39,152 bases of DNA from NCBI GenBank assembly GCA_903644065.1, contig CAHJXF010000004.1, positions 1 through 39,152 on the forward strand. The letters run 5' to 3'. The position numbers and the translations under genes were made by a program. Source of the DNA: Betaproteobacteria bacterium (GTDB lineage Bacteria > Pseudomonadota > Gammaproteobacteria > Burkholderiales > Burkholderiaceae_D). Below, one piece after another: positions 1 to 39,152 of the stretch; within the stretch, counting starts at the first letter, position 1; each line of letters starts with the position of its first letter. The notes beneath the pieces were generated by a model. The model saw only the letters and a program-made list of their open reading frames with translations. It searched no databases and was not told the origin of the DNA.

Positions 1-17
1 CGAACGTTACGTAAGCC

Positions 18-1163
18 GTGCCCGAGACGCGCTCGCCGTCCCCGGTGGTCGTCGAGCCGCTCCCGCCGCTCGCACCACCGGTCGCGCCACCGGTCGCGGC
101 TGCCAAGCCGCTGCTCGTGCCGACGACCTGGTCCGCGCTGCCCGGCTGGTCGAGCGATGCCGTGAGCGAGGCGTGGCCGGCCTTGCTCGCCTCGTGCGAG
201 GCGCTGGCCCGCAAGCCCGAGTGGACCGCGGTCTGCACGGCGGCGCGCCGTGTCGACGGCCGCGACCCGCTCGCGGTGCGCGACTTCTTCGAGACCCGTT
301 TCGTGCCCAACCGGTTGACGACGAGCGACGGCAACGACACGGGCCTCGTCACCGGCTACTACGAGCCGTTGCTGCGCGGCAGCCGCGTCCCGGTGGCACC
401 GTATCTCACGCCGGTGTACGGCGTGCCCGACGACCTGCTGATCGTCGACATGACGTCGCTGTACCCGGAGCTGAAGGGCAAGCGGCTGCGCGGGCGCATC
501 GTGGGCCGCACGGTCGTGCCCTACTTGCCGCGCGGCGAGCTGTCGGCCAGCGGCGCGTTGCGAGGCAAGGAGGTGCTGTGGGTCGACGACGCGATCGACG
601 CGTTCTTCCTCGAGATCCAGGGCTCCGGGCGCGTCGAGCTGATGCGCGGCGGCAAGGTCGTCGAGACCGTCCGGCTCGCGTACGCGGACCAGAACGGACA
701 GCCGTACAAGTCGGTCGGCCGCTGGCTCGTCGACCGCGGCGAGATGACGTTGTCGCAGGCGTCGATGCAGAGCATCCGCAGTTGGGCGCAGGCCCACCCG
801 CAGCGCCTTGGCGAGTTGCTCGCGGCCAATCCGAGCGAGGTGTTCTTCAAGGAGGAAGCGATCGTCGATCCGACGAAGGGACCGAAGGGCGCGCTCGGCG
901 TGCCGCTGACCGCGCAGCGATCGATCGCGGTGGACCCGCGCGTGGTGCCGCTCGGCTCGCCGGTGTTCCTGGCGACGACGCTGCCCCTGTCCGACGCGCC
1001 GCTGCAGCGACTGGTGATGGCGCAGGACACCGGCGGCGCGATCGCCGCCGCGCCCGGCGCCGCGGTGCGGGCCGACTATTTCTGGGGCTTCGGCGGAGCG
1101 GCCGGGGAACAGGCGGGCCGCATGAAGCAGGACGGCCGGATGTGGGTGCTGGTGCCGCGATGA
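18..1163 (+). CDS. mltA: Membrane-bound lytic murein transglycosylase A (MltA), 381 aa
   Basis: MltA cleaves the MurNAc-GlcNAc bond of peptidoglycan, forming 1,6-anhydromuramic acid, and normally works as an outer-membrane lipoprotein. Residues about 110-125 hold the family signature TGYYEPLLRGSR. The middle holds LEIQGSGR and YADQNGQPYKSVG. The C-terminal 3D domain has MAQDTGGAI, whose Asp (D337 from this start) corresponds to the catalytic Asp of the family, followed by RADYFWGFG. The GTG at 18 is the first usable start because an in-frame TAA lies at 12-14. The resulting N-terminus is Pro/Ala-rich and shows no lipoprotein signal or lipobox, which is unusual. Either the true N-terminus was lost through a frameshift just left of the window, or this copy is soluble or wrongly started. 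The identity is secure and the start is not. The next gene, dsbC, converges on it. Confidence 0.93.
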   Translation: MPETRSPSPVVVEPLPPLAPPVAPPVAAAKPLLVPTTWSALPGWSSDAVSEAWPALLASCEALARKPEWTAVCTAARRVDGRDPLAVRDFFETRFVPNRLTTSDGNDTGLVTGYYEPLLRGSRVPVAPYLTPVYGVPDDLLIVDMTSLYPELKGKRLRGRIVGRTVVPYLPRGELSASGALRGKEVLWVDDAIDAFFLEIQGSGRVELMRGGKVVETVRLAYADQNGQPYKSVGRWLVDRGEMTLSQASMQSIRSWAQAHPQRLGELLAANPSEVFFKEEAIVDPTKGPKGALGVPLTAQRSIAVDPRVVPLGSPVFLATTLPLSDAPLQRLVMAQDTGGAIAAAPGAAVRADYFWGFGGAAGEQAGRMKQDGRMWVLVPR

Positions 1164-1274
1164 GGAGACCGGATCGACGCACCACGCGTTTCGACTCGTT
1201 CGGCAAGTCGACGTCCCGCACCGCCCGCTGTCGATCGACGCCGTCGTCGAACGAGCGCGACGCCGTCGCGCGGC

Positions 1275-2093
1275 TCAACCCGCCAGAAATTTCTCCAGGT
1301 CGCTCGCCTCGACCGCTCCCTCGACGCGCCGGTTGTTCGAGAAGAACAGCGTCGGCGTGCCGTCGACCTTCAGCTTCTTGCCCAGCTCGAGCGTCTTGTC
1401 GAGCGGCGTCGCACAGCCGCCGTCGCCGTCCAGCGCCGTCGCGTTCTGCATCCAGTCGTTCCAGGCCTTGGCCCGGTTCTTCGAGCACCAGATCTGCTTC
1501 GACTTGACCAGCGAGTCGGGCCCGAGCACCGGGTAGAGGAACACGTAGATCGTGACGTCGCCGATGTCGAGGATCGACTTCTCGAGCTTCTTGCAATAGC
1601 CGCAGTTGGGATCCTCGAAGATGGCGACCTTGCGCTTGCCGCCGCCCTTGACGACCTTGACCGCGACGTCGAGCGGCAGGTCGGCGAACTTGAAGGTCGG
1701 CAGCGACGCCTGCTTGATCGCGCCGAGCCGCGTGCGCGTCAGGTTCTCGCGCGTGCGCAGGTCGATGACGTTGCCGACGAAGATGTAGTTGCCGGTCGGG
1801 TCGGTATAGAACACGTCGGCCGCGACCCGCACCTCGTAGAGGCCGGTCACCGGCAGCTTGTTGATGCTGTCGACCGTCGCGCCGATCCGCGTCTCGAGAT
1901 TCTTCTTCAGCACCGGATCGTCGACCGGCGCGCCGGCGCCGGCGTCCGCCGGATTGGCGCCCGGCGCCAGCGACATCGCGGGCCTGGACGGCCCGGCCTG
2001 CGCTCGGGCCGGGCCGGTCACGAAGACGGACAGCAATGCCGACAGGGCGACCGCGACGAGGACGATGCGGGACGGCAGGCGGAACGAGGGCAT
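1275..2093 (-). CDS. dsbC: Periplasmic disulfide isomerase DsbC, 272 aa
   Basis: DsbC isomerises wrong disulfides in periplasmic proteins and is kept reduced by DsbD-type membrane carriers. The protein starts with a signal peptide (basic MPSFRLPSR, then a hydrophobic stretch ending near ARAQA). It continues with an N-terminal dimerisation region (about 50-120) and a thioredoxin fold carrying C164-G-Y-C167, the DsbC-type active site. The cis-Pro segment DGTPTLFF lies near the C-terminus. The ATG at 2091-2093 was chosen because the signal peptide begins there, although the frame stays open much further upstream. The gene follows the UbiH-like hydroxylase by 56 bp on the same strand, a pairing I recall from Burkholderiales genomes. 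The CcdA-like protein encoded at 10.4 kb could be one source of reducing power, but that is inference. Confidence 0.93.
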   Translation of the reverse strand: MPSFRLPSRIVLVAVALSALLSVFVTGPARAQAGPSRPAMSLAPGANPADAGAGAPVDDPVLKKNLETRIGATVDSINKLPVTGLYEVRVAADVFYTDPTGNYIFVGNVIDLRTRENLTRTRLGAIKQASLPTFKFADLPLDVAVKVVKGGGKRKVAIFEDPNCGYCKKLEKSILDIGDVTIYVFLYPVLGPDSLVKSKQIWCSKNRAKAWNDWMQNATALDGDGGCATPLDKTLELGKKLKVDGTPTLFFSNNRRVEGAVEASDLEKFLAG

Positions 2094-2149
2094 GCGGACT
2101 CCGGTGGGACGAGGCGCGGACGCAGGGCGCCCGACACGGCAGGATAGCG

Positions 2150-3376
2150 TCAACCGCCCGCCTGTCGCACGACGATCCGCTTGAGCGGCGTGGCGCGATC
2201 GAAGAGACGCAGGCCGAGCCCGCGCAGCTGCGCGACCGCCGGACGATCGTCGGCGAACAGCCGGGCGAGCCCATCGGTCAGCCGACGCATGGTGCGGACC
2301 GGTTCGGCACGCGCCCGTTCGTAGCGCCGTAGCACCGCGCGGTCGCCGCAGTCGCGGAACGCTTCGCGCCCGGCCATCGATGCGATCAGCGCTTCGACGT
2401 CGCCGAGGCCGAGATTGAGTCCCTGGCCGGCCAGCGGATGGATGACGTGCGCCGCGTCGCCGACCAGCGCCGAGCGGGGGGCGATCAGGCGATCGGCGGA
2501 GCGCATCAGGAGAGGAATGGCCGCGAGCGGACCGAGCGCGGTCAGCGGTCCGAGCGCGCTGTCGGCTCGCGCCGCGACGAGGAGCGAAAGCCGGGCGGCG
2601 ATCGCCTCGGGCCCTTCCTGCATCAACCGGTCGGCCAGCGCGTCGGGGGCGGACCAGACCAGCGACAGGGCGGGTGCGCCGTCGCCCGCCGACGACGCGA
2701 GCGGCAGCAAGGCGATCACGCCTTCGCTGGTGAACCACTGGAACGCAGTGCCCGCGTGCGGTCGGGCGCAGCCGAAGTTGCCGATCACCGCGCGCTGGCC
2801 GTACGCGCGGCCGGTGGTGCCGATGCCCATCGCGTCGCGGGTCGGCGAGTCCGCGCCGTCCGCCGCGACGACGACGCGCGCGCGCCGTGGCCCGCGTTCC
2901 GTGGCGACGACGACGTGATCGGCTTCGACGGTGAAGCCCGCCGCCATCCCCTCGACCCGTTCGATGCCGGGCAGGTAGCTGGCCGCGGTCTCGAGGACAC
3001 GGGCCAGCTCGCGATGCTCGACGATGGTGGCGAGACGTTCGGTGGCCGTCTCGTAGGCACCGAAGTGCAGCGCGGCGCCGGATGCGGCATCGCCGTGGAC
3101 GCGCATGTCGAACACCGGCGCCAGGCGCGACGCGTCGAGCCGGGACCACACGCGCAGGCGGTCGAGGAAGCGCTGCGTGCCGGGGCTGATGGCGTAGACG
3201 CGCAGGTCACGATCGCTGCCGCCCACGACGGTGCGAGCGCTCGGCGCCACGTCCGCTTCGAGCGCGGCGACGGGTTCCGACCCGGTCGCCGGGCGCCCTA
3301 CGACCCAGGTACTGACCAGGCCGGCATGCGCCGCGGCCAGTGCCGTCGCGGCGCCGACGAGACCGCCGCCGATCAC
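2150..3376 (-). CDS. UbiH/VisC-family FAD-dependent ring hydroxylase, about 408 aa
   Basis: This is a flavoprotein monooxygenase of the UbiH/UbiF/VisC group, which hydroxylates the aromatic ring of ubiquinone precursors. The N-terminus has the FAD Rossmann motif IGGGLVGAATALA. The centre has the DG motif VVVAADGADSPTR. The C-terminal half has the second FAD motif GDAAHVIHPLAGQGLNLGLG. The start is a problem. The only standard start codon in frame is GTG at 3374-3376, which would cut off the first beta strand. The open frame continues upstream as PIADIAV before IGGG, as the fold requires, but through a 12-bp tandem repeat with no ATG, GTG, TTG or CTG back to the tRNA gene. No ribosome binding site is visible. 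Which ubiquinone carbon it hydroxylates cannot be told from sequence alone. Confidence 0.88.
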   Translation of the reverse strand: MIGGGLVGAATALAAAHAGLVSTWVVGRPATGSEPVAALEADVAPSARTVVGGSDRDLRVYAISPGTQRFLDRLRVWSRLDASRLAPVFDMRVHGDAASGAALHFGAYETATERLATIVEHRELARVLETAASYLPGIERVEGMAAGFTVEADHVVVATERGPRRARVVVAADGADSPTRDAMGIGTTGRAYGQRAVIGNFGCARPHAGTAFQWFTSEGVIALLPLASSAGDGAPALSLVWSAPDALADRLMQEGPEAIAARLSLLVAARADSALGPLTALGPLAAIPLLMRSADRLIAPRSALVGDAAHVIHPLAGQGLNLGLGDVEALIASMAGREAFRDCGDRAVLRRYERARAEPVRTMRRLTDGLARLFADDRPAVAQLRGLGLRLFDRATPLKRIVVRQAGG

Positions 3377-3386
3377 GGCGATGTCG

Positions 3387-3482
3387 GCGATGGGACCAGT
3401 GATGGGACGTGCGATGGGGGCAGCGATGGGATTAGCGAAGAAAGCAGCGATGAAACCAGCAATGGAAGCAGCGATGGACCCG
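3387..3482. repeat. Eight-unit degenerate 12-bp tandem repeat
   Basis: Eight successive 12-mers fit the plus-strand consensus GCGATGGGANCA, beginning at 3387, 3399, 3411, 3423, 3435, 3447, 3459 and 3471. The period is a multiple of three. Read on the minus strand in the frame of the UbiH-like gene, each unit gives a tetrapeptide of the type xPIA or xxIA. The array ends 10 bp before the GTG assigned to that gene, so it covers the expected translation-initiation region. Confidence 0.85.
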
Positions 3483-3547
3483 GCGTTGGAGTGGGGCGAG
3501 GCGGACCCTTGGGACCGCGCCGCATCGGCCCTGGGATTCGTCGACGG

Positions 3548-3553
3548 ATTATA
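3548..3553 (-). promoter_or_regulatory. Candidate -10 box (TATAAT) for the ubiH-like/dsbC unit
   Basis: A perfect TATAAT reads on the minus strand, upstream of the 12-bp repeat array and about 170 nt from the assigned GTG. No convincing -35 hexamer sits 16-18 bp upstream, so this is a candidate only. Confidence 0.4.
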
Positions 3554-3586
3554 GCGAGCGGCCTCGACGGTACCGCCCGCGCTCCC

Positions 3587-3616
3587 TTGCCGCTGCGAGG
3601 AAGCGCTGCGTATAAT
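3587..3616 (+). promoter_or_regulatory. Sigma-70 promoter of tRNA-Phe
   Basis: TTGCCG at 3587-3592 and TATAAT at 3611-3616 are separated by 18 bp. The tRNA begins 10 bp after the -10 box, so the tRNA is preceded by a very short leader. Confidence 0.8.
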
Positions 3617-3626
3617 CGCGCCCCTT

Positions 3627-3702
3627 GGCTCGGTAGCTCAGTCGGTAGAGCAGCGGATTGAAAATCCGCGTGTCGGTGGTTCGATTCCGCCCCGAGCCAC
3701 CA
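3627..3702 (+). tRNA. tRNA-Phe (anticodon GAA)
   Basis: This is a 76-nt cloverleaf with encoded CCA. The acceptor arms GGCTCGG and CCGAGCC pair perfectly. The D arm is GCTCAGTCGGTAGAGC, the anticodon loop TTGAAAA carries GAA, and the T loop is TTCGATT. It has its own promoter upstream and a terminator hairpin directly downstream, so it is a single-gene transcription unit. Confidence 0.98.
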
Positions 3703-3707
3703 GTGCG

Positions 3708-3739
3708 ATGGCTTGCAGAAATGCAGGCCATTTTCTTTT
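3708..3739 (+). terminator. Rho-independent terminator after tRNA-Phe
   Basis: A 10-bp stem (3708-3717 with 3722-3731, one G-T wobble) closes on a GAAA tetraloop and is followed by the T-rich tract TTTCTTTT. It begins 5 bp after the tRNA CCA end. Confidence 0.9.
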
Positions 3740-3910
3740 GTGCGGGTCGCACGGTCATCGCTCGGCAAGCTGCGTGCGGATCGCTGGACCGCTGTCCGAC
3801 CGGGAGACGTGCAGACGGGCATGTCGCGTGCTCGCCCGCTCTGGGGTCCGACCGGGCCTCCTCGTCGCTCGCGATTCGCAGGCGACGGGCCGAACCAGCG
3901 GAGAGACGAC

Positions 3911-4111
3911 ATGACGCCCGAAGAAGAAACCTGGGAAGCCGCCAGGACGCGCCTGCACGACCTGGAGCATGCCGTGACGGAAGCGCAGGCCGCCGTCGAC
4001 GAGCGACCGACCGATGCCGAAGCGAAGGGCAAGCTGGACGTGACGATCGCGATCCGCGACGCCGGCAGGAAGGCCTTGTCCGAGGCGGAGGCGGCGCTGA
4101 ACCGCCCGTGA
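3911..4111 (+). CDS. Small helical protein of unknown function, 66 aa
   Basis: I do not recognise this protein. It starts MTPEEETWEAARTRLHDLEH and is almost entirely charged and alanine-rich, with heptad-like spacing of Leu, Ala and Val. It is therefore probably one continuous helix or a short helical hairpin. There is no signal peptide, membrane segment or cysteine. The ATG at 3911 was chosen over an earlier in-frame ATG at 3713 because GGAGAG sits 6 nt upstream. The upstream extension would also overlap the tRNA terminator and has a different, Arg/Cys-containing composition. It stands alone between tRNA-Phe and a convergent broken gene. The coding call rests on the ribosome binding site and the composition, not on homology. 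Confidence 0.55.
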   Translation: MTPEEETWEAARTRLHDLEHAVTEAQAAVDERPTDAEAKGKLDVTIAIRDAGRKALSEAEAALNRP

Positions 4112-4171
4112 CCGCCGCCGGCCCGACGGGCGAGACGTGCGCCGCGCCTCGCCCCGCTCTCGCCCGGGCTC

Positions 4172-5253
4172 CTAGCAGCGCTGGTAGCCGCTCCCCGGCG
4201 ACTGGAGGCTGTCGGTCATGAACTGCACCGCACCGCCCGGCCCGCACCACTTGTAGGTCACGCTGTTGTTGCCGAGATAGCCGCGAAACAGCGCGCTGCT
4301 GTCGGTCTTGGCCTGCTGGCCGCGGCGCCACGCCGCGTTCTGCTGGTCGAACTGCGCGCGCTGCGCGGCCGCCCGCTGCTGGCCGGCCGCGAACTGCGCG
4401 TTCGAATTGGCCTGGATGGTGGCGTGCGGGCCGGCCTGCCGTTGGTCCATCTGCGCTCGCGCGCGCTGGCCCTGCTGCGCGATCTCTGCGAGTTTGCGGT
4501 CGGCGAGGGCCTGATCGGCCCGCACCCAGTCCGGGTCGGGAACCAGGTCCGGCAGGCGCGCGATCTCGTCGTGCAATGCACCTGCGTGGTGCTCATCTCG
4601 TTCGGCAGGCCGCGCGCGAAGCCGACGGTGACCGCCTCGACGAGGATCTCCTGCCCGGGCACGGCGTTCCGCACGACGACCGCGGCCGAATCGTGGAACG
4701 GGTTCGGCGCTCCGTTCGCCGGCAGCTTCGCCATGGCGGCCGCGATCTTCTCGCGGTCGATCGCGAACGGAGCCGACGGCTCGCCGCCGAGGCCGAGGCG
4801 CGGCAGGATGTGCTGCGTCAGCAGCTCGGCCGTCGAGTGGAAGACCAGATACGCGTTCGACTGCGGCGGCGCCGGCGGTCCGGACTGCTGCAGGGCCGGC
4901 GCGAACGTGTGGAAGCTCACCGGCAGGATGCGGATCCCGCGCGACCGGTCCGGGCTCTGCAGGTCGACCGCCCACTGCGCGCTTCCGCCGCCGACCGGGT
5001 CGCTGACGCGATCGATCGTCGCCGTGCCGGTCCATCCCGGCAGGATCGGCAACTGGCCTTCCACCAGGCCGAGCGCGGGATCGGCGAGCGGCATCGTCGC
5101 GCCGGCCGCGAGCGCCGGCGCCGACGCGAGCGATGCCAGCAAGGTCAGCGACGTGACCGAGGCGAGCGCGGCGAGCGCCGTCGAAGCCCGTGTCCGCACG
5201 TGGCGAACGCGGGGCGCGGGCCGCAGCGTGGCGAGCTTGAAGATCGAGATCAT
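4172..5253 (-). pseudogene. Frameshifted gene for an exported protein of unknown function (about 360 aa if intact)
   Basis: Two minus-strand frames together make one plausible protein. The first part starts MISIFKLATLRPAPRVRH and has a long Ala/Leu-rich signal peptide. It continues through LPILPGWTGTATIDRVSDP and FHTFAPALQQSG to GLPNEMSTTQV near 4575-4590. Sense then resumes in the neighbouring frame as ALHDEIARLPDLVPDPDW, followed by a Gln/Ala-rich coiled-coil-like stretch. The end is NNSVTYKWCGPGGAVQF and a terminal Cys. The length of 1082 nt is one base short of a whole number of codons, consistent with a single-base loss. I chose the ATG at 5251-5253. An in-frame TTG at 5311-5313 has a better ribosome binding site (GGAGG, 5 nt away) and would add 20 residues. 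I recognise no family. It may be a real pseudogene or a sequencing error. Confidence 0.6.
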
Positions 5254-5695
5254 GGGAATCACCGGAAAGGAGAGCCCGTGGAGCATGCCGCGAACGCCGT
5301 CGGCTGACCACAATCTTTCCTCCTCGCGCCCACGCCGTGGGGTAACGTCTAGCGAGCACGAGGTAACGGGTCGCGATGCACAGGGGGCCGGTCCAAGGCT
5401 GGTTTGACGAAAGTACGGCCGGCACGAGGCCGGCGCGTTCCGCACGCCATCGCCGAGACGGCGCGGCGCTCGTCGCGTCGACGCACCCGACGCCGCATCG
5501 TTCGCACGAGCCACTCGTCGCAGCGGCAACGCGCGACGTCGGCGTGATGCGGCAAGCGTCGGCACCGCATGAATGGGGTATCGTCGCGACGATCGCGCAC
5601 GACAGGCCGCGCCTGGCTGCGTAAGATGAAAGCGCCGCCCGACGGCTCGGGCGTGCGCCGCCCGGTCTCGCCGAATTGCCCAACCGCTCAATGCC
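5254..5695. other. Intergenic stretch without a recognised gene
   Basis: This 442-bp gap separates two divergent genes. It holds the possible TTG start with a GGAGG motif for the minus-strand gene (about 5311-5323) and a short inverted repeat GCCGGC-N5-GCCGGC at 5418-5434 without a T-tract. Open frames here have Arg/Ala/His-rich composition typical of shadow reading in GC-rich DNA. I see no RNA gene. Confidence 0.6.
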
Positions 5696-6196
5696 ATGAC
5701 GACTTCGAGCTACATCGTCGATGTCCCCGCTTCCCGACGCGGCAGCGGCGTGATGCCCGCGGTGGTCCTGCTGCTGTTGCTGCTGATCCTCGGCGTCGCC
5801 TCGTGGGCCACCGACTTCCTGATGCTGCAGGGCGAGTCCACCGTCTACACCGCGTCCTGTGTCGACGGGCAATGGGCCGGCAACACGTGCAACGGCCACC
5901 TGAAGGCCGGCGAACGCTTCCGCTTCAGGGCGCTGAAGGCCCATCGCGAGGTCCTGTTCTGGACGGTCGGCGACAACGCCGGCGAGTCCGGCCATTTCCG
6001 CAACTGCGTCGTCGAGGACGGGCGGAACTGGAGCTGTCCGGCCACCGGGGACCTCGCCCGCACCATCACGCATCGCATGACGAAGGGTCACCCCGTCGAA
6101 GGCGTGCCGGGCGCCCTCGATTTCCACCACATCCCGAAGTGGCAGTGGGTGGCGCTCGACATGGGCTTGCCGGTCACCCACCGTGCGATCAACTGA
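5696..6196 (+). CDS. Membrane-anchored protein of unknown function, 166 aa
   Basis: I do not recognise the family. After a short polar N-terminus (MTTSSYIVDVPASRRGSG), residues about 20-45 form one strongly hydrophobic segment containing VVLLLLLLILGV. The rest is a soluble domain of about 120 residues with four cysteines (SCVDGQW, NTCNGHL, FRNCVVED, WSCPAT), which could form two disulfides if the domain is periplasmic. The composition differs clearly from shadow frames, with Trp, Phe and His well distributed, so I take it as real. The ATG at 5696 has no strong ribosome binding site. Downstream, the next gene converges from the other strand. Confidence 0.72.
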   Translation: MTTSSYIVDVPASRRGSGVMPAVVLLLLLLILGVASWATDFLMLQGESTVYTASCVDGQWAGNTCNGHLKAGERFRFRALKAHREVLFWTVGDNAGESGHFRNCVVEDGRNWSCPATGDLARTITHRMTKGHPVEGVPGALDFHHIPKWQWVALDMGLPVTHRAIN

Positions 6197-6244
6197 CGCG
6201 CACGACGCCCGAGCCGCGCCGGCTTCGATCGGTCGTCGCTGCGA

Positions 6245-7180
6245 TCAGCTCTCCGACCGCACCGCCATCGCCTGGATGATGGTTTCCAGCTGCGGGCTCA
6301 TCGGCAGGTCGAGGCTGACGCCGCTCGGCAACTTGCGCAGGAACCAGCGGTTGTAGCGCCGTTCGATCTCGCGGTCCCCGGCCAGTTGCACGAAGGTGTC
6401 GTCGACCAGCTTCGTCATCGACGGGTCGGCGCGACGGAACATCACGCCGTACGGGTCGTAGGACAGGAAGTCGCCGATCACCACGTAGTCGCCCTGCGCG
6501 TTGTTCTGCGCCAGCAGCCCGTACAACAGCACGTCGTCGGTGGCGAACGCGTCGGCCTCGCCCGCGGCCAGCATGCGGAACGACGCGGCATGGTCGGCGC
6601 CGGTCACGATCGTCGTGTCGAGCTTGAACTTCCGCTTCAGGTCCTGCAGCGTCTTCTCGTTGGTGGTGCCCGCCGTGACCACCACGCGCCGACCGTTCAG
6701 GTCGCTGTAGGACTTGATCGGCGAGCCCTTCCTGACCATCAGCTTGGTGCCCGACACGAACATCGTCGGCGAGAAGCTCACCTGCTTCTGCCGTTCGAGG
6801 TTGCTGGTGGTGGAACCGCACTCGAGATCGACCTTGCCCGAGCTCACGGCCGGGATGCGCGACTCGGACGTGACCGGCACCCAGCGGATCGCCACGTTGC
6901 GGCCGACCGCCTCGCCGATCGCGTCGACCAGCAGCTTGCACAGGTCGATCGAGTAGCCGATCGGCTCGCCGCGCGCCGACAGGTACGAGAACGGGATCGA
7001 CGACTCGCGATAGCCGATCGTGATGGCCCCGCTCTCCTGCACCTTTTGCAGCGTGCCGGTGAGCCGTGTCGGTGCCTGATCCGATTGCGCGGGCGACGTC
7101 GCGCTCCACGACAGGGCCGCGCTCGCGAGCACGGCGAGCGCACCGCGCATCTTTAGCCGACGGCCGACGAGAGGGCTCAT
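6245..7180 (-). CDS. GltI-like amino-acid solute-binding protein, 311 aa
   Basis: This is a periplasmic binding protein of the family-3 type (glutamate/aspartate GltI-like). After a signal peptide (ALAVLASAALSWSATSPAQS), the first lobe carries ITIGYRESSIPFSYL and GYSIDLCKLLVDAI. The family-typical VDLECGSTTSNLERQKQVSFS comes next, and the second lobe has VVVTAGTTNEKTLQDL. Two starts are possible: ATG at 7178-7180 and ATG at 7148-7150. The longer one is used, giving a 5-bp gap to the upstream symporter gene. No ABC permease or ATPase is adjacent. The only transporter next to it is the cation symporter, so it may serve a distant ABC system or have some other relation to the symporter. Glutamate, aspartate or a related acidic ligand is inferred from family resemblance. 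Confidence 0.85.
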   Translation of the reverse strand: MSPLVGRRLKMRGALAVLASAALSWSATSPAQSDQAPTRLTGTLQKVQESGAITIGYRESSIPFSYLSARGEPIGYSIDLCKLLVDAIGEAVGRNVAIRWVPVTSESRIPAVSSGKVDLECGSTTSNLERQKQVSFSPTMFVSGTKLMVRKGSPIKSYSDLNGRRVVVTAGTTNEKTLQDLKRKFKLDTTIVTGADHAASFRMLAAGEADAFATDDVLLYGLLAQNNAQGDYVVIGDFLSYDPYGVMFRRADPSMTKLVDDTFVQLAGDREIERRYNRWFLRKLPSGVSLDLPMSPQLETIIQAMAVRSES

Positions 7181-7185
7181 GCCGT

Positions 7186-8484
7186 TCAGGCCGGCATCGG
7201 CATCGGTGCGACGTTCGTGTCGAGCGTCCGCGCGTTGCTCTCCGCGTCGCGCTCGGGCAGCAACTCGCCTTCCCACTTGGCCACGACGGCGCTGGCGATC
7301 GAGTTGCCGACCGCGTTGGTGGCCGACCGCCCCATGTCGAGGAAGGTGTCGACGCCGAGGATCAGCAGCAGCCCGGCCTCGGGGATGTTGAACTGGTTCA
7401 GCGTGGCCGCGATCACCACCAGCGACGCGCGCGGCACGCCGGCCATGCCCTTCGACGTCATCATCAGGATCAGCATCATCGTCACCTGAGTGCCGAGCGT
7501 GAGATGGATGCCGTAGGCCTGCGCGATGAACAGCGTGGCGAACGTGCAGTACATCATCGAGCCGTCGAGGTTGAACGAGTAGCCCATCGGCATCACGAAC
7601 GCCGAGATCTTCCGCTTGACGCCGAAGCGGTCGAGCGCGTCGAGGATCTTGGGGTAGGCGGCCTCGGAGCTGGCGGTCGCGAACGACAGCAGGAACGGCT
7701 CGCGGATCAGCGTCATCAGCTTCAGGATGCGCTTGCCGAGGAACGTGTAGCCGGCCGCGATCAGCAGGCCCCAGAGGATGAACAGGCCGATGTAGAAGTC
7801 GCCCATGAACACCGCGAACTTGAGCAGGATCTCGAGGCCGTTGGTGGCGACCGTGGCCGCCATCGCGGCCAGCACCGCGAGCGGCGCCAGCTTCATCACG
7901 TAGGCCGTGATCTTGAGCATCGCGTGCGACAGCTCGTCGATCACCGCGATCAGCGTCTTGCCGCGCTCGCCGAGCGCCGACAGCGCGACGCCGAAGAACA
8001 TCGAGAACACCACGATCTGCAGGATCTCGTTGTTGGCCATCGCCTCGAAGAACGACTTGGGCACCAGGTGGCCGACGAAGTCCTTCAGCGTGAACTTGGA
8101 CGTGGCGAGGTTGGCCGACGCGCCGATGTCCGGCAGCGGCAGGCCGAGGTTCTCGCCCGGCTGCAGCAGGTTGGCGAGGACCAGGCCGAGCACCAGCGAC
8201 ACCAGCGACGCGGTGACGAACCAGCCGAGCGCCTTGCCGAACACGCGCCCCACCGACGACGCGTCGCCCATGTGCGCGATGCCGACCACCAGCGTCGAGA
8301 ACACCAGCGGCCCGATCAACATCTTGATCAATCGCAGGAAGACGTCGGACATGATCGAGATGTAGCCGGCGATCGTCGTGGCGGTCTTCTTGTCGGGAAA
8401 GCTCGTGAAGACCATGTAGCCGATCACGATGCCGATCACCATCGCGATCAGGATCCAGGCGGCGGCGGGCAGTTTTCTTTTCAT
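7186..8484 (-). CDS. Dicarboxylate/amino acid:cation symporter (DAACS family), 432 aa
   Basis: This is a secondary transporter of the DctA/GltP family, importing C4-dicarboxylates or acidic amino acids with H+ or Na+. It begins MKRKLPAAAWILIAMVIGIV and has about eight hydrophobic segments plus re-entrant regions. Family motifs include the serine-rich loop FATASSEAAYP, then PMGYSFNLDGSMMY, and near the end VDTFLDMGRSATNAVGNS, the binding-site region. The ATG at 8482-8484 was chosen because AGGAAG lies about 6 nt upstream and the hydrophobic N-terminus starts there. The frame stays open further upstream, but that part is Arg-rich shadow sequence. It is divergent from the aminotransferase gene (167-bp gap) and leads a two-gene unit with the solute-binding protein. 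DctA versus GltP specificity is not resolved. Confidence 0.92.
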   Translation of the reverse strand: MKRKLPAAAWILIAMVIGIVIGYMVFTSFPDKKTATTIAGYISIMSDVFLRLIKMLIGPLVFSTLVVGIAHMGDASSVGRVFGKALGWFVTASLVSLVLGLVLANLLQPGENLGLPLPDIGASANLATSKFTLKDFVGHLVPKSFFEAMANNEILQIVVFSMFFGVALSALGERGKTLIAVIDELSHAMLKITAYVMKLAPLAVLAAMAATVATNGLEILLKFAVFMGDFYIGLFILWGLLIAAGYTFLGKRILKLMTLIREPFLLSFATASSEAAYPKILDALDRFGVKRKISAFVMPMGYSFNLDGSMMYCTFATLFIAQAYGIHLTLGTQVTMMLILMMTSKGMAGVPRASLVVIAATLNQFNIPEAGLLLILGVDTFLDMGRSATNAVGNSIASAVVAKWEGELLPERDAESNARTLDTNVAPMPMPA

Positions 8485-8651
8485 CAGGGCTTCCTGGAGA
8501 GATGCGCGGCGGAGCCCCGAGCGTATGCAACGTTCGTGCCGGCAACAAGCGCCGCGTCGACGTGCGTTGCTTCCACGCCCGGACCGACTCGCGCGGTGGC
8601 ACAGTGCGGGTCGCGCGGCGACCGCGCCGCCTCGACCGACCTTTCCCACCG

Positions 8652-9839
8652 ATGACCCAAGCCCCGCTCGACCCCGCCACCGCCTCCCCCCAGGCCCGCC
8701 TGGACATCCGCAACCTGCGCGGCTCGCGCATCCGCGAGGTGTCGAACGCCGGCCTCCACCTCGCCGACGTGCTGCCGTTCTGGTTCGGCGAGTCGGACCA
8801 GGTCACGCCGGCCTTCGTGCGACGTGCGGCCGCCGACGCGCTCGACCGCGGCGCGACCTTCTACACCCACAACCTCGGCATCCCACGCCTGCGCGACGCG
8901 CTCGCGCAGTACGTGAGCCGCCTGCACGGCGCGACCGCGGCCGACCAGGTCGTCGTGACCAGCGCCGGCGTCAACGCGCTGATGCTCGCCGCGCAGCTCG
9001 TCATCGGGCCCGGCGATCGCGCCGTCGCCGTCACGCCGCTCTGGCCCAACGTCATCGAGATCCCGAAGATCCTCGGCGCGACCGTCGAGACGGTGTCGCT
9101 CGCGTTCGGCGCGGCGGGCTGGACCCTCGACGTCGAGCAGTTGCTGGCGGCGCTCACGCCCGGCACGCGCGCGCTGATCGTCAACTCGCCGAACAACCCC
9201 ACCGGCTGGGTCATGCCGCGCGACGCGCAGCAGGTCGTGCTCGACCACTGCCGCCGCCACGGCATCTGGATCCTGGCCGACGAGGTGTACGAGCGGTTGT
9301 GGTTCGGCGACGGTCCGAGCGCGCCGTCGTTCCTCGACGTCGCGACCCGCGACGAGCGGGTGATCTGCGTCAACTCGTTCTCGAAGAGCTGGCTGATGAC
9401 CGGCTGGCGGCTCGGCTGGATGGTCCTGCCGACGAGCCTGCTCGGCGACCTCGGCAAGCTGATCGAATACAACACGTCGTGCGCGCCGTCGTTCGTCCAG
9501 GAGGCCGGCGTCGCGGCCGTGACCGACGGCGAACCGTTCGTCCGCGAGCTGATCGTGGATCTGCGCACGTCGCGCGACCATCTCGTCGCCGCGTTGTCGA
9601 CGCTGCCCGGCGTCGAGGTCCACGCGCCGCACGGCGCCATGTACGTGTTCTTCCGCGTGGACGAGGCCGGCGACAGCCTCGCGTTCTGCAAGCGCATGGT
9701 CCGCGACGCGCGCGTCGGCCTCGCACCGGGCAGCGCGTTCGGCGACGACGGCGAGGGCTTCGTGCGCTGGTGCTACGCGTGCAAGCCCGATCGGCTCGAC
9801 GAGGGCGTGCGCCGCTTTCGCGCGGCGCTCGCGCGCTGA
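8652..9839 (+). CDS. Class I/II PLP-dependent aminotransferase, 395 aa
   Basis: This is a fold-type I aminotransferase of the AspC-like group. Substrate-binding and cofactor motifs are in order: FYTHNLGIPRLRDALAQYV, VTSAGVNALMLAAQ, NSPNNPTGWVMP (the conserved Asn), ILADEVYERLWF (Asp and Tyr contacting PLP) and NSFSKSWLMTGWRLGW, where K245 is the Schiff-base lysine. The C-terminal part holds GAMYVFFRV and GLAPGSAFGDDGEGFVR, with the Arg that binds the substrate carboxylate. The ATG at 8652 fits the usual family N-terminus. The divergent neighbour is a transporter for dicarboxylates or acidic amino acids. That would suit an enzyme using glutamate, aspartate or 2-oxoglutarate, but the amino-acid specificity cannot be read from the sequence. 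Confidence 0.9.
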   Translation: MTQAPLDPATASPQARLDIRNLRGSRIREVSNAGLHLADVLPFWFGESDQVTPAFVRRAAADALDRGATFYTHNLGIPRLRDALAQYVSRLHGATAADQVVVTSAGVNALMLAAQLVIGPGDRAVAVTPLWPNVIEIPKILGATVETVSLAFGAAGWTLDVEQLLAALTPGTRALIVNSPNNPTGWVMPRDAQQVVLDHCRRHGIWILADEVYERLWFGDGPSAPSFLDVATRDERVICVNSFSKSWLMTGWRLGWMVLPTSLLGDLGKLIEYNTSCAPSFVQEAGVAAVTDGEPFVRELIVDLRTSRDHLVAALSTLPGVEVHAPHGAMYVFFRVDEAGDSLAFCKRMVRDARVGLAPGSAFGDDGEGFVRWCYACKPDRLDEGVRRFRAALAR

Positions 9840-9947
9840 GCACGGCGTTGTAATGGATCGGGACGCCGCGCGACCCAGGCGGGTATCGCGTGCCGTCGTC
9901 CGCTCGCGCGATGCGGCCCGTCACCCACCTTTTCGATCGGAACGCCC

Positions 9948-10334
9948 ATGAAGTCCTTCCGCCTGCTGACCGCCCTGCTGCTCTCGGCCGCCGCCGCCTT
10001 CGCCGCCGCCGGCGAGATCAAGCCGTACGACCAGGCCGCCGTCGACCAGCTCGCCGCGAGCGGCAAGCCGGTGGTCATCGTCGTGCACGCCAGCTGGTGC
10101 CCGACCTGCAAGGCGCAGGCGCCGATCCAGTCCGAGCTGATGCACGAACCGGTCAACAAGGACGTCACGATGTTCATCGTCGACTTCGACCGCGACAAGC
10201 CGCTGCTGAAGAAATACAACGTGGGCATGCAGAGCACGATGATCGGCTTCCGGGGCCGGACCGAGGTGGCTCGGTCGGTGGGCGACACGACGCACGACGG
10301 CATCGAGTCGCTGATCCGGAAGACCCATGCCTGA
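9948..10334 (+). CDS. Exported thioredoxin-like protein, 128 aa
   Basis: This is a small periplasmic thiol-redox protein. It has a cleavable signal peptide (MKSFRLLTALLLSAAAAFAA, cleavage near AAAG). A thioredoxin fold follows, with the active site W-C51-P-T-C54-K in VVHASWCPTCKAQAP. The partner strand reads FIVDFDRDKPLLKKYNV. The usual cis-Pro position appears as QSTMIGFRG, without the expected Pro after Thr, which is atypical for a thioredoxin. The gene sits 28 bp upstream of a CcdA-like membrane protein. The pair looks like the two halves of a DsbD-type relay, in which the membrane protein carries electrons from cytoplasmic thioredoxin to this periplasmic partner. Its final substrate is unknown; cytochrome c maturation or an unidentified reductase are both possible. 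Confidence 0.87.
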   Translation: MKSFRLLTALLLSAAAAFAAAGEIKPYDQAAVDQLAASGKPVVIVVHASWCPTCKAQAPIQSELMHEPVNKDVTMFIVDFDRDKPLLKKYNVGMQSTMIGFRGRTEVARSVGDTTHDGIESLIRKTHA

Positions 10335-10362
10335 GCACGCCCCGCGACCCGCGGGCTGACCC

Positions 10363-11091
10363 GTGGACTTCGGGGTCGGAGCCTATGCGACGGGCCTGGT
10401 CGCGGGCAGCTTGTCGATCCTGTCGCCCTGCGTGCTGCCGGTGGTGCCGATCCTGCTCGGCACGGCCGTCGGCGTCGACCGCCGCGGACCGCTGGTGCTG
10501 GCGGGCGGACTGGCGCTGTCGTTCGCGCTGATCGGCACGCTGCTCGCATCCGTCGGCGCGTCGATCGGTCTCGACGGCGAGCGCTTCCGCACGGTGGGCG
10601 CCGTCCTGCTGGTGCTGTTCGGCCTGACGTTGCTCGTCTCGCGGATGCAGGCGGGCTTCGCTTCGGCGACCGCCCGCGTCGGCGACGTCGGTCACGGCCT
10701 GCTGCGAGGCATGCGGCTCGACGGACTGGCCGGGCAGTTCGCCATCGGGCTGCTGCTCGGCGTCGTGTGGAGTCCGTGCGTCGGACCCACGCTCGGGGCC
10801 GCGATCATGCTGGCGAGCCAGGGGTCGCAGCTGCCGCAGGTCGCGCTGCTGATGAGCCTGTTCGGCATCGGTGCGGCGCTGCCGGTCGTGCTGCTCGGCC
10901 TCGCGTCGCGCTCGGTCGTGTCGCGCGCGCGCAGTCCGCTGCTGCGGGCCGGACGGATCGGCAAGGTCGTCATGGGCAGCGCGATGCTGCTCCTGGCCGC
11001 GCTGATCCTGAGCGGCGCCGACAAGGGGATCGAAAGCTGGCTCGTCGACCGCTCGCCCGACTGGTTGACGACGCTGACCACGCGCTTCTGA
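10363..11091 (+). CDS. CcdA/DsbD-like transmembrane thiol:electron carrier, 242 aa
   Basis: This inner-membrane protein has six predicted hydrophobic segments and the two conserved cysteines of the CcdA/DsbD-beta family. C23 lies in SILSPCVLPVVPILLG and C139 in VVWSPCVGPTLGAAI. These form the transmembrane disulfide that moves reducing equivalents from cytoplasmic thioredoxin to periplasmic partners. It starts at GTG (10363), directly before the first hydrophobic helix. It lies 28 bp after the exported thioredoxin-like gene, so the two are very probably co-transcribed. The length of 242 residues is close to that of stand-alone CcdA proteins. DsbC, encoded at 1.3-2.1 kb on the other strand, is another possible electron acceptor, but nothing in the sequence proves it. 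Confidence 0.9.
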   Translation: MDFGVGAYATGLVAGSLSILSPCVLPVVPILLGTAVGVDRRGPLVLAGGLALSFALIGTLLASVGASIGLDGERFRTVGAVLLVLFGLTLLVSRMQAGFASATARVGDVGHGLLRGMRLDGLAGQFAIGLLLGVVWSPCVGPTLGAAIMLASQGSQLPQVALLMSLFGIGAALPVVLLGLASRSVVSRARSPLLRAGRIGKVVMGSAMLLLAALILSGADKGIESWLVDRSPDWLTTLTTRF

Positions 11092-11244
11092 CGAGCCGCG
11101 ATGACGCGCCGCCCCGTTGATCGGCAGCCGATCGGCAGGCGGTCCGCAGTCGTCGGCGGCCGTCGCGCGGACGGACGACAAGTCGATGGGTCGCGGTCCG
11201 AAACGCCGCACCGACCCGCCGTCGATCATCTAGGCTTCGAGCGG

Positions 11245-11265
11245 GCCCGCGCATGCGGCGCGGGC
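11245..11265. repeat. GC-rich inverted repeat upstream of the alcohol dehydrogenase gene
   Basis: GCCCGCGC at 11245-11252 pairs perfectly with GCGCGGGC at 11258-11265 around a 5-nt loop. No T-tract follows. It ends 23 bp before the ATG of the dehydrogenase and just before its AGGAG, so it could be a leader hairpin or the end of the upstream ccdA-like unit. The rest of the 11092-11288 gap shows nothing else. Confidence 0.45.
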
Positions 11266-11288
11266 GTCGCCCCATCCAGGAGCCTCGC

Positions 11289-12386
11289 ATGATCAACGCC
11301 ATCGGCTATGCCGCCAAGCATTCCTACAGTCGCCTGAAGCCGCTCGAGTTCGAGCGCGACGAAGCCGGTCCGTCGCAGGTCGAGATCGAGGTGCTCTATT
11401 GCGGCGTGTGCCACTCCGACATCCATCAGGTCAAGAACGAATGGTCCAACACCGTGTACCCGTGCATGCCGGGCCACGAGGTCGTCGGCCGCGTGTCGCG
11501 CACCGGTGCCGACGTCACGGCGCATGCGGTCGGCGACGTGGTGGGCGTGGGCTGCATGATCGACAGCTGCCGGCATTGCGAACCGTGCGAGGCCGGCGAC
11601 GAGAACTATTGCGAAGGCCCGAACAGCTGGCTGGCCACCTACAACGGGCCGATGGTCTCCGCCAAGAAGGCGCCCGACGGCCACAACATGTACGGCCGCG
11701 ACAACACCTACGGCGGCTACTCGAGCGTCATCGTGGTCGATCAGGACTTCGTGCTGAAGATCCCCGCGACCTTGCGCCCCGAAGTGGCGGCGCCGATCCT
11801 GTGCGCGGGCGTCACGACGTACTCGCCGATGAAGCACTGGGGCGTGAAGGCCGGCGACCGGGTCGGCGTGATCGGCTTCGGCGGCCTCGGCGACATGGCC
11901 GCCAAGCTGGCGAAGGCGATGGGCGCCGAGGTCACCGTGTTCACGACGTCGAAGGACAAGCGCGACGAGGCGGCGCGCCTCGGCGTGCAGGTGGTCATGG
12001 AGAACGACGAGGACGCGCTGAAGTCGCTCAAGTCGAGCTTCGACTTCATGCTGTCGACGATTCCCGAGAAGCACGACGTCAACCCCTTCGTCGCGCTGCT
12101 CAAGCGCGACCGCACGCTGGTCGTCGTCGGTGCGCTGGAACCGCTGGCGCCGATCAACAACCAGGCCGTCGCGTTCAGCCGGAAAAGCGTCGGCGGGTCG
12201 CTGATCGGCAGCATCGCCGACACGCAGGAGGTGCTGGACTTCTGCGCCGAGCACGGCATCGGGCCGGACATCGAGGTGATTCCCATCCAGCAGATCAACG
12301 ATGCCTACCAGCAGGTCGAGGACGGCGACGTGCGGTTTCGCTACGTCATCGACATGGCGTCGCTGCAGGCCGAGCACGCTTCCTGA
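11289..12386 (+). CDS. Zinc-dependent NAD(P) alcohol dehydrogenase (YahK/cinnamyl-alcohol type), 365 aa
   Basis: This is a medium-chain dehydrogenase/reductase that oxidises alcohols or reduces aldehydes. The catalytic zinc ligands are C38 (CGVCHSDIHQ), H63 with E64 (MPGHEVVG) and C172 (ILCAGVTTYSP). The structural zinc site has four cysteines, C94, C97, C100 and C108, in CRHCEPCEAGDENYC. The cofactor Rossmann motif is GVIGFGGLGDMAAKLA. Overall it matches the YahK/cinnamyl alcohol dehydrogenase branch, whose members usually prefer NADPH and act on broad aldehydes. The ATG at 11289 follows AGGAG by about 6 nt. It lies 197 bp after the ccdA-like gene and 77 bp before the dsrE-like gene, on the same strand. 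Its physiological substrate is unknown; aldehyde detoxification is a reasonable inference. Confidence 0.93.
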   Translation: MINAIGYAAKHSYSRLKPLEFERDEAGPSQVEIEVLYCGVCHSDIHQVKNEWSNTVYPCMPGHEVVGRVSRTGADVTAHAVGDVVGVGCMIDSCRHCEPCEAGDENYCEGPNSWLATYNGPMVSAKKAPDGHNMYGRDNTYGGYSSVIVVDQDFVLKIPATLRPEVAAPILCAGVTTYSPMKHWGVKAGDRVGVIGFGGLGDMAAKLAKAMGAEVTVFTTSKDKRDEAARLGVQVVMENDEDALKSLKSSFDFMLSTIPEKHDVNPFVALLKRDRTLVVVGALEPLAPINNQAVAFSRKSVGGSLIGSIADTQEVLDFCAEHGIGPDIEVIPIQQINDAYQQVEDGDVRFRYVIDMASLQAEHAS

Positions 12387-12463
12387 ACGGGCGTGTACCG
12401 GCGCGCGGTTGGCACGGTCGGGCGGTGCACAATCCGCACTCTCGTCGACATCCGGAGCGTCGC

Positions 12464-12883
12464 ATGGCCCTCATTTCGTTTCGCCAGCTGGTGGCGTTCG
12501 CCACGGTCGTCCTGGCCACCGCGCTGCCGTTCGCCGCATCCGGCGAGGATCGCGTGGTATTCCAGTTGACCGAGGCCGATCCGGCTCGCGGCAACCTGGT
12601 GTTCAACAACGTGCGCAACCTGCGGGACGTCGTGGGTGCCGACGCGGACATCGAGGTGGTCGCCTACGGGCCCGGCGTGACGCTGCTGAAGGCCGATTCG
12701 CCGCTCGCCGCGCGCATCGCCGAGGCCACCGACAAGCGGGTCAGGGTCGTCGCCTGCGAGAACACGATGGCCGGCATGAAGCTCACGCGACCGGAGATGC
12801 TGGCGAACGTGGGCTACGTGCCGGCCGGCGTGGTCGAGGTGATGCGAAAGCAGCAGGAGGGCTACGCCTACATCCGTCCCTGA
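12464..12883 (+). CDS. Exported DsrE/DsrF-like protein, 139 aa
   Basis: The mature part resembles the DsrE/F-like fold, small alpha/beta proteins associated with sulfur transfer. The protein begins with a signal peptide (MALISFRQLVAFATVVLATA, cleavage near AASG). It continues VVFQLTEADPARGNLVFNN, then the strand IEVVAYGPGVTLL, and VRVVACENTMAGMKL containing the single conserved-position cysteine, C98. It ends VPAGVVEVMRKQQEGYAYIRP. The ATG at 12464 follows GGAG by 6 nt. Cytoplasmic DsrE works as a heterohexamer in sulfur oxidation. A monomeric exported relative has no firmly assigned role as far as I know. No dsr or sox genes are visible here. The neighbours are the alcohol dehydrogenase and an orphan response regulator. 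Confidence 0.8.
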   Translation: MALISFRQLVAFATVVLATALPFAASGEDRVVFQLTEADPARGNLVFNNVRNLRDVVGADADIEVVAYGPGVTLLKADSPLAARIAEATDKRVRVVACENTMAGMKLTRPEMLANVGYVPAGVVEVMRKQQEGYAYIRP

Positions 12884-12930
12884 CGACCGAAGCCGGCGGA
12901 ACGTCGACCCGAGCGCAACGACACCCTACC

Positions 12931-13632
12931 GTGCGCATCGCGCTGTTCGACGACGACCCGGCCGAGCAGGCGCTGATCGCGCAACTGCTCGAACGCTCCG
13001 GCTTCGACTGCAGCGTGCATACCGAAGCGCGGGCGCTGCTCGCCGATGCGCGCGCGCGGCGCTTCGACGCACTGGTGGTGGACTGGAAGGGACATCCCGC
13101 GGCCGGCGGCGCCGTGCTCGGCCATGCCCGCGCCGCGGCCACGCGCACCCCCACGCTGATGATGGTGGCCAACGGCCGGGAGGACGACATCATCGCCGGC
13201 CTGTCGTGCGGCGCAGACGACTACCTGATCAAGCCGATCCGGCCTTCCGAACTGATCGCGCGGCTGCAGGCGCTGCTGCGCCGCGCCTATCCGCACGAGA
13301 CGCTCGAGCGCTACGAGTTCGATCGCTATCGCTTCGAGCCGCTGCCGTGCGAAGTCGTGGTCACGACGTCGCCCGACGCCGAGCCGACGCGCATCGTGAT
13401 GACGCAAAAGGAGTTCGATCTCGCGCTGCTGCTGTTTCGCAACGCGGGCCGGCCGATGTCGCGCAACCATCTGCGCGAACTGGTGTGGGGCGGCGGCGCG
13501 GACATCTCGTCGCGCACCATGGACACCCATGTCTCGCGCTTGCGCTCGAAACTCGGGCTCAACGCATCGTCGGCCTACCGCGTGATGCCGGTGTACGGCT
13601 ACGGCTACCGACTCGATCGGCTCGAGCCTTGA
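12931..13632 (+). CDS. OmpR-family response regulator without adjacent kinase, 233 aa
   Basis: This is a two-domain transcription factor. The receiver domain (1 to about 120) has the acidic cluster FDDDP at 6-10, the phospho-acceptor D51 in ALVVDWKGHP, a Thr/Ser region at TPTLMMVAN and the conserved Lys in DDYLIKPIRP. The C-terminal winged helix has TQKEFDLALLLFRNAGRPMSR, then SSRTMDTHVSRLRSKLGL (recognition helix) and the wing VYGYGYRL. The start is GTG at 12931, giving MRIALFDDDP, the usual receiver N-terminus. No histidine kinase gene lies on either side: the dsrE-like gene ends 47 bp before it and hemA follows. The partner kinase must lie elsewhere, or activity is controlled in another way. 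Targets are unknown. Confidence 0.92.
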   Translation: MRIALFDDDPAEQALIAQLLERSGFDCSVHTEARALLADARARRFDALVVDWKGHPAAGGAVLGHARAAATRTPTLMMVANGREDDIIAGLSCGADDYLIKPIRPSELIARLQALLRRAYPHETLERYEFDRYRFEPLPCEVVVTTSPDAEPTRIVMTQKEFDLALLLFRNAGRPMSRNHLRELVWGGGADISSRTMDTHVSRLRSKLGLNASSAYRVMPVYGYGYRLDRLEP

Positions 13633-13671
13633 GACGCGCGCATCCGGCCCGATTTGCACTGGGTCGCCCGG

Positions 13672-13677
13672 TATAAT
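13672..13677 (+). promoter_or_regulatory. Candidate -10 box upstream of hemA
   Basis: A perfect TATAAT lies 74 bp before the hemA ATG and 39 bp after the response regulator stop. The best -35-like hexamer, TTGCAC at 13654-13659, is only 12 bp away, too close for a standard spacing, so the -35 is not assigned. Confidence 0.5.
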
Positions 13678-13751
13678 CCGCGGTTGCCCGACGGCGGCGC
13701 TCTCGGCGCTCATACCGGGCAGGCGATCGTCGCGCGACTCGTGCGCACCCT

Positions 13752-15050
13752 ATGCGACTTCTCACCCTCGGACTCAATCACGCGACGGCGCCGCTGTCGC
13801 TGCGCGAACGCATCGCCGTGCCGTCCGAGCAGCTCGCATCCACGCTCGGCGCGCTGACCCGGCACTTCGCCACCGGCCTGCCGCACGCGGTGGTGCTGTC
13901 GACCTGCAACCGCACCGAGATCTACGGGGCGACGGATCGGCCGCTCGACGCGCTACCCGCGCTGCGTGGCGAGATGACGCACTGGCTGGCGCAGCGGCAC
14001 GAGACGCCGGACGAACTGCTCGACCCCCACTGGTACTGGCACGTCGACGGCGAGTCGGTGCGGCATGCCTGTCGCGTCGCGAGCGGCCTCGACTCGATGG
14101 TGCTGGGCGAGCCGCAGATCCTCGGGCAGATGAAGGAGGCGGCGCGCGAGGCCGAAGCCGTCGGTACGCTCGGCACGCCGCTCCGCCAGGCGTTCGATCG
14201 CTCGTTCTCGGTCGCCAAGGCGGTGCGTTCGCACACCGCGATCGGCTCGGCCAGCGTGTCGATGGCCGCCGCGGCGGTGCGCCTGTCCGAACGCATCTTC
14301 GACCGGCTGGGTGCCCAGCGCATCCTCTTCATCGGCGCCGGCGAGATGGTCGAGCTGGTCGCGACCCACTTCGCGGCGCAGAAGCCGGCGGGCATCACGG
14401 TGGCCAATCGCTCGCTCGACCGGGCGCAACGGCTGGCCGCCAAGCTCGCCGGCACCGGCGTGCCGTCGGTCGCGATGTCGCTGTCGGAGCTGCCGGGCGA
14501 GCTCGCGCGCTTCGACATCGTGGTGTCGTCGACCGGCTCGCCGTTGCCGCTGGTCGGCCTCGGCATGGTCGAGCGCGCGTTGAAGCAGCGCCGTCGCCGG
14601 CCGATGTTCATGGTCGATCTCGGCGTGCCGCGCGACATCGAGCGCGAGGTCGGGGAGCTCGACGACGTGTTCCTCTACACGGTCGACGACCTCGGCCAGG
14701 TCGTGGCCAGCGGCCTGCAGAAACGTCGCGACGCGGTCGACGACGCCGAGGCCATCATCGAGCGCGAAGTGGGACAGTTCATGCGCTGGCTCGAGGGCCG
14801 CGAGACCGTGCCCGCCATCCGCGACCTGCATCAGCGCGGCGACGCCTTCCGCTCCGTGGAGCTCGACCGCGCCCGCCGCCGGCTGGCCCGTGGCGACGAT
14901 CCGTCGGTCGTCATCGAGGCGCTGGCGCAAGGCATCACCAACAAGTTCCTGCACGGTCCCACGCAACTGCTGCACGACGCCCCCGACGACGTGCGCGCGC
15001 ACCTGCTGCAATACCTGCCGCGGCTGTTCGGCTCGCGCGGCGGCGAATGA
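13752..15050 (+). CDS. hemA: Glutamyl-tRNA reductase HemA, 432 aa
   Basis: HemA makes glutamate-1-semialdehyde from glutamyl-tRNA(Glu) with NADPH, the first committed step of C5-pathway haem synthesis. The N-terminus [20 protein letters not shown] is typical. The catalytic cysteine is C52 in [30 protein letters not shown] lies in the catalytic domain. The NADPH-binding domain has [15 protein letters not shown] and [10 protein letters not shown]. The C-terminal dimerisation helix carries [18 protein letters not shown]. The length matches the family. It is the first gene of hemA-prfA-prmC-(lipoprotein)-grxD, with a -10 box upstream. In Gammaproteobacteria hemA is also followed by prfA and prmC, so the linkage of haem synthesis and translation termination is conserved here. 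Confidence 0.98.
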
Positions 15051-15111
15051 CGCCGGCGACCGAGCGACGACGCATGCCGACGATCGACGCCGGGCCCGCC
15101 GTCGGGGCGGC

Positions 15112-16221
15112 ATGAAGCCGAGCCTGAGCGCCAAGCTCGACCAGCTCACGACCCGTCGCGCCGAACTGGAGCGCCTGCTGTCCGCGCCCGACGCGACCGC
15201 CGACCTCGACCGCTACCGCAGCCTGACCCGCGAGCACGCCGAACTCGGTCCGCTGGTCGACAGCCACACGGCCTATCGCGCGGCGCTGTCCGACGAACGC
15301 GCCGCGAGCGAACTGCAGGGCGACCCGGAGCTGCGCGCCTTCGCCGACGAGGAGCTGGCCAGCGCGCGCGAACGACTCGCGACGCTCGACGCGACGCTGC
15401 AACGGCTGCTGTTGCCGAAGGATCCCGACGATGCAAAGCCGATGTTCCTCGAGATCCGCGCGGGCACCGGCGGCGACGAGTCGGCGTTGTTCGCCGGCGA
15501 CCTGTTGCGGATGTACCTGCGCTACGCGGAACGCCAGCGCTGGCAGGTCGAGATCGTGTCGTCGTCGCCGGCCGAACTGGGCGGCTACAAGGAAGTCATC
15601 GTGCGCATCGCGTCGACTGCGGCACCGGGCGGTGCCAGCGACGCGCTGGCACCGTACGCGCGGCTCAAGTTCGAATCGGGCGGGCATCGCGTGCAGCGCG
15701 TGCCGGTGACCGAGACGCAGGGACGCATCCACACGTCGGCCTGCACGCTCGCGGTGATGCCCGAGCCGGACGACATCGAGGAGATCCAGATCCGTCCCGA
15801 CGAGATCCGCATTGACACGTTCCGCGCATCGGGCGCGGGCGGACAGCACATCAACAAGACGGATTCGGCGGTGCGCATCACGCATCTGCCCACCGGCATC
15901 GTCGTGGAATGCCAGGACGACCGCAGCCAGCACAAGAACAAGGCCCAGGCGCTGAAGGTGCTGGGCGCCCGCATCAAGGACCAGCAGACCCGCGCCCAGC
16001 AGGCCAGCGAAGCCGCGACACGGCGCCTGCTGGTCGGTTCGGGCGACCGATCGGAACGCATCCGCACGTACAACTTCCCGCAGGGTCGCGTCACCGACCA
16101 TCGCATCAATCTCACGCTGTACAAGCTCGAGCTGGTGGTGGACGGCGACCTGGAGGAACTGACCGGCGCGCTGGTCGCCGAGCACCAGGCCGATCAGCTC
16201 GCGGCACTGGGCGACCAGTGA
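15112..16221 (+). CDS. prfA: Peptide chain release factor 1 (RF1), 369 aa
   Basis: RF1 reads UAA and UAG in the ribosomal A site and triggers release of the finished peptide. The codon-recognition tripeptide P198-V199-T200 lies in [16 protein letters not shown], the position of the PxT motif that marks RF1 rather than RF2. The catalytic G243-G244-Q245 lies in [17 protein letters not shown], and its Gln is the residue methylated by Prm[13 protein letters not shown] and [15 protein letters not shown] complete the family pattern. The ATG at 15112 begins [12 protein letters not shown], a normal RF1 N-terminus. It follows hemA by 61 bp. The substrate-enzyme pair prfA-prmC is encoded side by side, interrupted only by a tandem repeat. 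Confidence 0.98.
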
Positions 16222-16273
16222 GCGCGATCGGATCGGTGTAGCGGCGCGGGCGCGTCGTCGATCTACCGCGCGC

Positions 16274-16390
16274 TCGCCGTACTCGCCGCCCTCGCCGCAC
16301 CGCCGTACTCGCCGCACCGTCGTACTCGCCGCACCGTCGTACTCGCCGCACCGTCGTACTCGCCGCACCGCCGTACTCGCCGTACTCGCC
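16274..16390. repeat. 17-bp tandem repeat between prfA and prmC
   Basis: Four consecutive 17-mers CGTACTCGCCGCACCGT occupy 16304-16320, 16321-16337, 16338-16354 and 16355-16371; only the last base of the fourth differs. Degenerate flanking copies extend the array from about 16274 to 16390, including two short CGTACTCGC units at 16372-16390. A 17-bp period shifts the frame at each copy, so the array is unlikely to be coding. It ends 5 bp before the GGAGG of prmC. Confidence 0.92.
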
Positions 16391-16395
16391 TCGTC

Positions 16396-16408
16396 GGAGG
16401 AATCCCTG
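16396..16408 (+). promoter_or_regulatory. Ribosome binding site and CTG start of prmC
   Basis: GGAGG at 16396-16400 is followed after 5 nt by CTG at 16406-16408, in frame with prmC. There is no ATG, GTG or TTG in this frame near the required N-terminus. The first later standard start is GTG at 16541, which would delete the N-terminal RF-binding domain. Confidence 0.7.
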
Positions 16409-17227
16409 GGACGCCTGCACGACCTCGTCGCTTCGTCGTCGCTGCCGCGCGGCGAAGCCCTCGCGCTGCTCGCGACGGCGAGCGGGTGGTCGCGCGAACG
16501 GCTGCTAGCCGACGATGCGGCGGCGCTCGACGATCGCGCCGTGGAGCGCTTCCGGCAGCTCGCCGTTCGTCGCGTCGCCGGCGTCCCGGTCGCCTACCTG
16601 GTCGGCACGCGCGAGTTCTACGGTCGTCCGTTCTTCGTCGACGAGCGCGTGCTGATCCCGCGACCCGAGACCGAGCTGCTGGTCGACGAGGCGCTGCGAT
16701 GGATCGACGCCGAGGCGCCGCGTTCCCGCTTGCGCGTGCTGGACCTCGGCACCGGCAGCGGCGCCATCGCGATCACGCTGGCGCTCGAACGCGACCGGCT
16801 CGACGTGGTCGCGACCGACCGGTCGCACGCGGCGCTGGCCGTGGCCCGTCGTAACGGCGAGGCGCTCGGCGCCCGCCTCGGCTACCTCGAGAGCGACTGG
16901 TTCGACGCGCTCGACCCCGGCCCGTCGTTCGACCTGATGGTCGCCAACCCGCCGTACGTCGCGTCGAGCGACGCGCATCTCGAGCAGGGCGACCTGCGCT
17001 TCGAACCCCGCGTCGCGCTGACCGACGACGGCGACGGCACCACCGCCCTCGCCCGCATCGTCGACGGCGCGCGGCACCGACTCGTCGCAGGCGCCCTGCT
17101 GGTCCTGGAGCACGGCCACGACCAGGCCGCGACCGTTCGCCGCATGATGGTCGAAGCCGGCTACCGCGACGTGTGCTCCACGCGCGACCTGTCCGGCATC
17201 GAACGCGTCACGCGCGGTCGCGGCTGA
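16406..17227 (+). CDS. prmC: Release factor glutamine methyltransferase PrmC (HemK), about 273 aa
   Basis: PrmC methylates the Gln of the GGQ motif in release factors with S-adenosylmethionine. The N-terminal helical domain reads GRLHDLVASSSLPRGEALAL onward to VERFRQLAVRRVAGVPVAYL. The family linker is TREFYGRPFFVDERVLIPRP. The methyltransferase fold has the SAM-binding LDLGTGSGAIAIT and the catalytic N181-P-P-Y184 in VANPPYVAS, which contacts the target Gln. A CTG start at 16406 gives the normal family length and sits 5 nt behind GGAGG. The only standard alternative, GTG at 16541, leaves 228 residues and cuts the N-terminal domain. Its substrate RF1 is encoded just upstream. Possibly the weak start limits PrmC output. 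The identity is certain and the start is inferred. Confidence 0.95.
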   Translation: MGRLHDLVASSSLPRGEALALLATASGWSRERLLADDAAALDDRAVERFRQLAVRRVAGVPVAYLVGTREFYGRPFFVDERVLIPRPETELLVDEALRWIDAEAPRSRLRVLDLGTGSGAIAITLALERDRLDVVATDRSHAALAVARRNGEALGARLGYLESDWFDALDPGPSFDLMVANPPYVASSDAHLEQGDLRFEPRVALTDDGDGTTALARIVDGARHRLVAGALLVLEHGHDQAATVRRMMVEAGYRDVCSTRDLSGIERVTRGRG

Positions 17228-17260
17228 TTCCCGGAGCCGGATCCGAAGGCGCGCGTGACC

Positions 17261-17266
17261 TATAAT
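17261..17266 (+). promoter_or_regulatory. Candidate -10 box upstream of the lipoprotein gene
   Basis: TATAAT occurs 33 bp after the prmC stop and 80 bp before the lipoprotein ATG. No clear -35 box is seen at 16-18 bp. It suggests an internal promoter for the lipoprotein and grxD. Confidence 0.45.
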
Positions 17267-17346
17267 TCGCGGTCGCGTCGTCGCCGAGTCGCCCTGCCGG
17301 CGAGCGGGCGAACGGGCCTCTTGCAATCAGCCTGCATCACCTAGAA

Positions 17347-17766
17347 ATGTCCATGAGTCGTCTCTTCGCCGGCCTGTTCGTGATCGCGGCTGTCGTCGCC
17401 TGCACCGGGAAGCCCGACGACCCGGCGGCGACGAGCAGCGCCAGGGATGGTGCCGATCGGGCGGTGGATTCGACGAGGGGCGCGGTCGGCGACGCGACCG
17501 ACGCCGCAAAGGACCGGTCGCGTGCCGCCGGCGACGTCCGGGACCCGACCGGTGCCGCGGTCGACAACGCCGGCGACTCGTCGAAGACCGCGCTGGACAA
17601 GGTCAAGGACACCACCGGCAACGCGGTGGAAGCCACGAGGGACAAGGTCTCCGAGGTCGGCGACAGGACCAGGGAACTCGCGGTCGAGGCGAAGGACAAT
17701 GTCAAGGAGGGGGCCGAGAAGGTTTCCGACAAGACGCGGGAACTGACGCACAAGACCAGGGAGTAG
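17347..17766 (+). CDS. Small helical lipoprotein with degenerate amphipathic repeats, 139 aa
   Basis: The N-terminus MSMSRLFAGLFVIAAVVACT is a lipoprotein signal with lipobox V-V-A-C19. The residue after the Cys is Thr rather than Asp, so outer-membrane sorting is likely. The mature part is free of Cys and aromatics and very rich in Asp, Lys, Ala, Thr and Val. It has repeating 11-residue-like patterns such as DKVKDTTGNAVEATRDKVSE and KDNVKEGAEKVSDKTREL, resembling LEA or apolipoprotein-type amphipathic helices. Proteins of this type are often linked to envelope or desiccation stress, but no function can be assigned here. A second ATG at 17353 is equally possible. It interrupts the usual prmC-grxD adjacency and has its own candidate -10 box. 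Confidence 0.82.
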   Translation: MSMSRLFAGLFVIAAVVACTGKPDDPAATSSARDGADRAVDSTRGAVGDATDAAKDRSRAAGDVRDPTGAAVDNAGDSSKTALDKVKDTTGNAVEATRDKVSEVGDRTRELAVEAKDNVKEGAEKVSDKTRELTHKTRE

Positions 17767-17838
17767 GCGGGCCGGGCCGGTTGCACGACAGGGCGCGATC
17801 GTCGGCGCGGGCACGACGAGTCATTCGAAGGAGCATCC

Positions 17839-18168
17839 ATGAGCAGCGAAACCCAGACGGTCCATGAATTCATCGACGCCACGGTTCACCAGAACCCGGT
17901 GGTGCTGTTCATGAAGGGCACGGCGCAGTTCCCGCAGTGCGGCTTCTCGGGCCGGGCCATCCAGCTGTTGAAGGCGAACGGCGTCGGCAGCCTCGTCACC
18001 GTCAACGTGCTGGAGGACGACGAGGTCAGACAGGGCATCAAGGCGTACTCCAACTGGCCGACGGTGCCGCAGCTCTACATCAAGGGCGAGTTCGTCGGCG
18101 GCTCCGACATCATCGGCGAGATGCACGACAGCGGCGAGCTGAAGAAGATGCTCGAGACCGACGCTTGA
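17839..18168 (+). CDS. grxD: Monothiol glutaredoxin GrxD (Grx4 type), 109 aa
   Basis: GrxD binds and transfers [2Fe-2S] clusters and is one of the iron-sulfur carriers of the cell. The active site is the monothiol C34-G-F-S in TAQFPQCGFSGRAIQ, preceded by the conserved VVLFMKG. The glutathione-binding segments WPTVPQLYIKGEFVGGSDI and the C-terminal ELKKML are present. The length matches E. coli Grx4 closely. The ATG at 17839 follows GAAGGAG by about 6 nt. It ends the hemA-prfA-prmC cluster and is followed by a strong terminator. Its conserved place next to prmC is common in Betaproteobacteria. Confidence 0.97.
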   Translation: MSSETQTVHEFIDATVHQNPVVLFMKGTAQFPQCGFSGRAIQLLKANGVGSLVTVNVLEDDEVRQGIKAYSNWPTVPQLYIKGEFVGGSDIIGEMHDSGELKKMLETDA

Positions 18169-18191
18169 GACGTCCGTGTCGCGGTCCATGC

Positions 18192-18212
18192 GCCGGCGTC
18201 TGCCGGCTTTTT
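18192..18212 (+). terminator. Rho-independent terminator after grxD
   Basis: GCCGGC at 18192-18197 pairs with GCCGGC at 18202-18207 around the loop GTCT and is followed by TTTTT. It lies 24 bp after the grxD stop and ends the hemA-to-grxD unit. Confidence 0.88.
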
Positions 18213-18257
18213 CTATGGATCGCATGCGAGGGTCGGCCGACCCTGCCTGATCGAGCG

Positions 18258-18273
18258 GCCCGTCCGGACGGGC
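18258..18273. repeat. Perfect 16-bp palindrome between convergent genes
   Basis: GCCCGTCCGGACGGGC is fully self-complementary. It lies between grxD and the stop of the minus-strand nucleoside hydrolase gene (18310). No T-tract follows on either strand. It may help end the minus-strand transcript or be a protein site; the sequence does not decide. Confidence 0.5.
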
Positions 18274-18309
18274 GGGAGCCGTCCGTCAGACGTCGTGCAG
18301 CTTCCTGAA

Positions 18310-19284
18310 TCAGGGCGGCGCGAGCAGGCGACGCATCATCAGGTCGAGGACGCGCTGGCCGTCGGACGCGAGGCAGACCTGCACGTTGGGCGGCCCGGTC
18401 GCCTCCGTCGTCGCGCCGTCGTCGGCGATCGCGAGGCGGAGCGGCTGCAACGGGCATAGCGTCGAATCCAGCAAGGTCGCGACCGGAACCACGTCGAACA
18501 GCGTCGGTGTGATGCTGGCCCACGGCTGGTCCGCGGCGCTCCACTGCTGATACAGCAGCGTCAGCGCGTCCGTGACGGCGCTGCCGTGCGCGAACAGTTC
18601 GCGACGGCGCACCTCGTCGAGTTGCACGAGCGTCGAGTCGAGCGGAAACAGTGCGATCGGCACGCCGGACGCCAGGACCGCGCGGGCCGCCGCCGGGTCG
18701 GCGGCCAGGTTGTATTCGCGGGCCGGTGCGCTGGCCGCCGCGTATTGCGCCCGACCATACCCGCGCCGCACGGAGCCGCCCATCAGGACGATGCGCTTGA
18801 ACTGCCGGAAACGTCGCGGGTCGCGTTCGAGGGCGGCGGCGACGTTGGTCAGCGGTCCGAGCGCGAGCAACGTGACGTCGCCGGGATGCGCCGCGGCGGC
18901 GTCGAGCAGCAGCTCGACGGACGACGCGACCGGCGCGTCGCCCGCCGGCCAGCGTCGGGCCCAGCGGGCCTGGCTGAAGCCGGTCGTGCTGGTCGTCACG
19001 ATGCCCTGGCCGATCGCGATGCCGCGCCCTCCGGCCTCGTGCAGGAAGCGCTGCACCAGCCGGACGCGCAACGGGGTGTCGCCCCACGCGGTGCTGATGC
19101 CGACGAGCTCGATCTCGGGACTGGCGAGCAACAGGCCGAGCGCGAACGCGTCGTCGATGTCGTCGCCGATGTCGAGGTCGACCACCACCTTCTCGGCCGC
19201 GAGCACGGTGCTGCTGCCCAGGAGGCTCGCGAGCAGCAGGCCGAGCGACGCGATGCCCCGCAGCCACGCGGGCACACGGGTCAA
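18310..19284 (-). CDS. Exported nucleoside hydrolase (inosine-uridine preferring family), 324 aa
   Basis: Enzymes of this family split the N-glycosidic bond of ribonucleosides into base and ribose, using a bound Ca2+. The metal-binding aspartate cluster appears as VVDLDIGDDIDDAFALGLLL near the mature N-terminus. The mid-region has LLALGPLTNVAAALERDP and IVLMGGSVRRGYG. The ribose/metal segment EYNLAADPAAARAVL follows. A signal peptide is evident (LRGIASLGLLLASLLGSSTV, cleavage near LAAE), so it should act in the periplasm. I chose TTG at 19282-19284: it overlaps the upstream hydrolase stop as TTGA and GGAAG lies 7 nt upstream. GTG at 19273-19275 is the alternative. It is the last gene of a coupled trio with the TonB receptor and alpha/beta hydrolase. 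Base specificity is not determinable. Confidence 0.88.
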   Translation of the reverse strand: MTRVPAWLRGIASLGLLLASLLGSSTVLAAEKVVVDLDIGDDIDDAFALGLLLASPEIELVGISTAWGDTPLRVRLVQRFLHEAGGRGIAIGQGIVTTSTTGFSQARWARRWPAGDAPVASSVELLLDAAAAHPGDVTLLALGPLTNVAAALERDPRRFRQFKRIVLMGGSVRRGYGRAQYAAASAPAREYNLAADPAAARAVLASGVPIALFPLDSTLVQLDEVRRRELFAHGSAVTDALTLLYQQWSAADQPWASITPTLFDVVPVATLLDSTLCPLQPLRLAIADDGATTEATGPPNVQVCLASDGQRVLDLMMRRLLAPP

Positions 19285-20216
19285 AGGAACGCTTCCACCG
19301 CTTTCAGGAAACGCTCCGGCGCCTCGATCATCGGCGCGTGCCCGCAGTCGGGGATGACGACCAGCCGTGCGCCGGGGATGCCAGCCGCGTAGCCCCGGCC
19401 GTCGTCGAGCGGAACGAGCCGGTCGTCCTGTCCCCACACCACCAGCGTCGGGATCGTGATGACGCCGAGACGTTCGGCGACGGCCTCGTCGACGATCGAG
19501 CGGTTGCCGTAGAACGACTGGATGGTCCAGCCGTCGCCCTTCGCGATCGACCACGCCATGCCGCTGCGGAGGCCCTCGTCGGCGATGTAGGCGGGATCGT
19601 GGAAGATCGCGCCGAGCAGCTGCTTCTCGCCCGCGAGCGTGACCCCGGTCGGCCCGCGATTCTCGCCGCGTTCGAAGATTCTGCCGACCGACGTCTTGCT
19701 GAAGCCCGCCGCGTCGGAGAGCACCAGCCGGGCCGGCCGGGGCAGCACGAACGCGGGGCCGACGGCCTCGCCCGCCAGCGCCTGGATGGCGTACTGCGCG
19801 GCGATCCAGCCGCCGAGCGACTCGCCGACCAGCGTGAAGCGGTCGACCTGCCGCTGCCGCAGGAACTCGCCGAGCGTGTCGACCCAGGTCTGGACGTTGT
19901 AGGTGATGAACGGCTTGTCCGACGCGCCGAAGCCGAGCAGGTCGAGCGCCAGCACGCGATGCGTGGCGCTCAGCGTCCGCAGCAACTTGCCCCAGTCGCC
20001 CTCGGCGCTGCTGCCGAGCCCGTGGACCAGCACCAGTGTCGGCCCGCGTCCCATCTCGAAGTAGCGGATCCGGGCGCCGAACACCAGCGCCGTCTGCTGC
20101 TCGGGTAGCGGAGCAGCGGGCATCGCCGCGAACGCACCGGCCGGACTCGCGACGAGCCAGGCCAGGCAGGCGGCGGCGACCGCCGGCCGCCACCGTCGCA
20201 GCAACGCCGCGGTCAC
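19281..20216 (-). CDS. Exported alpha/beta-fold hydrolase, 311 aa
   Basis: This is a serine hydrolase of the alpha/beta family. The oxyanion-loop motif is TLVLVHGLGSSAEGDW. The nucleophile elbow is LVGESLGGWIAAQYA with S133. The acid is probably an Asp of VVWGQDDRLVPL and the histidine lies in IPDCGHAPMIEAPERF. A signal peptide precedes the domain (RRWRPAVAAACLAWLVASPA), so the enzyme should be periplasmic or membrane-tethered. The start is GTG at 20214-20216, which overlaps the receptor stop as GTGA; this implies translational coupling. Such proteins are usually esterases, lactonases or C-C bond hydrolases. Here it lies between a TonB-dependent receptor and a nucleoside hydrolase, so an esterified nucleoside or similar substrate is possible but unproven. 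Confidence 0.88.
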   Translation of the reverse strand: MTAALLRRWRPAVAAACLAWLVASPAGAFAAMPAAPLPEQQTALVFGARIRYFEMGRGPTLVLVHGLGSSAEGDWGKLLRTLSATHRVLALDLLGFGASDKPFITYNVQTWVDTLGEFLRQRQVDRFTLVGESLGGWIAAQYAIQALAGEAVGPAFVLPRPARLVLSDAAGFSKTSVGRIFERGENRGPTGVTLAGEKQLLGAIFHDPAYIADEGLRSGMAWSIAKGDGWTIQSFYGNRSIVDEAVAERLGVITIPTLVVWGQDDRLVPLDDGRGYAAGIPGARLVVIPDCGHAPMIEAPERFLKAVEAFL

Positions 20217-22471
20217 AGCCAGTTGACGCGGAACTGGACGCCGACGATGCGCGGATCGTTGATGAAGCCTTCGAGGTTGTTGAAGTCGATCGCCCCGTTG
20301 ACGCGGATCTGGTTCGCGCAGTTGCGGCAGAACGCGGCCGCCTCGTAGCGTCCCTCGCCCCAGCGATAGCCGAGGCGCAGTCCGGCTTCGGTCAACGACT
20401 TGCCGGTGAACTCGGTCGACTCGTAGAGGAACAGGTTGATCCTGGTGCGATACGACACGTCCGCCGACAGCGACAGGTCGCCGTTGGCCACCGGCATCGT
20501 GTACTTGGCCGTCGCGTAGCTGATGAACCTGGGCGCCTGCGGCAACGAGTTGCCGTTGATGTAGTAGAAGCCCGGACGGTTCGGCACCGGCGTGTCGGTG
20601 ACGTTGCAGCCGCTGCCGCAACCGGCCACCGACAGCGTCGGGTCCTTGATCTCGGTCTTGTTGTAGCTGCCGCCCACCGACACCTTGAAGCGGTCCGACA
20701 GCAGCGCCTCGACGTTGAGCTCGGCGCCGTTGCCGGTCGACTTCTTCGCGTTGATCAGGCTCGTGACGTTGCTGTTGCCGCCGACCGCGGTCAGCTGCTG
20801 GTCCTTCACGTCGAAGTGGTAGACGTCGAAGCTGACTCGGGCGCGCCGGTTGAGCAGGTCGGCCTTCACGCCGGTCTCGTACGAGGTGGTGGTCTCCGGC
20901 GCGGCCGAAGTCAGCAGCTGGCCGCTCGACGGCGACCCGAAGCTCGCGCCGCGAAAGCCCGTAGCGACCCGGGCGTAGAGGCTCAGGTCCGGATCGATCT
21001 TGTACGTCCCGGCGACGTCGCCGGTGACCTTCGAGGCGCTGAGCTTGACCGCGCCCGGGTCCGAGAAGCCGATGCGCTTCGTGAAGGTCTTCTTGTCGTC
21101 GGTGTAGCGCACGCCGGCGCGCAGGTCGAGCTGCTGCGTCACGTCGTAGGTCGCCGAGCCGAACACCGCGTACGCCGTATTGACCTGCGACGTGGTCGCA
21201 TAGCTGGTGGGGGCGGCGGTGCGGCTGTTGTAGGTGTAGTTCTCGGCGGTCAGGTCCTCGAAGAAATAGTAGAGGCCCGCCTGGTAGTTGAACGGACCGG
21301 GCAGGTCGGACGAGATGCGGAACTCCTGCGTCAGCTGCTTGTGGTCGGTGACGCCGCCGCCGGTCTCGACCGGGAACGGCGTGTTGGTGCCGTCGCCGCC
21401 GTCGATGTCGCCGCGCGTGAAGTAGCGGCCGATGGTCTCGTAGCCGGTGATGGAGCTGAGCGTGAAGCCGTCGAACTTGTAGTTGACGTTGGCGTTGGCG
21501 CCCTGGGTGCGCAGGTTCTGCTGGTTCTTCCCGTTCGACGAGATGAAGTCCTCGTTGAAGCCGTCGACCAGGTCGTTGGTGCCCTTCTTGATGATGTTGC
21601 CGCGGAACACGCGCGCGCTGCCCGACAGCGAGCGCGCATGCACGTTGAACAGCGCGTTCAGCTGCGCGTTCGGCTGGTACAGCAGCTGGATGCGCGCCGC
21701 GCCGTCGTTGTAGCCCTCGGTGTGCGACCCGTTGTACAGGTTGGTGGGGTCCATGCTCTCGACGGTCACCCAGTCGCGGCGATGCTCGCCGAGGACCGAC
21801 GCACGGACCGCCCACTCCTGACCGAGCGGCACGCTCGAAGCCGCCTCGAAGTTGGTGGTCGCGAGCGAACCGAACGAGATCGATGCGTAGCCGTCGGTGG
21901 CGCCGATCACCGGCTTGACCGAATTGAACTTGATGACCCCGGCCGGCGTGTTGCGGCCGAACAGGCTGCCCTGCGGACCGCGCAGCACTTCGACGTTCTC
22001 GAGGTCGAAGATCGGGAAGCCCTTCAGGATCGCGTTCTCCTGAACGATGTCGTCGTAGATCAGCGAGACCGGCTGCGACGCGTAGGTGTTGAAGTCGGTG
22101 TTGCCGTAGCCGCGGATGTACACGCGTGGAAAGGTGCGGCCGTTGGACGATTCGATGTTCAGGCTGGGCACCTTGCCGGCGAGCACGCGGATGTCCTGGC
22201 CGGAGGTCGAGATGTTCTCGAGCGTCTCCGGGTTGAGGACGGTCGCCGAGACCGGCACGTCCTTGTAGTTCTCGATCTTTCGCTGCGCGGTGACGTTGAC
22301 CTGTTCGAGCTGCACGTTGCCCGTCGCCTGGGGGTCGGGTTGCTGCGCCAGCGCCTGCTGCATCGGCCAGGCCGCGGTCACCGCGAGCACGAGAGCCGCT
22401 TTCGGCAGGCGGCACGACAGCGGGCGCGTCGGGGCGAACGGAGAAGTGGCTGGAGCAACGGCACGGCGCAT
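20213..22471 (-). CDS. TonB-dependent outer-membrane receptor, 752 aa
   Basis: This is a ligand-gated outer-membrane barrel driven by TonB-ExbBD. The signal peptide (LPKAALVLAVTAAWPMQQAL, then AQQ) is followed by a probable TonB box within QLEQVNVTAQRKIEN. The plug has VPVSATVLNPETLENIS, TFPRVYIRGYGNTDFN and the signature ENVEVLRGPQGSLFGRNTPA. The 22-strand barrel follows with typical extracellular loops and ends IVGVQFRVNWL. The ATG at 22469-22471 was chosen because the signal peptide lies close behind it; an upstream ATG at 22538-22540 is possible. No FecR/FecI or Fur-type site is seen. The two genes behind it, both for exported hydrolases, overlap stop to start. The ligand is therefore more likely an organic compound processed in the periplasm than a simple siderophore, but this is inference. 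Confidence 0.95.
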   Translation of the reverse strand: MRRAVAPATSPFAPTRPLSCRLPKAALVLAVTAAWPMQQALAQQPDPQATGNVQLEQVNVTAQRKIENYKDVPVSATVLNPETLENISTSGQDIRVLAGKVPSLNIESSNGRTFPRVYIRGYGNTDFNTYASQPVSLIYDDIVQENAILKGFPIFDLENVEVLRGPQGSLFGRNTPAGVIKFNSVKPVIGATDGYASISFGSLATTNFEAASSVPLGQEWAVRASVLGEHRRDWVTVESMDPTNLYNGSHTEGYNDGAARIQLLYQPNAQLNALFNVHARSLSGSARVFRGNIIKKGTNDLVDGFNEDFISSNGKNQQNLRTQGANANVNYKFDGFTLSSITGYETIGRYFTRGDIDGGDGTNTPFPVETGGGVTDHKQLTQEFRISSDLPGPFNYQAGLYYFFEDLTAENYTYNSRTAAPTSYATTSQVNTAYAVFGSATYDVTQQLDLRAGVRYTDDKKTFTKRIGFSDPGAVKLSASKVTGDVAGTYKIDPDLSLYARVATGFRGASFGSPSSGQLLTSAAPETTTSYETGVKADLLNRRARVSFDVYHFDVKDQQLTAVGGNSNVTSLINAKKSTGNGAELNVEALLSDRFKVSVGGSYNKTEIKDPTLSVAGCGSGCNVTDTPVPNRPGFYYINGNSLPQAPRFISYATAKYTMPVANGDLSLSADVSYRTRINLFLYESTEFTGKSLTEAGLRLGYRWGEGRYEAAAFCRNCANQIRVNGAIDFNNLEGFINDPRIVGVQFRVNWL

Positions 22472-22759
22472 AAGGGGTCCGATCGTGGTGAGGTGGTGGT
22501 CTCTCGCGTCGTCGTCCTCACGCTTCGTCACGAAGATCACGCGAGGGGGCGACGAAGGGTCAGCAAGAGCACGACGTATGCCAGATTGTCACCGCCGTCC
22601 GCTTGCCACGCACCATCGGACCGGCGCGACGCGACGATCTGTTGGCTGCGCGCCACGTCGTCGCGTCCACGTACCGGCCGGCCGCAGCCGGTGGCCGGCG
22701 CAGCGAACGCCGTCGGTGCGCCCGGGACGTCGCCGGTCGCACCAATCTGGCCGGGTGAT

Positions 22760-23644
22760 CTATTTCGATGCGGTCGTGTTCAGGAACGGGATCGGTGCGC
22801 CCGCGTAGATCGCGGTAGGCAGCACGCCGTTCCACTTGTTGGCCTGCGCCAGCTGCACCTCGATGCGGCGCAGCTCGAGCACGTCCTTGCTCTGCGCGAT
22901 CGCGGCGTTCTGCAACTTCAGCGACTCCGCCTGCGCGGTCGCGATGGTCAGGTTGGCGTAGGCCTCGCCGTCCGCGCGCTTGCGCACCGCGGCGGCCTCC
23001 GCCTCGGCGACCGCGACCGTCTGCTTTTGCTCGCTCTCGACCGTCTTGAGCTTGTTGTCGGCGGCCTGGCGCAACTGCTCCTGCGTCACCTTCTCGTTGA
23101 TGGCGGCCATGTACGACTGCGAGAACGCGAAGTTCCGCATGTCGATGTTGATGACGTTGGCGCCGTAGATGTCGAGCTTGGTCTGCAGCGCCGCGTAGAT
23201 GTCGCTGGAGACCTTCGAGCGCTGCGCGATCAGGTCCGGCGCCGTGTAGCGCGCCGTGACCGCCTTGAAGACTTCCTGCGACGCGGTCTGCACGAAGTTG
23301 TTGAGGTCGCCGTCGTGCGAGTACTTCTCGTAGACCTCGCCCACCTTGTCGACCCGCACCGCGTAGCGCACGGTGAGACTGACGGTCACCGGCTGCGTGT
23401 CGGACGTGCTGCCGTCCGCCTTGTCGATGTCGGCCGTCTCCGCGCGGATGCTGAAGTTGCGCAGGTGCTGCCAGGGAGGCAGCACGGCCAAGCCTTCGTC
23501 CTCGATCTTGATGATGCGGCCGAACTGCGTGACGACGCCGCGGCTGCCGGTCGGGACGGAGGCGAACGGCCAGATCCAGAAGAAGGCGATCAGTCCGCCG
23601 ACGGCGACCGCCGTGTAGCCGATGGTTCTCGTGCCGAGCTGCAT
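22760..23644 (-). CDS. Prohibitin-like SPFH-domain membrane protein, 294 aa
   Basis: This is a band-7/SPFH protein of the prohibitin type, anchored by one N-terminal membrane helix (TIGYTAVAVGGLIAFFWIWP). The SPFH domain runs from VPTGSRGVVTQFGRI through VTVSLTVRYAVRVDKVGEVY to NVINIDMRNFAFSQSYMAAI. A long charged coiled coil follows (KVTQEQLRQAADNKLKTVES and AVAEAEAAAVRKRADGEAYA), typical of oligomer-forming members. The ATG at 23642-23644 follows GGAG by about 5 nt. Relatives such as HflK/HflC and QmcA modulate membrane proteases or organise membrane patches. No protease or NfeD partner gene adjoins it, so the role is open. It reads in the same direction as the receptor operon but is 288 bp upstream of it. 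Confidence 0.92.
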   Translation of the reverse strand: MQLGTRTIGYTAVAVGGLIAFFWIWPFASVPTGSRGVVTQFGRIIKIEDEGLAVLPPWQHLRNFSIRAETADIDKADGSTSDTQPVTVSLTVRYAVRVDKVGEVYEKYSHDGDLNNFVQTASQEVFKAVTARYTAPDLIAQRSKVSSDIYAALQTKLDIYGANVINIDMRNFAFSQSYMAAINEKVTQEQLRQAADNKLKTVESEQKQTVAVAEAEAAAVRKRADGEAYANLTIATAQAESLKLQNAAIAQSKDVLELRRIEVQLAQANKWNGVLPTAIYAGAPIPFLNTTASK

Positions 23645-23722
23645 GGGTTCTCCGGTCGTTGATTCTTGCTGGAGATTACCGCGTTCGTCGGCAGGGATGC
23701 GATCGATCGCCCCGCGCCTCGC

Positions 23723-23758
23723 GCGTCGATCGCGCCGCCCCCCAGCGTCGATCGCGCC
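23723..23758. repeat. 14-bp direct repeat, 22-bp spacing
   Basis: GCGTCGATCGCGCC occurs at 23723-23736 and again at 23745-23758 in the non-coding gap (23645-23883) between the SPFH gene and the ABM-domain gene. The distance of about two helical turns would suit a protein binding one DNA face. Function is unknown, and the surrounding DNA is of simple GC-rich composition. Confidence 0.5.
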
Positions 23759-23883
23759 CCATCGCGCGCCCTCGAAGCGCCGCGTCCCCGGCGAGCAGAC
23801 GTCCCGCCAAGCACGTGCGCTATCCGCACGAAAGCGACCTGCCCGCTACGAGGACGTCTGCCGCCCGTGTCCGTCCAGCCGCG

Positions 23884-24219
23884 TCAGGCCGGATCGGTCG
23901 ATGCGAAGGTCTCGACCACTTCGTAGTAGACCGGGCTGAACGACGTCGCGACCTGCGCCGCGTCGGCCATGTGACGCCTGGCTTCGGGGTCCGCCATCAT
24001 CGCGTCGACGTCGCTCTGGCTGCGCCACTGTGCGCAGTTCGTCACGTGGTGGCGGTCCGGGCTGACGTGCAGAGTGGCCGAGACGAAGCCTTCGCGGTGC
24101 CGCATGCCGTTCCGCGTTGCCCGGGACAGGATGTGGAACAGCTCATCGGCACGGGACGGATCCACGTCGAAGGTGTTGATCAGCGTGAAGTAGCGGTGCG
24201 ACGGGTCGAGCGTAACCAT
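23884..24219 (-). CDS. Antibiotic biosynthesis monooxygenase (ABM) domain protein, 111 aa
   Basis: This is a small ferredoxin-like fold protein of the ABM family, whose members oxidise quinols or polyketides or degrade haem, often without a cofactor. The start reads MVTLDPSHRYFTLINTFDVD, then SRADELFHILSRATRN, and GFVSATLHVSPDRHHVTNCA, with the family-typical Trp in AQWRSQSDVDAMMADPEA. It ends SFSPVYYEVVETF. The ATG at 24217-24219 follows GGAGG by about 6 nt. It is divergent from a MarR regulator across 58 bp that contain two tandem palindromes, so it is very probably the target of that regulator. A quinone or phenolic substrate is plausible because MarR-ABM pairs often respond to such compounds; the sequence does not show it. 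Confidence 0.88.
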   Translation of the reverse strand: MVTLDPSHRYFTLINTFDVDPSRADELFHILSRATRNGMRHREGFVSATLHVSPDRHHVTNCAQWRSQSDVDAMMADPEARRHMADAAQVATSFSPVYYEVVETFASTDPA

Positions 24220-24242
24220 GGTGAACCTCCGACGATCGTTTA

Positions 24243-24279
24243 ATATAAGGGCCCTGATATTATATAAGGAGCCTGATAT
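24243..24279. promoter_or_regulatory. Two tandem palindromic operators, probable MarR sites
   Basis: ATATAAGGGCCCTGATAT at 24243-24260 and ATATAAGGAGCCTGATAT at 24262-24279 are 18-bp near-palindromes repeated at a 19-bp step. Each is symmetric apart from one mismatched pair in the arms; the second also has a central AG. The second contains the AAGGAG of the marR gene and reaches its ATG, so binding there would directly block translation signals and transcription start. The region is strikingly AT-rich against its surroundings and provides -10-like sequence for both divergent genes. Confidence 0.85.
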
Positions 24280-24733
24280 GTCGAGCGACTCGCCGACGGC
24301 GGTCGAGAAACGATTGGGGTACGCGTTGAAGATGGCGCAGCACGCCCTTCGGCTGGCGATGGACGACGCCTTGCGGCCCCTGGGACTGACGACGCCGCAA
24401 TACGCCGTGCTGTGCGCGATCGAAGCCGAGCCCGGCATCTCGAATGCCTCCCTGGCGCGGGCCGTCTTCGTGACGGCTCAGACGATGCAGGCGGTTCTGG
24501 GCAACCTCGAGCGCGCGGGGCACATGGACCGTCGCGCGGCGCCGGACAACCGGCGCTTGCTGCGAAGCGAGTTGACCCGTCCCGGTCGCAGGACGTTGGC
24601 CCGGGCGCACGAAGCGGTCCGGGTCGTCGAGGATCGGCTGGTCGCGTCGTTGGGAAAGTCGAACGCGGGCGCGTTCACGACCGCGCTTCTGAAGTGCGCC
24701 GACGACCTGCGGTCGATCAGCGCCGCGCGATGA
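24278..24733 (+). CDS. MarR-family transcriptional regulator, 151 aa
   Basis: This is a winged-helix regulator. The N-terminal dimerisation helix includes KRLGYALKMAQHALRLAMDD. The DNA-binding part has LTTPQYAVLCAIEAEPGISN and ASLARAVFVTAQTMQAVLGN (recognition helix). The wing is MDRRAAPDNRRLLRSELT, with the conserved Asp-Arg type contact. A C-terminal dimerisation helix follows. The ATG at 24278 sits 6 nt behind AAGGAG, which is inside the second palindromic operator; autorepression is therefore the simplest reading. The divergent ABM-domain gene is the likely regulated target. The inducing ligand is unknown; MarR proteins commonly sense phenolic compounds or oxidation. One Cys (LLKCADDL) is present near the C-terminus. 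Confidence 0.93.
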   Translation: MSSDSPTAVEKRLGYALKMAQHALRLAMDDALRPLGLTTPQYAVLCAIEAEPGISNASLARAVFVTAQTMQAVLGNLERAGHMDRRAAPDNRRLLRSELTRPGRRTLARAHEAVRVVEDRLVASLGKSNAGAFTTALLKCADDLRSISAAR

Positions 24734-24797
24734 CGGCGAGGCGGTGCGGCCCGGCCAGTCGCGATGCCGGGCGCCGTCATCCGCTTCCTCGTCCGGG

Positions 24798-24873
<76 letters not shown>

Positions 24874-24956
24874 GTGGCCGTGATGTTAACGGAGCCGCGC
24901 GCGACCGGAAAGCACCGCCGGCCGGCGAAGCGCCGCGGGCGCAGGCCGGCCGTCCG

Positions 24957-25460
24957 CTACTTGACGATGGTCAGGCGCGGCCGGCCCTTGGGCCCGTCGG
25001 TGGGCGGCTCGGGACGTTCGTCCGGCTGCACCACCTTCAACACCTCGCGGCTCTTGCTGGCCTCGCGCTCGGACGGCGCCTCTTCGACGGCCACCGTCGT
25101 GGCCGGCGCCGGCAACGCGGGCGGCTCGTGGCCACGACCGGTCGCGACGTCGGCGAGATCGAAGGCCATGCCATGGCCGTTCTCGCGCGCATAGATCGCG
25201 CTAACGTTGGTGATCGGCACCGAGATGGTCCGGGCCTTGCCGCCGAAACGCGCCTGGAACTCGACCAGGTCGTTGCCGATCTGCAGCTTGCTGGTGGCCA
25301 GCGCGCTGATGTTGAGCACGATCTCGTTGTTCTTGACGAACTCCTGCGGCACCCGCGTCGTCGCGTCGACGTGCACGGCCAGGAACGGCGTGTAGCCGCT
25401 GTCCGTGCACCACTCGTAGATGGCGCGGATCAGGTACGGCTTCGTGGACGGTTCGGACAT
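24957..25460 (-). CDS. sspB: ClpXP adaptor SspB, 167 aa
   Basis: SspB binds the ssrA degradation tag and hands tagged proteins to ClpXP. The substrate-binding domain (1 to about 110) reads KPYLIRAIYEWCTDSGYTPF, then VPQEFVKNNEIVLNISALAT, and FQARFGGKARTISVPITNVS with IYARENGHGMAF. A flexible Pro/Glu-rich linker follows. The C-terminal tail GRPRLTIVK corresponds to the ClpX-docking motif of the family. The start MSEPSTKPYL matches known proteins. It follows sspA by 51 bp on the same strand, the usual sspA-sspB order, and is followed by tRNA-Thr. Confidence 0.96.
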   Translation of the reverse strand: MSEPSTKPYLIRAIYEWCTDSGYTPFLAVHVDATTRVPQEFVKNNEIVLNISALATSKLQIGNDLVEFQARFGGKARTISVPITNVSAIYARENGHGMAFDLADVATGRGHEPPALPAPATTVAVEEAPSEREASKSREVLKVVQPDERPEPPTDGPKGRPRLTIVK

Positions 25461-25511
25461 GGTTTCAGGCGACAGCCATGCTACGAAAAAGCGGCCGACG
25501 CGGCAATCCGC

Positions 25512-26123
25512 TCAGCGTCGCATCACCTTCTCGGACGGCGTCAACGCTTCGATGTAGGCGGGACGGGAGAAGATGCGCTCCGCGTACTTCATCAGCGGCG
25601 CCGCGTTCTTGCCGAGCTCGATACTGTAATGGCCGAGCCGCCACAGCAGCGGCGCGATCGCGACGTCGAGCATCGAGAAGTCGTCGCCCAGCATGAACTT
25701 GTTCTTGACGAACACCGGCGCCAGCTGCGTCAGCCGGTCGCGAATGCCGGCGCGCGCCTTCTCGTGGGCCTTCTCGTGCCCCTTCGCCGTCACGTTCTCG
25801 AGCGTGCCGACGTGGATGAACAGCTCCTTTTCGAAGTTGAACAGGAACAGGCGGGCACGCGCGCGCATCACCGGATCGGCGGGCATCAGTTGCGGATGCG
25901 GGAAGCGCTCGTCGATGTACTCGTTGATGATGTTCGATTCGTACAGCACCAGGTCGCGTTCGACCAGGATCGGTACCTGGCCATACGGGTTCATGACCGA
26001 GATGTCTTCGGGCTTGTTGAAGAGATCGATGTCGCGGATCTCGAAGTCCATGCCCTTCTCGAACAGCACGAGACGACAGCGTTGGCTGAAAGGGCAGGTC
26101 GTGCCGGAATACAAAACCATCAT
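25512..26123 (-). CDS. sspA: Stringent starvation protein A (SspA), 203 aa
   Basis: SspA is a glutathione-S-transferase-fold protein that binds RNA polymerase and alters promoter choice during starvation and acid stress. The N-terminal thioredoxin-like domain has LYSGTTCPFSQRCRLVLFEK and NPYGQVPILVERDLVLYESN with the conserved cis-Pro. The helical C-terminal domain has FPHPQLMPADPVMRARARLF, LGDDFSMLDVAIAPLLWRL and ends YIEALTPSEKVMRR. Two adjacent ATGs (MMVLYS) make the exact start uncertain by one residue; AGGGAA lies upstream. It is separated from petC by a strong terminator, so it is transcribed from its own start or by read-through. Confidence 0.97.
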   Translation of the reverse strand: MMVLYSGTTCPFSQRCRLVLFEKGMDFEIRDIDLFNKPEDISVMNPYGQVPILVERDLVLYESNIINEYIDERFPHPQLMPADPVMRARARLFLFNFEKELFIHVGTLENVTAKGHEKAHEKARAGIRDRLTQLAPVFVKNKFMLGDDFSMLDVAIAPLLWRLGHYSIELGKNAAPLMKYAERIFSRPAYIEALTPSEKVMRR

Positions 26124-26153
26124 GTCGAATTTCCCTTGCGAGGTCTTTAACCC

Positions 26154-26194
26154 AAAAAGACGAGGGCCGGGAAGCGTCGGCTTCCCGGCCCTCG
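26154..26194 (-). terminator. Strong rho-independent terminator between petC and sspA
   Basis: A perfect 15-bp stem (CGAGGGCCGGGAAGC at 26161-26175 with its complement at 26180-26194) with loop GTCG is followed on the minus strand by TCTTTTT. It lies 11 bp after the petC stop codon and closes the petABC transcript. Confidence 0.93.
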
Positions 26195-26204
26195 GGTCAA
26201 CCCT

Positions 26205-26975
26205 TTATTTGACTTCTTTCCAGTACGACGCGTTGAGGCGCCACGTCAGGACGAACGTGACCGCGAGGAACAGCAGTACCCAGACGCCGATGCGTCGCCG
26301 GCTCTCCCGGGCCGGCTCGGCCATCCAGCCGAGGAAGGCCGTGATGTCGGCGACCGCATGGTCGTACTGCAGCGGCGTCATCGAACCCGGCGTGATCTCC
26401 TCGAACTTCTCGAACTCGTGGACCGGCTTGCCGGCTTCGTCCTTCTTGTCGACGTACACCACGTCGCGCGTGCCCTGCAGCTGCCACAGCACGTGCGGCA
26501 TCGCCGAGTTGGGATACGCCATGTTGTTCCAGCCGGTCGGACGCGTCTCGTCGCGGTAGTAGGTACGCAGGTACGAGTAGATGTAGTCGGCGCCCGTGCC
26601 GCGCTCGCCGGACTTGGCGCGCGCGATCACGGACAGGTCGGGCGGCGCCGCGCCGAACCAGTCCTTCGCGTCCTTGGGCGCCATCGCCACGCGCATCAAC
26701 TCGCCGACCTTGTCGCTCGTGAACATCAGGTTCTTCTTGATCTGATCTTCGTTCAGGCCCAGGTCCTGCAGCCGGCTGTAGCGCATCGACGACGCGCTGT
26801 GGCAATTGAGGCAGTAGTTGACGAACAGCTTCGCGCCGCTCTGCAACGCGGCCTGGTCGTTCATCAGGTCGGGGGCATGGTCGAGCGCATAGCCCTCTTC
26901 CGCGCCCCGGGCGACGAGCGGCGAAAGCGAGGCGAGCGATGACGCGAACCACAGGAGGACGAGCAGTTTCTTCAT
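26205..26975 (-). CDS. petC: Cytochrome c1 of the bc1 complex, 256 aa
   Basis: PetC passes electrons from the Rieske protein to soluble cytochrome c. A signal peptide (MKKLLVLLWFASSLASLSPL, cleavage near ARGA) precedes the haem site C55-L-N-C58-H59 in VNYCLNCHSASSMRYSR. The haem-face segments DWFGAAPPDLSVIARAK and DYIYSYLRTYYRDETRP follow, with WNNMAYPNSAMPHVLW. The C-terminal membrane anchor is RRRIGVWVLLFLAVTFVLTW. The ATG at 26973-26975 begins with a normal MKK signal; an ATG seven codons earlier (26994-26996) is also possible. It is the last gene of petA-petB-petC and is followed directly by a terminator. Confidence 0.96.
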   Translation of the reverse strand: MKKLLVLLWFASSLASLSPLVARGAEEGYALDHAPDLMNDQAALQSGAKLFVNYCLNCHSASSMRYSRLQDLGLNEDQIKKNLMFTSDKVGELMRVAMAPKDAKDWFGAAPPDLSVIARAKSGERGTGADYIYSYLRTYYRDETRPTGWNNMAYPNSAMPHVLWQLQGTRDVVYVDKKDEAGKPVHEFEKFEEITPGSMTPLQYDHAVADITAFLGWMAEPARESRRRIGVWVLLFLAVTFVLTWRLNASYWKEVK

Positions 26976-27020
26976 GCGAGGCTTTCGGGCGGACATCGTC
27001 GACGGGGCATGGACGTCCGG

Positions 27021-28448
27021 TCAGTGCGGATGGAACACCACCCGGTCGGGCGGCGTCTTGAAGGTCCCGAGTCGGGTCCACAGCGGCATCAGCAGGAAGA
27101 AGCCGAAGTAGTAGACCGTGCCGACCTGCGACAACAGGTTCTTGACGTCCGACGGCGGCTCGGTGCCGAGCCAGCACAGCACCACGAACACCACGAAGAA
27201 CACGCCGTACAACAGCTTGTGCCAGTTGGGCCGATAGCGGATCGACTTGACCGGGCTGTAGTCGAGCCATGGCAGGAAGAACAGCATGACCACCGCGCCG
27301 CCCATCACCACCACGCCCCAGAACTTGGCGTCGAAGGTGCGCAGCAGCACCATGGCCACGGCCGCCGCGAAGGCCACCGGAACGGCCCACTTCAACGCCG
27401 GCTTGGCCCGCGTGTACCACAGCCCGAACGCGCCGGCGATGCCGACGATCATGACCCACGTGAACACGTCGGTGGTGGCGCGCAGCATCGAATAGAACGC
27501 AGTGAAATACCACACCGGCGCGATGTGCTGCGGCGTCTGCAGCGGGTTGGCCGGCAGGAAGTTGTTGAACTCGAGGAAGTAGCCGCCCATCTCCGGCGCG
27601 AAGAACACCACCACCGAGAAGATGAAGAGGAACACCGACACGCCCATGATGTCGTGGACCGTGTAGTACGGATGGAACGGGATGCCGTCGAGCGGAATGC
27701 CGTTCGCGTCCTTGTCCTTCTTGATGTCGACGCCGTCCGGATTGTTCGAGCCCACCTCGTGCAGCGCCACGATGTGCGCGGCCACCAGCCCGAGCAGCAC
27801 CAGCGGGATGGCGATGACGTGGAACGAGAAGAAGCGGTTGAGCGTGGCGTCGGACACCACGTAGTCGCCGCGGATCCAGATCGACAGTTCGGGCCCGATG
27901 AACGGCACGGCCGAGAACAGGTTGACGATCACCTGCGCGCCCCAGAACGACATCTGGCCCCACGGCAGCAGGTAGCCGAAGAAGGCCTCGGCCATCAGGC
28001 AGAGAAAGATGGCGGTGCCGAAGATCCACACCAGCTCGCGGGGCTTGCGGTACGAGCCATAGATCAGGCCACGCACCATGTGCAGGTACACGACGATGAA
28101 GAACATCGACGCGCCGGTCGAGTGCATGTAGCGGATCAGCCAGCCCCACGGCACCTCGCGCATGATGTACTCGACGCTGGCGAAGGCGACCGGCACGCCG
28201 GCGGCGTTGAGCGACGCGTCGGGCTTGTAGTGCATGACCAGGAAGATGCCGGTCACGATCTGGATCACCAGGACCAGCAGCGCGAACGAGCCGAAGTAGT
28301 ACCAGATGTTGAAATTCTTCGGCGCGTAGTACTCGGACAGGTGCGCCTTCCAGGTCGACGTCAGCGGGAAGCGCGTGTCGACCCACCCGAGCAGCCGCTC
28401 CGGCGCCGATGCGTTCGGCGAAACTTCGATTGCCTTGCTGTTAGCCAT
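27021..28448 (-). CDS. petB: Cytochrome b of the bc1 complex, 475 aa
   Basis: PetB is the eight-helix membrane core of the bc1 complex, with two b haems and the quinol oxidation and reduction sites. Haem-ligand histidines lie in YMHSTGASMFFIVVYLHMVR and FFSFHVIAIPLVLLGLVAAH. The Qo region has GYLLPWGQMSFWGAQV. The motif usually written PEWY appears as PVWY in HIAPVWYFTAFYSMLR, a variant I recall from Beta- and Gammaproteobacteria. The length is longer than mitochondrial cytochrome b, as usual for this group. The ATG at 28446-28448 follows GGAGAG. It lies 45 bp before petC and 205 bp after petA. Confidence 0.97.
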   Translation of the reverse strand: MANSKAIEVSPNASAPERLLGWVDTRFPLTSTWKAHLSEYYAPKNFNIWYYFGSFALLVLVIQIVTGIFLVMHYKPDASLNAAGVPVAFASVEYIMREVPWGWLIRYMHSTGASMFFIVVYLHMVRGLIYGSYRKPRELVWIFGTAIFLCLMAEAFFGYLLPWGQMSFWGAQVIVNLFSAVPFIGPELSIWIRGDYVVSDATLNRFFSFHVIAIPLVLLGLVAAHIVALHEVGSNNPDGVDIKKDKDANGIPLDGIPFHPYYTVHDIMGVSVFLFIFSVVVFFAPEMGGYFLEFNNFLPANPLQTPQHIAPVWYFTAFYSMLRATTDVFTWVMIVGIAGAFGLWYTRAKPALKWAVPVAFAAAVAMVLLRTFDAKFWGVVVMGGAVVMLFFLPWLDYSPVKSIRYRPNWHKLLYGVFFVVFVVLCWLGTEPPSDVKNLLSQVGTVYYFGFFLLMPLWTRLGTFKTPPDRVVFHPH

Positions 28449-28653
28449 GAATCTCTCCGTACCGCAATGACATCGTCTTCATCGTGTCGTCCGCCCGGAA
28501 CACGGGGGGCCAGGGGGCTCCCGGAACTCGCCCGGAACCGTCGTGCAGGCGGTGCGCGACGCGGCGGAAGTGGAGCCCGCCCGGACCCTCGCACGCCTGC
28601 GGACCCTGCCGCACACCGTGCGACGCCACGGACCGTCGCCGCACCGACGGCGC

Positions 28654-29343
28654 TCAGGCCTTCGGCTCTTCGCCGATCAGGATCCTGCTGTCCGTCAGGA
28701 ACGTGTAGGGCGGCACCGGCAGGTTGTCCGGTGCGGGCTTGTTCTTGAACACGCGACCCGCCAGGTCGAAGGTGGAACCGTGACAGGGGCAGAGGAAACC
28801 ACCGGGCCAGTCGTCGGGGAGGCTCGGCTGCGCACCGGGCGCGAAGCGGGCCGATGGCGAGCAGCCGAGGTGGGTGCACACGCCCACCGCCACCAGGTAC
28901 TCGGGCTTGAGCGATCGGTACTCGTTGCGCACCGCGACCATCGGGGTGAGCTCCGACTGGTTGCGCTTGGATTCGGGATCGGCCAGCGACGCGTCGTTCT
29001 TCTTCAGCTCCTCGATCATCGCCGGACTGCGACGCACCACCCACACCGGCTTGCCGCGCCACTCGAAGGTCCGCAACTCGCCCATCGCCATGCCGGAGAT
29101 GTCGGCCTCGACCGGCGCGCCGGCGGCCTTCGCCCGCTCGGACGGCTCGAAGCTGCCCACCAGCGGCGAGACCGCCGCGACGCCGACCACGCCGCCGGCC
29201 GCGCAACTCGCGATCAGCAGGTTGCGACGCGTGGGGTCCATGGGCCTGGGCTGGGGCGACGGCTTGGAAGCGCCGGGCGCACCGGAGGGAGACGTGCCGA
29301 AAGCCGGGTCGGGCGCTCCGGCGAGATGATCTGCGCTGGACAT
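28654..29343 (-). CDS. petA: Rieske iron-sulfur subunit of the bc1 complex, 229 aa
   Basis: PetA carries the [2Fe-2S] cluster that takes the first electron from ubiquinol. The cluster motifs are CTHLGC in VGVCTHLGCSPSARF and CPCHGS in GGFLCPCHGSTFDLAG. The N-terminal membrane anchor contains a Tat-like twin arginine, TRRNLLIASCAAGGVVG, and is followed by EPSERAKAAGAPVEADIS. Tat export fits the tatABC genes in this window. I chose the ATG at 29341-29343, which gives an extra Pro/Ser-rich leader of about 34 residues. The ATG at 29239-29241, just before DPTRRN, gives a more usual length and cannot be excluded. A good promoter lies upstream. Confidence 0.96.
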   Translation of the reverse strand: MSSADHLAGAPDPAFGTSPSGAPGASKPSPQPRPMDPTRRNLLIASCAAGGVVGVAAVSPLVGSFEPSERAKAAGAPVEADISGMAMGELRTFEWRGKPVWVVRRSPAMIEELKKNDASLADPESKRNQSELTPMVAVRNEYRSLKPEYLVAVGVCTHLGCSPSARFAPGAQPSLPDDWPGGFLCPCHGSTFDLAGRVFKNKPAPDNLPVPPYTFLTDSRILIGEEPKA

Positions 29344-29461
29344 GAGGATGCCGCAGCCGTCGAGGCCGGGCCTTGATTGACGTGGGTGACGACCGGGCAC
29401 GGCATCCGGGGCGGTCGCGCCGGGCGCGACCGATCGGGCCAAAGGATCGAGACAGCCGCCG

Positions 29462-29489
29462 ATTTTACCGGAATCCCACAGCGAATCAA
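29462..29489 (-). promoter_or_regulatory. Sigma-70 promoter of petABC
   Basis: On the minus strand TTGATT (29484-29489) and TAAAAT (29462-29467) are separated by 16 bp. Transcription would start near 29455, giving a leader of about 110 nt before the petA ATG chosen here. The AT-rich box stands out in the GC-rich gap between petA and mscL. Confidence 0.65.
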
Positions 29490-29585
29490 AGTTCGTCCCA
29501 CCAGCCGGCCCGACACCCTGCCACGGGGACGGTCGCGACCACGGATAACATTAAACTCGCCCGTCCATACAACCGGGGGAAGGCA

Positions 29586-30038
<453 letters not shown>

Positions 30039-30117
30039 CGAACGAGCCGCCCTTGACGCGTCGACGCGAGGTCCTCCTCGCCGCACCACGACCGCTTTTT
30101 CCGGCGTCACCCGCCCG

Positions 30118-31329
30118 ATGACGGTCGTGGCGTCGCGAACCGCGCGCGCGCTGGGGCGCCGGCTCTGGCTGGTCTTCGCGCAGACGGTCACGATCGGGCT
30201 GGCAATCCTTTTCGTCGTGCAAACGCTGCGGCCCGAATGGCTGCTCGAACGCGCCGTCGGCTCGGTCACCATCAACGAGACGTCGGCCGCCCCGCGCACG
30301 ACGCTACCGGCCGTCTTCGGCAAGGGCCATCCGGCGTCGTACAGCGACGCGGTCCGGTCGGCGATGCCGGCGGTGGTGAGCATCGACATCAACGGCGATG
30401 CGCACGACGCACGCAATGCGTTCTCGGACGATCCGCGCCTGCGCCGCCAGCAGAACCGGCGGCTCAACGAGGCGCTGACCGAGCGGACCCTGGCGTCTGG
30501 CGTGATCGTCAGCCGCGACGGCTACCTGCTCACCAACCGGCACGTCATCGAAGGCGCCGACGAGATCCTCGTCACATTGTCCGACGGGCGACATGCGACC
30601 GCGGCGGTGGTGGGCAGCGACGCGGAGACCGACCTCGCGGTGCTGCGGATCGAGCTGCGCGACCTGCCGGTGATCACGCTCGGGCGGATCGAGGACGCGA
30701 ACGTGGGCGACGTGGTGCTGGCCATCGGCAACCCGTTCGGCGTGGGCCAGACGGTGACGATGGGCATCATCAGCGCGCTCGGCCGCAATCACCTCAACCT
30801 GACCAACTTCGAGAACTACATCCAGACCGATGCGGCGATCAATCCGGGCAACTCGGGCGGCGCGCTGGTCAACGCCAGCGGCAACCTGATCGGCATCAAC
30901 TCCGCGATCTTCACGAAGGCCTCGGGCGGCTCGCTCGGCATCGGCTTCGCCGTTCCGGTCTCGACCGCCAAGGAAGTGCTCGAAGGCATCATCACGAGCG
31001 GCGAGGTGATCCGCGGCTACATCGGCGTGGAGCCGCAGGACATCTCGCCCGAGGAGGTCGAAGCGCTCACGTTCGGCCGCAGCAAGGGCGCGTTCATCTC
31101 GGGCGTCAATCGCGGCGGGCCGGCCGACCAGGCGGGCGTGCGGCCGGGCGACATCCTGGTCGCGGTCAACGACCAGCCGGTCGTCGACACCATCACGATG
31201 CTGGACCTGATCGCGCGCCTGAAGCCGGGCAGCAGCGCGCGCCTGAAGCTGTTCCGCAAGAAGGAAGAGCTGTCGCTGCCGGTCAAGGTCGCGACGCGAC
31301 CGAAGCCCGGCGCCAACGCGGAGAAGTGA
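30118..31329 (+). CDS. DegS-type trypsin-like periplasmic serine protease, 403 aa
   Basis: This is an HtrA-family protease tethered to the inner membrane. Residues about 17-40 form a membrane anchor (LWLVFAQTVTIGLAILFVVQ). The protease domain has the triad H142 (LLTNRHVIEGAD), D172 (DAETDLAVLRIE) and S246 (INPGNSGGALVN). One PDZ domain follows from about 305 (IRGYIGVEPQDISPEEVEAL, then NRGGPADQAGVRPGDILVAV). An N-terminal anchor and a single PDZ domain are the DegS layout, unlike DegP with two PDZ domains. DegS proteins cut an anti-sigma factor in envelope stress. No rseA-like gene lies here, so that role is only inferred. It starts at ATG 30118, 79 bp after mscL. Confidence 0.93.
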   Translation: MTVVASRTARALGRRLWLVFAQTVTIGLAILFVVQTLRPEWLLERAVGSVTINETSAAPRTTLPAVFGKGHPASYSDAVRSAMPAVVSIDINGDAHDARNAFSDDPRLRRQQNRRLNEALTERTLASGVIVSRDGYLLTNRHVIEGADEILVTLSDGRHATAAVVGSDAETDLAVLRIELRDLPVITLGRIEDANVGDVVLAIGNPFGVGQTVTMGIISALGRNHLNLTNFENYIQTDAAINPGNSGGALVNASGNLIGINSAIFTKASGGSLGIGFAVPVSTAKEVLEGIITSGEVIRGYIGVEPQDISPEEVEALTFGRSKGAFISGVNRGGPADQAGVRPGDILVAVNDQPVVDTITMLDLIARLKPGSSARLKLFRKKEELSLPVKVATRPKPGANAEK

Positions 31330-31331
31330 CG

Positions 31332-32024
31332 ATGCATCTGCCGGCGCTGGTCGCCTACCTGCAGGGTCTGCGCGACAACAACAACAAGGCCTGGTTCGTG
31401 ATGAACAAGCCGGCCTACGACATCCTGCGCGACGAATTCCAGCAGCTCGTGGCCGAGGTCGTCGCGGGGCTGGTCAAGCACGATCCGCTGCTGTACGGCA
31501 TCGAGCCGCGAAAGGCGCTGTTCCGTATCTATCGCGACATCCGCTTCGCGAAGGACAAGACGCCGTACAAGACCTACTTCTCCGCGTCGCTCGCCGAAGC
31601 GGGCGCCCGGAAGTCGGGGCCGATGTACTACCTGAGCATCGACGCGGACGGTCGCCTGCACCAGGGCGCCGGCTGCTGGCTGCCGGAGCGCGACCTGCTC
31701 GCCCGGCTGCGGCATCACGTCGTCGACGACCACGAGGGACTGGCCCGCGTCGCGAAAGCCAGGCGCTTCGCCGCGACCTTCGGCTCGTTGAGCCAGGAGG
31801 ACAAGCTCGCCCGGCTGCCGAAGGGCTTCGACGCGGACCTGCCGGGGATCGAACGCTTCGGCGAGTCGCTGCGCCTGAAGAGCTTCGCGGTCGGCGTCGA
31901 CCGCGACCTGACGAAGACGATGCAAGCGGGCAACGAGGCATTGGCGAAGTCGATCGTCACGACCTTCGCGGCCGCCGTGCCGCTCGTCGACTGGCTGCGA
32001 CGCGGGCGCGCACGTCCGGGCTGA
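31332..32024 (+). CDS. DUF2461 (TIGR02453) family protein, 230 aa
   Basis: This belongs to the DUF2461 group of uncharacterised bacterial proteins. The typical start LPALVAYLQGLRDNNNKAWF with the NNKxWF motif is clear. The conserved core RKALFRIYRDIRFAKDKTPY, then KTYFSASLAEAG, and GPMYYLSIDADGRLHQGAGC follow. There is no signal peptide or membrane segment, so it should be cytoplasmic. No enzymatic activity is established for the family as far as I know. The ATG at 31332 lies 2 bp after the stop of the DegS-type protease, so the two genes are almost certainly co-translated. That coupling may hint at a role in envelope stress, but this is inference. Confidence 0.92.
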   Translation: MHLPALVAYLQGLRDNNNKAWFVMNKPAYDILRDEFQQLVAEVVAGLVKHDPLLYGIEPRKALFRIYRDIRFAKDKTPYKTYFSASLAEAGARKSGPMYYLSIDADGRLHQGAGCWLPERDLLARLRHHVVDDHEGLARVAKARRFAATFGSLSQEDKLARLPKGFDADLPGIERFGESLRLKSFAVGVDRDLTKTMQAGNEALAKSIVTTFAAAVPLVDWLRRGRARPG

Positions 32025-32095
32025 ACGACGGCGCGACCGCCACGGTCGCCGGTAGCTCGTCGCCGGGACGCCGACACGATGGGCGCCGCTCGTGC

Positions 32096-32989
32096 TCAAG
32101 CGACGGCCGGCTGCGCGTGTTCCAGGTCGGCGATCAGCCCCGGACCGGTCGGCGACCAGCCGAGCCGGCTGCGCGTGCTGTCGCTCGACGCCGACATGTC
32201 CTTGTCCGCGAACGTCGCGAGCCAGCCGAAATGCCCTCGCGCGTCGTCGGCCGACAGCGAAGCGACCGGCACGCCGAGTCGCTCGCCGATGGCCTCGGCG
32301 ATGCGCTTGAACTCGATGCCGCTCTCGGCGGTCGCGTGATAGCGCGCGCCGGCCTCGTGCTTCTCGAACGCCAGCCGGAACAGGCGGGCCGTGTCCGAGA
32401 CGTGGGTCGCGGACCAGCGATTCTGCCCGGCGCCGACGTAGGCCGAGACGCCCTTGTCGCGCGCCAGCTTGACGAGGTCGGTCACCAAGCCCTGCTTCTG
32501 CGTATCGTGGATCTGCGACAGCCGGACGACCGACACGTCGACGCCGCGCCGGGCCGCCTCGCGGCCGCCCAGTTCGGACGCGACGCGCGGGTTGGGATGG
32601 TCGGGATCGAAGTGGTCCTCCGTCGCCGGCCGTCCCGGCACGGCGGTCCCCATCGCCGTGCTGGAGGTGATGACGAGCAGGCGACCGGAGCCTTCGAGGG
32701 CCGACCCCAACGCCTCGATGGCGCGGCGGTCCTTCTCGCAATTGGCGACGAAGTGGGCGAAGTCGTGGTCGAAGGCCGTGTGGATGACGCCGTCGCAGGC
32801 GGCGGCCCCGCGACGCAGGCTGTCGAGGTCCTCGAGCTCGCCGTGATGGGCTTCGGCGCCGGCTGCGGCGAGCCGCCGCGCGCCCTGCGCGGAACGCGTC
32901 AATCCCAGGACCCGATGTCCGGCGCCGATCAGCTCGGGGACGATCCGGGAACCGATGAAGCCGTTGGAACCGGTCAGAAAAATTCGCAT
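32096..32989 (-). CDS. NAD(P)-dependent SDR/epimerase-like oxidoreductase, 297 aa
   Basis: This is an extended/atypical short-chain dehydrogenase. The Rossmann motif MRIFLTGSNGFIGSRIVPEL is at the very start. It is followed by the cofactor-contacting HRVLGLTRSAQGARRL and GVIHTAFDH. The usual YxxxK catalytic pair is not obvious: the expected region reads NPRVASELGGREAARRGVDV, which lacks the Tyr. Similar proteins are annotated as NAD(P)-binding SDR family members and often act on small carbonyls, but this copy may be non-classical. A ribosome binding site AAGAGAG precedes the ATG at 32987-32989. It is divergent from an XRE-type regulator across 78 bp, the common layout for a regulator and its target. 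Confidence 0.9.
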   Translation of the reverse strand: MRIFLTGSNGFIGSRIVPELIGAGHRVLGLTRSAQGARRLAAAGAEAHHGELEDLDSLRRGAAACDGVIHTAFDHDFAHFVANCEKDRRAIEALGSALEGSGRLLVITSSTAMGTAVPGRPATEDHFDPDHPNPRVASELGGREAARRGVDVSVVRLSQIHDTQKQGLVTDLVKLARDKGVSAYVGAGQNRWSATHVSDTARLFRLAFEKHEAGARYHATAESGIEFKRIAEAIGERLGVPVASLSADDARGHFGWLATFADKDMSASSDSTRSRLGWSPTGPGLIADLEHAQPAVA

Positions 32990-33067
32990 GATTGACTCTC
33001 TTTCGAACGTTGGAGAGGTAATCTGCAGCCGATCGTCAGCCAGTTAAAGTAGTGACGTCATCCTGGT

Positions 33068-33901
33068 ATGTCATCCAACCCCCTGGCCATGCCCCCGACC
33101 GTCAATCCACTCGGCTCGTACCTTAAGGATCGTCGCGGCCGGATCGATCCGGCGGCGCTGGGATTCACGGCCACGCGGCGCCGCACGCCGGGGCTGCGCC
33201 GCGAAGAGGTGGCGCAGCGCGCCAACATCAGCGCCACCTGGTACACGTGGCTCGAGCAGGGTCGGGGCGGCGCGCCGTCCGCCGAAGTGCTCAACCGCAT
33301 CGCCTCCGGCCTGATGCTGACCGAGCCCGAGCGCGAGCACCTGTTCATGCTGGGGCGCGGCCATCCGCCCGAAGTTCGCTACCAGGCGCCCGAAGGCGTC
33401 ACGCCGCGCCTGCAGCGCCTGCTGGACGCGTTCGAGGTCAGTCCGGCGATCGTCAAGACCGCCACCTGGGACGTGGTGGCGTGGAACCGGGCGGCGGCGG
33501 TGGTCCTGACCGACTACGGCAGGTTGCCCCGCGAGCAACGCAACATCCTGAAGCTCGTGTTCTGCGACCCGCGCATCCGGGCCGCGCAGGAAGGCTGGGA
33601 CGACATGGCCCGTTACGTCGTCGGCGCGTTCAGGGCCGATGCAGCGCGCGCCGGCGCCTCGTCCGAAGTCACCGGGCTGGTCGAGGAGCTCTGCGCGCGC
33701 AGCGAAGAATTCGCGGCCCTGTGGCGCGACCACGACGTGCGGCCGCACGGCGAAGGCACGAAACGCCTGCGCCACGCGGTCCTCGGCGTGATCGAACTGG
33801 AGTATTCGGGCTTCGCGGTCGACGGTCGGCCGGACCTCGGCCTGATTGTCTACAACCCGGCCTCGCGACAGGACGCGGACCGCATCCGCACGCTTCTCTA
33901 G
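33068..33901 (+). CDS. XRE-type regulator with MmyB-like ligand domain, 277 aa
   Basis: The N-terminal helix-turn-helix spans about residues 15-95 (LGSYLKDRRGRIDPAALGFT, RTPGLRREEVAQRANISATW and YTWLEQGRGGAPSAEVLNRI). The remaining part matches the MmyB-like domain: PALQRLLD-type segment TPRLQRLLDAFEVSPAIVKT, WDVVAWNRAAAVVLTDY and the C-terminal HAVLGVIELEYSGF. This domain is related to PAS-like ligand pockets and may bind fatty acids. The ATG at 33068 directly follows a TGACGTCA palindrome (33053-33060), a possible operator. The divergent SDR gene is the probable target. Regulator/SDR pairs of this kind are widespread in Proteobacteria and Actinobacteria. Confidence 0.92.
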   Translation: MSSNPLAMPPTVNPLGSYLKDRRGRIDPAALGFTATRRRTPGLRREEVAQRANISATWYTWLEQGRGGAPSAEVLNRIASGLMLTEPEREHLFMLGRGHPPEVRYQAPEGVTPRLQRLLDAFEVSPAIVKTATWDVVAWNRAAAVVLTDYGRLPREQRNILKLVFCDPRIRAAQEGWDDMARYVVGAFRADAARAGASSEVTGLVEELCARSEEFAALWRDHDVRPHGEGTKRLRHAVLGVIELEYSGFAVDGRPDLGLIVYNPASRQDADRIRTLL

Positions 33902-33941
33902 TCTCCCGGACGACCGCGTCGCCGGCCCGACCGCCGTGTCG

Positions 33942-34715
33942 TCAGGTCGTGGCCACGCTCTCGGCCCGACGCTCGCCCACACGGACGAAGCGCGCGACCA
34001 GCAGGCCGGCCTCGTAGAGGATCACCAGCGGCACCGCGAGCAGCAGCATCGAGCCCGGGTCCGGCGGCGTGATGATCGCGGCGACGACGAACGACGCGAC
34101 GATCACGTACGGCCGGATGCTGCGCAGCGTGGCCACCGACACCACGCCGAAGCGCACCAGCACGACGACCACGATCGGCACCTCGAAGGTCACGCCGAAC
34201 GCGATGAACATCGTCATCACGAAGCCGAAGTAGCTGTCGATGTCGGGCGCCACCACCACCGACTTCGGCGCGAACTCGTTGATGACGCGGAACACGGTGC
34301 CGAACACGAAGAAGTAGCAGAACGCGACGCCGACCAGGAACAGCAAGAAGCTCGACGAGATGATCGGCAGCGCGAGCTTCTTCTCGTGCGCGTAGAGGCC
34401 GGGCGCGACGAAGGCCCACATCTGGTACAGCACCACCGGCAAGGCCAGCACGAACGCGACCAGCAGCGTCACCTTGACCGGCACGAGGAACGGCGTGATG
34501 ACGCCGGTCGCGATCATCTTCGTACCCTCGGGCAGCGCGCTCAGCATAGGCAGCGCCATCAGGTCGTAGATGTGCGACGCGAACGGCGCCAGGCAGACGA
34601 ACAGCAGCACGACCGCCGCCGACGCCTTCACGAGGCGCGAGCGCAGCTCGACCAGGTGCGAGATGAACGAGTCGCCCTCCTCGCCCGCGGGGCCGCTCAG
34701 CTTCGGCATGACCAT
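33942..34715 (-). CDS. tatC: Sec-independent translocase subunit TatC, 257 aa
   Basis: TatC is the six-helix receptor of twin-arginine signal peptides. The cytoplasmic N-terminus has the conserved DSFISHLVELRSRLVKAS. The first loop carries PFLVPVKVTLLVAFVLALPV and QMWAFVAPGLYAHEKKLALP. Next come FLLFLVGVAFCYFFVFGTVF and SYFGFVMTMFIAFGVTFEVP with the functionally important FG..FE. The end is ITPPDPGSMLLLAVPLVILYEAGLL. Starts at 34715 (MVMPKLS) and 34709 (MPKLS) differ by two residues. The gene follows tatB by 13 bp. Downstream the XRE regulator converges, so here tatC is separated from degS by a small inserted block. Confidence 0.97.
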   Translation of the reverse strand: MVMPKLSGPAGEEGDSFISHLVELRSRLVKASAAVVLLFVCLAPFASHIYDLMALPMLSALPEGTKMIATGVITPFLVPVKVTLLVAFVLALPVVLYQMWAFVAPGLYAHEKKLALPIISSSFLLFLVGVAFCYFFVFGTVFRVINEFAPKSVVVAPDIDSYFGFVMTMFIAFGVTFEVPIVVVVLVRFGVVSVATLRSIRPYVIVASFVVAAIITPPDPGSMLLLAVPLVILYEAGLLVARFVRVGERRAESVATT

Positions 34716-34728
34716 GGCGTCGCGTTTC

Positions 34729-35229
34729 TCAGCGGACCCGATAACGGGCGACGCGCGCGGCGCCCGACTGCACGCGGGTGCGCTTTCGGCTGGCGCTCTT
34801 GAACCACATCGGCGTCGCGCTCTGGCGCTGGGCCACGTTGCGCCGCCACTTGTCGCGCCGCGCCGGCCGCAGCGGGTTCGGCGCGGCGTCGGGCAGCGCC
34901 GCCATCTGTTCGTGCGCCCCGGCGACGATGTCCGGCGACGCGGGCGACGTCTCGAACGCCGCGTTCAGGTCGGCTTCGGTCTGGCGCAAGCCGCCGTAGA
35001 CCGACGACTCGAACGAACTCGCGGCGTTGCGCGCATGGTCGCGAACCGCGCGCAACTCGTCGATCTGCATCTCGCGATTGACCTCGGCCTTCACGTCGGC
35101 CAGATAACGCTGAGCGCGGCCGAGCAGCGTGCCGACCGTGCGCGCCACCTTCGGCAGGCGCTCGGGGCCGATCACGACCAGCGCGACCACGCCGATGACC
35201 GCCAGCTTGGAGAGGCCTAGGTCGAACAC
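34729..35229 (-). CDS. tatB: Tat translocase subunit TatB, 166 aa
   Basis: TatB forms the receptor complex with TatC. The start MFDLGLSKLAVIGVVALVVI followed by GPERLPKVARTVGTLLGRAQ is the membrane helix, hinge and amphipathic helix of TatB, including the conserved Glu-free, Gly-Pro hinge. The long charged helix NREMQIDELRAVRDHARNAA follows. The C-terminus is Arg/Lys/Ser-rich (MWFKSASRKRTRVQSGAARV) and poorly conserved in the family. It lies between tatA (79-bp gap) and tatC (13-bp gap) on the same strand. Confidence 0.96.
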   Translation of the reverse strand: MFDLGLSKLAVIGVVALVVIGPERLPKVARTVGTLLGRAQRYLADVKAEVNREMQIDELRAVRDHARNAASSFESSVYGGLRQTEADLNAAFETSPASPDIVAGAHEQMAALPDAAPNPLRPARRDKWRRNVAQRQSATPMWFKSASRKRTRVQSGAARVARYRVR

Positions 35230-35308
35230 GGCGAACGATCGAACGGACTGCTCGCCGTTTGCGCACGGCGCGACGGATCGCCCGTCGTCGGCGCGATCGG
35301 TGACGGCT

Positions 35309-35527
35309 TCAGGTGCGCGTCCTGTCCCGCGCTTCGACGTCGATCGTCGTGCGATCGGCGACCTTCGGCATGTCGGCCGGCAGGTCGGACCCGTCCTTCA
35401 TGCCCTGCTTGAAGCCCTTGACCGCGCCGCCCAGGTCCTCACCCATGTTCTTCAGCTTCTTGGTGCCGAAGACCAGCAACACGATGACGAGCACGATCAA
35501 CCAGTGCCAGATGCTCAGACCGCCCAT
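35309..35527 (-). CDS. tatA: Tat translocase subunit TatA, 72 aa
   Basis: TatA oligomerises to form the protein-conducting element of the Tat system. The start [20 protein letters not shown] gives the membrane helix. The hinge FGTKKL and the amphipathic helix [20 protein letters not shown] follow, all typical of TatA. The charged tail ends VEARDRTRT. The length is normal. An exported Rieske protein encoded in this window is a probable Tat substrate. The upstream neighbour on the same strand is hinT, 99 bp away. Confidence 0.97.
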
Positions 35528-35626
35528 TGACTTCTCCTGCGCGCTTCGCGCGATGACGCGAGGTTCAAGCCGCTCGCTCGCTTCGATCCCGACGGCCGTC
35601 CGGAATCGCGGTTCGACCCGTCCGAT

Positions 35627-35989
35627 TCACCGCGGTTTCCACGGCCTGGCGCCGCCGAGGATGTGAAGGTGCAGATGATAGACCTCCTGACCGCCGCCTC
35701 GCCCCGTGTTGAACAGCGTCTTGAAGCCGCTGCTGCCGTCCGGTCCATCGTAGCCCACGCCCTGCTCGCGGGCGATGCGCGGTGCGAGTCCGACCATCCG
35801 GCCCAGCAGCTCCGCATGCGCCCCCTCGCAGTCGGCGAGCGACTCGAGATGCCGCTTGGGAATGACCAGCACGTGCACCGGCGCGGCCGGGTCGATGTCG
35901 TGGAACGCGACGAAGTCGTCGTCCTCGTAGGCCTTGCGCGACGGAATCTGCCCGGCGACGATCTTGCAGAAGATGCAGTTCGGATTCAT
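35627..35989 (-). CDS. hinT: HIT-family nucleotide hydrolase (HinT type), 120 aa
   Basis: HinT-like proteins hydrolyse purine nucleoside phosphoramidates and acyl-adenylates. The N-terminal [20 protein letters not shown] includes the zinc-type CxxC, followed by [20 protein letters not shown]. The catalytic histidine triad is [10 protein letters not shown] near the C-terminus. The ATG at 35987-35989 overlaps the hisE stop as ATGA, so translation is coupled to the histidine operon. Position between hisE and tatA is standard in Burkholderiales. Confidence 0.96.
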
Positions 35990-36354
35990 GACTCGCGTTC
36001 CCGGCCACGCTCGTGTCGGCGTCCATCGTCCTTCCGCGCCGCCTGCTCGTCGAGCCCCGACAGGCCCTCTCGACGCGCCAGCTCGTCGAGCACGTCGGCC
36101 GGCGCCAGATCGTACTGCGCCAGCATGACGAGGCAGTGGAACCACAGGTCGGCGGTCTCGGCGACGATGCGCGCGCGGTCGCCGTCCTTCGCGGCCATCA
36201 CCGTCTCGGTCGCCTCCTCGCCGATCTTCTTCAGCACGGCATCGGGCCGGCGCGCCAGCAGCCGGGCGACGTAGGACGACGCCGGATCGGCGTCGCGGCG
36301 CGACTCGATCACCGCGGCGAGACGGGCCAGCACGTCGCCGTTCGACGTGCTCAT
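35986..36354 (-). CDS. hisE: Phosphoribosyl-ATP pyrophosphatase HisE, 122 aa
   Basis: HisE hydrolyses phosphoribosyl-ATP to phosphoribosyl-AMP, the second step of histidine synthesis. The MazG-like all-helical core reads [20 protein letters not shown], then [20 protein letters not shown] with the metal-binding EEATE, and [20 protein letters not shown] with ETADL. The C-terminal tail is unusually charged ([20 protein letters not shown]). The start overlaps the hisI stop as ATGA and the stop overlaps the hinT start, so hisI-hisE-hinT are translationally coupled. HisI and HisE are separate proteins here, unlike the HisIE fusion of enterics. Confidence 0.96.
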
Positions 36355-36764
36355 GCCGGGATCGCGACGGGGTACTCGTGCGGCTCGTCGACGACCCAGC
36401 GGGCCGCGTCCGGCGGGCCGTCGACCCGGCGGAAGAAGCAGCTGTGCCGACCGGTATGGCAGGCGACGCCTCCCACCTGCTCGACCGTGAGCAGGACGGC
36501 GTCGCCATCGCAGTCGAGGCGCACGTCGTGCACCTTCTGGAAGTGTCCGGAGGTAGCGCCCTTGTGCCACAGCTGCCGGCGCGAGCGGCTCCAGTACACG
36601 GCCTCGCCGCGTTCCAGCGTCGCGGCCAGCGCTTCCCGATTCATCCACGCCATCATCAGCACGTCGCCGCTGCCCGCCTCCTGCGCGATGGCCGCGACGA
36701 GGCCGTCCGCGTTCCACGAGACGTCGTCGAGCCAGTGCGGCGAGGGGTCGTGCGAGAAGGTCAT
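36351..36764 (-). CDS. hisI: Phosphoribosyl-AMP cyclohydrolase HisI, 137 aa
   Basis: HisI opens the adenine ring of phosphoribosyl-AMP, the third step of histidine synthesis. The family core is clear: [40 protein letters not shown], then [20 protein letters not shown] with the metal-binding Asp-Cys-Asp, and [16 protein letters not shown] with the zinc cysteines and histidine. The ATG at 36762-36764 gives a normal N-terminus. It lies 19 bp after hisF and overlaps hisE by 4 bp. Confidence 0.97.
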
Positions 36765-36783
36765 CGGGAAGCAGGGCCGAAGG

Positions 36784-37545
36784 TCAGGACAGGCGCATCG
36801 GGATGCCGCGGGCGGCCATGTAGCGCTTGGCCTCGTCGACCGTGAACGTGCCGTAGTGAAAGATGCTCGCAGCCAGCACCGCGTCGGCATGACCGTCGAG
36901 GACGCCGTCGGCGAGATCGGCCAGCGATCCTACGCCACCCGAAGCGATGACGGGTACCGGCACCGCATCGGACACGGCGCGCGTCAGCGCCAGGTCGAAG
37001 CCGCTCTTCGTGCCGTCGCGGTCCATGCTGGTCAGCAGGATCTCGCCGGCGCCGAGCGCGGAGACTTCCTTCGCCCACTCGACCACGTCGCGGCCGGTCG
37101 CGGTGCGGCCGCCGTGCGTATACACCTGCCAGCCGCCGCTCGGGTCGCGCTTGGCGTCGATGGCGACCACGATGCACTGCGATCCGTAGTGCGCCGCAGC
37201 CTCGGCCACCAGTTGCGGATCGGCGACGGCGCTCGAGTTCATGCTGACCTTGTCCGCGCCCGCGTTCAGAAGCCGACGCACGTCGGCCACCGTGCGAACC
37301 CCGCCGCCCACCGTGAGCGGGATGAACACCTGCGACGCGACCGCCTCGATCATGCCGAGGATCAGGTCGCGGTCGTCGGAGGTGGCCGTGATGTCGAGGA
37401 ACGTGATCTCGTCGGCCCCGGCCTCGTCGTAGCGCCGCGCGACCTCGACCGGATCGCCGGCATCGCGCAAGGCGACGAAGTTGATGCCCTTGACGACACG
37501 GCCGGCGTGGACGTCGAGGCAGGGAATGACGCGTTTGGCGAGCAT
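36784..37545 (-). CDS. hisF: Imidazole glycerol phosphate synthase cyclase subunit HisF, 253 aa
   Basis: HisF is the (beta/alpha)8 barrel that makes imidazole glycerol phosphate and AICAR with ammonia supplied by HisH. The start [20 protein letters not shown] holds the catalytic Asp of CLDV. The second catalytic Asp lies in [20 protein letters not shown]. Phosphate-binding motifs are [18 protein letters not shown] and [18 protein letters not shown]. The ATG at 37543-37545 was chosen by family alignment; the frame remains open through the upstream hairpin array, but that part is repeat-derived. The hairpin array separates it from hisA. Confidence 0.98.
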
Positions 37546-37577
37546 CGGCAGTAAGCAGAAACGAAGCGAAGAACGAT

Positions 37578-37838
37578 CATCCCGGCATGGGCCGGACCCA
37601 ACCAGGGTGAACCCACCGATCCGGAGAACCGTCATCCCGGCGAAGGCCGGGACCCAATCAGGGTGCAAACACCAATTCGTGCAACTGTCATCCCGGCGAA
37701 GGCCGGGACCCAATCAGGGTGCAAACACCAATTCGTGCAACTGTCATCCCGGCGAAGGCCGGGACCCAGTCAGGGTGCAAACACCAATTCGTGCAACTGT
37801 CATCCCGGCGCAGGCCGGGACCCAATCAGGGTGAACCC
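37578..37838. repeat. Tandem array of 56-bp hairpin-forming elements between hisF and hisA
   Basis: Five units start at 37578, 37633, 37689, 37745 and 37801. Units 2-4 are exactly 56 bp and nearly identical (one difference seen, CCCAAT to CCCAGT in unit 4). Unit 1 is 55 bp and diverged in its second half. Unit 5 is truncated after about 38 bp. Each contains TCCCGGC-GAAG-GCCGGGA, a 7-bp stem with a 4-nt loop, followed by a linker in which GTGCAA occurs twice. The head CATCCCGGCGAAGGCCGGGA resembles dispersed REP-like elements known from Proteobacteria. The rest of the 37546-37878 gap shows nothing else. Confidence 0.93.
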
Positions 37839-37878
37839 GCTGAAACGTCGAAGCGAACCTCACACCCAACCAGCCAAA

Positions 37879-38613
37879 CTAGAGCCCGTCGGCCTTCTCC
37901 TGCGCCAGCTTGAAGTCCAGGTCGCCCGAATAGATCGCCCGGCCGCAGATCACGCCTTCGATGCCTTCGTCCTCGATCACCGACAGCGCCTCGATGTCGG
38001 CCATCTTCGCCAGGCCGCCGCTGGCGATCACCGGCACGGTGACGCTCTGCGCCAGCTTCAGCGTGGCCTCGATGTTGATGCCCGTCAGCATGCCGTCGCG
38101 GCCGATGTCGGTGTAGATGATCGCCTCGACGCCGTAGCCCTCGAACTTCTTGCCCAGGTCGACGACCTCGTGTCCCGTGAGCTTGGACCAGCCGTCGGTG
38201 GCCACCTTGCCGTCGCGCGCGTCGAGGCCGACGATGATCTGCCCGGGGAACGCGCCGCACGCGTCGTGCAGGAAGCCCGGGTTCTTGACCGCGGCCGTGC
38301 CGATGATCACGTAGGCGATGCCGTCGTCGAGATAGCGCTCGATGGTGTCGAGGTCGCGGATGCCGCCGCCGAGCTGCACCGGGATGCTGCCGCCCACCGC
38401 GTCGAGGATCGCCTTGACCGCCGACTCGTTCTTCGGCCGACCCGCCACCGCGCCGTTGAGGTCGACCAGATGCAGGCGCCGCGCGCCCTGCTCGACCCAG
38501 TGACGGGCCATCGCCGCCGGATCCTCGGAGAAGACCGTCGCCTCGTTCAGGTCGCCCTGCCTCAGGCGAACGCAGTGACCGTCCTTCAGATCGATCGCGG
38601 GGATCAGCAGCAT
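37879..38613 (-). CDS. hisA: Phosphoribosylformimino-AICAR phosphate isomerase HisA, 244 aa
   Basis: HisA performs the Amadori rearrangement of ProFAR to PRFAR, the fourth step of histidine synthesis, on a (beta/alpha)8 barrel related to HisF. The start [20 protein letters not shown] has the catalytic Asp of [27 protein letters not shown] and [20 protein letters not shown] bind phosphate. The second catalytic Asp lies in [15 protein letters not shown]. The length is standard. It lies 78 bp after hisH and 333 bp before hisF, the latter gap filled by the hairpin array. Confidence 0.98.
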
Positions 38614-38691
38614 GGGTGGCGACGCATGGGGAGTGAGTCCGCACGGCAGGCGAGCGCGCCTGCAGCGATGAGGACGGAAGGCATCAGGGAC

Positions 38692-39152
38692 CTACGGATT
38701 CCATGCGACGAAGTTTCGATAGAGCGCCAGACCGGCCGATGCGCTCTTCTCCGGGTGGAATTGGGTGGCGAAAATATTATCCCGGGCGATGGCCGCGGTA
38801 AAGGGCACGCCGTAGACGCTGGTGCCGGCCCGTTCGGCCTCGTCGACGAGCCGCACATGGTAGCTGTGCACGAAATAGAACCAGCTGTCGTCGTCGATGC
38901 CGCGCCACAGCGCATGCGGCTCGCGCCCGTCGACGGCCTGCCGCACGCGGTTCCAGCCCATGTGCGGGACTTTCAACGGCCGCGCGCGTTCGTCCGCAGC
39001 GACGTCCCCAATGCCGTGCGCGGCGACGGCCGCCGCATCCTCCGCGGCGTCGTTCCTTGAGGACGCCGCCTCCTGTCCCGCCAGCGGGTCGAAGCGCACG
39101 CAGTGGCCGGCGATCAGGCCGAGGCCCGGCGTCGGCACGCCGTCCACCCCCT
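38692..39152 (-). CDS. hisH: Imidazole glycerol phosphate synthase glutaminase subunit HisH (5' part outside window)
   Basis: HisH releases ammonia from glutamine for HisF. The visible C-terminal part carries [12 protein letters not shown], then [45 protein letters not shown] and ends NFVAWNP. FHPE provides the catalytic His and Glu. The nucleophile Cys lies beyond the right edge. Between VRF and LKVPHMGWN there are about 40 residues ([20 protein letters not shown] onward to ADERARP), where the family usually has roughly 10-15. The insert is Ala/Asp/Glu-rich, keeps the frame and contains no stop. The gene runs off the window, so its start is not seen. Confidence 0.95.

Follow-up and report, generated by a model that had tools for sequence, protein, structure and literature searches.

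Organization of the locus

The window analysed here, a stretch of 39,152 nucleotides, is the entire contig C4 of a 3.7-Mb metagenome-assembled genome (MAG) that is 90% complete. We take this MAG to belong to Burkholderiales, since its closest named relatives are an uncultured Betaproteobacteria MAG and an uncultured Burkholderiales MAG and the Collimonas-like genome G029 falls in its family. The window contains three minus-strand genes arranged head to tail, all present with open reading frames, whose features are as follows:

20213..22471, minus strand: TonB-dependent outer-membrane receptor (TBDR), 752 amino acids, with a predicted N-terminal export signal (Pfam Plug and TonB_dep_Rec_b-barrel; orthologues; clade support)
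19281..20216, minus strand: alpha/beta hydrolase (ABH), 311 amino acids, predicted to be exported (Abhydrolase_1/6; alignment; operon-bound orthologues)
18310..19284, minus strand: nucleoside hydrolase (NH), 324 amino acids, predicted to be exported (IU_nuc_hydro; 53-row alignment; AlphaFold2 model; PDB matches)
20213..20216, minus strand: GTGA stop/start overlap between TBDR and ABH (sequence; the junction reads ...GGCTGTGACC...)
19281..19284, minus strand: TTGA stop/start overlap between ABH and NH, with a TTG start (sequence; kept in the genus relative G001; the junction reads ...CCTTTGACC...)

The two 4-bp overlaps, GTGA and TTGA, are present in the sequence as the initial annotation had described them. 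The tight joins are conserved, as G001 (the same locus as L030) retains TTGA at the ABH-NH junction and has TGATG between TBDR and ABH. The trio is flanked on one side by hemA, prfA and prmC (identified by eye) and a glutaredoxin (Pfam), and on the other by an SPFH protein (Pfam), sspA/sspB and the bc1 complex (both by eye). These look like housekeeping genes and are therefore uninformative on function. An Rfam search of the window detected two tRNAs only and no riboswitch, a promoter scan found nothing, and terminator-like sites were in no excess over shuffled sequences.

Two repeats were observed elsewhere in the window: a 17-bp unit present 6.4 times (CTCGCCGCACCGCCGTA, 16273-16382) between the prfA-like and prmC-like genes, and a tandem 56-bp unit (37577-37833, about 4.6 copies, 91% matches) with the inverted repeat CCCGGCGAAGGCCGGG. 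The product of the gene at 17347-17766 is small and lipoprotein-like, and its amphipathic repeats resemble those of apolipoproteins (Pfam match under the cut-off); a similar protein adjoins NH in the genus mates L024 and L025.

Export signals

Export signals had been proposed for all three products, and this holds by a home-made score for which five cytoplasmic proteins served as controls. TBDR, ABH and NH score 5.6-6.1, while the controls fail (1.7-2.8 in two, no hit in three). By the same score, 71 of 78 NH orthologues have a signal-peptide-like N terminus hydrophobic enough to pass; of the remaining seven, six lie marginally under the hydrophobicity cut and one is lipoprotein-like. An acidobacterial NH (L103, 8842-9831) has a lipobox-like N terminus (ALICCGGC) and is perhaps a lipoprotein form. 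Cys277 and Cys304 of NH are invariant in all 53 aligned NHs, a pattern consistent with a disulfide that would form in the periplasm.

The nucleoside hydrolase lacks the usual active-site histidines

NH scores 149.7 bits against Pfam IU_nuc_hydro (PF01156, cut-off 34.2) and shows the features of this family that were examined: the Pfam score, the nucleoside hydrolase fold, the aspartate cluster, E-x-N and the final Asp. In its motif DxDIGDDIDD, the residues D38, D44 and D45 are invariant where present in the 53-row alignment, and E190, N192 and D264 are kept in 53 of 53 rows. The ribose- and calcium-binding residues of the family are retained. The AlphaFold2 model of NH has a pLDDT of 91.1, and its 50 best PDB matches are all nucleoside hydrolases, the top ones being plant, Gardnerella, Leishmania and E. 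coli enzymes at 22-28% identity.

E. coli RihA and RihB and the protozoan and plant enzymes have in common with NH the fold and the conserved Asp, Glu and Asn residues, but they carry a His at the position of Phe263 and an HG loop that is absent from NH in the profile alignment to solved enzymes. Phe263-Asp264 replaces His-Asp, and position 263, where RihA has His, is Phe in 50 and Tyr in three of the 53 rows. NH therefore falls outside the histidine-using group of RihA and CfNH (His82 and His241 in CfNH numbering). In addition, Asp69 occupies a position that is Asn in the classical enzymes. In purine-specific IAG enzymes, aromatic stacking takes the place of histidine, which makes a purine preference of NH plausible. 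The chemistry of a subfamily without the usual active-site histidines merits assay. The E. coli homologues of the nucleoside hydrolase are cytoplasmic (PMC5437708).

A receptor-nucleoside hydrolase pair is conserved in Proteobacteria

Using five aligned NHs as the query, we scanned genomes, one for each GTDB species, and kept as loci the 80 best among at least 218 relatives. Because of this selection, in which many Xanthomonas rows are closely related, the locus counts are not frequencies. By hand count within these best 80 of at least 218, an orthologous TBDR lies upstream on the same strand in 30 of the 50 proteobacterial loci of the NH subfamily. It is adjacent to NH, or separated from it in a few loci by ABH or a second NH alone. 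The linked loci come from Xanthomonas, Stenotrophomonas, Burkholderiales MAGs, Collimonas and Nitrospirillum, and thus from beta, gamma and alpha groups. Among the same best 80 relatives, the receptor is beside NH in none of 30 acidobacterial loci and was not found near the Duganella NH genes, and in three Janthinobacterium loci it lies 6-7 kb away. A class-wide NH search of 369 genomes gave a match in the window's own genome alone.

The trio as such recurs in a genus mate and, with a second NH, in Collimonas. It is therefore not confined to this strain, although what is mainly conserved is the pair. The proposed co-occurrence of three genes holds for TBDR and NH (the 30 of 50 proteobacterial loci above) and fails for ABH, which is absent from most loci. 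The core of the operon is the TBDR-NH pair, a conserved unit. An NH gene fragment, 47% identical over query residues 208-324, was also seen on an 8-kb X. citri plasmid (L166 1-352, NZ_CP020997.1), adjoining two IS5 copies.

Relatives of the receptor

The Plug and beta-barrel domains of TBDR score over their Pfam cut-offs, as expected of a TonB-dependent receptor, and its orthologues adjoining or near NH are 45-80% identical. In the receptor tree, the seven NH-linked beta/gamma rows form one clade (100/99 support); Nitrospirillum lies outside it, on unresolved branches. TBDR scores 50.5 bits against the SusC model (cut-off 368), and the pesticin receptor, a distant match, is the only solved relative under 1e-10.

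In a gammaproteobacterium without the NH subfamily, a TBDR of 45% identity lies in a cluster of deoB, udk, nupC, tdk, upp and cdd, all of which score over an NCBIfam cut-off; deoC and deoA were read there by eye. The other TBDR relatives found in the same search have neighbours without an evident nucleoside link, so receptor homology alone leaves the ligand unfixed. For the permease that adjoins the L150 receptor, neither Pfam nor NCBIfam gave a family match at the thresholds applied, and it was for that reason not counted as evidence.

Two further receptor loci are recorded here. A Novosphingobium relative of TBDR has as its immediate, divergently oriented neighbour a gene (L164, 7689-8750) whose exported product looks by eye like a class II cyclic-nucleotide phosphodiesterase. 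An X. phaseoli receptor (L055, 6559-8798) aligns as two segments, 6559-7596 and 7632-8798, is uncalled as a single gene and is possibly disrupted.

Gene neighbourhoods in other lineages

In Collimonas, the trio and the second NH adjoin genes for a GntR-FCD regulator and for an ABC transporter whose binding protein is PnrA-like (BMP). Studied members of the PnrA/BMP family include purine-nucleoside carriers; the nearest NCBIfam models of the Collimonas transporter proteins are putative B6 transporters, below the cut-off. The second NH of this operon (L026, 9142-10296) has the sequence DDDVGGPRAAQ in place of the DxDxxxDD of other NHs, and the usual calcium binding may therefore fail in it. In Nitrospirillum, TBDR-NH lies within about 27 kb of xdhABC and of the genes for hydroxyisourate hydrolase and allantoinase (these three sets over NCBIfam cut-offs), as well as of a second NH and an exported adenosine-deaminase-like protein. 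UHCU decarboxylase and allantoate amidohydrolase were seen in a second strain, and in one of four strains the adenosine-deaminase-like gene is on a separate contig. The neighbourhoods in these lineages and the deo-cluster case point to nucleosides, mostly purine. The Xanthomonas pair has, by eye, AcnD/PrpF-like genes upstream and an alpha-2-macroglobulin-like protein downstream, which are uninformative on nucleosides.

In the 90%-complete window MAG, we did not find a PF00860 permease, a BMP lipoprotein or an adenosine deaminase, nor a xanthine dehydrogenase over the cut-off. PfkB matches in this MAG are limited to two contigs (C173 and C109); one kinase is HldE-like, the other weakly nucleoside-kinase-like, and neither passes the ribokinase cut-off.

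The alpha/beta hydrolase is a rare extra

ABH scores over the Pfam cut-off for Abhydrolase_1/6 and has a candidate triad, Ser133-Asp265-His293, deduced from the GESLGG motif and from invariance in four orthologues; by family score and triad it is an alpha/beta hydrolase on its sequence. The structure model, built from four sequences, is too poor for triad geometry (pLDDT 53.6). Its sequence matches in the PDB include esterases, lipases and C-C hydrolases alike and select no substrate.

Orthologues of ABH, at 59-67% identity, occur only in the genus of the window (two of the three genomes seen) and in Collimonas, and every one found sits inside the TBDR-NH operon. At the thresholds used, they were detected in two of 399 Burkholderiales genomes, one being the window genome, and among 399 genomes of the phylum in the window genome and Collimonas only (the two samples overlap). 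No ABH is present in any Xanthomonas, Stenotrophomonas or Nitrospirillum locus or in the genus mate G002. Identities between window and Collimonas are similar for the three products (TBDR 57%, NH 56-57%, ABH 59%), so ABH may have moved as part of the operon and then been lost elsewhere. ABH is thus a rare extra to the receptor-NH pair.

Proposed function

We propose, with a probability of roughly 0.6, that the operon serves nucleoside scavenging at the outer membrane and in the periplasm. TBDR would import nucleosides, probably purine ribonucleosides (adenosine, inosine, guanosine), across the outer membrane, the exported NH would cleave them in the periplasm to ribose and the free base, and separate inner-membrane transporters would take in both products. 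ABH would be an optional periplasmic accessory, possibly for a minority of substrates from which an ester or a comparable group has to be stripped. This proposal follows from the TBDR-NH linkage (30 of 50 loci), the 100/99 receptor clade, the nucleoside and purine contexts, the residues and model of NH, and the precedent of Nuh, a periplasmic NH. Counting against it are the later-step genes not found in the window MAG, the deo-cluster context being a single case, the silence of the Xanthomonas neighbours and the loss of both histidines from NH.

The same loss, together with the missing HG loop and Asp69 instead of the classical Asn, would also fit an NH subfamily that acts on a ribosyl or other glycoside carried by the receptor, such as a plant-derived riboside or sugar conjugate and no common nucleoside, the purine neighbours then being coincidental. 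The subfamily does occur in Acidobacteria and Duganella without an adjoining receptor, and the authors of the X. albilineans study took the receptor for one of carbohydrate uptake (PMC3542200). We nevertheless consider this explanation rather doubtful, given that the ribose- and calcium-binding residues of the family are kept and that three separate contexts concern nucleosides or purines. Receptor relatives without this NH, and NH without the receptor in Duganella and Acidobacteria, could also be read as unrelated genes that share no pathway and became neighbours by chance or through hitch-hiking. Order and strand are constant, however, in 30 loci from three proteobacterial groups, and the linked beta/gamma receptors form one supported clade; chance placement is largely refuted by the locus comparison, and we hold it to be highly improbable.

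The initial annotation had gone further than nucleoside scavenging by this pair: the receptor would import an acylated or otherwise modified nucleoside, ABH would remove the ester and NH would then cleave the N-glycosidic bond. Its general picture, a receptor and periplasmic enzymes that scavenge nucleosides, finds backing in the receptor-NH unit and the nucleoside contexts. The ester step is not supported, as ABH is absent from most loci and has an orthologue in just two of the 399 Burkholderiales genomes. The place of ABH between TBDR and NH, its predicted export, the tight junctions kept in the genus mate and its restriction to the operon (own genus, Collimonas) are what would speak for such a step. 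Against these stand the pairs without ABH in every Xanthomonas, Stenotrophomonas and Nitrospirillum locus and in G002, and the about equal likeness of ABH to many unrelated esterases and C-C hydrolases, so that we judge the step improbable. We give equally little credence to the full combination of a proteobacterial TBDR dedicated to nucleosides and a periplasmic histidine-free NH with, in few lineages, an esterase that opens acylated or capped nucleosides. Queuosine- or cobalamin-linked scavenging was also considered and dropped, with no neighbouring gene in its favour.

The locus is a real, conserved receptor-hydrolase operon whose most likely role is to scavenge nucleosides. Its arrangement is new, and its parts are already known.

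Comparison with known systems

That no system of this composition had been described proved too strong a claim in view of Nuh (PMC5437708), the rus locus (PMC10434189, PMC12596196) and a gene pair of X. albilineans (PMC3542200). The rus locus of B. thetaiotaomicron (BT2803-2809) encodes a TonB-dependent receptor and a SusD protein together with a nucleoside hydrolase and a ribokinase (PMC10434189, PMC12596196). It resembles the window operon in combining a TonB receptor and a nucleoside hydrolase in one locus, and also serves ribose use; it differs in having a SusC/SusD pair, a ribokinase and a transporter in the locus, whereas the window operon has no SusD and no kinase. The trio has no SusC/SusD pair, with no candidate SusD gene within or beside it, and the window MAG has no PfkB match over the ribokinase cut-off.

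Tsx, the E. coli nucleoside channel, is outside the TonB-dependent class (PMC11658791). It would share with TBDR the outer-membrane passage of nucleosides, and only TBDR belongs to that class. In the literature, as partially covered here, we found no proposal of a nucleoside ligand for the TBDR family.

In X. albilineans, XALc_0643, a second receptor (XALc_0646) and a putative nucleoside hydrolase form a putative operon; XALc_0643 was tied to disease severity in a transposon screen, and the authors proposed the transport of carbohydrates released by cellulases (PMC3542200). In our X. albilineans locus (L075), orthologues of TBDR and NH form the pair and a second receptor is present; we tentatively equate the paired receptor with XALc_0643 by species, gene order and the second receptor. 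Receptor and NH are arranged as in the window, but without the alpha/beta hydrolase. Nucleosides are thus a ligand hypothesis for XALc_0643, as an alternative to carbohydrates (PMC3542200).

A close parallel to NH is Nuh of P. aeruginosa, a periplasmic NH that acts on adenosine and inosine and frees the base and ribose (PMC5437708). NH has the export signal that a Nuh-like location calls for, as judged by the home-made score alone, and the two are likened as periplasmic nucleoside hydrolases by the description of Nuh, not by sequence. According to the same study, no outer-membrane transport protein for the Nuh system, should there be one, had been identified (PMC5437708), and TBDR offers a candidate, open to testing, for an outer-membrane nucleoside transporter of this kind.
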